Shown here: positions 1 to 37,184 of the stretch, piece by piece | Numbering within the stretch: the stretch's first letter is position 1 | How the letters are laid out: every line of letters starts with the position of its first letter | Source of the DNA: a virus | Virus record (IMG/VR): IMGVR_UViG_3300033064_000066 | Span: 1-37,184 of that record | Direction: 5' to 3' (one strand) | DNA: 37,184 nt | Translations under genes and position numbers: made by a program | The notes under the pieces: model-generated | Seen by the model: only the letters and a program-made list of their open reading frames with translations | Told to the model about the DNA's origin: nothing | Database searches by the model: none

Positions 1-219
1 GGTAAAGAAAAAATTACGGCGGTTAGCGCAGCCGTTGTTACACAGAAGTTACAACAAATGTCGTCAGGGTTTGTTTACAGTACCGAAACAACTGCGTCTA
101 ATACGCCTGGGCGCATGAACATCACCCAGACGCCTATCTGGTTTAGCACCCATAAGTTTGATATGTTAGATGAGCTGCTGAACGAGAACCAACGGGCGAA
201 CACCATTATTGTTTACAAC
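1..219. repeat. Left copy of 219-base terminal redundancy
   Basis: Bases 1-219 match 36966-37184 without gaps. There are five substitutions, at 93, 99, 105, 121 and 129, all within 37 bases. Four are synonymous in the helicase frame and one changes Ile to Val. The repeat shows that the contig closes on itself. The mismatches suggest that two strain variants were assembled, not a clonally maintained direct terminal repeat. Confidence 0.95.
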
Positions 220-573
220 TATGTTGAGGAGCTGGCAGAACTTAAGCGTAAGTACCCTAACGCACAGACAATCAATGATCCGCAGTCGATTGCACGCTGG
301 AACGCAGGCGAAATAGAACTGTTGTTAATTCACCCACTATCCGCTGGGCATGGGTTAAACCTACAGCATGGCGGATGCAAGATGGTGTTTGTGTCTCTGC
401 CGTGGTCGCTAGAGTATTACGAACAAACCATCGGCAGACTGCACCGAAGCGGTCAAAAGCATGATGTGTGGGTTTACATCCTTATCACAACAAAAACGAT
501 TGAGGAACGCATTTTGGGCGCCTTGAAAGATAAAAAGGCGTTATCGGAAATAGCTATGGAGGAGCTGACATGA
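1..573 (+). CDS. SNF2-like DNA helicase, C-terminal part (continues from 36198-37184)
   Basis: This is the 3' part of a helicase gene whose 5' part is at 36198-37184. It is in frame from base 1, and joining the halves through the repeat gives about 446 residues. The visible part is the second RecA-like domain of a superfamily 2 helicase. It has GHGLNLQHG (motif V region) and QTIGRLHRSGQ (motif VI, arginine finger), followed by a basic helical tail. Motif VI of the HRxGQ type is characteristic of SNF2/HepA-like proteins. The ATG at base 58 is internal, not the true start. Phage proteins of this type probably act in replication or recombination; here the gene follows a VRR-NUC nuclease, so the two may act together. 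The stop at 571-573 overlaps the next start (ATGA). Confidence 0.9.
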   Translation, partial: GKEKITAVSAAVVTQKLQQMSSGFVYSTETTASNTPGRMNITQTPIWFSTHKFDMLDELLNENQRANTIIVYNYVEELAELKRKYPNAQTINDPQSIARWNAGEIELLLIHPLSAGHGLNLQHGGCKMVFVSLPWSLEYYEQTIGRLHRSGQKHDVWVYILITTKTIEERILGALKDKKALSEIAMEELT

Positions 574-788
574 ACGAACAACAGTTGATTAAATTGCTAG
601 AGAGTGCTGAGGCTACGATTGCACGGTTGATGTTAGAAGTTAATCGGCTATCTAAAGAAGTTGAGTTGCGTGAGTTAACCGATGATGAGATAAAAGAAGT
701 GTATGACCAGTATTTTGATGTTAATAATTTTGGATGGTTACAACGTGAATGTATTAGAGAAATTTTACAGAAAGCGAGAGAGAAATGA
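570..788 (+). CDS. Small phage protein, LQKAREK-tail paralog 1
   Basis: A 72-residue protein of unknown function. It starts by an ATGA overlap with the helicase stop and has a GGAGGAG ribosome site about 7 bases upstream. The first 35 residues look like a short amphipathic coiled coil (LLESAEATIARLMLEVNRL). The second half has the pattern LTDDEI, a spacer, then an Ile/Leu-rich helix ending in LQKAREK. The gene at 878-1099 ends the same way, so the two are probably paralogs. This terminal pattern occurs in many small phage proteins without known function. Confidence 0.8.
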   Translation: MNEQQLIKLLESAEATIARLMLEVNRLSKEVELRELTDDEIKEVYDQYFDVNNFGWLQRECIREILQKAREK

Positions 789-862
789 CCCGCTACATTT
801 GCGTACATTGTAAGTCAAAAATACTAACCATACTGGTTAGATGCCCGTATTGCAGTAAATAA
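785..862 (+). CDS. 25-residue zinc-ribbon microprotein
   Basis: A tiny reading frame starting by ATGA overlap with the preceding stop (ATG 785-787, TGA 786-788) and ending in TAA at 860-862. The translation has CVHC near the N-terminus and CPYC near the C-terminus, separated by a short basic/hydrophobic stretch. That is a classic four-cysteine zinc-ribbon layout compressed into 25 residues. The motif pair and the tight coupling make chance unlikely. A role in nucleic acid or protein binding is possible but not shown. The next gene follows after 15 bases and has its own AAGGAG site. Confidence 0.7.
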   Translation: MTRYICVHCKSKILTILVRCPYCSK

Positions 863-877
863 CCAAGGAGAAGAACC

Positions 878-1099
878 ATGACTGAATCAGTAGCGTATAT
901 GTCTGAAAATGGCGTACTTTTTAAAGAAATGCCACCAAACCCCATGTTTGAATTGACGCCACTTTATAAGTTGCGTGATATATCAGATAAGGAGATAGAA
1001 GAACTTGCAAGTTTTATTTTTACTGAAGATCGGGCGTATGAATATTGCGATGTGTATAAATTTGCTAGAGCATTACTACAGAAAGCAAGGGAAAAATGA
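878..1099 (+). CDS. Small phage protein, LQKAREK-tail paralog 2
   Basis: A 73-residue protein preceded by a strong ribosome site (AAGGAG at 865-870, about 7 bases before ATG). The N-terminal 30 residues are unlike the first paralog (570-788). The C-terminal half repeats its design: ISDKEIEELA, an aromatic/acidic spacer, then FARALLQKAREK. The shared tail suggests a common interaction module on different N-termini. The function is unknown. The last codons overlap the next start (ATGA, 1096-1099). Confidence 0.8.
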   Translation: MTESVAYMSENGVLFKEMPPNPMFELTPLYKLRDISDKEIEELASFIFTEDRAYEYCDVYKFARALLQKAREK

Positions 1100-1728
1100 G
1101 CTATATCGTTGCGTCCTTGCCGCCTGTTAAATGTTTTGTAAAGCGCGAGTTTTTGTACAACGACCACAAAGGGCATAACGAGTTAGAACCTTGCGTCTGG
1201 GTTAGCCTTAAAGCCTTGCGTGGGCAGGTCTTTCGTATTGAAAGCCTATTGCCTGCGTATGGCGCGCTGTACGACAAGTTGCCCATCCATGCGTATGTCT
1301 GGCACGCTGACGCTGGTGATCTGCCAATTGATGTGTTGCAGTTGTGGGATTGCATGAGTTACAGATTTACCATTATTGAAAAGATTGCCTTGCGTAATTT
1401 GGGCGTAAAGTTTTTGGGTAAAGACAAAGCCTGGCACTTTGGCAAATATTTGTTTACGGTAGACTTCTGCGCTGACGGCTTGGATGTAGACACAACCTTT
1501 ACTGAACAGGCCGAGGAACACAAGTCTTTTAACTTTATCCAGTTAGAGAACGGTCAATTTGCTACGCAACCCAACAACCGTTGCTTGTGGTACGACCAAA
1601 GCCTAATCCCTGCTGAGACAAAGTTCCCTGACTTTCAGGCAGCGCAAAGGCTATGGACAGTTGATGGCACACGCAAATGGTCGGCAGGCGACGATTGGTT
1701 TTATGACATTAAGGAGAAGAAAGAATGA
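1096..1728 (+). CDS. Conserved-looking phage protein of unknown function
   Basis: A 210-residue soluble protein that I cannot assign. It is rich in aromatic residues and Trp/Cys/His (VWVSLKALRG, YVWHADAGDLP, WDCMSYRF, RKWSAGDDWFYD), with no signal peptide or membrane segment. The composition and length suggest a compact alpha/beta domain. It starts by ATGA overlap with the previous gene behind a purine-rich AAGGGA. It ends by ATGA overlap with the next gene, so it is translated within the same small-gene operon. It is the only mid-sized gene in this cluster and so possibly the one with enzymatic or host-takeover function, but nothing in the sequence proves this. Confidence 0.8.
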   Translation: MSYIVASLPPVKCFVKREFLYNDHKGHNELEPCVWVSLKALRGQVFRIESLLPAYGALYDKLPIHAYVWHADAGDLPIDVLQLWDCMSYRFTIIEKIALRNLGVKFLGKDKAWHFGKYLFTVDFCADGLDVDTTFTEQAEEHKSFNFIQLENGQFATQPNNRCLWYDQSLIPAETKFPDFQAAQRLWTVDGTRKWSAGDDWFYDIKEKKE

Positions 1729-1919
1729 AAAGGTTATTACAATACAAAGCCAAGCTGAAGGCGGCAATGGCTGAGGAAACAATCAGGGCGAGGCAGTACA
1801 ACGCTGCGCTTAGATCGTTAAAGAAAATTACTGCTGAAACTATTGAATTACAAAGAAAGGTCGAACATGAAACCGCTAAGTTGGCGCAAGCTGCAAGCCG
1901 TACTGAATCAGCTCAATGA
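1725..1919 (+). CDS. Small basic coiled-coil protein
   Basis: A 64-residue protein starting by ATGA overlap with the previous stop and preceded by AAGGAGAAGAA. Nearly the whole chain is predicted helical and rich in Lys, Ala and Glu (YKAKLKAAMAEETIRARQYN; IELQRKVEHETAKLAQAA), consistent with a short coiled coil. Its 3' end overlaps the next gene by 53 bases in another frame. The function is unknown. Confidence 0.7.
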   Translation: MKRLLQYKAKLKAAMAEETIRARQYNAALRSLKKITAETIELQRKVEHETAKLAQAASRTESAQ

Positions 1920-2061
1920 GTCTGAAGTATTAATTATGCTGATTGAGGAGCGACGTGGCCTCAAGCGAGCATCCATTATGGAGCGTTTGCACATGAGGTA
2001 CAACACTTTACGGGTGAGCCGTGAGCGTATTGAGATTATGAAGGAAGCTATTGCGCCATGA
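1867..2061 (+). CDS. Small helical, possibly HTH, protein
   Basis: I choose the ATG at 1867 (MKPLSWRKLQ) over the upstream ATG at 1843. AAAGGTCG lies just before 1867, and the longer form would overlap the previous gene even more. The 64-residue product is basic and helical. It has a segment RRGLKRASIMERLHMRYNTL that could be a helix-turn-helix (assignment uncertain). Even with this start the gene overlaps 1725-1919 by 53 bases in a different frame. It ends by ATGA overlap with the next start at 2058. Confidence 0.65.
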   Translation: MKPLSWRKLQAVLNQLNESEVLIMLIEERRGLKRASIMERLHMRYNTLRVSRERIEIMKEAIAP

Positions 2062-2228
2062 CCGAACCTGATTTTTATGCTTGGTCACACGCCAATTTAG
2101 TTGAATTTGCAACAGAAGCGTATTCTCGGATTTTAGAGGATACTTATGAGATAGAATTATTAAAACAAGATTTGCGAACGGCTATCCAAGCCTACCGACA
2201 AGTCAATACAAGGAGCAACTATGAATAA
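2058..2228 (+). CDS. Small phage protein of the W-LVEFA...DLRTAIQAYR type
   Basis: A 56-residue acidic helical protein (ATG 2058-2060, TAA 2226-2228). Its pattern, an N-terminal Trp, then NLVEFATEAY, then DLRTAIQAYRQ, resembles a small protein type that I recognise from many phages of proteobacteria; its function is unknown. It begins by overlap with the previous stop, and its end overlaps the next start by 8 bases, so it is part of the same coupled chain. Confidence 0.7.
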   Translation: MTEPDFYAWSHANLVEFATEAYSRILEDTYEIELLKQDLRTAIQAYRQVNTRSNYE

Positions 2229-2397
2229 TACCGACAAGAATATGATTACGCAAATGATTCGGGCAGGGCGATTTAACCCTGAAATATGCGAGTTATTACG
2301 CCAGAAGCAAGTTGAAGATTCTAAGAAGATGATTAAACAGATGGGCGAAAGATATTGTTGCCACGCCAATAACGCGCCAAAGAAAGGTGCTTACTAA
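2221..2397 (+). CDS. Small basic protein of unknown function
   Basis: A 58-residue protein preceded by AAGGAG 6 bases before its ATG (2221-2223) and ending in TAA at 2395-2397. It has a helical Met/Gln/Lys-rich body, a CC pair near the C-terminus (ERYCCHAN) and a basic tail. No family is recognised. The stop overlaps the start of the sigma-like gene by one base (TAATG). Confidence 0.65.
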   Translation: MNNTDKNMITQMIRAGRFNPEICELLRQKQVEDSKKMIKQMGERYCCHANNAPKKGAY

Positions 2398-2588
2398 TGG
2401 ACGACGACTACGACGATTATTTGCCTGAGCCACAGAACAATGAGAATTACATGAGCCAGCAAGAGGTTGCAGATGAGTTAGGGATTTCCCGTAGTCGAGT
2501 TAGTGAAATTGAAAATATGGCTTTACGGAAGTTTCAGCTCCGTTTACTAAGCCGTTATTCAGTAGGATTACTAGGAGACGTGATATGA
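2397..2588 (+). CDS. Sigma-70 region 4-like HTH protein
   Basis: A 63-residue protein with a very acidic first 18 residues (MDDDYDDYLPEPQ), then a helix-turn-helix matching sigma factor region 4.2: SQQEVADELGISRSRVSEIE followed by ALRKF. In host sigma factors this region recognises the -35 element. A stand-alone version could redirect host RNA polymerase, compete with host sigma, or act as a simple DNA-binding regulator. It is the only clear transcription-factor-like protein in the genome, so it is the best candidate for control of the late or early blocks. It overlaps both neighbours by stop/start sharing. Confidence 0.75.
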   Translation: MDDDYDDYLPEPQNNENYMSQQEVADELGISRSRVSEIENMALRKFQLRLLSRYSVGLLGDVI

Positions 2589-2794
2589 AAACAGATGGCG
2601 TAACTATTTTGGTATGCTTGTTTGGCATTATTGTCTGCACTTACCTAATTGCTTTTACAGAACTAACCCGCAGGGAAGAACGCCCTAGAGTTAGCTGCGA
2701 TGTCATTATGGGTGGTTGGCACCCTGACATACCGCAACGCTACGCACAGATGTGCTTTGAAGCGCGTCAGATGGCTAAACAACAGTCACGCTAA
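2585..2794 (+). CDS. Small protein with one N-terminal membrane segment
   Basis: A 69-residue protein starting by ATGA overlap behind TAGGAGACG. Residues about 7-26 (VTILVCLFGIIVCTYLIAF) form one membrane segment. The rest is basic/polar with two cysteines (CDVIMGGWHPD, MCFEARQ) and probably faces one side of the inner membrane. It is the last gene of the rightward block. Its final 9 bases overlap the end of the convergent muramidase gene. Its position next to the lysis genes allows a spanin or lysis-regulator role, but it lacks a lipobox and I cannot support that further. Confidence 0.7.
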   Translation: MKTDGVTILVCLFGIIVCTYLIAFTELTRREERPRVSCDVIMGGWHPDIPQRYAQMCFEARQMAKQQSR

Positions 2795-3322
2795 CATAGT
2801 TGACGCGGATGTTTGCACGTCAGCAACACGCTTGAGCCATCCTTTGCCGTATGTTTGGAAGGTCGGCAACGACTTGTAGAACGCTTCTTTGCTATTGCTG
2901 AATTTGTCTAGCAAGTCTTTACCGTCTGCATCTTGGATTGCTTTTAGCGTTGCAGGGCCAATAGAGCCGTCAGCAGTCACGCCAAGGGCTTTCTGTATCA
3001 TCTTACGAGCAGCGGCTGGCCCAGCATTAATAGCAAAATCAAACACGGCGTAATCCACGCCAGCAGGTAAATCATCACCTCGAACGGCATCCCAATAATC
3101 TCTTTTGTATAACGGTTTAACATCTTCTTTCTTTAGCGCCTTCATATCATCTTGTGTAACAGTATGCCCGATGTACTTCTCCCAATTGGCTTGAGTACAC
3201 CCCCACATGGTGCATCCCTTGCGCCCGTCGAGTAACTTATTGCCAGGATCACGTTCATCGTTTGTAAAACCACCCTCATGGGCGATGACCATATCAAAAG
3301 ACTTATCCCAATTGCTAATCAT
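2786..3322 (-). CDS. Endolysin: GH108 N-acetylmuramidase with peptidoglycan-binding C-terminus
   Basis: A 178-residue endolysin predicted to cleave glycan strands of peptidoglycan at lysis. Near the N-terminus is HEGGFTNDERDPGN, the GH108 signature; Glu16 is the expected catalytic acid. About residues 85-150 (VDYAVFDFAINAG; GVTADGSIGPATLKAI) match the peptidoglycan-binding domain that normally follows GH108. There is no signal peptide, so the protein should need a holin. It lies at the downstream end of the late block, and its ATG overlaps the stop of a 59-residue membrane protein (ATGA). Its 3' end overlaps the convergent gene by 9 bases, and I see no terminator hairpin there. Confidence 0.93.
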   Translation of the reverse strand: MISNWDKSFDMVIAHEGGFTNDERDPGNKLLDGRKGCTMWGCTQANWEKYIGHTVTQDDMKALKKEDVKPLYKRDYWDAVRGDDLPAGVDYAVFDFAINAGPAAARKMIQKALGVTADGSIGPATLKAIQDADGKDLLDKFSNSKEAFYKSLPTFQTYGKGWLKRVADVQTSASTMLA

Positions 3323-3498
3323 TTTGCAGACAACGGTTGTGTTGTTAAGAATCGTAATATCACAATGCCGACTGAGATAAATACGCCTGCTGCCATCTGT
3401 AGCGTTGGTGAGCTAAGTAGCCCAACGTAGCCTTGCAGAATAGACAATACAGCAATTAAGATTGCAAACCAGACGGTTTTACTTTTAAAAATGTTCAT
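3319..3498 (-). CDS. 59-residue membrane protein in lysis cassette
   Basis: A short gene starting at ATG 3498-3496 (overlapping the upstream stop, ATGA) and ending at TGA 3321-3319 (overlapping the muramidase start, ATGA). The translation has two hydrophobic segments, residues about 9-27 (VWFAILIAVLSILQGYVGLL) and 35-51 (MAAGVFISVGIVILRFL), with a short loop containing Pro. The two-segment hairpin layout and the position just before the endolysin resemble small holins or pinholin-type proteins, but this is inference. The overlap on both ends strongly supports it as a real gene. Confidence 0.8.
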   Translation of the reverse strand: MNIFKSKTVWFAILIAVLSILQGYVGLLSSPTLQMAAGVFISVGIVILRFLTTQPLSAK

Positions 3499-3893
3499 TT
3501 TTTACCTTTCATGTCCATGATTTTCTCAAGCGTTCTACCACCAAAATAAAAACTCATTATAAGCATACCCCATTGACCTAACAATTCTACATAATTATTG
3601 TTAACTTCAATATCCCATGCAGACATCATACCAAACGTAGTGTAGGTTACTAGAATAAATACAAGGGTCATAGGGCGAATGTTCTTAGACATCCAAGAGT
3701 CTGACATCATGTCGGCTTGCACGCGCTTGGTCAGCTCTTGTTGTTCGTTCATGTCGGCTTGCAACTGAGCCAACTCGCCATTCTTTTGCATCTCTAATAG
3801 CTTTAGCTGGGCTTCTTGTTTGGCTTGCGGATCAGGCACAAACTTATCTACCAGCTTCATACCAACACTTAAAATATCGTCTATTCCAAACAT
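3495..3893 (-). CDS. Holin, GTA three-TM type
   Basis: A 132-residue protein. The N-terminal part carries an amphipathic Gln/Lys-rich coil (KLVDKFVPDPQAKQEAQLKL) and a charged linker ending DSWMSKNIRPMT. Hydrophobic segments then follow near residues 74-93 and 103-120. This order of KFxPDP, coil, SWxSKNIRP and C-terminal membrane hairpin is what I know from the holin family associated with gene transfer agent release (3TM type). It probably forms membrane lesions that let the muramidase out. It lies three genes after the first lysis membrane protein and shares stop/start overlaps with its neighbours. Confidence 0.8.
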   Translation of the reverse strand: MFGIDDILSVGMKLVDKFVPDPQAKQEAQLKLLEMQKNGELAQLQADMNEQQELTKRVQADMMSDSWMSKNIRPMTLVFILVTYTTFGMMSAWDIEVNNNYVELLGQWGMLIMSFYFGGRTLEKIMDMKGKK

Positions 3894-4183
3894 TATTTAT
3901 TCTTCCTAAAATGTAGCAACGCCAAGTCAAATATGATAATAGATGCACCAATGTCTTTGGTTATCCATAATGGGAACAAAGTATCTACAGGGTACGCGCC
4001 GTACTCAAAGAAGTGTAATGAACGCATAACCTGAACCATTAGCCCTGTTGTCATTACAAATATGCCAATTTTTGACAACATACGCATATCGGTAAAGAAT
4101 CCCGAAAACGCTAAGAAAGCTACTACAAAGACTGCAATTAGTTCAATTACTAGAATAGACATGAGCCAATGAATGATTGTCAT
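3893..4183 (-). CDS. Three-TM membrane protein of lysis cassette
   Basis: A 96-residue, very hydrophobic protein with three likely membrane helices, residues about 5-30 (WLMSILVIELIAVFVVAFLA), 38-55 (IGIFVMTTGLMVQVMR) and 72-90 (KDIGASIIIFDLALLHF), and a short basic tail. No family is recognised. Its start overlaps the upstream stop by 4 bases and its end overlaps the next start by one base. A holin accessory or antiholin role fits the context but is unproven. Confidence 0.75.
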   Translation of the reverse strand: MTIIHWLMSILVIELIAVFVVAFLAFSGFFTDMRMLSKIGIFVMTTGLMVQVMRSLHFFEYGAYPVDTLFPLWITKDIGASIIIFDLALLHFRKNK

Positions 4184-4539
4184 TTTCTTGTTTTTGGTTT
4201 ATGTTTAATCTCATCAGCAATTTCTTTGATGTCCATGTGTTCGCGCTTGACCATGTAATTAGACACCCAATTGATGACAGCTACACTACACAGACCAAGT
4301 ACCCATGCTAATCCAATCTGCATATCCAACTTCTCAGGGTTAATGCCTAGTTTTTCAGCCACTATTCCTGTGAAAGCAAAGCCTGCCATTGCGCTGATCC
4401 CGCCTGCAATAAAGACAGACGCAACCTTACCTTTTTCTTGTAACTTTTCAGGAGTCCAGAACATAGCAAGCGACAAGCCACCAAATAAACCCCCAAGGGC
4501 AGGCGCTAGCTTTTCAATTAGGAATCCTTCAGGCATCAT
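4180..4539 (-). CDS. Putative holin with three membrane segments
   Basis: A 119-residue protein with a hydrophobic N-terminal half: GGLFGGLSLAMFW, ASVFIAGGISAMAGFAFTGI and IGLAWVLGLCSVAVINWV. A highly charged C-terminal tail follows (KREHMDIKEIADEIKHKPKTRK). The basic cytoplasmic tail, size and location among lysis genes are typical of phage holins. The start by overlap with 4536-4733 and the end overlap with the next gene indicate coupled translation. Several proteins here could be the true holin. Confidence 0.75.
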   Translation of the reverse strand: MMPEGFLIEKLAPALGGLFGGLSLAMFWTPEKLQEKGKVASVFIAGGISAMAGFAFTGIVAEKLGINPEKLDMQIGLAWVLGLCSVAVINWVSNYMVKREHMDIKEIADEIKHKPKTRK

Positions 4540-4733
4540 TTTACAATGACCGCTTGTAGCAACTCCATAAAAGTGTCCTTACCAAAAAATGTAACGCCTA
4601 TTAACGCATACAACATATACTCAATGCGAGCTATACGTTTAGCCCCACGATCAAAGGATTCCTCAATGCGCTTATATCGTTCCGCGCATACTGCCTCATG
4701 CACGCTAATTCGTGTATTGTTCTCGGCTTCCAT
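4536..4733 (-). CDS. Small coil-plus-C-terminal-TM protein
   Basis: A 65-residue protein preceded by AAGGTAATT. The N-terminal 40 residues form a charged helix (EAVCAERYKRIEESFDRGAKRI) and the C-terminal region has one hydrophobic segment (YMLYALIGVTFF). This layout resembles haemolysin XhlA-like proteins that accompany phage holins. The likeness rests on layout only. It is the first of five membrane-protein genes of the lysis cassette and starts 2 bases after the upstream virion gene ends. Confidence 0.7.
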   Translation of the reverse strand: MEAENNTRISVHEAVCAERYKRIEESFDRGAKRIARIEYMLYALIGVTFFGKDTFMELLQAVIVK

Positions 4734-4735
4734 AA

Positions 4736-6436
4736 TTACCTTGCAAGTGCGTTTTTATTTTCGCGGATAACTCCACCCGCCTGCATACCTATTAAAGCGT
4801 TACGAACGCTTTCATTGCTTAATCCTTCTGCCAAGTTTTTATACTTATCGTATTTAGGTAAAATATTAGCTTGGCCTTTTGGCGATAACATACGTTGCCG
4901 TGTATACGCTGAAAGTAATTCTGGCGCAATTGCACCTATAAATGCACCAGGCCCGCCGCCAACTACTGCACCAGTAAAAGCCCCTGCGCCACTAAGACTA
5001 CGACCTAAAACTGTTCCTGCACCTGGTGTACCAATTGTACTAGGGGGTACGTTAACTCTTGGAAAAGTATTAGCAAATTCAGCTATAGTTTTTAAATCAC
5101 CTGTCATATACTTATCGTTTTGGATATCTCGACTTAATTTTTTAGCGTCTACAGAACCTGAACCTACACGGATAGCGTCTTCAATTGTATGACTAATTGC
5201 CATGCGTTGACGTGATGCTTTAAATTGTTCTAATAAATTTGCTAATTTAGGGTCGCCCGATGCTTCTAAATTACGCGCAATTTGACTTTCTAAAGCCGTA
5301 GATATATCAAGTTGCGATTTAGCTAAAGCATTTTCGCCTTTTCTAAAATTACCGCTAGCTTGTTCACGTAAATTTTTAATAACATCTACGGCATCCGCAG
5401 CGTCAAATTTTTCAACTTGATATCTAGAAATTAATTTACCTACTTCATCAGGTACGGCTTCAGGAAAAGATTTAGATGGGCCTGTATATTTTGATTGAAT
5501 ATTAGCTAGATCATCTAAATAAACATTATCCGCAACAATGTTGCCTAAATTTTTAATAGGTTCATAGCCTTTAGCGTATTCTGCTGTGCGAATACTTTTC
5601 ATTGCTTCAGGTGTCAACGCAGAATTTTCAGTTAAACCTACAGCGCGGCGAGCTACTTTATCTGCCATTTGTTGATTCTTAATAGATGCAAGTTGCTCTA
5701 GATAAGTTTTACCCGCAATTCGTTCTTTTATAACATTTGCGCCAGTAGGCGTTAAACTACCAGGTGTTACAACAAAACCTTCTCTTTGCGCGGCAAGAAC
5801 ATTTGCGTCACGAACAACGTTGGCTTCTTTTTGTGACTGTAACAAAGCATTTTTAGACTTTGCCATCATTTCTACTGGTTTTACTACAACATTAAGTGGG
5901 TTTGTAGCCGATGCAGCGGTTGTTAATGCACCTGCGGTCTTAGCTAATCCAACTTTACTTGCGGCGGCTGCGCCACCTGAGAATAACAACGATAGATCAC
6001 TAATAGCGCCAACAGGATCTTCAGCTACAGTACGCTTAATTTTTTCCCAATCGCCATAACGATCTTTATAAATACCGCCAATAGCGTTAGCCGTATCAAT
6101 AGATTTTGCTAAACCTTCAGGGTTTTCGCTAACATTTACAACAAATTTTTGCGCTTGTTCTGGCAAAGCGTTATAGAAACCACCGCCAATAGCTTGGCTT
6201 ATTGTTTGTAATGTTTCTGCTGGACTTGTAATAGCTTGATACACTCCTGAAACAGCGCTAGCGGCGCTTTTAGGTAGATTTTTTAACGCGGCAGCAGGTA
6301 CTTCGCTACCAGCATAAGCACGTCGTTGATATGGCGCGTCAGACATAGTAACAGAAGATTTATCCCAAGTAATATCTTCTTTTTGAGGGGATACTGGCGC
6401 TGCAGGCGCGTCCCAAACAATTTGTTCAGCAGACAT
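4736..6436 (-). CDS. Ejection/internal virion protein, gp16-like position
   Basis: A 566-residue protein at the position where P22-like phages encode the last ejection protein (gp16). The N-terminus is Ala/Pro-rich and disordered-looking (VWDAPAAPVSPQKED). The middle is helical with a hydrophobic Gly/Ala stretch (LLFSGGAAAASKVGLAKTAG). The C-terminal part has another Gly/Ala-rich segment, GAFTGAVVGGGPGAFIGAIA, that could insert in membrane. Such segments are expected in proteins that exit the capsid and help DNA cross the cell envelope. Sequence similarity to P22 gp16 is not evident by eye, so the assignment rests on order and composition. Its ATG overlaps the upstream stop by one base. Confidence 0.65.
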   Translation of the reverse strand: MSAEQIVWDAPAAPVSPQKEDITWDKSSVTMSDAPYQRRAYAGSEVPAAALKNLPKSAASAVSGVYQAITSPAETLQTISQAIGGGFYNALPEQAQKFVVNVSENPEGLAKSIDTANAIGGIYKDRYGDWEKIKRTVAEDPVGAISDLSLLFSGGAAAASKVGLAKTAGALTTAASATNPLNVVVKPVEMMAKSKNALLQSQKEANVVRDANVLAAQREGFVVTPGSLTPTGANVIKERIAGKTYLEQLASIKNQQMADKVARRAVGLTENSALTPEAMKSIRTAEYAKGYEPIKNLGNIVADNVYLDDLANIQSKYTGPSKSFPEAVPDEVGKLISRYQVEKFDAADAVDVIKNLREQASGNFRKGENALAKSQLDISTALESQIARNLEASGDPKLANLLEQFKASRQRMAISHTIEDAIRVGSGSVDAKKLSRDIQNDKYMTGDLKTIAEFANTFPRVNVPPSTIGTPGAGTVLGRSLSGAGAFTGAVVGGGPGAFIGAIAPELLSAYTRQRMLSPKGQANILPKYDKYKNLAEGLSNESVRNALIGMQAGGVIRENKNALAR

Positions 6437-7656
6437 TATTGATACTCCCTAGTGCCGTCTGCGTACTCTACTACCGTTTTTCCTGCATTAGGGCCACTAG
6501 TAACTTTACCTGTTTTAACAGGCGCGCCTCGTGGCAAATCAACTTTAAGGGGGATATTAGTTTTAATACCCTCTACGTTTTTATTGTGCAGTTTAATAAC
6601 ATTTCGTGCTGCGGTATCATTAATATCGAGTACTTTACGAATAGCTTTTTCGTCCATTGTAATTGCCCCCGCAGCAATTTTTTCTGCGTACATACGGTCA
6701 GCGTCAGATAACCCAGTACCCGCACCAAATTGTTTAATTAACTTAGCGGTATTTTGACCCATAGCGGCGGCATACGCTTGAGAGTTAGCAGACGCATCAG
6801 CGTAACCAGCATCAATACCCGCCGTTTTAAGTGCTTGGTTAAGCCCCACAAAGAAATCAGCGCCAGCGCCTGTAATAGCGCCAGATTTAAGAAGATTACG
6901 CCCAACTTCGTTTGTTTGTAAAATAGACGCCGCATCCATAGCGCCTTCTCTACTTTTAATAAGCGTTTCCGCTTGTTTTCCACCAAGTGTTTTTTCAAAC
7001 TCTTTTTCTTGTGTAGGCAAATTAACTTGTGTTGATCCCGCGCGTTTTAATGCAATTTGATTAGCTAAAAAGTCTGGGTTTTGCTGACCAAGTTGAAAAT
7101 TTCTAAACTCAGTTGTAGGCGCTCGTTGTTTAAAAAATTCGTCTGTTTTAGTACCAAGCATTGTAAAATGTTCTTTACGTTGCTCTTCATTCATAGACGC
7201 TACAGATTGCCATTGTTGTTTAGCTGCGTCAGGTGTTATTTTACCTTTTTTAACGCTATCCTCTAAATGCGCTAAAACATTATTGTCGGACGGGTTAAAC
7301 ACTAAATTTTTAAACGCTTCTCTACTGTGTTCTAAATCTTGTGCGCTAATTTCATTTTGAAGTTTAGTAGCTTGTAAACCTGATGTTTTTGCTGCGGCTT
7401 GTTTTGTTTGAAATTCTAATCCTAGCGCAGGATCAATTCTAATTATTTTAGAAATATAATCAGGATCGTTAGGGTCTAATTCGCGCAATCTATTACGATT
7501 TTCTATACCTTGCTGCGCTTCTTGCATTTTTAACGCATTAAGTTGTTGGCTTTGTTGCCCACTTTGAATTTGCGCTACTGCCGCCAATTGATTTAATGGA
7601 TTTTCAATTTGAACGGGCCTATAGCCCATTGCGATATTTGGATCAATAGTTGCCAT
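6436..7656 (-). CDS. Ejection/internal virion protein, gp20-like position
   Basis: A 406-residue protein, helical and rich in Gln/Ala/Lys. The N-terminal coil (LNQLAAVAQIQSGQQSQQLN) is typical of phage injection proteins. The C-terminal third has an ordered motif, GAGTGLSDADRMYAEKIAAG then ITMDEKAIRKVLDIN, that I recognise from internal virion or DNA transfer proteins of many podoviruses. The start is supported by an AGGATAAGGAAT ribosome site. It lies between the repeat-containing gene 7666-8724 and the gp16-position gene, which matches the gp7/gp20/gp16 order of P22. Its exact partner in P22 cannot be fixed from sequence alone. Confidence 0.65.
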   Translation of the reverse strand: MATIDPNIAMGYRPVQIENPLNQLAAVAQIQSGQQSQQLNALKMQEAQQGIENRNRLRELDPNDPDYISKIIRIDPALGLEFQTKQAAAKTSGLQATKLQNEISAQDLEHSREAFKNLVFNPSDNNVLAHLEDSVKKGKITPDAAKQQWQSVASMNEEQRKEHFTMLGTKTDEFFKQRAPTTEFRNFQLGQQNPDFLANQIALKRAGSTQVNLPTQEKEFEKTLGGKQAETLIKSREGAMDAASILQTNEVGRNLLKSGAITGAGADFFVGLNQALKTAGIDAGYADASANSQAYAAAMGQNTAKLIKQFGAGTGLSDADRMYAEKIAAGAITMDEKAIRKVLDINDTAARNVIKLHNKNVEGIKTNIPLKVDLPRGAPVKTGKVTSGPNAGKTVVEYADGTREYQ

Positions 7657-7665
7657 ATTTATTCC

Positions 7666-8724
7666 TTATCCTATTCCAGTTCCACCATAAGTAAGCGGTG
7701 TAGAATAATCCATTGTTGTAGGGCCAGTTAAATAATTTCCACCGCGATTAGCGGCTAATTGATTTACTAAATTCTGATTTTGATAAAAATTTAACGCTTG
7801 ACCTACGCCACCACTTAACGCGTTAGAGCCACCAACGTAGCCAGACGCTCTAGCATTGCCTGAACCAATAATGTTACTACCTTGAGCGTTGCCAAATGCG
7901 CCTAACGCGGCGGTTTGTCCTGACCCTAAATTACCGTATGTATTAGTAGCTCCCGTAGCAAAATTTTGCGCTGCTTGTTGGGCTTGTTGAGTAGCTGACT
8001 GCCCAACGCCTGCTAAACTTTGTAGCGGCGCAAGTGTGTTAGTTCTTTCAGTTTGGAAACGATTAAAAGCATTACCGTATGCTTGTTCTTGCGCTGCACG
8101 TTGGGCTTGATAACGGTTAAAAGCGTTTTGATACTCTTGCGATTGTGTATTACGATTAGTTTGAAAACGATTGTAAGCGTTGCCGTATTCTTGCGATGCT
8201 AAATCAGATCCATAGCGTTGCGCTCCTTTAAGAGTAGCGCCTGACAACAAGCCACCTCTTGACGCTGCTGTACGGTCAAGGGCTTTCATGCCTTCAGATA
8301 AACGAAACGCATAGCCTGGGTCTGCTTGAAAATCGGCTGCGCCAAAGTTTTTCATGGCGGAGGCTGGATCGTAACCTGCTACACCACCAAAATTTTGCAT
8401 AGCAGATGCTGGATCATAACCTGGCACACCGCCAAACTTAGCTGAACCGTATGGGCCTTGCAACTGCGCTAACAACATATTTTGACCAGTAATACCGCCT
8501 TGCCTAAATGGTTCGCCTAATTCAATTTGTTTGTTGTATTGTTCACGTTGCAACGCTAATTGTTTATCCGCAGTCTGACTTTGGATATCCATTTGTTGAG
8601 CAGAAATATCTCGTTGCGCTTGCGTAGCTTCGCCTGCTGCTTGTGATTGCGCGCTAGAGGCTCGGCTAGCGGTATACGCGCCTAATATAGCACTACCGCC
8701 TATTACGGTTGCAATTCCAGACAT
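7666..8724 (-). CDS. DNA transfer/ejection protein with internal repeats, gp7-like position
   Basis: A 352-residue protein preceded by AAGGAGAAATTA. The N-terminus has a Gly/Ala hydrophobic segment (IATVIGGSAILGAYTAS), then a Gln-rich coil. Two 15-residue repeats (GGVPGYDPASAMQNF type) occupy residues 97-126. Next comes DPGYAFRLSEGMKALDRTAA followed by SRGGLLSG, a signature widely found in phage DNA-injection proteins. Three 18-residue repeats (QEYGNAYNRFQTNRN type) occupy residues 178-231. The C-terminal 110 residues are Gly/Asn/Ala-rich and low in complexity. The likely role is a minor virion protein ejected with DNA. Confidence 0.7.
   Translation of the reverse strand: MSGIATVIGGSAILGAYTASRASSAQSQAAGEATQAQRDISAQQMDIQSQTADKQLALQREQYNKQIELGEPFRQGGITGQNMLLAQLQGPYGSAKFGGVPGYDPASAMQNFGGVAGYDPASAMKNFGAADFQADPGYAFRLSEGMKALDRTAASRGGLLSGATLKGAQRYGSDLASQEYGNAYNRFQTNRNTQSQEYQNAFNRYQAQRAAQEQAYGNAFNRFQTERTNTLAPLQSLAGVGQSATQQAQQAAQNFATGATNTYGNLGSGQTAALGAFGNAQGSNIIGSGNARASGYVGGSNALSGGVGQALNFYQNQNLVNQLAANRGGNYLTGPTTMDYSTPLTYGGTGIG
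8032..8193 (-). repeat. Three 18-codon tandem repeats inside ejection gene
   Basis: Residues 178-195, 196-213 and 214-231 of the 7666-8724 product share the pattern Q(E/A)Y(G/Q)NA(Y/F)NR(F/Y)Q, then a polar linker. The period is 18 residues, about five helical turns, so the array would form a long helix with a regular aromatic/Asn face. Confidence 0.85.
8347..8436 (-). repeat. Two 15-codon tandem repeats inside ejection gene
   Basis: Residues 97-111 and 112-126 of the 7666-8724 product are near-identical copies: FGGVPGYDPASAMQN and FGGVAGYDPASAMKN. A degenerate third unit (FGAADFQADPGYAF) follows directly. Confidence 0.9.
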
Positions 8725-8725
8725 A

Positions 8726-9598
8726 TTAATTTCTCCTTATCGCTAAACTTAACGCTTGACGATAGTCAATTGTAACTTCTTTACCTAAATTACCGCCTTG
8801 ACAACCGTCAATAGTTGTAGCAGCTACTAAATTTATATCTCCATTATCCAACAAAATCATGATTGCGTTGGGATTTTTTGAATGATTAGTAAATCTACCC
8901 GCAGGTGTACGCAATCCATTAATTCTAGCGGGGGCAATTATCTCCCCTGCAACAATGTTTCCTGTAGCAAATAATCCTTGCCCATCTATATTTGATGGCG
9001 CAGCCATTACTTTATAGCTACCTAACGGGAAATCACATTGGTCGTCTAAATTTTGAACTTGTTTTTGTACTGTTTCTTGATCAAAACCGTATTCGGCAAT
9101 AGCCACGTAATAATCCGCAATATCTTCAGAATGGTCAAAAGATAGCAATAATTGCCTATTTTTTTGATGTTCTTGCCAAGTTTCGCTTTTATTTAAAAAC
9201 ATAGATTCTAAAGTTTCTATATTTGTTTCGTTAGTTGCGTAAATGTTTTGCCAAATTACAGTCTCATGAATATACCCAATTTTGCGCCCTGGTTTGCTTA
9301 CAAAAGTTTGTGGCGCTGTTAATTCAGTATGCGTACCATCATCGTTAACCATTGTAACCCTACCAGCCAACATATTGTTTAAATGTGTTGTTGTTTGGTA
9401 ATGACCAATTGAAAATGATCCTGCGGGGATAGTTACTTCGCGAATATAGATGTTAGGGCCAAAACGATGTACAACAGGGCAATCAATTTGAGGTTGCTGT
9501 AAAAAAGCATCCTCAAGAACTTCAATCTTACCTTTTAAATCAAAAGACTTATTAGGTAAAAACCCTTGTCCGTAAGTGACGTTCATTTCAATTTGCAT
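8726..9598 (-). CDS. Cupin-SET domain fusion protein in virion block
   Basis: A 290-residue protein with two recognisable parts. Residues about 40-132 look like a cupin/beta-barrel: IPAGSFSIGHYQTTTHLNNM with H66 and H72, then SKPGRKIGYIHETVIWQN. Residues 203-290 look like a SET domain: DGQGLFAT (AdoMet-binding G-x-G), GRFTNHSKNPNA (the NHS..PN motif, 234-245) and EVTIDYRQAL (the terminal E-T-Y segment, 274-283). SET proteins usually transfer methyl groups to lysine. The substrate is unknown; a virion or host protein is possible. The gene is embedded between a fibre-like gene and the ejection genes. No strong ribosome site is seen, and ATG at 9598 or 9586 could be the start. Confidence 0.75.
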   Translation of the reverse strand: MQIEMNVTYGQGFLPNKSFDLKGKIEVLEDAFLQQPQIDCPVVHRFGPNIYIREVTIPAGSFSIGHYQTTTHLNNMLAGRVTMVNDDGTHTELTAPQTFVSKPGRKIGYIHETVIWQNIYATNETNIETLESMFLNKSETWQEHQKNRQLLLSFDHSEDIADYYVAIAEYGFDQETVQKQVQNLDDQCDFPLGSYKVMAAPSNIDGQGLFATGNIVAGEIIAPARINGLRTPAGRFTNHSKNPNAIMILLDNGDINLVAATTIDGCQGGNLGKEVTIDYRQALSLAIRRN

Positions 9599-9599
9599 A

Positions 9600-10499
9600 T
9601 TATTCTAGCAATAAGTTGTTGTTTGATGCTGCTTGCGTTGTTACCCAATTAGTGCCATCTGACACAATGGTTGCCCAATTACCTGCTACGTTATCTAGTA
9701 TGGCTGTACCCGCAGCTCCGCCTGCCCTTGATACAACATTACTAGACGCCGACACTAACAGTTGATCTTGATAGTTAATAAAATATAAAACCCGCCCTGT
9801 GTTAGCAGATGGCGACGGTAGCGTAACCGTGCAAGTAGAGCCTGTCTTATTGTTTATTAGCCATGTATCTGTAGATGCTACACTAAAATTAGCCGTTTTG
9901 GTAACTGGCGCATTTGTTGTTACGGTGCCACTTGTGCTTAACGTGCCTGCTGCAAAGGTCAAGCCTGTACCTACGGTGACATTACTAAAACCACCTGCGC
10001 CATTGCCGTACAAAATAGACGTGCCACTTGTAGCTGGTGCGTAATCTGTACCACTTACGGCTGCGCTAATTGCTGTACCGTTGCCTTTAAGAATACCTGT
10101 AATGGTTGTACGTAATGTAATAGCGGGTGTAGCGCCGCTTGTTACCGTGCCAGCAAAGCCGTTAGCTGATACTACCGATATGCTAGTAACCGTACCACCT
10201 GTACCAGTAATAGTTATACTACCTGCACCATTGGTAATGGTTATCCCTGTACCCGCCGTCAAAGTTCTTAAATCGTATTTTTGTCCTGCTGTATTGCCAA
10301 TTAACAACTGACCGTTAGTAGGGTAACTACTTAGCCCTGTACCGCCATTGGGTATCTGAATAATACCTAAATCAGCGCCTACAATCGTATAAATGTTGTT
10401 AAAAAACCTAAACCATTCTCGTGACATTAAACCTGTGCGTGGGTCAAGTATTTCAACCCTAGGCGCAGGAATCTGCGTAATGTTAATTGGATCAGGCAT
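9600..10499 (-). CDS. Fibre-like virion protein, Gly/Thr-rich
   Basis: A 299-residue protein. Its N-terminus (LDPRTGLMSREWFRFFNNIY) is a conserved opening seen in phage tail or needle-associated proteins and probably anchors it to the virion. After that come IPNGGTGLSSYPTNGQLLIG and a long Thr/Ser/Gly-rich, beta-repeat region (ITGTGGTVTSISVVSANGFA), typical of trimeric fibres. The C-terminus is a compact beta domain (TGRVLYFINYQDQLLVSASS; NWATIVSDGTNW). It sits where P22 has the needle gene gp26, directly after gp10, and overlaps gp10 by 8 bases. It could be a needle-tip or short fibre; there is no clear gp26 homology. Confidence 0.65.
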   Translation of the reverse strand: MPDPINITQIPAPRVEILDPRTGLMSREWFRFFNNIYTIVGADLGIIQIPNGGTGLSSYPTNGQLLIGNTAGQKYDLRTLTAGTGITITNGAGSITITGTGGTVTSISVVSANGFAGTVTSGATPAITLRTTITGILKGNGTAISAAVSGTDYAPATSGTSILYGNGAGGFSNVTVGTGLTFAAGTLSTSGTVTTNAPVTKTANFSVASTDTWLINNKTGSTCTVTLPSPSANTGRVLYFINYQDQLLVSASSNVVSRAGGAAGTAILDNVAGNWATIVSDGTNWVTTQAASNNNLLLE

Positions 10500-12132
10500 T
10501 AGTTGGTGACAGCAATAACTCAGCGTTGGTAATGGCTATCTTTACTGGATCGGTGCCTGACACTTCGTAGACACGATCACGTAGCTTCTGTGTCATGCCA
10601 AGCCGACGCCAAAATGTACGGGAGCCATACTGACCAATTTTGCCCATTGACGACCAATGTTCATTTGACCATGTGTGACCTGCATCGTCTGACCATCGCA
10701 ACATAGCTTGCGGGTTATACCCAGGCGTTGCAGGATAACTATTAGTTACTAAAATATATCCTTCAGGGTATGGTTCAGGATAGTCAATCGTACTAAGCGT
10801 TTCAAACTCATCGTTAGACTCAGTAGTTAACTCTAACCCAGCTTCAGTAGCAATATAACCTTGTATAAACTCAGCCGTAATTTCTAGGCCATCTTCTGTT
10901 GTTAAATCTTCAGCTTCATTGCCAGGATATAACTCTAATCCAACGCCTGTTTCAGCGTTAAGCTGCAAAGTATGTTGTGACGTACGTTTAAAGTTATTTT
11001 GTCCTGGCATCAACGCGCGCCATGATCGTAACCATTTTTGAGGTTGCCCGTTATCTGCGTAGGTATTTAAGTCAAGTTGATAAATGTCACCGTTTTGGTA
11101 ATCCCCAACAATAATCGTACCGCCAAAATTACATTGGTTATTGCTACGATGCCTTGTAAACTCACCGTTGTTAAAGCCTGCACGCTCATGCCACGCTTGT
11201 GTAGCTGCGTCATAAACCCATGTGGCGTTACCTGTTGGAAAACTAATTACATAGAACGCATGACCGTCTTGTTGGTATGTATACGCTACCGCATCGGATA
11301 TATTACCGTACTGTTGGATTTGCCACTCAATTGCATGAGTAGAAACCCGAACGCCTGTGTAGCCGTTAGCACGATAAACAATACCTTGACCACGGGCGTC
11401 TGTGCCTAACCAAAACAAACCGTTATCTAATTTAGCAACTGAAAATGCTGCAACGCAACCAATCTCATTAAAAGCACCTTGAATACGGGTAAGAGGAAAG
11501 TCGGCAGCGCCTGAGTCATACCAAACTTCTACTGAATCAGTACCAAACACCCATAACTCACGGTGGTCGGATATAACAGCAACTACGCCGTCTGGTGAAC
11601 CTTCAGCACTAGCAAAGTCTAATGGATCAACGGATGTACCGTCTAACAACTGAGAAACCCATATCTTTTGACTATTTGGTTGATTAAAGACAAAATAACC
11701 ATCTAAATACGATACGGTTACAGCACCAGGGAAATCAGGGTCAGTAATCTTAGCAAATACATCGGTTACTTCGTTATAGATATAACCGTCGGGGTTACAC
11801 GCTAAAAATATTTGCGTACCGTTATCGGCAATAGATACTGGGCCTGTACCTGATACAGTACCTAAAAGTTTAGGTGTAGCAGATGTGCTTGTTAATTTAT
11901 AAAATTGTTGCCCAGAAACTACATAAAAATCTGAGCCATTTGTTTGATGCGCCCACAATGCTCGGATAGGGCCTTCGCCAACAGTTTGTAAAAATTTTAG
12001 CCCAGGCGCTCGTTGTAAAAACCCTGTTTCTTCTCCTTCAATTACAACTTCAGGGAAAAGGTTAACCATACGGGCATCCGCTGCATTAACGCTACGTGCA
12101 ACATACGACTGACCTAAAATCGGGGTTTTCAT
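10492..12132 (-). CDS. Packaged DNA stabilization / tail hub protein, P22 gp10-like
   Basis: A 546-residue protein beginning MKTPILGQSYVARSVNAADA and NLFPEVVIEG, an opening shared with P22 gp10-type tail hub proteins. These bind below the gp4 ring, plug the portal and hold packaged DNA. The body is beta-rich with propeller-like repeats (YVVSGQQFYKLTST, ISDHRELWVFGTDSVEVWYD, LFWLGTDARGQGIVYRANGY). The C-terminal third (MLRWSDDAGHTWSNEHW; RTFWRRLGMTQKLRDRVYEV) is also typical of the family. It is longer than P22 gp10 (about 470 residues). No clear ribosome site precedes the ATG, which lies 3 bases after the upstream stop and may be coupled. Confidence 0.85.
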   Translation of the reverse strand: MKTPILGQSYVARSVNAADARMVNLFPEVVIEGEETGFLQRAPGLKFLQTVGEGPIRALWAHQTNGSDFYVVSGQQFYKLTSTSATPKLLGTVSGTGPVSIADNGTQIFLACNPDGYIYNEVTDVFAKITDPDFPGAVTVSYLDGYFVFNQPNSQKIWVSQLLDGTSVDPLDFASAEGSPDGVVAVISDHRELWVFGTDSVEVWYDSGAADFPLTRIQGAFNEIGCVAAFSVAKLDNGLFWLGTDARGQGIVYRANGYTGVRVSTHAIEWQIQQYGNISDAVAYTYQQDGHAFYVISFPTGNATWVYDAATQAWHERAGFNNGEFTRHRSNNQCNFGGTIIVGDYQNGDIYQLDLNTYADNGQPQKWLRSWRALMPGQNNFKRTSQHTLQLNAETGVGLELYPGNEAEDLTTEDGLEITAEFIQGYIATEAGLELTTESNDEFETLSTIDYPEPYPEGYILVTNSYPATPGYNPQAMLRWSDDAGHTWSNEHWSSMGKIGQYGSRTFWRRLGMTQKLRDRVYEVSGTDPVKIAITNAELLLSPTNA

Positions 12133-12135
12133 TGT

Positions 12136-12681
12136 TTACGCAATTACAGCCTTGATTACTGCAAATGCAATAATAATAGCTTCAGATAAAGAACCTAAAG
12201 AAATATTACGCACGTTAATACTTGCTGACCCCGCAGTTGATTGAGCATTTAATAGATAAGAACCAGCCGTACCGCCGCTAATATGATTCATTACTAAAAT
12301 ATCGCCTGCTTCAATTACCGTGTTAGTCAAGGTAAAACTAACTGTTGTAGACGCAGCTAACGCGGCGCTATTCAAGGTAATTTGCCCAGTAGATTTGTTT
12401 AAAGTTACACCTGTAGCTTTACTAGTTAACTGCGTTACAATACCGCCCGAACCTGTAGCGTAACCTTGTTTACCTGTACCTGAAATAACTTGATTACCTG
12501 TTGTGCTAACACTTGTGCCTGTAGCTACACCTAAAGTTGGTGTAACAAGCGCGGGGCTAGTAAACAAATTAGTTATTGATATTTGTTTAGTAGTGGTCGT
12601 AGACGCTTGCACAATTGGCAATACATCTGCGCCAGCTTGGGAAGTTGCAACGGGTAAAGCTGAAATAGCAATGGTAGCCAT
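12136..12681 (-). CDS. Mosaic virion protein: adaptor N-terminus plus shared C-terminal beta domain
   Basis: A 181-residue protein preceded by TTAAGGATAAAT. Residues about 5-35 (ISALPVATSQAGADVLPIVQ) match the N-terminus of the S74 fibre at 16647-17681 (ISALTGASTPLAGTEVLPIV), so they look like a common virion-attachment module. Residues about 77-181 (QGYATGSGGIVTQLTSKATG to SEAIIIAFAVIKAVIA) are closely similar to almost the whole 13637-14053 product. The C-terminal domain is a beta-rich module I recognise from fibre or decoration proteins of many phages. It lies between the gp4-like and gp10-like genes, so a tail-associated role is likely. Confidence 0.7.
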   Translation of the reverse strand: MATIAISALPVATSQAGADVLPIVQASTTTTKQISITNLFTSPALVTPTLGVATGTSVSTTGNQVISGTGKQGYATGSGGIVTQLTSKATGVTLNKSTGQITLNSAALAASTTVSFTLTNTVIEAGDILVMNHISGGTAGSYLLNAQSTAGSASINVRNISLGSLSEAIIIAFAVIKAVIA

Positions 12682-12690
12682 GATTTATCC

Positions 12691-13407
12691 TTAATAATTT
12701 CCTGCGAATATATTGTAACGCTGGCGTGTGCCAACAATACTGTACGGCAAAGACATGATATCGTCTGGGTTGTTAATACGTTTTATGTTGCGTTTAGATG
12801 CCATTGCAATCCGTGATACTTGTGGGCTTGGCTCAACACCGAACTCGGCAGCAAACTCACAAGCCAAATTATATTTAAACGCTCTTAAATAGCCTGGCGG
12901 AAACAATATATTAGTCGCAAGCGTTGCTGGTTGGGTTAACTCTTGAACCGAAATAAAATGCCATTGCAACACTTTAGTTGGTTTAGGATATATGTACATC
13001 TCAATATTAGGGTACGTCATATTGGTAAATATGACTTGCGGGTATGTGCTAGTAACTGTCTTAACGGCAATACCATTGTATTGCTGTTGATTAATCATCT
13101 TAATACCAAACGAGATGCCGTTGGCAGGATCAATAAAATAAGTCGAATCATCTAATAGAACGGGTCGATTACCTACGAAATCACCTGTAGGCCCTAGCGT
13201 TCTACTGAGTACATTTGGAGGCCAATTAAATACTTGGTCTTGCGTAGAAAATACAGCTAACCGTTCTGTATTCCACGAATCAATCATTTGATTTAAAGCA
13301 GTTAAAGCATCTTGCGATGTGGCAGCAGATGGCGTTTCACCTTCCGCCAATACTCCTAATAGACGTAGCGCCCCATTAATTTGATCGTTGGCGGTATAAA
13401 TTGCCAT
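12691..13407 (-). CDS. Tail accessory factor / head completion protein, P22 gp4-like
   Basis: A 238-residue protein preceded by AAAGGGTGAG. The start, YTANDQINGALRLLGVLAEG followed by ALTALNQMIDSWNTERL, is the hallmark of gp4-type tail accessory factors. These add to the portal ring after packaging and connect it to gp10. It also has the expected VFNWPPNVLSRTLGP and WHFISVQELTQPATLATNIL regions and a basic C-terminus (SKRNIKRINN). It is longer than P22 gp4 (about 166 residues) but near the length seen in many relatives. The gene order gp4, then gp10, follows P22. Confidence 0.85.
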   Translation of the reverse strand: MAIYTANDQINGALRLLGVLAEGETPSAATSQDALTALNQMIDSWNTERLAVFSTQDQVFNWPPNVLSRTLGPTGDFVGNRPVLLDDSTYFIDPANGISFGIKMINQQQYNGIAVKTVTSTYPQVIFTNMTYPNIEMYIYPKPTKVLQWHFISVQELTQPATLATNILFPPGYLRAFKYNLACEFAAEFGVEPSPQVSRIAMASKRNIKRINNPDDIMSLPYSIVGTRQRYNIFAGNY

Positions 13408-13417
13408 AACTCACCCT

Positions 13418-13600
13418 TTACTCGATAGTTTTACGACGTCTTTTTACTTCCAACGTATTGACAGGAGCCGCAATCACTTCTTCTTCAGATGGCGTATCGT
13501 TAGTATAACGCACCCAGCCATTTTGTTCATCAAATTCTGCTTCTTGTTCCATCGTAGCAACTTTACTACCATGATCAGGATGTCTTAGATATATGCTCAT
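13418..13600 (-). CDS. Small polar protein of unknown function
   Basis: A 60-residue protein with a His/Asp/Glu-rich N-terminus (YLRHPDHGSKVATMEQEAEF), an aromatic patch (NGWVRYTN) and a basic tail (LEVKRRRKTIE). The composition resembles small proteins found between capsid and head-completion genes of other phages. I see no Shine-Dalgarno before the ATG. A strong hairpin (13613-13633) lies just upstream and may control access. Confidence 0.6.
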   Translation of the reverse strand: MSIYLRHPDHGSKVATMEQEAEFDEQNGWVRYTNDTPSEEEVIAAPVNTLEVKRRRKTIE

Positions 13601-13612
13601 ATTTGTATTCGG

Positions 13613-13633
13613 TAGGGGGCGTACTGCCCCCTA
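13613..13633. other. Perfect 8-bp hairpin upstream of 13418-13600
   Basis: TAGGGGGC at 13613-13620 pairs fully with GCCCCCTA at 13626-13633 around a 5-base loop. On the coding (minus) strand no T-run follows, so it is not a standard terminator. It may be an RNA-processing or attenuation element. Confidence 0.6.
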
Positions 13634-13636
13634 ATT

Positions 13637-14053
13637 TTAAGATGCGCCGTGAATAATAGAAAAATTAATGATAACTGCTTCAGAATACGATGTTGCAGCA
13701 GTTAAATTACGCAACGTAATTAATGCAGAACCAGCAGCTAAATACGAAACGTAAGTAGTATAAGCCCCAGCAGCGCTACCAGTAGTATTACTAGAAACGC
13801 AAACAATGATTGTGTCATTGATGGAGATTGTACTATTAGTTAATATAAATGAAACTGCTGTAGCGCCTGCAAGCGCAGCGTCATTCATAGTGATACGGCC
13901 AGCAGACTTGTTTAATGTTACGCCTGTGGATTTATTTGTTAACTGTGTTACTGTTCCTTGGCCTGCGGCAGAGTACCCGATTTCTTGACTTGCGTAACAA
14001 GTCGTAAATTCAGGATCACTATACGCAACGCCAATTGCTTGGGTATTTGGCAT
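13637..14053 (-). CDS. Virion beta-domain protein, paralog of 12136-12681 C-terminus
   Basis: A 138-residue protein with an AAAAAGGAATAG ribosome site. From residue about 26 (IGYSAAGQGTVTQLTNKSTG) to the end (YSEAVIINFSIIHGAS) it parallels the last ~105 residues of the 12136-12681 product. Shared blocks include TLNKS..G.IT.N.AALA and TVSF.LTN. Only a short unique N-terminus (PNTQAIGVAYSDPEFTTCYA) precedes this. The likely role is a capsid- or tail-associated decoration domain. Hairpins flank the gene on both sides, so its expression may be set apart from that of its neighbours. Confidence 0.7.
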   Translation of the reverse strand: MPNTQAIGVAYSDPEFTTCYASQEIGYSAAGQGTVTQLTNKSTGVTLNKSAGRITMNDAALAGATAVSFILTNSTISINDTIIVCVSSNTTGSAAGAYTTYVSYLAAGSALITLRNLTAATSYSEAVIINFSIIHGAS

Positions 14054-14068
14054 ATCTATTCCTTTTTA

Positions 14069-14093
14069 AAATCCCCGCCGAGGCGGGGGATTA
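14069..14093 (-). terminator. GC-rich hairpin with short T-run, possible weak terminator
   Basis: On the minus strand CCCCCGCC pairs with GGCGGGG around a tiny loop, with one extra base, and ATTTTAAAAA follows. The T-run is short, so partial termination between 14097-14492 and 13637-14053 is the most that can be claimed. Confidence 0.5.
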
Positions 14094-14096
14094 ATA

Positions 14097-14492
14097 TTAA
14101 CCAGCTACGCGATAGAATACATACGTTGCATCAGCAGTCTTACGAACACGCCAAGTACAAGCTGTATTAGCCGCAACAGCAGCTACACCAACTAGCGTAG
14201 AACCTGTGCTAGCCGTTACAGTTGCAGCATCGGATCCATCTAAGTTAATAATGTTAAACTCAAAAGAGCTATTAACTTTCATACTAGGAAAAGCAGCGTC
14301 TAACAAAGCGCCTGTAGGTACTGTAAAAGCTCCCGCAGTTCCATCAAAAGTAATAATTCCTGTAGCTAACTCAGCGGCTGTTAAAGTTGCTGCCGCTGTT
14401 TTAGCTGTTGGGGTTACTTGCGTACTCATGTTAATTTCAGTTAAGTTACCGTCGCCTAGCTGATAACCACCTGCACCATTAGGTAATGCCAT
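14097..14492 (-). CDS. Putative capsid decoration protein
   Basis: A 131-residue protein preceded by TTAAGGAGAATT, placed directly downstream of coat. After GAGGYQLGDGNLTEIN it carries a compact beta-rich domain: AATLTAAELATGIITFDGTA, AFTVPTGALLDAAF, EFNIINLDGSDAATVTASTG, then WRVRKTADATYVFYR. I recognise this layout from small virion proteins encoded next to coat genes in many phages, probably decoration or head-fibre proteins. It is separated from coat by a strong terminator and from the next gene by another hairpin. Confidence 0.65.
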   Translation of the reverse strand: MALPNGAGGYQLGDGNLTEINMSTQVTPTAKTAAATLTAAELATGIITFDGTAGAFTVPTGALLDAAFPSMKVNSSFEFNIINLDGSDAATVTASTGSTLVGVAAVAANTACTWRVRKTADATYVFYRVAG

Positions 14493-14512
14493 AATAATTC
14501 TCCTTAAATATT

Positions 14513-14538
14513 AAAAAAGCCCCCGTTTACACGGGAGC
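14513..14538 (-). terminator. Rho-independent terminator after coat gene
   Basis: On the minus strand GCTCCCGT pairs with ACGGGGGC (one mismatch) around a 4-base loop, followed by TTTTTT at 14518-14513. It lies 9 bases after the coat stop, so coat transcripts probably end here in part, with read-through to the tail genes. Confidence 0.8.
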
Positions 14539-14546
14539 ATTTAGGT

Positions 14547-15755
14547 TTAACCCCACAAACGAACAGCCATTTGTGGTCGGATTACGCTGAAGCCATATAG
14601 AACGTCAATACGGCAAGGTAAACGGTCATTGTTGATGTCGTACTGACGTACTATACGCATCGAAATACCGTTGTGAACTTGACGTGAAGCCATGTCTACA
14701 CCTTGTGGTAATAACAAATCAGCAGTTGCAAAAGTGATCGCATCTTTGTGATAGATCAAGTTTTGTGGGTACTGAGTTGCGGATCCACCTAGGAAAGTTA
14801 AAATAGCACTAGCAGCAGGGAACGCATTGATGGTAGCCAATGCGTTAGCAGAGGTATACATCGCTGGCGATACTGTTAAGGTACCAGTTGTGGTTGAAGA
14901 AATGTTCAGATCAGCAGTTACAACGAATTGTTGTAGTGAACCTGTTGACTGACGAGTCTGTGGGTTAACAGCAAATACGTTAGCAATAGTAAACACGTCG
15001 CCAATTTTGAAAGTTGGTGAACCTGAACTAAAGCTAATTGCTAATGAAGTAGTGCCTTCAGTAGTTGGTGCAGTAGCTACGATTGGTAAAGTTGGAGTTG
15101 TACCAGTTGTATGCTGACTGATAGATTGGCTCATGTTGATTTCTTCAAACCCTAATACACCTTCGCCCATCATGCCGTTCTTAAACTGGCGGCTGATAGT
15201 ATCAGTTGGGTTGAATAAGCCTTTCATACCTTCAACCAAGCCAGCGTTAGCGGCAGGGTTTACAGTAGCGTACCGTGGAGACATTACAGCAGCAGCTTCG
15301 TTCAATTTCTGTTGAGCTTGTAACAAGACCAAAGAAGTTGATGGAACTGTGCCTGGTGTACCAACAGACTGATAAATGCTCTTGAAAGAAGTAGCTACGT
15401 CAGCATCAATACTTGAAGCTAACTGGCTAATACGAGGTTTTAGAACACGCTCAGCGAAGTCATCTAACTGCATAGTTAATTCAGCAGATGTGAAGTTGAC
15501 ACCGATGTGCTTTTGACTAGCAACAGTCAAAGTTGTGAACTGTTCGTTGTCGTCTTGAACTTGCAAGGCGGCACCGTCAGTTACCAAAGCACGGTCTGGT
15601 AGACGAATACGGAGTGTTGATCCAATTTTGGCGCCTTCAACGGCGAAAGAATCGTCGTATTGGCGGTTTACGTTACGAGTAATCACAAGGTTGTTCTCAA
15701 GAATTTCGAGAGCTTTTCTTGTAATCATATCAATCGTTAAGATCGAATTTGACAT
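14547..15755 (-). CDS. Major capsid (coat) protein, P22 gp5-like
   Basis: A 402-residue protein (P22 gp5 is about 430). The N-terminus (ILTIDMITRKALEILENNLV; then NRQYDDSFAVEGAKIGSTLR) and the following SQKHIGVNFTSAELTMQLDD match the P22 coat type, an HK97-fold shell protein. The central NPAANAGLVEGMKGLFNPTD and the C-terminal MRIVRQYDINNDRLPCRIDV followed by YGFSVIRPQMAVRLWG also fit the family. The ribosome site is AAAAGGACTTT. The gene follows scaffold after 23 bases and is ended by a strong terminator, as expected for the most abundant virion protein. Both are driven by the promoter at 16613-16641. Confidence 0.93.
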   Translation of the reverse strand: MSNSILTIDMITRKALEILENNLVITRNVNRQYDDSFAVEGAKIGSTLRIRLPDRALVTDGAALQVQDDNEQFTTLTVASQKHIGVNFTSAELTMQLDDFAERVLKPRISQLASSIDADVATSFKSIYQSVGTPGTVPSTSLVLLQAQQKLNEAAAVMSPRYATVNPAANAGLVEGMKGLFNPTDTISRQFKNGMMGEGVLGFEEINMSQSISQHTTGTTPTLPIVATAPTTEGTTSLAISFSSGSPTFKIGDVFTIANVFAVNPQTRQSTGSLQQFVVTADLNISSTTTGTLTVSPAMYTSANALATINAFPAASAILTFLGGSATQYPQNLIYHKDAITFATADLLLPQGVDMASRQVHNGISMRIVRQYDINNDRLPCRIDVLYGFSVIRPQMAVRLWG

Positions 15756-15778
15756 AATAAAGTCCTTTTATAAAATAG

Positions 15779-16564
15779 TTAGCGGTTTCTCAATGCTTCG
15801 TACTTCTTGATCTGTCGGTTTCGTTCAGCTTCAATCCATTCTGACGTACTCATGTTCTTAATCGAACGAGGATCAGTTGTATCGTATGCTGGCGAGCCAG
15901 AACCTCTAGCTGTGACAGGTGCAATCGGTGCAGGAGCGTTTGAAGTCTTTTTTACAGGCGGATTGTCGCTTAACTTCGCTTCAATCTTCCCTATTTCTTT
16001 GGCCTGCATGAAAGGTGATAAGCGAGATATACGTTCAGCTTCTTTCGGATTAGTCCCTAGGTAATAAGCCATATCGGGGCCAACATCGGAAGATTGAATC
16101 GTTTGAGCCATCACGTCAGTAATTGGTAGCTTGGGGTTATATGCGACTTGTTCAAAGTCATCATACTTTGTCCGCGCTTCTTCTTCTCTGTCGTGGTAAG
16201 ACTCTAAAAGATCAGACTGCGCTCTAGCTTGTTCACGCCTAACGAGTAGTTCTTCTGCCTTACGTTCTGCTAATACTTCAGCATATTCTTCGGGCGAGTT
16301 AAACGAATCGACTGACGGGATTTCGGCTGGAATCGCCCTTGTTTGCATTTCTGCTCGCTTAGCGTTCTGTTCTCTTTCCCACTTACGTTGTTCTCTTGCA
16401 AGTCGTTTTCCAATCGCAGCGTCTAATTCTTCTTGTGTGAAGGTTTTAGATGCTTCAACAGGCTTTTCTTCCAGCGATGTTACTTCAGTATCAGGAGCTG
16501 CTGTTGCTACCTGTTCTGGCGCGGCAGTTGAGTCCGCTAAGACTACTTCTTGTTCTTCAGACAT
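15779..16564 (-). CDS. Scaffolding protein
   Basis: A 261-residue, highly charged, helical protein encoded immediately before coat, where P22 has scaffold gp8. The N-terminal 40 residues are acidic and Ala/Pro-rich. Then comes TQEELDAAIGKRLAREQRKW and a long coiled coil (AEVLAERKAEELLVRREQAR). The C-terminus after a Pro/Ala linker is a basic helix (STSEWIEAERNRQIKKYEAL), like the helix-turn-helix that binds coat in P22. The start is supported by TTAGGAG 8 bases upstream. It should direct procapsid assembly and leave before or during packaging. Confidence 0.85.
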   Translation of the reverse strand: MSEEQEVVLADSTAAPEQVATAAPDTEVTSLEEKPVEASKTFTQEELDAAIGKRLAREQRKWEREQNAKRAEMQTRAIPAEIPSVDSFNSPEEYAEVLAERKAEELLVRREQARAQSDLLESYHDREEEARTKYDDFEQVAYNPKLPITDVMAQTIQSSDVGPDMAYYLGTNPKEAERISRLSPFMQAKEIGKIEAKLSDNPPVKKTSNAPAPIAPVTARGSGSPAYDTTDPRSIKNMSTSEWIEAERNRQIKKYEALRNR

Positions 16565-16612
16565 CTATGACTCCTAAGAATCCCTAGCTAACGGCTAGTA
16601 CGGTTGTTACAA

Positions 16613-16641
16613 AATATATTCTTTAAAACTTAACTTGTCAA
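16613..16641 (-). promoter_or_regulatory. Near-consensus sigma70 promoter for scaffold and coat
   Basis: On the minus strand TTGACA (16641-16636) and TATATT (16618-16613) are separated by exactly 17 bases. The -35 is perfect and the -10 matches five of six. It lies in the 82-base gap before scaffold, with a leader of roughly 40 bases before the ATG at 16564. Transcription would use host sigma70. Confidence 0.85.
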
Positions 16642-16646
16642 GTATA

Positions 16647-17681
16647 TTATTTATTTTCCAAAACTTCAATACGGTGTTTTAATTCTTCAATAGTATTTAG
16701 AGCATTTTTTAAAGACATTACAGCTACAGCTAAAACTGATCTATCATAATACCCCCAAGGCTTAGAGACATCGTTTCCATCTGCATCTTTATATGTTTCA
16801 GGCGTAGGTGCTGCTTCTGAACCAATAGCCTCATGCACATTTTGAGCATAAAAACCTAATTGTCTATCTTGCCCAAAAATAAGTGCTTTTTCTTCGTTAT
16901 AGAACCAATAGCCTGGCTCTAGTTTTTGTAGCATTGCATCTGTATTAGTTGGAACACCATCTTTTGTTTTCCAAGTTTCATCAGATACAGAAGATATAAC
17001 TCCACTAGCACTAAATGTAGCTGCACCAGCACCATACGCAGACATGGTTACTATTCCATCACTTGCAATACGCATCCGTTCTGAAGGTGCTAATCCATTT
17101 CCTTGTGTACTAAACAAAAGACCTTGCCCAAAATCGCCATCTGTAGCATTTTCTTTATATCCTTGAATACTTGAACCTACGCCGTATGTACCCCCTGAGT
17201 TATATTTAACGGAAAAAACAATACCCGCGCGGGGGTTAGCGTTGTATGCTGTTGTACTGCGAACTCTTGCACTAGCATAAACATTGGTATCAAAATTTAC
17301 TTGCGCGCCTGAAATATCTAAAGTGGCAGAAGGGCTACTAACGCCTATTCCTACACTACCGCTTGTAGTAGCAAAATTAGCGCCTGTAGATCCAATTAAT
17401 GTTGTTCCGTCAAAAGTTAAATTAGCACTTGTACTTAAAGCGCTTGTGCCGTTACCATAAGGAATATTATTTGCAGTAACGGTTGCTAATCCAGTTCCAC
17501 CACTTGCAACTGGAAGAGGAGTTGTGGTCAAAGACAACGAAGCCGCGCTAACGGCTCTACCAGCAGTAAGATCGGAAACAGCAACTTTAACGGTTGCGCC
17601 GCCTTGAACAATTGGCAGAACTTCCGTACCTGCCAGCGGGGTTGATGCACCAGTTAACGCAGAGATTTTTTTATCAGCCAT
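16647..17681 (-). CDS. Tail fibre with C-terminal S74 intramolecular chaperone
   Basis: I start at ATG 17681 (MADKKISALTGAS) because AAAAGGT precedes it and the longer form would begin inside the upstream gene's end. This gives 344 residues. Residues 5-40 (ISALTGASTPLAGTEVLPIV) are the adaptor module shared with 12136-12681. A beta-rich shaft follows (LPVASGGTGLATVTANNIPY). The C-terminal ~112 residues are a peptidase S74 chaperone: SDETWKTK places Ser233 and Lys238 at the spacing of the catalytic Ser/Lys pair of the endosialidase chaperone. GFYAQNVHEAIG and a terminal coil (IEELKHRIEVLENK) follow. Autocleavage before Ser233 would release the chaperone after trimerisation. Confidence 0.88.
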   Translation of the reverse strand: MADKKISALTGASTPLAGTEVLPIVQGGATVKVAVSDLTAGRAVSAASLSLTTTPLPVASGGTGLATVTANNIPYGNGTSALSTSANLTFDGTTLIGSTGANFATTSGSVGIGVSSPSATLDISGAQVNFDTNVYASARVRSTTAYNANPRAGIVFSVKYNSGGTYGVGSSIQGYKENATDGDFGQGLLFSTQGNGLAPSERMRIASDGIVTMSAYGAGAATFSASGVISSVSDETWKTKDGVPTNTDAMLQKLEPGYWFYNEEKALIFGQDRQLGFYAQNVHEAIGSEAAPTPETYKDADGNDVSKPWGYYDRSVLAVAVMSLKNALNTIEELKHRIEVLENK

Positions 17682-17697
17682 TTTATACCTTTTTGTT

Positions 17698-17988
17698 TTA
17701 ACAGTTAGATGCGTCTGCAAATTCAGGCAAAGTTTTTAAATACTCATAAGCCTGTTTAATATAGTTTGAGCCATTCATATCAGGAACAAACACATAAGAT
17801 TTTGTTTTCGCAATTTCGCCAATTTTGGTAGAAACTGTTGCGGTGACGTTTTCTTTATCGCCAGTAACAGTATCTACTTTAATGTAAGCGTTTTGTAAAT
17901 TGACAGTTACTTCTTTGGTAGAAATAACACCGAACTCAGTTTTTACTGTTTCAGTTCCAGCTACACGATATGTTTTGGTTAGTGCCAT
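17698..17988 (-). CDS. Small beta-rich protein between spike and fibre
   Basis: A 96-residue protein with alternating hydrophobic strands (TYRVAGTETVKTEFGVISTK; VTVNLQNAYIKVDTVTG; NVTATVSTKIGEIAKTKSYV) and a helical C-terminus (YIKQAYEYLKTLPEF) ending in Cys. Its ribosome site is AAGGAAAAATC. I recognise the general look from small phage proteins encoded next to fibre genes. The function is unknown; virion component or fibre assembly factor are both possible. Confidence 0.7.
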   Translation of the reverse strand: MALTKTYRVAGTETVKTEFGVISTKEVTVNLQNAYIKVDTVTGDKENVTATVSTKIGEIAKTKSYVFVPDMNGSNYIKQAYEYLKTLPEFADASNC

Positions 17989-17997
17989 GATTTTTCC

Positions 17998-20751
17998 TTA
18001 AAGCATAAGTGCCATTTGACGCCAAACTGCTGGCGTGGCGTTGTAAAGTGACCAGAACAATGGGGATGGGGTTACTGGGTTTTGGTTTGTGCTGTTTTGA
18101 ATAGCAATGTACACCTGACCATCTGAACCTTTAACTTGTTCGCCAGTAACGTAGGGATTGACAGCAGACCAAATTTCTTTCCAAGCTGCGCCAGTTGTAA
18201 TCAGTTTGATGCCTGCATAGTTTCCAGGTGGGGACTGATACCAAATTTGCATTGGTGTAGCAAATTTACCAACAACTGGAATGTCTGCAAACAAATCCAA
18301 TCCATTATTCTTTTTATTGCTTTCATAAATTGGAACTGTTGCATTTACTTGGTTTGCATCGCTTGCATATTGCCATGTGTAATCACGAATAGAATTTAAA
18401 GTATTATTCTTAAACATAAATGTTGTGCCAAAAACGCCACCACCAACAAAAGAAATACCAATAACAAACTTTGACGAAACTTTATTTTCCTCTAATAGAT
18501 ATGGGGAGTTTGCTAATCCACTTGCGCCCAAAGGAATGTCAATACCAATTGAACCTGTTGGAACTGTAACCGATGTATCAATACGATTATTATAAACTCT
18601 GACTGGAATATCTGGCGTAGTTGCGCCTGTTGATGTAGCGTTAGGCACTTTCACCGCAATTAAAACATCGCTATAATTTGCAGTATGATATGGATTTGTG
18701 TACGGCGAAACAGTAGATGCGCCCCCAACATACGCTCCAGTAAATAAAAGGGTGTTATTAGTAAAACTAAATCCGTATGTTGAACTATTAACGCCATCAA
18801 GCCTTGTATTTATAAATGTGTTTGCATCAATATTTGTAAGGCTTAATAAGTTTGGGGCAACTCTGCCAGTTTCATCTGCTAAGATGTCGCCTTGTTCATA
18901 GTGAAATGTATTCCCAAATAAAAATAACTGACGAAAATCTATTGTTGGCTCGTCAGCAGCAGAGTCAGAAAATAATACTGTACTGCGTTGTTTAATCCAA
19001 TAGCCACGTTCCAACCCATCTTGAAAAATGTAATTATTTTTCCAAACAATATTCATGGCAGATCGTTGTTGAGCCATAATGCTTGGGCCGTGTTCAGCGT
19101 AATTGCCTTCAAGCAATATGTTACTTGAACCTTCAGGTTCTAAACCAACATCGTCAATAGTTGATAGCCAATTGTTAGAGACTACAAAACGATCTCCCAT
19201 CGCCCACCAAATGCCACCTGATGCGCCATTAATTACGGTGTTATTAGAAATGATTGCGCCAATTAAATATCTTGTGTTTTTAATGTCTGAACCGTTTGGG
19301 CCAGGATTACCTGGGCCGCCATTACCATAAATACCCCAATAAATATCATTTATTTGATTATTTAAAATTTTAGCGTTGTTAGTGTTTGTAAAGTAAATGC
19401 CATCAATTGACATCCCTGGCCCAGGACGGGCGGCTTTAGTTTTTGTTACGTCATAACCAAAAATTTTATTGTTTTCAATTAACCAATTTTGGTTTAAGGC
19501 TGCAACACCGCCATTCATGGCAATAGTGTTGTAATTAAGTTCTTCTGCATACAACAAACCACATCCATAACATTCATTGCTGGTCAAGGTAAGATTATCA
19601 GTCCATCTTGCTCTTGCAAGATAAGCGGTTTCATCCCCATCGCAAACAAAATACAAATTATTGATAGTAATATTTGTTTTCTTATTCGTGCTTGGAACAG
19701 TTAAATCTTCAAGCAAAAATGCGTAAATAGTGTAATTTACTTGCTGGCCTACTGAATTGGTAAACACAAAATGTGTTTCATCTGTAGCTATAAATTCAAA
19801 TTCATTAGTTCCAGCTACGGGTACATAAGTTGCAATTGTTGTTGGCGATGCAATTGACCCACTACATCTAAGAAGTCTATTAGGTGTTGTGCCAAAATTT
19901 TGAACAATACTAAAACTTACTTTATATTTATTTCCCGCAACAACTGAAAATATGTTGGTTGTAGCTGAACCTGCACCGAGCGAATCTAAGGCGTTACCCG
20001 CGGTAAAAACACACCCTAAATCTGGCGCATTAAGAACAAAATTTTCGTAATTATCGCTAGGCACGCCGCCATTTTCCCAAGTTGTAATTAACTGACTTGG
20101 TGCGGTTCCCATTACATCAAAAATTGATGTTCTTGCAATAATTGGGCGCAATAAAATTTTTGACGCGGCTCCATTACCTTGAATTTTTACATTTGATGGA
20201 ACAGTAAGACAATATCCATCCCCACCAGAATAATTTGCTTGTGAAGAAACAAGATATGTGCCATCGGGGAAATATATGTTTTCAGCGCCTGAATCTAACG
20301 CAAATTGAATTGCTACAGTATCATCTGTTACGCCGTCACCAGTAGCCCCAAAATCTTGAACGCTTACTGATTCAGAAAGTTTAGCCTCAACGGTAGTTTG
20401 AACACTATGGGGAAAAGGTGGATCGTAATCAATATTATCTGCGTTTGATACTACGTCGTTTATACCTGTAATATTGTCATACGTACTAATAGTTACATTG
20501 GTACTAGTTTTAACAATAAACTTATACTGCAATTGGTTAGTTAACCAAATTTCACCGCTTGGTACGCGCCCAGCAGAATTTAAAACAATTGGGTTAGTAT
20601 GATTTATATTACCGCTAGAAGATGTATACGTTGTTTGCGGCGTCGTAGTGCCTGCTGCATACGTACCTAACAATCCCCCCGCCAAAGGAACACCATTGTT
20701 GTCAAAAAATTGCCAACCTGCGCCGCCTATTGGTGATAAAAAAACAGCCAT
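17998..20751 (-). CDS. Tailspike with pectate-lyase-like beta-helix
   Basis: A 917-residue tailspike, the largest gene. Residues 1-105 (FLSPIGGAGWQFFDNNGVPL; RVPSGEIWLTNQLQYKFIVK) form a head- or tail-binding domain as in many podoviral spikes. Residues 130-150 carry VQDFGATGDGVTDDTVAIQF, the opening of pectate-lyase-superfamily beta-helices. A long Asn/Gly-rich helix follows (ITINNLYFVC; WLIENNKIFGYDVTKTKAAR; ISNNTVINGASGGIWW). The last 60 residues (WSAVNPYVTGEQVKGSDGQV; FWSLYNATPAVWRQ) resemble small carbohydrate-binding modules. It should bind and perhaps cut a host surface polysaccharide. TTGGAG within the upstream gene's last codons is its ribosome site. Confidence 0.88.
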   Translation of the reverse strand: MAVFLSPIGGAGWQFFDNNGVPLAGGLLGTYAAGTTTPQTTYTSSSGNINHTNPIVLNSAGRVPSGEIWLTNQLQYKFIVKTSTNVTISTYDNITGINDVVSNADNIDYDPPFPHSVQTTVEAKLSESVSVQDFGATGDGVTDDTVAIQFALDSGAENIYFPDGTYLVSSQANYSGGDGYCLTVPSNVKIQGNGAASKILLRPIIARTSIFDVMGTAPSQLITTWENGGVPSDNYENFVLNAPDLGCVFTAGNALDSLGAGSATTNIFSVVAGNKYKVSFSIVQNFGTTPNRLLRCSGSIASPTTIATYVPVAGTNEFEFIATDETHFVFTNSVGQQVNYTIYAFLLEDLTVPSTNKKTNITINNLYFVCDGDETAYLARARWTDNLTLTSNECYGCGLLYAEELNYNTIAMNGGVAALNQNWLIENNKIFGYDVTKTKAARPGPGMSIDGIYFTNTNNAKILNNQINDIYWGIYGNGGPGNPGPNGSDIKNTRYLIGAIISNNTVINGASGGIWWAMGDRFVVSNNWLSTIDDVGLEPEGSSNILLEGNYAEHGPSIMAQQRSAMNIVWKNNYIFQDGLERGYWIKQRSTVLFSDSAADEPTIDFRQLFLFGNTFHYEQGDILADETGRVAPNLLSLTNIDANTFINTRLDGVNSSTYGFSFTNNTLLFTGAYVGGASTVSPYTNPYHTANYSDVLIAVKVPNATSTGATTPDIPVRVYNNRIDTSVTVPTGSIGIDIPLGASGLANSPYLLEENKVSSKFVIGISFVGGGVFGTTFMFKNNTLNSIRDYTWQYASDANQVNATVPIYESNKKNNGLDLFADIPVVGKFATPMQIWYQSPPGNYAGIKLITTGAAWKEIWSAVNPYVTGEQVKGSDGQVYIAIQNSTNQNPVTPSPLFWSLYNATPAVWRQMALML

Positions 20752-20754
20752 AAA

Positions 20755-20919
20755 TTACTCCAACAAAATAAGCCCGTTATCTTCTTGTACAAGATTATCG
20801 CTGGCTTCAGTTAAAAGGTTTCCTACGGATGCTCCGCTATCACGGGTGCCTGAAAACAATGTAATAACACTACCTAAACCGATAGCTACTCCATTACGAA
20901 GGGCAACTCCCCAACTCAT
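20755..20919 (-). CDS. 54-residue phage protein (SWGVALRNGVAIGLG type)
   Basis: A short gene from ATG 20919-20917 (ATGA overlap with the upstream stop) to TAA 20757-20755. The N-terminus MSWGVALRNGVAIGLGSVIT is hydrophobic with Gly spacing, and the C-terminus is acidic (LLTEASDNLVQEDNGLILLE). The opening is one I recognise from small proteins near spike or portal genes in other podoviruses. The gene also provides the tailspike ribosome site. The function is unknown. Confidence 0.75.
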   Translation of the reverse strand: MSWGVALRNGVAIGLGSVITLFSGTRDSGASVGNLLTEASDNLVQEDNGLILLE

Positions 20920-21218
20920 CGAATATTAATTGGTTTGCAGTACACATCGCCACTATCCGTAACACGGATTGCACTTACGCGCCAAGGAGCGCCTGTGCCT
21001 GGCGGTACTGTAAATGGAATCGGAGTAAATGCTGGTATTGGTGTACTAGCCGTAGTAGCTGTAACGCCTTCACCTACTAAAATGTAAGCTGGTGTAGTTG
21101 ACCATACAACCACACCTTGTGGGCCTGCACCCCATGTAGCTGTAGAACCTGCTGTGCCTGTATATGCCGCAGTACGACCAGGGTAATTGTCATCGGCTAA
21201 CGGTCTTAAAAGTTCCAT
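20916..21218 (-). CDS. Small virion-associated protein of unknown function
   Basis: A 100-residue Thr/Ala/Pro/Gly-rich protein with short beta segments (GVVVWSTTPAYILVGEGVTA; FTVPPGTGAPWRVSAIRVTD; GDVYCKPINIR). The ribosome site AAGGAATAAT precedes the start. Composition and position between the portal and spike genes suggest a small virion protein such as a spike adaptor, but no family is recognised. Its stop overlaps the next start (ATGA). Confidence 0.7.
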   Translation of the reverse strand: MELLRPLADDNYPGRTAAYTGTAGSTATWGAGPQGVVVWSTTPAYILVGEGVTATTASTPIPAFTPIPFTVPPGTGAPWRVSAIRVTDSGDVYCKPINIR

Positions 21219-21227
21219 TATTATTCC

Positions 21228-21590
21228 TTATGCTAAAAAGCGTAACTTATACAGCGTTGATAAATATAACTCGATAATACCATCAATTAAATTCTGCAAC
21301 GGTGCATCGTCTTTATCGCATACATCGTAACGCACAGATTCAATTTCAGCAAGTTGATTTTCTAAAAATTCAACCACATTTGATGTTTTTTTGGCAGACA
21401 TTAAGCTAATTGGCCCTACTAAACCATGTCTGCCTTGGTAGGCTTCCGCAAAAGTATCGGCTAAATCAATGATATTTTCATAAAATTTCTGTAAAGCCTT
21501 GTGTTTTGAGTAACTTCTAGTGTTTAAATGCACACTATGCGTCACATCACGGGCTAAGAAGAATAAACCTATAAAATCCGCGGCTTTCAT
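21228..21590 (-). CDS. Ferritin/Dps-like helical phage protein
   Basis: A 120-residue four-helix-like protein. The first half has a pattern like Dps and ferritin-like proteins: THSVHLNT, then KHKALQKFYENIIDLADTFA followed by EAYQG. His, Asp and Glu fall where Dps has its metal-binding HW..., H...D and E residues. The second half (VVEFLENQLAEIESVRYDVC; LQNLIDGIIELYLSTLYKLR) supplies the other two helices. I know similar proteins in phages as an uncharacterised family (possibly DUF5856). Whether it binds metal or DNA is inference. Its start overlaps the portal stop by ATGA, so it is coupled to portal. Confidence 0.65.
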   Translation of the reverse strand: MKAADFIGLFFLARDVTHSVHLNTRSYSKHKALQKFYENIIDLADTFAEAYQGRHGLVGPISLMSAKKTSNVVEFLENQLAEIESVRYDVCDKDDAPLQNLIDGIIELYLSTLYKLRFLA

Positions 21591-23854
21591 TGTTGCATCC
21601 CTTCAGGTGGTAGTCCCATTGGTTGTTGTGGGGGTGCCATGCCCATTTGTTCAGGTGGCATTTGTCCTTGCATCATTTCAGGTGGCATCTGTTCAGGCAT
21701 CGGCGCGTTCATTTCAGGCATTTCTCGCCCAGGCATCTCATTAACCAAATCACCGCTAGTAATCATGCCGCTAATTGTACCCATAACAATATCTTGGATT
21801 TGTTCAGGTGTCATGGACGCTTGAACGGCAGTAAGTCTCTTAGTTTCTGCATCAAACGCTTTAATAGTGGCTTCAAATTCTTTACGTTGCAAATCTTGAG
21901 CTTCCATTGAGTTACTGACATTTTGTAGCATCCCATGTACTTGGTCGAGTTCTTGGCTCATTGCTTGAATCTGTTGTTCAGCAGCCTGTAACTCAGGTGG
22001 TTTATCATCATCTTGCATTAACTTTGGATCAATTGTCTTAGCAAAGCGTTTTGCCATTTCTTGCGCGCCAGGCCAATCCATATTCTTAACGAACAAATCG
22101 CCAGCTACCGACCAAAGTTGCGGGTTGCCCTGCAACAGTTGGCTCATTGCGTCTAATGACTCTTGACGCTTAGTCATGTAGCTTGGGCCAGTAGTAACCA
22201 CTACATCGTATGTACCAACGCTAGGGTTATAGACTTTTTCTATGACCATACCCTGCTCATCAATGATTTTTTTGACGGCTTCAGGTTGCATTGGGTTGAT
22301 TTTTACCATATCGACTTCACCATCTAAGCCTACAATCCTTGCAATACGCTCGGTATCATAGATTTTAGGGATCATATCGACTAGTTGTCGAGTTACATGG
22401 CGAATAGCACGGGATAGATTATCAACGTAGTGATAAGTACCTGTATCGCCTTGTTTCTCTCTTGCCAGGATAGCCCGACCTGAGCGTTCGTTGCTTGTGG
22501 CACCTAAGCTCGAATCGTATTGGCCTGTGGTAGATTTAATGTCATCGGATGCGCCTGCTTTTGCTTGCAGTAGCCCACTTGATGCCATTGGTGGTTGAGC
22601 GCGTTGCGGTAATGGTAATACGCTACCTGCGCCGTCCGTTACATCTGGATTAACTTCTAAATAAGGCCAGTTAGTTGTATTAGCTGTTTTCCAATTCTGT
22701 TCGTAGCCTTCAAACTGACCGCCGTAACCAATAAACGGTGCTTTCGGTGCCAATGCCAACATTTCAGCTTCTTGGCTAACCCAATAGTTATACATTCTTT
22801 GGGCATCTTTAGCGTTTCGCACTAAGCCTGACACATAGAGACGACCATCGACTTCAAATTCGTTACCAACTACCCGAACAACAGGAATCCACTTGCCTGC
22901 CCATTCTCTTTCTTCTAGGACTTCAAAGCCGTTGGTTTTCATCCACATGACTTTTTTAACATCGACTATTCGACTCTTGATTGGCTTTAAGCCCATCATT
23001 TTCATCTGTTTATCTTCAGGTGAATTATTAAAATGACTCATATTGCCTGGGTACAGATTGAGTTTAGTCGGTATATGCTTGTAATAGAAGTATTCAGCAA
23101 TACGGATTGTATTTTCATTTATCCATTGGCTAAGTGACGAATCACCTACGCCTTGCGCTATCATGGAGGAGATTGGCGCAGCGTCTGGAAACTGTCTTTC
23201 GTACTCATCCTTGGGTATGTCTTCAGTAATAAAGCAGTATTCTGCATCTGATCCACACGGGTCTTGAATCATTGGATCCATGTAAACGCTAAAAGCGTTA
23301 CGGATTCTGCCAATACGGATGTCTTGATCGAAGGTTTCATCGTTACAATACTCGGTCAAAATACGGATATAACCTTCACCGTAGGTGACTTGATTGTCGC
23401 AAGCTGTATCGTATGCTACATCTGCATCTGAGATGTATTCAATATGACGCACCATGCCATCAAAGATTTCAGCAACTTCAACGTCGCCTTTATCATCCGC
23501 AGGGATTACCTTCCCAGAGGGTCGATTTTGACGCTGTTCGTTAGTAACTTGCCTGACGTGTTGAGGCAGTTTGTTAATAGTGAGGCAAGGTCTAGCGTTG
23601 ATGGTCTGTCCTTGAACAGATCCTCTAGTTGCCAATACGTCAGCAGGCCATTGCCATTGATTATCTGGAGAACCAGCCATAAATCGAAGGTCATCTAATT
23701 CATCTTCGCGGGATTCGCTATACGCTGACAACGCTGTTGTAAAGCGTGAGCGCATCGTAGATAACTTATCCTTTGGATCTTCATTGGTTGTTGGGTTGCT
23801 ACCGACGTCGGCTACTTTACCGACAAGGTTCATGTTTGTTTGGTCGTATGCCAT
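21587..23854 (-). CDS. Portal protein, P22 gp1-like
   Basis: A 755-residue portal (P22 gp1 is 725). The family features are clear: TINARPCLTINKLPQHVRQV and NEQRQNRPSGKVIPADDKGD, then IEYISDADVAYDTACDNQVT, YGEGYIRILTEY, NAFSVYMDPMIQDPCGSDAE and SGRAILAREKQGDTGTYHYV. The C-terminus is a helical barrel with a Met/Gln/Pro-rich tail (PEQMPPEMMQGQMPPEQMG), longer than needed for the ring. It forms the dodecameric vertex for packaging, and the gp4-like and gp10-like factors attach to it. The start overlaps the preceding small gene by one base (TAATG). Confidence 0.95.
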   Translation of the reverse strand: MAYDQTNMNLVGKVADVGSNPTTNEDPKDKLSTMRSRFTTALSAYSESREDELDDLRFMAGSPDNQWQWPADVLATRGSVQGQTINARPCLTINKLPQHVRQVTNEQRQNRPSGKVIPADDKGDVEVAEIFDGMVRHIEYISDADVAYDTACDNQVTYGEGYIRILTEYCNDETFDQDIRIGRIRNAFSVYMDPMIQDPCGSDAEYCFITEDIPKDEYERQFPDAAPISSMIAQGVGDSSLSQWINENTIRIAEYFYYKHIPTKLNLYPGNMSHFNNSPEDKQMKMMGLKPIKSRIVDVKKVMWMKTNGFEVLEEREWAGKWIPVVRVVGNEFEVDGRLYVSGLVRNAKDAQRMYNYWVSQEAEMLALAPKAPFIGYGGQFEGYEQNWKTANTTNWPYLEVNPDVTDGAGSVLPLPQRAQPPMASSGLLQAKAGASDDIKSTTGQYDSSLGATSNERSGRAILAREKQGDTGTYHYVDNLSRAIRHVTRQLVDMIPKIYDTERIARIVGLDGEVDMVKINPMQPEAVKKIIDEQGMVIEKVYNPSVGTYDVVVTTGPSYMTKRQESLDAMSQLLQGNPQLWSVAGDLFVKNMDWPGAQEMAKRFAKTIDPKLMQDDDKPPELQAAEQQIQAMSQELDQVHGMLQNVSNSMEAQDLQRKEFEATIKAFDAETKRLTAVQASMTPEQIQDIVMGTISGMITSGDLVNEMPGREMPEMNAPMPEQMPPEMMQGQMPPEQMGMAPPQQPMGLPPEGMQQ

Positions 23855-24003
23855 TATTTTTTCATTTTGCCTGCTGGTTTAGCTGCGCTACGTTTCATAG
23901 CATACGCTATCGCCACGGCTTGTTTGACAGGTTTGCCTGCTTTTACTTCGGCTTTCACATTCTCTCGAAATGCTTTAGGACTAGCTGATTTTTTTAACGG
24001 CAT
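23854..24003 (-). CDS. 49-residue basic protein before portal
   Basis: A short gene from ATG 24003-24001 to TAA 23856-23854, the stop sharing a base with the portal start. The product is Lys/Ala-rich (PLKKSASPKAFRENVKAEVK; AGKPVKQAVAIAYAMKRS), a pattern of small phage proteins that I recognise from many genomes but that has no known function. It could be a DNA- or RNA-binding helper; this is a guess from charge only. Confidence 0.75.
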   Translation of the reverse strand: MPLKKSASPKAFRENVKAEVKAGKPVKQAVAIAYAMKRSAAKPAGKMKK

Positions 24004-24005
24004 AA

Positions 24006-24158
24006 TTATTTCTTCTTTGCAGTTTTAGCTGAATCTTTAAAATCTTTGGCAGTTGGCGCACCTTTTGCGCCAGGCTTACGCATCTTTTCTTTTGATCCTG
24101 CTTCTATTCTTGCACGTTTAGCTAGAATATTAGCATAAAGTCCAGGTTTAGTTGCCAT
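24006..24158 (-). CDS. 50-residue basic protein (GLYANI...EKMRKPG type)
   Basis: A short gene from ATG 24158-24156, behind AAAGGAGAATTA, to TAA 24008-24006. The sequence TKPGLYANILAKRARIEAGS, then KEKMRKPGAKGAPTAKDFKD, is a recurrent small phage protein pattern of unknown function. It is strongly basic. It lies between terminase and portal, next to two further small basic proteins. Confidence 0.8.
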   Translation of the reverse strand: MATKPGLYANILAKRARIEAGSKEKMRKPGAKGAPTAKDFKDSAKTAKKK

Positions 24159-24169
24159 TTAATTCTCCT

Positions 24170-24445
24170 TTAGCAGTTCCAATTTTTAAGTGCGGCTTTA
24201 GCGCGCGGTGCATCGCCTTTAGCGTTTTTAACAACTCCTGACATTCTCGCACAAAACGATGCTTTTCTACCAGCATCTGCTTTTGTTTTCGGATTCGGTG
24301 CAGGTGCTTTCAAATTACTGTTGTTTTTTGCATTGTACTCGGCTCGCCCTTTGGCGGTCATCCCCGCACCCTTATCAGTTGGGTTATAGTTCTTACCCTT
24401 ACCCGTGGTCGTGCGTGGTATCGGTTTGCTGTGTTTAGTCGCCAT
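24170..24445 (-). CDS. Small basic protein with SFCARMSG motif (DUF6321-like)
   Basis: A 91-residue, highly basic protein. It has GAGMTAKGRAEYNAKNNSNL, then KAPAPNP, KASFCARMSGVVKNAKGD and a KAALKNWNC end. I recognise this order as a small domain found in many phages (recalled as DUF6321), whose role is unknown. The gene begins one base after the TerL stop, so translation is probably coupled to TerL. The two Cys residues at fixed places (SFCARM and the final NWNC) may pair or bind metal. Confidence 0.78.
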   Translation of the reverse strand: MATKHSKPIPRTTTGKGKNYNPTDKGAGMTAKGRAEYNAKNNSNLKAPAPNPKTKADAGRKASFCARMSGVVKNAKGDAPRAKAALKNWNC

Positions 24446-25972
24446 CTAACTTCCCATCCAAGAATTAGAGACCGCACCTTGATTCTGGTACGTATTCTTT
24501 CGGATTATACCCTTATATTCCCGATGTGCAACAGGAAACGCGAAAGTCAATGCAATAGCGTCGGCTGCGTCAGGTGACGCCAGTCCTCTTGACCTCATGT
24601 CTTTCTTCGATTCCAAGAATATGCTCCCCTTGCTATCAGGTTTCATCATGGGCGAGATCAGATCACTTTTCAAGTACCGATCCGTAGGCACGCTGGCTGA
24701 CTTGAGCCATTCTCGCATATCGCCCCACATCTCCGCCCGTTTGTTACCATACATCATACTGTTTTTTGCTTTGTTCCCAAAGTTAACACCTTTAATCTTA
24801 TAGCGTTGCTCTTTTAGCCGATCCACTACACCAGCTCCTAGCCCACCTTCGTCGATGTTGACTAGCGCTGGTTGATATTCCTCGATAGCCTCGATCACCC
24901 GCCCAACTGTTTCCATCGTATCGTCACCTTTATGCCGCTTGATGGCTATTACATCCCGCCCTTGTCTAACAGCGATGACGGTTGAGTCCGAGCCAAACCG
25001 TGCAGGGTCAACCCCAATGATGATAGGCGCAGTATTGTCCTTGTACTTTTCCCGTTGCATCGCTTCTTCGACTGTGTTGACGCTAATGAACTGATCATCA
25101 GACGCGTTCGGGAACATACCGTACACTTCGACGTGGGCTTGCACCGAGTCCGAACCGTACTCAGCGATGATCTGCTCATAGACGTTCTTGTCGGTGCCTT
25201 CGACTTGGCGCGAGTCTATGTTGCGATTTTTCCAAAACTCCCGCTTGGAGTGGAACGCCTCATAAAAATATCCCGAATTCCGTCGTGGGTTGCTAAACGC
25301 CATCCAAAACCTGTTGGGCGTATTTTCCGTGAAGAACCCGCTTGTCACCGCCCAGATGCTGTCGTCGATACCGCTTGCCTCATCGAATATAACCATTACC
25401 CCGTCGTAGTTGTGTACGCCAGCATAAGCATCAGGATTCTCCGCCGACCACAGCCGTCCTTCAACACCCCAATACCTTGTGCCTTTTTTCAGATCCCGCT
25501 CGACTAGCTCAGTCAACCATTTGGCTGGCATCACTCTGGTTGCGCTCACTTCAAACCAATGGCTGTTGATGGACATGGATAACCACTTAGTGATTTCCGC
25601 CCAGGTGACTGAGCGCAGCTGCGATTCCGAGTTAGCCGACACGATGACGGTTGCGCCTATTCTGGTCGTTAACATCCAATGTTCTAGCCATGAGACTAAC
25701 GCTGACTTACCAATTCCACGCCCAGACGCTACCGCTTCTCTTAACACATCGAAGTCCAGCTTGCCTTGATTCTGCTTAATATGTTCGGCGATGTCCAGTA
25801 AGATCTCACGTTGCCATTTTCTAGGCCCTGTGAAATTCTCAAGCGGCGTACCCTGTTGCGCCCACGGATAACAATACATCACAAACGCTAGCGGGTTGTC
25901 CTTAATCGCAGGACTCCACAAGCGTGACATTAACTCTTGTTCGTCTTGCGCTGAGTAGATGGTGGATTGCAT
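24446..25972 (-). CDS. Terminase large subunit
   Basis: A 508-residue packaging motor. The ATPase domain has a Walker A-like SGRGIGKS (residues 83-90) and Walker B VMVIFDEA (192-199, Glu198 catalytic). The nuclease domain is RNase H-like: IIIGVDPARFGSDSTVIAV with Asp322, then VNIDEGGLGAGVVDRL and DAADAIALTFA near the C-terminus. Together with the portal it drives DNA into the procapsid. Headful cutting is expected from the P22-like setting and circularly closing contig. The start lies 18 bases after the TerS stop. Confidence 0.95.
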   Translation of the reverse strand: MQSTIYSAQDEQELMSRLWSPAIKDNPLAFVMYCYPWAQQGTPLENFTGPRKWQREILLDIAEHIKQNQGKLDFDVLREAVASGRGIGKSALVSWLEHWMLTTRIGATVIVSANSESQLRSVTWAEITKWLSMSINSHWFEVSATRVMPAKWLTELVERDLKKGTRYWGVEGRLWSAENPDAYAGVHNYDGVMVIFDEASGIDDSIWAVTSGFFTENTPNRFWMAFSNPRRNSGYFYEAFHSKREFWKNRNIDSRQVEGTDKNVYEQIIAEYGSDSVQAHVEVYGMFPNASDDQFISVNTVEEAMQREKYKDNTAPIIIGVDPARFGSDSTVIAVRQGRDVIAIKRHKGDDTMETVGRVIEAIEEYQPALVNIDEGGLGAGVVDRLKEQRYKIKGVNFGNKAKNSMMYGNKRAEMWGDMREWLKSASVPTDRYLKSDLISPMMKPDSKGSIFLESKKDMRSRGLASPDAADAIALTFAFPVAHREYKGIIRKNTYQNQGAVSNSWMGS

Positions 25973-25990
25973 TTAGCTGTTAAGTATCTT

Positions 25991-26467
25991 TTAGGCGACT
26001 TTTTGTTTGCGTTCAGGTTTCACGTGGATCATTTCAACATCGTTAGCCTGACTTTCGACTTGTTTGAACACGCCTTCAATGACGCGCGTTTCGGCTTGTT
26101 CAAGTGCGGCTGTGATTGAGATGCGCTGCTCAACATCTATCGACAGTTGTTGTTTAGCTACCCAGCCGTGCTGGTGTTTGAGGATTTCTAGCGCAGCTTT
26201 AGCGTCGCCATCGGCAGCAGCTTTGTGCAGTATCGCTGATAACTCCATCTCGCCATCGGCTTTGCCTTTTTGTTCAGCATACTCCGCAATGGGATCTAAC
26301 ATGGTGAGCTGTCGGTATTCGGTAGGGCGCATCCCAGCCGCTAAGGCTAAGGTGTCGCCTTTAAGTCCTAACTTGGCAGCGTCGTAAATGCGTTGCAGTC
26401 TAGCCTCGGTAGCCTCTAGCTTGCGTGGCTCATACACATAGGAATGAAAGTTATCAAACATTTGCAT
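25991..26467 (-). CDS. Terminase small subunit
   Basis: A 158-residue protein encoded just before TerL. The N-terminal part holds a probable helix-turn-helix (ATEARLQRIYDAAKLGLKGD; TLALAAGMRPTEYRQL). Then come a helical oligomerisation region (AELSAILHKAAADGDAKAAL-like, with EILKHQHGW) and a basic tail (HVKPERKQKVA). This matches TerS proteins that recognise the pac or cos site. ATG at 26467 and 26461 are both possible; neither has a clear ribosome site. It is the first gene of the late block, facing the 640-base gene-free region. Confidence 0.85.
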   Translation of the reverse strand: MQMFDNFHSYVYEPRKLEATEARLQRIYDAAKLGLKGDTLALAAGMRPTEYRQLTMLDPIAEYAEQKGKADGEMELSAILHKAAADGDAKAALEILKHQHGWVAKQQLSIDVEQRISITAALEQAETRVIEGVFKQVESQANDVEMIHVKPERKQKVA

Positions 26468-26501
26468 AGTGTATCAAAGTTTTAGCGGGGGGTTCGATGT
26501 T

Positions 26502-26529
26502 TTTATAAAAAAATAAAAAGTTTGAGCAA
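26502..26529 (-). promoter_or_regulatory. Possible late promoter before TerS
   Basis: On the minus strand TTGCTC (26529-26524), 16 bases, then TATAAA (26507-26502), about 35 bases before the TerS ATG. The -35 is poor and the assignment is weak. Confidence 0.3.
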
Positions 26530-26540
26530 ACGCTCCGCCG

Positions 26541-26599
26541 CCATAGGGCCGTTCGGCTCGGCCCTACCCCCCCCCATGCAAAAAGTTTTTGCCCTATGG
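26541..26599. repeat. Nested inverted repeats next to terminase
   Basis: CCATAGGGC (26541-26549) is inverted as GCCCTATGG (26591-26599). Inside lie a 7-bp hairpin AGGGCCG/CGGCCCT (26545-26551, 26559-26565), a run of nine C, and the palindrome GCAAAAAGTTTTTGC (26578-26592). CATAGGGC occurs again at 26782-26789. Confidence 0.8.
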
Positions 26600-26649
26600 T
26601 TAGTAAGTGCTTGCTAACAACTGTAAGCCGTGGGCCAATCATTGGTCAC

Positions 26650-27003
26650 ATTGTCAAATTGTCAAGCCAAAATAGTTAGCGCTTAAAGGCGGGTTAGTTT
26701 TAATGTTATGTGTCATATTGTCTTTTGACAATTAGACTTATTTTTAATTTTGAGGAGCGGGCGGGGGGATTTTTACATGAGCATAGGGCGGGGGAATTAT
26801 AGGTCATATACGTCAATTGTCATTCCTATTTTAGTCGCGCCAATAGTAACAATACATTATACATATATGTATATTATTAGTTAACTTATATAAGTGTATT
26901 AAAAAGACAATATGACGTATAAAATCTCTCTCGCGTTGTGCTAATTGGCCGCGTCAATACGTCATTTAACTTTTTAACGTGACCTATAAAAGACTCATAT
27001 GAC
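26650..27003. promoter_or_regulatory. Cluster of GTCATAT / ATTGTC elements
   Basis: GTCATAT occurs at 26712 and 26803, and inverted at 26910-26916 and 26997-27003. ATTGTCAA is tandem at 26650-26657 and 26658-26665. ATTGTC-tttt-GACAAT forms a dyad at 26717-26732. ACGTCA occurs at 26810 and 26959, and inverted at 26913. A 15-base block GTCATATTGTCTTTT (26712-26726) is exactly inverted at 26902-26916. These look like binding sites for one protein. Confidence 0.65.
26858..26873. repeat. 16-base AT palindrome
   Basis: TATACATATATGTATA is a perfect palindrome in the AT-rich part of the control region. It could be an operator or an unwinding element, or arise by chance in AT-rich DNA. Confidence 0.5.
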
Positions 27004-27029
27004 ATATATTTTTAACTTATTTGTGAATA

Positions 27030-27071
27030 TGCAACAATATATGTTGCACTATTGTAGAATTCTGTTAAACT
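27030..27071 (+). promoter_or_regulatory. Operator-like dyad overlapping a possible early promoter
   Basis: TGCAACA (27030-27036) and TGTTGCA (27042-27048) form a perfect dyad with a 5-base spacer. The right arm contains TTGCAC (27044-27049), a possible -35. It is followed after 16 bases by TAAACT (27066-27071), preceded by TGT as in an extended -10. The first early ATG is at 27108. The dyad is clear; the promoter is tentative. Confidence 0.45.
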
Positions 27072-27107
27072 GTAATTGTAGTAACTAACTAAACAAAGGA
27101 AAACAAA

Positions 27108-27221
27108 ATGCTAAAAAAGATCATAAACAATGGCCCGCTGCTTATAAGTGTATATCTCTTATTTTTAGTCATAAGTACCATTGTATGTAAATTTGACGCG
27201 CTAATTAAACTCTATAACTAA
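27108..27221 (+). CDS. 37-residue membrane microprotein, first early gene
   Basis: A short gene with an AAAGGAAAAC ribosome site, ATG 27108-27110 and TAA 27219-27221. The product has a basic start (LKKII) and one membrane segment, residues about 10-26 (PLLISVYLLFLVISTIVC), then a short polar tail. As the first gene after the control region it is probably expressed early; small membrane proteins in that position often act on the host, but this is unproven. Confidence 0.65.
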   Translation: MLKKIINNGPLLISVYLLFLVISTIVCKFDALIKLYN

Positions 27222-27231
27222 GGAAAACATC

Positions 27232-27402
27232 ATGCTATTAAAAGACTATATAACCCCTGCTAGGATCGTAGAATTCAAGGCCGCCGATAGTGGATCAATC
27301 TATGTTCAAGATCTACTCTTAGACAATGGTATTTATGTTGACATGGGCGACCGTCGCATCGATGCGCTATTAAATTTATTTGATCTTGCATCTGTAGAGT
27401 AA
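27232..27402 (+). CDS. Small acidic early protein
   Basis: A 56-residue protein from ATG 27232-27234 to TAA 27400-27402, preceded by CTAAGGAAAACATC. It is soluble and acidic with a likely beta-beta-alpha pattern (ARIVEFKAADSGSIYVQDLL; NGIYVDMGDRRIDALLNLFD). No family is recognised. The leader before the ATG is repeated before the gene at 27487. Confidence 0.7.
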   Translation: MLLKDYITPARIVEFKAADSGSIYVQDLLLDNGIYVDMGDRRIDALLNLFDLASVE

Positions 27403-27409
27403 TAATCTT

Positions 27410-27435
27410 ATAAGCGCCGCCGCCCTGGCGCTTAT
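27410..27435 (+). terminator. Hairpin between early genes, possible attenuator
   Basis: ATAAGCGCC (27410-27418) pairs fully with GGCGCTTAT (27427-27435) around an 8-base loop and is followed by a T-rich but interrupted stretch. It may reduce transcription into 27487 or stabilise the upstream mRNA. Confidence 0.5.
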
Positions 27436-27486
27436 TGGATTGTTATTTTAACGATCAATAAACTAAAATAAACTAAGGAAAACATC

Positions 27487-28185
27487 ATGCAAGTACATTT
27501 GACATTAAAAAGCGCTAACGTGAAAACGGGGGCGATCCCCGTTAGTACTACTGAAAAAAGATCATGCCCGCCAAAATGCCCGCATAAAAAGACGTGCTAT
27601 GCTAAACAAGGCCCGCTAGCGCTTCATTGGAATAAGGTTAGTAATAAGGAGCGCGGCGGCGCTTGGACTGAATTTTTAAACCAGATCAAACAATTCGAGA
27701 TTGGCCAATTATGGCGCCATAATCAAGCGGGTGATCTACCTGGCGCGGGCAATAAAATAGATAAAAATAAGCTACTATCATTAGTGACCGCTAATTCTAG
27801 CAGCAAGGCCGCGGGTTTTACGTATACACATAAGCCCGTTATTGGAAATGATGCTATTGCAAAAGAAAATAAAGCGCTAATAAAATTGGCCAATAAGAGC
27901 GGGTTTACGATCAATTTGAGCGCGGATAATTTAGCTCAAGCGGATAAGCTAGTCAAATTGAATATTGGCCCCGTAGTAACATTATTACCAGAAGATTACC
28001 AGGATAAAAGTACAACGCCCGCTGGTAATACTGTAATTGTTTGCCCCGCTCAAACCCGCGATAATATAAGCTGTAGCACTTGTAAATTATGCGCTAACGT
28101 AAACCGTACAGTAATTATAGGTTTTAAGGCCCATGGCAGCGCCAAAAAAGCCGCTAGCAAGATCTTTTATTTGAAGGCGGCGTAA
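27487..28185 (+). CDS. Cys-cluster early phage protein (DUF7227/gp88-like)
   Basis: A 232-residue protein, the largest of the early block. Near the N-terminus is SCPPKCPHKKTCYAKQGPLA (C27, C31, C37) and near the C-terminus CPAQTRDNISCSTCKLC (C186, C196, C199, C202). Between them are RHNQAGDLPG, GFTYTHKP and GFTINLSADNLAQADKL. These suggest an alternating beta-alpha fold, with the N-terminal CYA motif like that of mycobacteriophage gp88-type proteins. The cysteines probably bind metal or an Fe-S cluster. I recall related phage proteins as an uncharacterised family (possibly DUF7227). The ribosome site is AAGGAAAAC, in a repeated leader. Confidence 0.7.
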   Translation: MQVHLTLKSANVKTGAIPVSTTEKRSCPPKCPHKKTCYAKQGPLALHWNKVSNKERGGAWTEFLNQIKQFEIGQLWRHNQAGDLPGAGNKIDKNKLLSLVTANSSSKAAGFTYTHKPVIGNDAIAKENKALIKLANKSGFTINLSADNLAQADKLVKLNIGPVVTLLPEDYQDKSTTPAGNTVIVCPAQTRDNISCSTCKLCANVNRTVIIGFKAHGSAKKAASKIFYLKAA

Positions 28186-28186
28186 T

Positions 28187-28258
28187 ATGTTAAATTTTGC
28201 GCTTCCCGTCTTATATGGCGTGATCATAGGGCTTTTTATAAGCCAGTACATTAATTAA
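28187..28258 (+). CDS. 23-residue membrane microprotein
   Basis: A tiny frame from ATG 28187-28189 (2 bases after the previous stop) to TAA 28256-28258. Almost all of it is one membrane segment (FALPVLYGVIIGLFISQYIN). The upstream gene's end contains GAAGGCGG, which could serve as ribosome site. The close spacing supports it, the tiny size argues for caution. Confidence 0.5.
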   Translation: MLNFALPVLYGVIIGLFISQYIN

Positions 28259-28267
28259 GGAGATAAC

Positions 28268-28468
28268 ATGAGTTTATTGCAAGAAATTAAAAAATATGGG
28301 CTAGCAGATACTAAGCAAAATAAAAAGTATAAAGTAAAACGTAAGCCGCCTTATTTTAAAACCGTTGACACGTTTACATTTTATAACCAGGGTATGGCCG
28401 CGCATGAAGTAAGGAATGCACGCGGGCGCTGCGAAGACGCGCCTTGCTGCGGCTGCTGTACATTTTAA
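28268..28468 (+). CDS. Small basic protein with Cys-rich C-terminus
   Basis: A 66-residue protein preceded by TAAGGAGATAAC. The first two thirds are Lys-rich and helical (LLQEIKKYGLADTKQNKKYK). The end has five cysteines within 14 residues (RCEDAPCCGCCTF), an unusual cluster that may bind metal. No family is recognised. Confidence 0.7.
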   Translation: MSLLQEIKKYGLADTKQNKKYKVKRKPPYFKTVDTFTFYNQGMAAHEVRNARGRCEDAPCCGCCTF

Positions 28469-28481
28469 TTTAGGGGAAATT

Positions 28482-28580
28482 ATGAAGACATTTTTAGACT
28501 ATCTTTTAGGCGGCCTTTTTATGGTCGTTATGGGTTTGGCATTGGCGCTAATTTATATATACAAAACGGGAGGTTTTTAA
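28482..28580 (+). CDS. 32-residue membrane microprotein
   Basis: ATG 28482-28484 to TAA 28578-28580, preceded by TAGGGGAAATT. One membrane segment, residues about 7-27 (YLLGGLFMVVMGLALALIYI), followed by a Lys/Gly tail. The next gene begins 2 bases later, using the AGGT within this gene's end as ribosome site. Confidence 0.6.
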   Translation: MKTFLDYLLGGLFMVVMGLALALIYIYKTGGF

Positions 28581-28582
28581 CT

Positions 28583-28741
28583 ATGATCACAGAAAACGAA
28601 TATTTGACATTTAGAAAAGCTTTAAGTATTTTGCATGATTACTTAGACGCTAGCGAAGATGTGAAAGAGGAGCATTTGAAAGCACTTAATAAGGCCGAGG
28701 ATATTTTACGGGAATTTGAAAACGACATAGAAAAGGATTAA
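28583..28741 (+). CDS. Small acidic helical protein
   Basis: A 52-residue protein (ATG 28583-28585, TAA 28739-28741). It is strongly acidic and helical (FRKALSILHDYLDASEDVKE; HLKALNKAEDILREFENDIE). Acidic early microproteins of phages often bind host proteins, but no target is visible. It starts directly after the previous membrane microprotein. Confidence 0.65.
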   Translation: MITENEYLTFRKALSILHDYLDASEDVKEEHLKALNKAEDILREFENDIEKD

Positions 28742-28743
28742 CC

Positions 28744-28854
28744 ATGTATATAGTCTTTTATTCAATTCAAGGCGAAGATTACTCTATCAGGTTTAACGAT
28801 AAAACCTCTGCCCAACTATTCGCTAACAAATATAACGGAGTAATCTCATGCTAA
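28744..28854 (+). CDS. 36-residue early protein
   Basis: ATG 28744-28746 (2 bases after the previous stop, AAAGGATT upstream) to TAA 28852-28854. It has a beta-beta-alpha-like pattern (YIVFYSIQGEDYSIRFNDKT then AQLFANKYNG). Its last 7 bases overlap the next gene. The function is unknown. Confidence 0.6.
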   Translation: MYIVFYSIQGEDYSIRFNDKTSAQLFANKYNGVISC

Positions 28855-28910
28855 CCGCTTTTATCGTGAGCGCCATAGCGCTCTTAATCATAGCCGTATT
28901 CGACTTGTAA
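28848..28910 (+). CDS. 20-residue membrane microprotein
   Basis: ATG 28848-28850 to TAA 28908-28910, preceded by GGAGTAATCTC inside the previous gene. The product is one membrane segment (LTAFIVSAIALLIIAVFDL). It is the last gene before the terminator at 28930-28957. Confidence 0.5.
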   Translation: MLTAFIVSAIALLIIAVFDL

Positions 28911-28929
28911 ACCCTCAACCACTAACTAA

Positions 28930-28957
28930 AAAGCCCCTTAATCGGGGCTTTCTTTTT
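28930..28957. terminator. Bidirectional terminator between convergent blocks
   Basis: AAAGCCCC (28930-28937) pairs with GGGGCTTT (28944-28951) around a 6-base loop. T-rich runs follow the hairpin on both strands, so it can end the early block on the plus strand and the replication block on the minus strand. The stop of 28956-31268 lies inside the T-run. Confidence 0.88.
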
Positions 28958-31268
28958 ACCTAGTATTGACTACTTGCGGGGCGGGTGAATCCTCTACAGC
29001 GCGCCGCAGCTCCGACTTGCTAAGCGCTTGCGCTACTTCGGGCGCCGCGTAAATATGCTTCTTACTCTTAAAATCTGCGCTTGCAAGACGGCCACAGTCT
29101 ACCCAGCCCGCCTCTTTTAACGCGTGCAGCAAAGCCGCCTGTGGTACTTTCACATTACTAGGGGCTAACCCTGTCAATCTATCGCATAGGGCGTGCATCG
29201 GTGAGCCTATCACACCGCGCGCAAATTCACCCTTGCGAGCGCGTAACATCTCCACGAGGAAGGACTCAGCCATACTCATTCCATGCTCCACGAGGTTAGC
29301 TTTAAATTCAGTCATGGCGGGCGCGGCCGACGGATTAAATTTGGTGACGTCACGGGCGTGCAGCCACGCGGCGATACACTCAAACCCGCCCGCGCGATAC
29401 CACGTCCACAGTTTTTGAGCCGCCACGGAGTCCATTCTAGGCGCTGCCGACCACACGCAAAACCACCTACGATCCTGAGACGCTAACGAGATCGGCACGG
29501 GATCGTTTGAGAACGCTAAAACGAATAATCTATTGGCCATCTGGTACGGGTGCAAACCCTTACGGTTGATGGGCAACATCTCAGGCGGCGCCGCTATGAT
29601 GGGTTTTAACTGATTGGCCAATTGCCTACGGGAAGCAGCGTCAGGCTCTTTTAACTCATTAATCAGTAAAATTTCAGACTCTAATTGATAACCCCATTGT
29701 GAATTGATGGAGTTGTTATCCATGATGCCACGGTTCTTCAGGTGACTGCCACAGACTGCCCAAATGAACGGCGCCCACATGGTGTCCTTACCGCTACCCT
29801 CATCGCCACCATGCAACACGGCATGATTGATCTTAACTTGCGGGTGCTGCACCTTACAGGCCATGATATTTAATAGATGATTTAACTCCTCTGGCTCAGG
29901 CACAAGCTCACGGCAATGAGCCAGCCACGGGGCAACCCCTGAGTCTGAGGCCACCACGGACGACACGTCAGGTCTAGCATCACGCCAACGATTGCCATAC
30001 AAGTCGCCGTCACGGGCGACAAGCACAGTCTCACCCGCAGCGTATGTGATCCCCACGAGCGCCTTGGCGCCCATCGTTTGTCTGTTTTGGTCAAAGCAGA
30101 TAGACGCCTCGACTCTCACGGTAGGCGCATGGATTGACATACACTTGATGTGACGGAATAGCGCATTGAACGTCTGTCTCGACACCTCACGACGGTCTTG
30201 CATATCAAAATAGGACTCATCGTCCTGCACATACGCGAAACGCTCATACCACTTGGACTTCTCGACACGGCCTAACTCTTTACGCTCGACCTCGGCTATC
30301 TTAGCGTCAGCGTCGTCGGTGAACATATCACTAGGCGTGATCTTGGCAAGCGCTACGGTCATCGCCTCAGCGATTAACTGGTCACGTAGGCCATGCGTAA
30401 CTTTAGGGCCACCGTTAGAGGCAACCCAATCGAGAAAAGTTTGACTGCCGAAATCAACACAATGCGAGTGCAGACAACAGTAAGAACGATCTAAGGGTTT
30501 GTACCGACCTTCGGGGTTGCCATCGGTGTGTTCGGCGTTGTTGGGGCAAGTGACTGATAACCACCCTTCGCCATTGATCTTGGACAAAACCATGCCTTGA
30601 TCATTAAGCCATGCTAACACATCATCGCCACCATTGTCGGCTAATCTGATTGGCGCGTAGTGGTTCGTGTCAGCAGGCGCAGGCGTCACATTGAGTGCCG
30701 TACAGATGTCGTCTAGCGTGTAATCACGCTCAGGATGAAACTCGACTAGCCGTGCTTTGAAGTTATCACGCCCAGGCTTTAGGTTAATTGAGTCAGGCAG
30801 ACGCACGTTGCGGACTGCATTAGTAGCGCCTGCATCGGTGTAACCTGCCGCAGCAATCGCCTTGACGGCTGCCGTGAACTCACCCTTCGTGGGTTGTTCG
30901 CTAAAAGCGTAGCCGTACTGAAAATTATCAGGCGATGTCTCAAGAATCCATGTCGGCGCAAGGGGCGGTATTTTCGACTTGGTGCCAATGTCATCTAGCA
31001 TCATAAATAAAACAAACTCACAGTTGGTCGCGCTCGCTGATATGCGCCCATCTTCGAAGCGGTCTATGATAAATGACGCCGTATTGATATACCACGCCTC
31101 ACCGTCCTTCATCTTATGACTTGGCAGATACGCAGGCCATGTGCATTTGATAGCGCCATCAGCGTGCAACTGTAATTCGCCATCTTTCAGTTGTGGCTTT
31201 TGGCGCACAATCAAGGCAGTCTCGCCCTCTGGCGCTAATTGTGTGATAAACTCTAAAAAGTTGTACAT
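28956..31268 (-). CDS. Primase-helicase: RepB-like primase plus SF3-type helicase
   Basis: A 770-residue replication protein. The N-terminal ~200 residues are an archaeo-eukaryotic-type primase of the RepB kind: FVLFMMLDDIGTK with catalytic Asp92/Asp93, then PTWILETSPDNFQYGYAF. Residues 241-270 hold a probable zinc site (C241, H247, C264, C265, H267, C270). The C-terminal half is a superfamily 3-like helicase of the DUF5906 type: HGGDEGSGKDTMWAPF (Walker A 488-496), EILLINELKEP (Walker B) and AFSNDPVPISLASQDRRWF (sensor). It should prime and unwind phage DNA. The ribosome site is GGAAGGAAAC, and a hairpin with T-run on the opposite strand lies just upstream. Confidence 0.88.
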   Translation of the reverse strand: MYNFLEFITQLAPEGETALIVRQKPQLKDGELQLHADGAIKCTWPAYLPSHKMKDGEAWYINTASFIIDRFEDGRISASATNCEFVLFMMLDDIGTKSKIPPLAPTWILETSPDNFQYGYAFSEQPTKGEFTAAVKAIAAAGYTDAGATNAVRNVRLPDSINLKPGRDNFKARLVEFHPERDYTLDDICTALNVTPAPADTNHYAPIRLADNGGDDVLAWLNDQGMVLSKINGEGWLSVTCPNNAEHTDGNPEGRYKPLDRSYCCLHSHCVDFGSQTFLDWVASNGGPKVTHGLRDQLIAEAMTVALAKITPSDMFTDDADAKIAEVERKELGRVEKSKWYERFAYVQDDESYFDMQDRREVSRQTFNALFRHIKCMSIHAPTVRVEASICFDQNRQTMGAKALVGITYAAGETVLVARDGDLYGNRWRDARPDVSSVVASDSGVAPWLAHCRELVPEPEELNHLLNIMACKVQHPQVKINHAVLHGGDEGSGKDTMWAPFIWAVCGSHLKNRGIMDNNSINSQWGYQLESEILLINELKEPDAASRRQLANQLKPIIAAPPEMLPINRKGLHPYQMANRLFVLAFSNDPVPISLASQDRRWFCVWSAAPRMDSVAAQKLWTWYRAGGFECIAAWLHARDVTKFNPSAAPAMTEFKANLVEHGMSMAESFLVEMLRARKGEFARGVIGSPMHALCDRLTGLAPSNVKVPQAALLHALKEAGWVDCGRLASADFKSKKHIYAAPEVAQALSKSELRRAVEDSPAPQVVNTR

Positions 31269-31292
31269 TGTGTTTCCTTCCGTGAATTAATT

Positions 31293-31323
31293 ACCCCTAG
31301 CCCAAAACTAGGGGTTTTTTTTT
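31293..31323 (+). terminator. Strong terminator hairpin, facing rightward
   Basis: ACCCCTAG (31293-31300) pairs fully with CTAGGGGT (31308-31315) and nine T follow on the plus strand (31315-31323). Both flanking genes are on the minus strand, where no T-run follows. It would stop antisense, rightward transcription. Confidence 0.8.
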
Positions 31324-31325
31324 GT

Positions 31326-32027
31326 TTAAAGCGAACAAACCCTACAAGTATCTTTGCGCTTGTACTCACGCAACTTACGACCTGCATCAAATTCTTTAGA
31401 CAACAATTCTAAATTAGCAGGCCAATTATCTCTGCCTGGGCTTCTAAAAGTATGCCCAATTTTCTTTTCTAATGCCACACCTTCGGCGTATAAATCAGGA
31501 TAATTTTCGTACAAGTCGCGCCATTCGCCCAGACGTTGATAAGGACATAAAGCGCAGTCAGTACGTTTTGGTATGCAAATACCTTTTGAGTTTAGATAAT
31601 CCCAAACGTCTTTCTCATTCCAATTCCACTCACGCATTGGAAAACGAACTGTTATATCTTCACCGTACAAACCCTTACGATCCATTTCATCAGCGCGTAA
31701 GCCGACGTAAAGCGTAGATCCAGCAGGTAACGATTCAAAATAATCAATGGTCGGCTCAATCTTCAACCGAATCGTACACCATCTAGCAAATACATTAGGC
31801 AGCATATTAATTTTTTCAATTTCTTCAACCAACCCCCGCGCATGACGAACGCGTTGAATTGGCTCACCTAAAATATTTTCTAAGTTATCCCAATGCGCTT
31901 TCATGTCAGGCAACTCATTACCTGTTTCATTGCATATATAAACGTATTTGCGCGGCTCAACTTCAGCCAGGCGTAACGCCAACGCCGTTGAGTCTTTACC
32001 ACCGCTAAGTCCGACAATATGTTTCAT
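31326..32027 (-). CDS. PAPS reductase/DndC-like PP-loop ATP pyrophosphatase
   Basis: A 233-residue enzyme. VGLSGGKDSTALA (residues 5-17) is the PP-loop of N-type ATP pyrophosphatases, which adenylate a substrate, often in sulfur transfer. RWCTIRLKIEP (C84) is a feature shared with PAPS reductases and the DNA phosphorothioation enzyme DndC. DCALC (C158, C161) and the C-terminal CRVC (C228, C231) add likely Fe-S or metal ligands. GLRADEMDRKG also fits the family. The gene overlaps the polymerase stop by ATGA (32024-32027), so the two are co-translated. Roles to consider are DNA sulfur modification, nucleotide metabolism or assimilatory sulfate reduction; no IscS or Dnd partners are seen. Confidence 0.82.
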   Translation of the reverse strand: MKHIVGLSGGKDSTALALRLAEVEPRKYVYICNETGNELPDMKAHWDNLENILGEPIQRVRHARGLVEEIEKINMLPNVFARWCTIRLKIEPTIDYFESLPAGSTLYVGLRADEMDRKGLYGEDITVRFPMREWNWNEKDVWDYLNSKGICIPKRTDCALCPYQRLGEWRDLYENYPDLYAEGVALEKKIGHTFRSPGRDNWPANLELLSKEFDAGRKLREYKRKDTCRVCSL

Positions 32028-33994
32028 TTTCCGTACCTCGTCATAATGCTTGCCTCAACGTCTAAGGGTAATCCCTCAGCCCATGCGGGTGGGGTACACA
32101 TAACGTCTTTCATTTTTTGTACTGCTATTTCTGGTTCTGCTGATTCGACCACAATTTCATCATGGACGTGAAGTACCACATCATCCAAGCATCGCAAAGC
32201 GTGTCGCAGTAAGTCATTTGCGACGGCTTGCGTAATGTTTTCACAGGCAAGCCCACGCCACAGTCTTGCTCTTGGCCACTCTTTAGCGTCTGCTGCGGGT
32301 TTCCACGATGCTTTGGCATAACTCACTCCATCTGTATCTAACCGTGCGAAGGGATAGCATAACACACGACCAGACGGTAGTGCATACCACAAGTGTTGCC
32401 CATCAAATAAATAGGTTACTCGCCCTGCGCTAAACTCATGTCCTTTATTCCGCATCGCCCTTGTGTAAGCATTTTCAAGGTCTTGCCAGTACGGTACTGA
32501 CCACGGATTCGCTAGGCGCCACGCATTGACCATCCGCTTGGCTTCGGGTTCAGGTAACAAAATACCGTACGCCCTACCCATCGCAGCAAAAGCACCGACG
32601 CCACCTGCAAATCCGCACGCTAACTCTTGCACCTTGCCGATCTGTCTCTGCTCACTAGTGATCTGATCAACAGGTACATGGAACGTCGCACTAGCGTTGA
32701 CCTTGTAAACATCCTCACCAGTACGGAATAAGTCTAGTTTTTTAACACCTGCTGGACAGTTAGACAACCACGGATTAACCCGTGCTTCGACGGCTGCCCA
32801 ATCAGCAACGACTAATGATTTTCCCCTATCGGATATAAGGGCAGGTCTGAGCATTGACTTGAGTACATCTGTGATCCGCCGTCCAAAGGTAGGGACAATT
32901 GAGTGGCCTCTAACCATAGCGGATCTAACGGCATCAGGTTCTTTGGCACACTTTCGGGTAAAGTTGTGTACTTGCGCTCCGTAACTACTTGCCCTACCTG
33001 TGGCTGCGCCACCAGCAAAGACAAATGCTCCACGAACTCGGTTATCTTCTTCATCAGCTAACTCCTTTAATCTTTTAAATTTTGCGACACTAGACGCCCA
33101 TAGGTCGTCCGCGCATTGGACAACATCAGCAACTTGCGGCGGTACTTCATCGGGATTTTCTTCAGCACACACAAGTAGATTAGCTCGAACTGTCTTGTCG
33201 ATTGAGTATTTTTTGTCACCATCTTTATAATTTTCCATTAACTTCTTGGCCTGATCGCCAACTCTAGCGAGAACCCACTCACGCATCCGTGGACTTCTCA
33301 CGCTTAATATTTCACCATCTGTCAATTCTGCTACTAAATTTTCTATCTCTATCAGCTCCGCACTAGCGTACTTGATCGCTGACTCGGCTAGGGGTTTATC
33401 CAATAGCACGCCACGATCATTAATACGCTCATTCACATGATAATCCATCAGCTCATCATCTGAAAGCTGGCGCATAGCTTGACTAATCGCACGCATTGCT
33501 CGAACATCCTGCTCGCAGTAGGCGACCATCTCAGCCATGAGCGTCACATCGTTGTTAAATGTACCATCGGCTTTGGGGATAGATAGCAGGCGAATCAATT
33601 GATTGCCACGGTGGTCTTTACGCATATTCACGCTTGCGAATCTGCCCACGTCATCAAGCGAGCCTGGCGCACAGTTGGCACGAGCCTGCGTAGCTGTACA
33701 ATAGAACTGTTCCGTCGTCGGTTCTGGGATTCCTTTGTCTGGACACAAGACGTACCACATAATCAAGCGCTCAAAGGCAGCGTTATGCGCCCGAATTTGA
33801 CCACCCGATACGATATGGTCAACAATCTGCCAAGGGAATTCTTGATCAGGTAGCCATGACTGCACTTCCTCATCGTCAAACGCAAAAGAAAGACAAAGCA
33901 CCGACGTGCTAGCATCCCTTGCGTAGTTATAGACGCCACGGCTGGGTAGATCACAGCGTGAACGTGTCTCAAAATCAATATATAGGATTGTCAT
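32024..33994 (-). CDS. Family A DNA polymerase with 3'-5' exonuclease
   Basis: A 656-residue replicative polymerase. The exonuclease has LYIDFETRS (D7, E9), the Asn/Asp region near residue 71 (HNAAFER) and YCEQD (Y159, D163). The polymerase has motif A VVADWAAVEAR (D398), motif B RQIGKVQELACGFAGG (R450, K454, L458, F462) and motif C HVHDEIVVE (H611, D612, E613). By alignment with E. coli Pol I, L458 takes the place of Phe762 and F462 that of Tyr766. No 5' nuclease domain is present. The ATG has only a poor ribosome site, and an 11-bp inverted repeat lies just upstream. The gene is translationally coupled to the PP-loop gene. Confidence 0.93.
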   Translation of the reverse strand: MTILYIDFETRSRCDLPSRGVYNYARDASTSVLCLSFAFDDEEVQSWLPDQEFPWQIVDHIVSGGQIRAHNAAFERLIMWYVLCPDKGIPEPTTEQFYCTATQARANCAPGSLDDVGRFASVNMRKDHRGNQLIRLLSIPKADGTFNNDVTLMAEMVAYCEQDVRAMRAISQAMRQLSDDELMDYHVNERINDRGVLLDKPLAESAIKYASAELIEIENLVAELTDGEILSVRSPRMREWVLARVGDQAKKLMENYKDGDKKYSIDKTVRANLLVCAEENPDEVPPQVADVVQCADDLWASSVAKFKRLKELADEEDNRVRGAFVFAGGAATGRASSYGAQVHNFTRKCAKEPDAVRSAMVRGHSIVPTFGRRITDVLKSMLRPALISDRGKSLVVADWAAVEARVNPWLSNCPAGVKKLDLFRTGEDVYKVNASATFHVPVDQITSEQRQIGKVQELACGFAGGVGAFAAMGRAYGILLPEPEAKRMVNAWRLANPWSVPYWQDLENAYTRAMRNKGHEFSAGRVTYLFDGQHLWYALPSGRVLCYPFARLDTDGVSYAKASWKPAADAKEWPRARLWRGLACENITQAVANDLLRHALRCLDDVVLHVHDEIVVESAEPEIAVQKMKDVMCTPPAWAEGLPLDVEASIMTRYGK

Positions 33995-34000
33995 AGTAGG

Positions 34001-34069
34001 TGGGGCTAGTCGGTTTTCTTAGTTCTTCGACTTGTGTGTACTAGACTGAATAATGACAGACTAGCCCCA
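34001..34069. repeat. 11-bp inverted repeat in polymerase leader
   Basis: TGGGGCTAGTC (34001-34011) is exactly inverted as GACTAGCCCCA (34059-34069) with 47 bases between. A further ACTAGAC at 34039-34045 could give an alternative pairing. It fills the gap between the 34075-34731 gene and the polymerase. Confidence 0.75.
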
Positions 34070-34074
34070 TTTCT

Positions 34075-34731
34075 TTAGCTGCGACGTCTGCGCGCTGTTG
34101 CTACAGGCGCTGCTTCTGTTTCTGCTGCAACTGCGGTTTCTTCTGCTGGCGTACCAGCTTCATCGGTCATACTCATCCAACTTGCAATTTTAAAAATTGG
34201 TGTGTAGATGCGACCATAAGACTTGTGACTGTAATGATCTTTCTCAAGCGTAACAATCGGTACAGGCAACTTCGGATCGGTGTCTACTTGTGTAGCGATG
34301 GCAACTGCAAGAGCTTGTACAGAACGCTTACCACCAACGCTAGTTGTGGTGTAACGTACTTCCATGCCCTTATCTTCGCCAGACAAACACTTCATAGACA
34401 TACCAACCTGAGTCTCCCAACCTTTACGAGCCATTGGTGGCGCTGCTTCTAACTCAGGTAATGGCTGGCTTACGCTGACCATTTTTTCACCGAGAACCTC
34501 ACCGTCACCCCATGCTATAAAACCATGCACGAATGAGAACGGATTGACTGCCCATGTTGAATCTTCTTCAACTTCGGTCTGATCTGCACCGAATACCCAA
34601 TGACCTGTTTTGTCCATCTTGAGGATGACAACACCTGCTGCGCCAACATCGGTTTCTAAAGCACGGAGTGCTGTCGATAATGAAGTTACAGAAGGTAAAT
34701 TTGCTGCTGAAAACGTAGTAATGTTTGACAT
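34075..34731 (-). CDS. Replication-block protein, possibly ssDNA-binding
   Basis: A 218-residue protein preceded by AATAGGAATC. It has no motif that I recognise with certainty. The central part is beta-rich with conserved-looking turns (GAAGVVILKMDKTGHWVFGA, FSFVHGFIAWGDGEVLGEKM, YGRIYTPIFKIASWM). The C-terminal 35 residues are acidic and Ala-rich, ending in RRRRS. Its place between polymerase and the RecB-like nuclease, plus the beta-rich core and flexible tail, would fit a ssDNA-binding or recombination accessory protein. This is inference from context. Note that SSB tails are usually acidic to the end, whereas this one ends basic. Confidence 0.6.
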   Translation of the reverse strand: MSNITTFSAANLPSVTSLSTALRALETDVGAAGVVILKMDKTGHWVFGADQTEVEEDSTWAVNPFSFVHGFIAWGDGEVLGEKMVSVSQPLPELEAAPPMARKGWETQVGMSMKCLSGEDKGMEVRYTTTSVGGKRSVQALAVAIATQVDTDPKLPVPIVTLEKDHYSHKSYGRIYTPIFKIASWMSMTDEAGTPAEETAVAAETEAAPVATARRRRS

Positions 34732-34743
34732 TTGATTAGATTC

Positions 34744-35871
34744 CTATTGGATTTTAGAGAGGGCTGCGGTGAGTTGCTTCCCGATTTGTACTACGGCTGG
34801 ACGTGGATCTTCTTCACGCGCCAACGTACTGCCACTACTTACTGCTATTACTAAGTCATCAGGCAGTTTAGTGCCTAACTTCTTGAGTACCTTTTCCGCT
34901 ACTGCTGGTGTAATCAACTTGGTTACAAACAGTTCAGCTTCGGGAATTACTTTTGATAACACGTCTGTTGCTTGATCTTCATTAGCCCATTGGCGTGTAG
35001 CACGCTTATTAACTAACTTCCAACCAGGCACAGGCTTGTCTGCTTCCAACATTTGATGCGCTAACGCTCGCAAATCTGTGATCCATTGTTCTAATAATTC
35101 GCAATTCTTTAAGTAGGCGCCTATTGTATCAGCATCGAGGCTCACCAACTGAGCCTCTAAAGCACGGTCAACTGCACCTGTCATCTTAGGACAGATTGGT
35201 TTTGCAGCGCACCATCGGCAATGATCACCCGCGCTAAGTCCAGCGTTCGCCTTTTGTGATTCTTTAACAGACGCAACTAAATTATTCTCAAAAATTTTGA
35301 CGCGCTCAACTGTTGTTACCCAACGCTTGATGGATGGCGGTTGTACGATGACGCACTCGATTTCTGTTGCGCCATCAAACACCCATGCTACTGAAGGTGT
35401 ACGCATGGCTGCTGCTGCGTAGAATAGCAACTGTTCGTTTTCCTCTACACCTACGGCTACGCCGTCGCCAAACTTCCAATCAAGCACAATAGCCCGATTA
35501 CCAATACGGCCCAGCAAGTCACATGAGCCAAACACATCAGGTAAGAAGTCACCAAAGCCGACTTCAGTTTCAACGGCGTATTCCATTTCTAACTTAGGAT
35601 CTATCTCGCTAAGTAAATTAAGGGCAACGTGCAGTTTGTTGTCGATATGCTCTTGCGTTAGCACTTGGTCTTGATACTTCATACCGATTAAAGATTCAGG
35701 CGTTACGCCTTGGTCAAGCACTTGTGCAATTGCATTGTGAAGTAATGTACCTAAGTCAGCGTAGACGCTACTTGGTCTTGGTGGCATTTTAGCGCATAAC
35801 GCTACAGAGCCAGGGCAACCCATAACCCTTTTGGCAGTTGAGCCACCGACGATATTTGAATGTTGAGCCAT
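34744..35871 (-). CDS. RecB-like Fe-S nuclease (DUF2800/Cas4-AddB type)
   Basis: A 375-residue PD-(D/E)XK nuclease. GTLLHNA (H45) is motif I. SCDLLGRIGNRAIVLDWKFG supplies Asp118, Asp131 and Lys133, and ENEQLLFYAAA is motif IV. C20 (MGCPGS) with C218, C221 and C227 (HCRWCAAKPICP) matches the iron-staple arrangement of AddB and Cas4, where one N-terminal and three C-terminal Cys hold a 4Fe-4S cluster. I recognise the whole as the DUF2800 family found in phages. It probably processes DNA ends in replication or recombination. The ribosome site is AAAGGAAAC, and it is the first gene of the leftward replication block. Confidence 0.83.
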   Translation of the reverse strand: MAQHSNIVGGSTAKRVMGCPGSVALCAKMPPRPSSVYADLGTLLHNAIAQVLDQGVTPESLIGMKYQDQVLTQEHIDNKLHVALNLLSEIDPKLEMEYAVETEVGFGDFLPDVFGSCDLLGRIGNRAIVLDWKFGDGVAVGVEENEQLLFYAAAAMRTPSVAWVFDGATEIECVIVQPPSIKRWVTTVERVKIFENNLVASVKESQKANAGLSAGDHCRWCAAKPICPKMTGAVDRALEAQLVSLDADTIGAYLKNCELLEQWITDLRALAHQMLEADKPVPGWKLVNKRATRQWANEDQATDVLSKVIPEAELFVTKLITPAVAEKVLKKLGTKLPDDLVIAVSSGSTLAREEDPRPAVVQIGKQLTAALSKIQ

Positions 35872-35947
35872 GTTTAGTTTCCTTTAGTTTCGTTTATTTG
35901 AGATTCTACTTTACCACACTTTTAAATTATGTGTTAAACTTTTTTAC
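35872..35947. promoter_or_regulatory. Divergent promoter region between replication and helicase blocks
   Basis: A 76-base AT-rich gap between two divergent genes. On the minus strand TTAACA, 18 bases, then TAAAGT could be a promoter for the nuclease gene. On the plus strand TTGAGA, 18 bases, then TTAAAT could serve VRR-NUC. Neither is strong, but both blocks need a start here. Confidence 0.45.
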
Positions 35948-36241
35948 ATGAATGAAAAAGAAATTGAATCTTATTTTAAGTGGGCAGTAATGTCAATAGG
36001 CGGAAAGACTTATAAGTTTAGGTCAATCAACCAACGTGGCGTAACAGATCAGATTGCGTGTCTGCCCAACGGTGATACGTGGTTCGTAGAATTAAAAACA
36101 AAGGGCGGTAAAGTGTCTGCCTTACAGAAATTTTTTATGGAAGAAGTAACGGGGTTATCCCAACAATATGCGTGTTTATGGACTAAGGAGCAAATAGATG
36201 AATGGGTTAAGGTTACGCGACTACCAAGAGATAGCCGCTGA
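35948..36241 (+). CDS. VRR-NUC domain nuclease
   Basis: A 97-residue stand-alone VRR-NUC domain of the PD-(D/E)XK fold. It has KEIESYFKWAV, then KFRSINQRGVTDQIA with Asp34, WFVELKTKGGK with Glu48 and Lys50, and SALQKFF with Gln60. This is the complete catalytic set. The family probably acts on branched DNA. It overlaps the helicase start by 44 bases in another frame, so the two are surely co-expressed. No good ribosome site precedes the ATG. The nuclease plus SNF2-like helicase pair is common in phages and suggests work on replication or recombination intermediates. Confidence 0.9.
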   Translation: MNEKEIESYFKWAVMSIGGKTYKFRSINQRGVTDQIACLPNGDTWFVELKTKGGKVSALQKFFMEEVTGLSQQYACLWTKEQIDEWVKVTRLPRDSR

Positions 36242-37184
36242 TTTTTTGTACGAGCATGACCGTGCTATGATTCTTGCGCCTGTTGGTGCAGGTAAGACGG
36301 CTATTACGCTACGCGCCATGTACGACTGCTTGTACAACGGCGTTGTAACTCGGTGGCTAGTCATTGCACCGAAGCGTGTCTGCACCGACGTATGGCCTGT
36401 CGAGCAACCGAAGTGGGCGCCGTTTATGAAGTTAGCGGTAGCCGTAGGTACGCCAAAGCAACGCAAAGAAGCGTTTGAGTCTAAGGCGTTGGTGGTTGTA
36501 ACCAACTACGACAATCTGCAATCGTTGCCAGAAGACATGGACTTTGACGGTATCGTGTTTGATGAGCTAACCAGGCTAAAAAATCCATCAGGCGCACGCT
36601 TTAAAGCCCTTAATAAAGTCATTGATTCCATCAAAATACGTTGGGGTTTGACAGGGTCGTTTACTAGCAATGGCCTTGAGGATGTGTTTGGACAATGTAA
36701 GATCATCGACCAACAGTTGTTAGGGCGGTCTAAGGGGGCTTTTATGCAAAAGTATTTTATTCTAATGAACAAAGACTTTGGCGAATGGGCGCCACGCAAG
36801 GGTGCGCTGCCTGAAGTCATGCACACGATCAAACCTGCGACGTTTGTACTAGATGCTGGCGAGTACGCTGATCAGCTACCACCGCTACACATCGTTGAGA
36901 TGCGTTGCGATATGGCTGACCGTAGCTATTATGAGAATATGAAGAAGGACTTTGTTGTGCAGTTTGGTAAAGAAAAAATTACGGCGGTTAGCGCAGCCGT
37001 TGTTACACAGAAGTTACAACAAATGTCGTCAGGGTTTGTTTACAGTACCGAAACAACAGCGTCCAATACACCTGGGCGCATGAACGTCACCCAAACGCCT
37101 ATCTGGTTTAGCACCCATAAGTTTGATATGTTAGATGAGCTGCTGAACGAGAACCAACGGGCGAACACCATTATTGTTTACAAC
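36198..37184 (+). CDS. SNF2-like DNA helicase, N-terminal part (runs off the window)
   Basis: Starts at ATG 36198, with AAGGAG 7 bases upstream inside the VRR-NUC gene, and stays open to the end of the window (329 codons). Its continuation is bases 1-573 via the terminal repeat. RLRDYQEIAA is the Q-motif region, APVGAGKTA (Walker A, Lys33) is motif I, VFDELTRLKNP (Asp122, Glu123) is motif II and LTGSFTSNGLED is motif III. DELT replaces the usual DEAH or DEAD. The first RecA-like domain is complete; motifs V and VI are on the left-edge fragment. The family is ATP-driven DNA translocases such as HepA/RapA and phage helicases. Confidence 0.93.
   Translation, partial: MNGLRLRDYQEIAADFLYEHDRAMILAPVGAGKTAITLRAMYDCLYNGVVTRWLVIAPKRVCTDVWPVEQPKWAPFMKLAVAVGTPKQRKEAFESKALVVVTNYDNLQSLPEDMDFDGIVFDELTRLKNPSGARFKALNKVIDSIKIRWGLTGSFTSNGLEDVFGQCKIIDQQLLGRSKGAFMQKYFILMNKDFGEWAPRKGALPEVMHTIKPATFVLDAGEYADQLPPLHIVEMRCDMADRSYYENMKKDFVVQFGKEKITAVSAAVVTQKLQQMSSGFVYSTETTASNTPGRMNVTQTPIWFSTHKFDMLDELLNENQRANTIIVYN
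36966..37184. repeat. Right copy of 219-base terminal redundancy
   Basis: Matches bases 1-219 except at five positions (93, 99, 105, 121 and 129 of the left copy). The helicase reading frame continues without a break from this copy into base 220 of the left end. Confidence 0.95.

Follow-up and report, generated by a model that had tools for sequence, protein, structure and literature searches.

The window analysed here, the whole 37,184-nucleotide stretch of IMG/VR virus record IMGVR_UViG_3300033064_000066, carries at positions 8726-9598 a complete open reading frame with an ATG start on the minus strand, whose product, P0001, has 290 residues; the plus strand of the same interval is full of stops. 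Gene order leading into this frame runs from a gp10-like gene (10492-12132) through a fibre-like gene (9600-10499, minus strand; phrog_31660 tail fiber, 7.6e-10) to the gene for P0001, which is followed by a DNA-ejection gene (7666-8724, minus strand; phrog_598, 5.7e-17). The first-pass annotation had read this gene as a cupin-SET fusion lying in the virion block between fibre-like and ejection genes, a reading that is borne out by profiles, a structural model and the gene context. Given the full-length match of P0001 to phrog_34170 (2.4e-93) and the 217 SET-bearing homologues gathered, its domains are not a product of chance. Members of phrog_34170, including gp30 of P26218 and ANY29560 of PH1, have the same cupin-SET architecture and virion-block location, and the PHROGs entry carries no function or domain description.

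The layout of P0001, all of it encoded on the minus strand, was examined with an AlphaFold2 model built on 32 of the protein’s own relatives (mean pLDDT 89, pTM 0.84), and the pTM suggests that the domains are packed in a fixed arrangement. The N-terminal peptide MQIEMNVTYGQGFLPNK (residues 1-17; 9548-9598) is predicted to be disordered and precedes a cupin or RmlC-like barrel (residues 37-121; 9236-9490), a helical linker assigned by DSSP of the model (residues 127-181; 9056-9220) and a mini-SET domain without the SET-I insert (residues 193-290; 8729-9022). Within the latter lie the landmarks that had been picked out at first pass, each of them confirmed: G206-Q-G208, the AdoMet-loop-type GxG of SET motif I (8975-8983); N238-H-S-K-N-P-N244, SET motif III (NHSxxPN), which closes the stretch R230-T-P-A-G-R-F-T-N-H-S-K-N-P-N244 bearing the family signature RTPxGR (8867-8911); and E274-V-T-I-D-Y279, SET motif IV with its catalytic-type Tyr (8762-8779), located near the C-terminus and followed by RQALSLAIRRN. 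Mean pairwise identity across the 32 relatives is highest in the SET domain (55%), followed by the cupin (51%) and the linker (38%).

The cupin part is weak by sequence, with Pfam Cupin_2 found in only 3 of the 32 relatives; in the model it is clearly an RmlC-like double-stranded beta barrel of the cupin fold, matching RPA4178 (3lag), ppnP and HP0902 with Z 9.4-9.9 (Foldseek E 3.7e-5 against 3lag). No phage tail structure appeared among these fold matches, which is not evidence of absence. The first cupin motif has H66 in 27 of 31 relatives, H72 in 26 of 31 and Q or H at position 68, and no conserved His was found among the aligned relatives in the second motif, PGRKxGY. Because the second-motif His is absent and the first-motif His residues are partly conserved, a 3-His/1-Glu site is not formed and the cupin is unlikely to be a metal enzyme.

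The N-terminal half also matches phrog_12032, labelled “short tail fiber protein” (4.7e-33), and phrog_24280, labelled “tail fiber adhesin” (1.8e-24). Members of these two families, among them Bbp23 of Bordetella phage BPP-1 and proteins of Vibrio phages 234P9, VPMS1 and VvAW1 and of Thalassomonas phage BA3, carry a homologous cupin in the virion block, mostly in the same slot, lack SET and have their function by annotation only. Such labels on cupin-only relatives would suit an alternative, in our judgement somewhat unlikely, in which the SET domain is non-catalytic and gives a tail-tip adhesin (“short tail fibre”) a structural or ligand-binding part whose exchange alters contact with the cell surface. 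However, the labels derive from annotation; our literature search found no supporting experiment, and neither proteomics nor a structure placing the fibre proteins of phrog_12032 or phrog_24280 at the tail tip.

For the C-terminal part, Pfam PF00856 scores 21.0 bits on P0001, against a gathering score of 22.4, and reaches 34.3 bits in PH1 and 38.1 bits in the relative L091; all 32 aligned relatives match it at E<=0.01 (best E 2.7e-10). The family profile retrieves only SET lysine methyltransferases from the PDB (KMT2A 1.1e-8, EZH2 6e-6, vSET 1.3e-4). These observations were further strengthened by structure comparison, in which residues ~190-285 of the model match MLL1 SET, EZH2, SET8 and PBCV-1 vSET. 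The closest solved SET by structure is that of the chromatin enzyme MLL1/KMT2A (Z 10.8, rmsd 1.9 Å, 80 aligned residues, 35% identity), with both of its halves aligned over residues 190-280. The viral H3K27 methyltransferase vSET (A612L) of PBCV-1 resembles the phage protein in its small SET domain, GxG, NHS..PN and ExxxxY (Z 9.7, rmsd 1.9, 80 aligned, 29% identity), whereas its aligned range spans 103 residues rather than 86, about 17 more, and it stands alone and belongs to a virus that infects algae. A predicted fold lacking the SET core had been named at the outset as a result that would count against the fusion; AlphaFold2 and the structure comparison instead favoured SET. Judged by the model, the C-terminal part of P0001 is a member of the SET fold, with putative lysine methyltransferase activity.

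Residues of the active-site type are kept in this family. G206, G208, R230, T231, P232, G234, R235, N238, H239, N244, E274, Y279 and R280 are invariant in 32 of 32 relatives, and the motif III Ser is present in 26 of them. In wider nonredundant sets of 96 cupin-SET and 65 standalone proteins, selected with a motif covering RTxxG[RG][FY]xNH so that those columns are invariant by construction, the motif IV Tyr, which like E274 and G208 lies outside the selection motif, is Tyr in all 158 readable proteins (94/94 cupin-SET and 64/64 standalone) and never Phe. Y279 aligns with MLL1 Y3944, whose position we take to be that of the catalytic tyrosine Y335 of SET7/9, and the N-H of SET domains contacts AdoMet. 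This strict retention of GxG, NH and Tyr argues against a purely structural role for the domain.

What has been lost points the other way. In the alignment, the blocks of motif I and motif III are separated by 10 residues in the phage protein and by 45, including SET-I, in MLL1; SET-I and the strand with the motif II Tyr are therefore absent, and the roughly 35 missing residues correspond to the substrate groove and motif II Tyr of known methyltransferases. P0001 thus lacks, as far as the alignment tells, the SET-I and motif II Tyr expected of active SET lysine methyltransferases (KMT), a loss that agrees with a non-catalytic module. Conserved motif residues also hold the SET core together, so that their conservation alone is no proof of catalysis. 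We favour an enzyme since the AdoMet-site-type residues are strictly kept and standalone versions of the domain exist, and we do so with caution since the substrate-binding insert is absent.

The location of the gene is informative as well. In the window, in P26218 and in Vibrio phages it follows the gp10-like closure protein (as well as a small or fibre-like gene) and precedes the first ejection gene. This slot, with tail nozzle/fibre genes on one side and ejection genes on the other, is kept in phages ranging from P22-like to T7-like. Cupin-only homologues fill the same slot in Vibrio phages and in T7-like Sphaerotilus phages; in Sphaerotilus phage R1 (L353:2938-4022) the homologue lies between tail tubular B and the homologue of T7 gp14, which is the position of T7 gene 13. 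The cupin-only homologue of BPP-1 stands elsewhere in the structural block, outside the slot, and directly before it (bbp24-bbp23, L039:8510-9429) is a gene for a GNAT acetyltransferase (Pfam 6.5e-07), another fold of protein-modifying type adjoining a cupin gene.

This placement raises the possibility of an assembly factor that corresponds in position to T7 gp13, acting in the cytosol on ejection or core proteins, absent from or scarce in the mature virion, and modifying ejection proteins through SET before they are packaged. The slot, flanked by the nozzle and the first internal virion protein and in Sphaerotilus phage R1 lying immediately before the T7_gp14 homologue, speaks for it, as do the same position of T7 gene 13, whose product Pfam terms a probable scaffold protein, and the phiPsa17 proteome, which lists gp14-16 as detected and gp13 not (PMC4517105). 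We nevertheless consider such a factor improbable: T7 gp13 has no sequence link to the cupin, and a Pfam search with it returned only its own family. As a homologue, T7 gp13 was rejected, the cupin-SET protein, the Sphaerotilus cupin protein and gp13 having no common Pfam family and sharing gene position alone.

The SET domain is gained, lost and permuted among relatives. Among the 217 SET-bearing slot proteins, 214 have the order cupin-SET, two (L016 and L091) have SET-cupin and one is cut by a contig end; HMM order in the permuted pair is helical-SET-cupin, the C-terminal part of the helical linker travelling with SET. Within the window’s clade (gp10 mostly 86-93% identical) the slot holds cupin plus SET, cupin only (158, 177 or 131 aa) or SET plus cupin, and whole relatives share about 89-100% identity in their core proteins. 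Most slot genes of the clade have the first ~45 nt in common (MQIEMNVTYGQGFLP) and then diverge abruptly into different downstream modules. The N-terminal peptide occurs as variants in L005 and L013 and is absent in L006; as it was itself one of the scan patterns, its frequency is inflated by selection. The slot proteins of L009, with SET, and L027, without it, are 97% identical over their first 145 residues and then part, which we read from the alignment as the helical-SET part having been gained or lost recently. Since close relatives carry cupin only, cupin plus SET or SET plus cupin, including 97%-identical cupins with and without SET, the domain is an optional module, and since close relatives do without this add-on, virions are unlikely to have it as a core requirement. 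The abrupt change of allele behind the constant first 45 nt, together with free shuffling among otherwise ~90-99% identical phages, resembles the behaviour of receptor-binding modules, in keeping with a SET domain exchanged to change surface contact.

By comparing the SET allele with those of the ejection genes at 6436-7656 and 4736-6436, taken as possible targets, we found a co-variation that was striking in four whole contigs and failed in 36 loci. L004 and L005 have the same SET allele with other ejection alleles, and L027 and L031 are cupin-only, yet their third ejection gene is of the window’s type (83%). The absence of co-variation weakens the case for an assembly factor that modifies ejection proteins. 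Linkage of SET with the fibre gene at 9600-10499 was rejected too: L003 combines the same SET allele with a 69% fibre, and L017 and L020 combine other alleles with 93-95% fibres.

Variation was also observed elsewhere in the window. Near-identical phages carry widely differing alleles of the second and third ejection-type genes (4736-7656), which are shuffled independently of the slot. The pectate-lyase-fold tailspike (17998-20751) shares its N-terminal ~10% alone with four otherwise near-identical phages, and its receptor-binding part is therefore swapped in all of them. A PAPS-reductase-like gene (31326-32027; phrog_424, 8.6e-44) is unmatched in all four close relatives that were compared, and a DUF7227 gene on the opposite strand (27487-28185; 1.1e-87) is present in two of the four.

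The first-pass statement that SET proteins are mostly eukaryotic or found in some bacteria proved misleading, as members of both the cupin-SET family and a sister family of mini-SETs abound in phages. In IMG/VR, one set of patterns confirmed 397 relatives, and a looser set at least 598. A mixed mini-SET profile scan gave 555 confirmed proteins among the 600 matches listed, some of them cupin-SET, and all 80 loci kept from it are of the standalone type. Standalone mini-SETs of ~100 aa (L181:3950-4255, L182:3962-4258 and L265-L344), with the signature RTPLGGF, are widespread in marine phages, namely pelagiphages and T4-like cyanophages. Their family aligns with the cupin-SET family (hhalign prob 99, E 4e-19), and a representative was modelled as a SET domain (pLDDT 89.5, Z up to 12.6). 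They match phrog_28741 (Kolga gp27, P-SSM7_204), which like P0001 has the RTPxG[GR]F signature, no SET-I, and NHS and Tyr kept; unlike P0001 it has no cupin, another gene neighbourhood and GG for GR.

In P-SSM7 the standalone gene adjoins nrdB/talC, and in Kolga it follows an AAA gene. Since these relatives lie outside tail blocks, the mini-SET domain would work without a tail scaffold, and its presence alone in non-structural neighbourhoods argues against a mere adhesin module. The standalone copies among metabolic or early genes would also be compatible with a host-takeover enzyme that is merely located in the late operon, one that methylates a host protein and uses its cupin for dimerisation or targeting. 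This we regard as very improbable, given that the late-gene slot is conserved and that cupin-only homologues sit in the virion block of different phage families.

A single scan of cellular genome contigs returned six loci; five are on MAG contigs of 5-35 kb, and the sixth lies on a Paraburkholderia MAG contig of 369 kb. A bacterial chromosomal origin was rejected, as most of the six look like phage contigs and no cellular source was shown. L098, L099 and L100, contigs of 34-35 kb in Lentisphaera, Bathyarchaeota and Proteobacteria MAGs that carry the gene, resemble phage genomes, and their host labels may therefore be binning errors. The plasmid search gave cupin-only relatives and none with SET. 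Cultured carriers are P26218, a Rhodoferax phage (55% identity), and PH1, a Pseudoalteromonas phage (30.5%) in whose protein the GGxxG loop ahead of motif IV is missing. UniProt labels some phage entries as SET, and we found no papers in the open-access literature on phage cupin-SET proteins, phage mini-SETs, BPP-1 Bbp23 or phage lysine methylation. SET and cupin are both known domains.

Overall, P0001 is most likely a cupin tail/ejection-slot protein with a probable AdoMet-dependent protein methyltransferase acting in the infected cell. The cupin-SET gene fills the podophage slot that has the tail nozzle/fibre gene on one side and the genes for ejection proteins on the other, and a constant slot function, presumably a part in the tail/ejection apparatus or its assembly, would reside on the metal-poor cupin barrel. 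On this scaffold the mini-SET is an accessory, optional module whose most likely role is to bind AdoMet and to methylate an amine of a protein, either on lysine or at the N-terminus. AdoMet occurs inside cells only, and catalysis would therefore take place in the cytosol of the infected cell, where AdoMet is present, during assembly or after ejection; that AdoMet is not expected outside cells would also suit a non-catalytic domain at the tail tip. We infer for P0001 the binding of AdoMet, catalysis, a target and a location in the virion, and our literature search found no proteomic evidence for a cupin-SET protein in a virion. That a methyltransferase is carried by the tail/ejection-slot protein has, in our estimate, an even chance of being correct. 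A fuller version is more tentative, possible rather than probable: an active minimal SET methyltransferase without SET-I, in or with the podophage tail/ejection apparatus, its substrate site completed by another element (RTPxGR strand, helical linker or partner chain), would methylate tail, ejection or host proteins, and close relatives would gain, lose and permute it as a module.

To our knowledge, almost all work on SET lysine methyltransferases concerns chromatin and a few bacterial effectors. The group described here is large and phage-borne, keeps the active-site-type residues while the substrate-binding insert is gone, and sits on a tail/ejection-slot protein in hundreds of environmental phages. 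The cultured carriers P26218 and PH1 make the enzyme and structural readings directly testable. If active, the domain would be a minimal SET enzyme and a first example of protein methylation linked to the assembly or entry of virions; an inactive domain would represent SET reused as a structural part.
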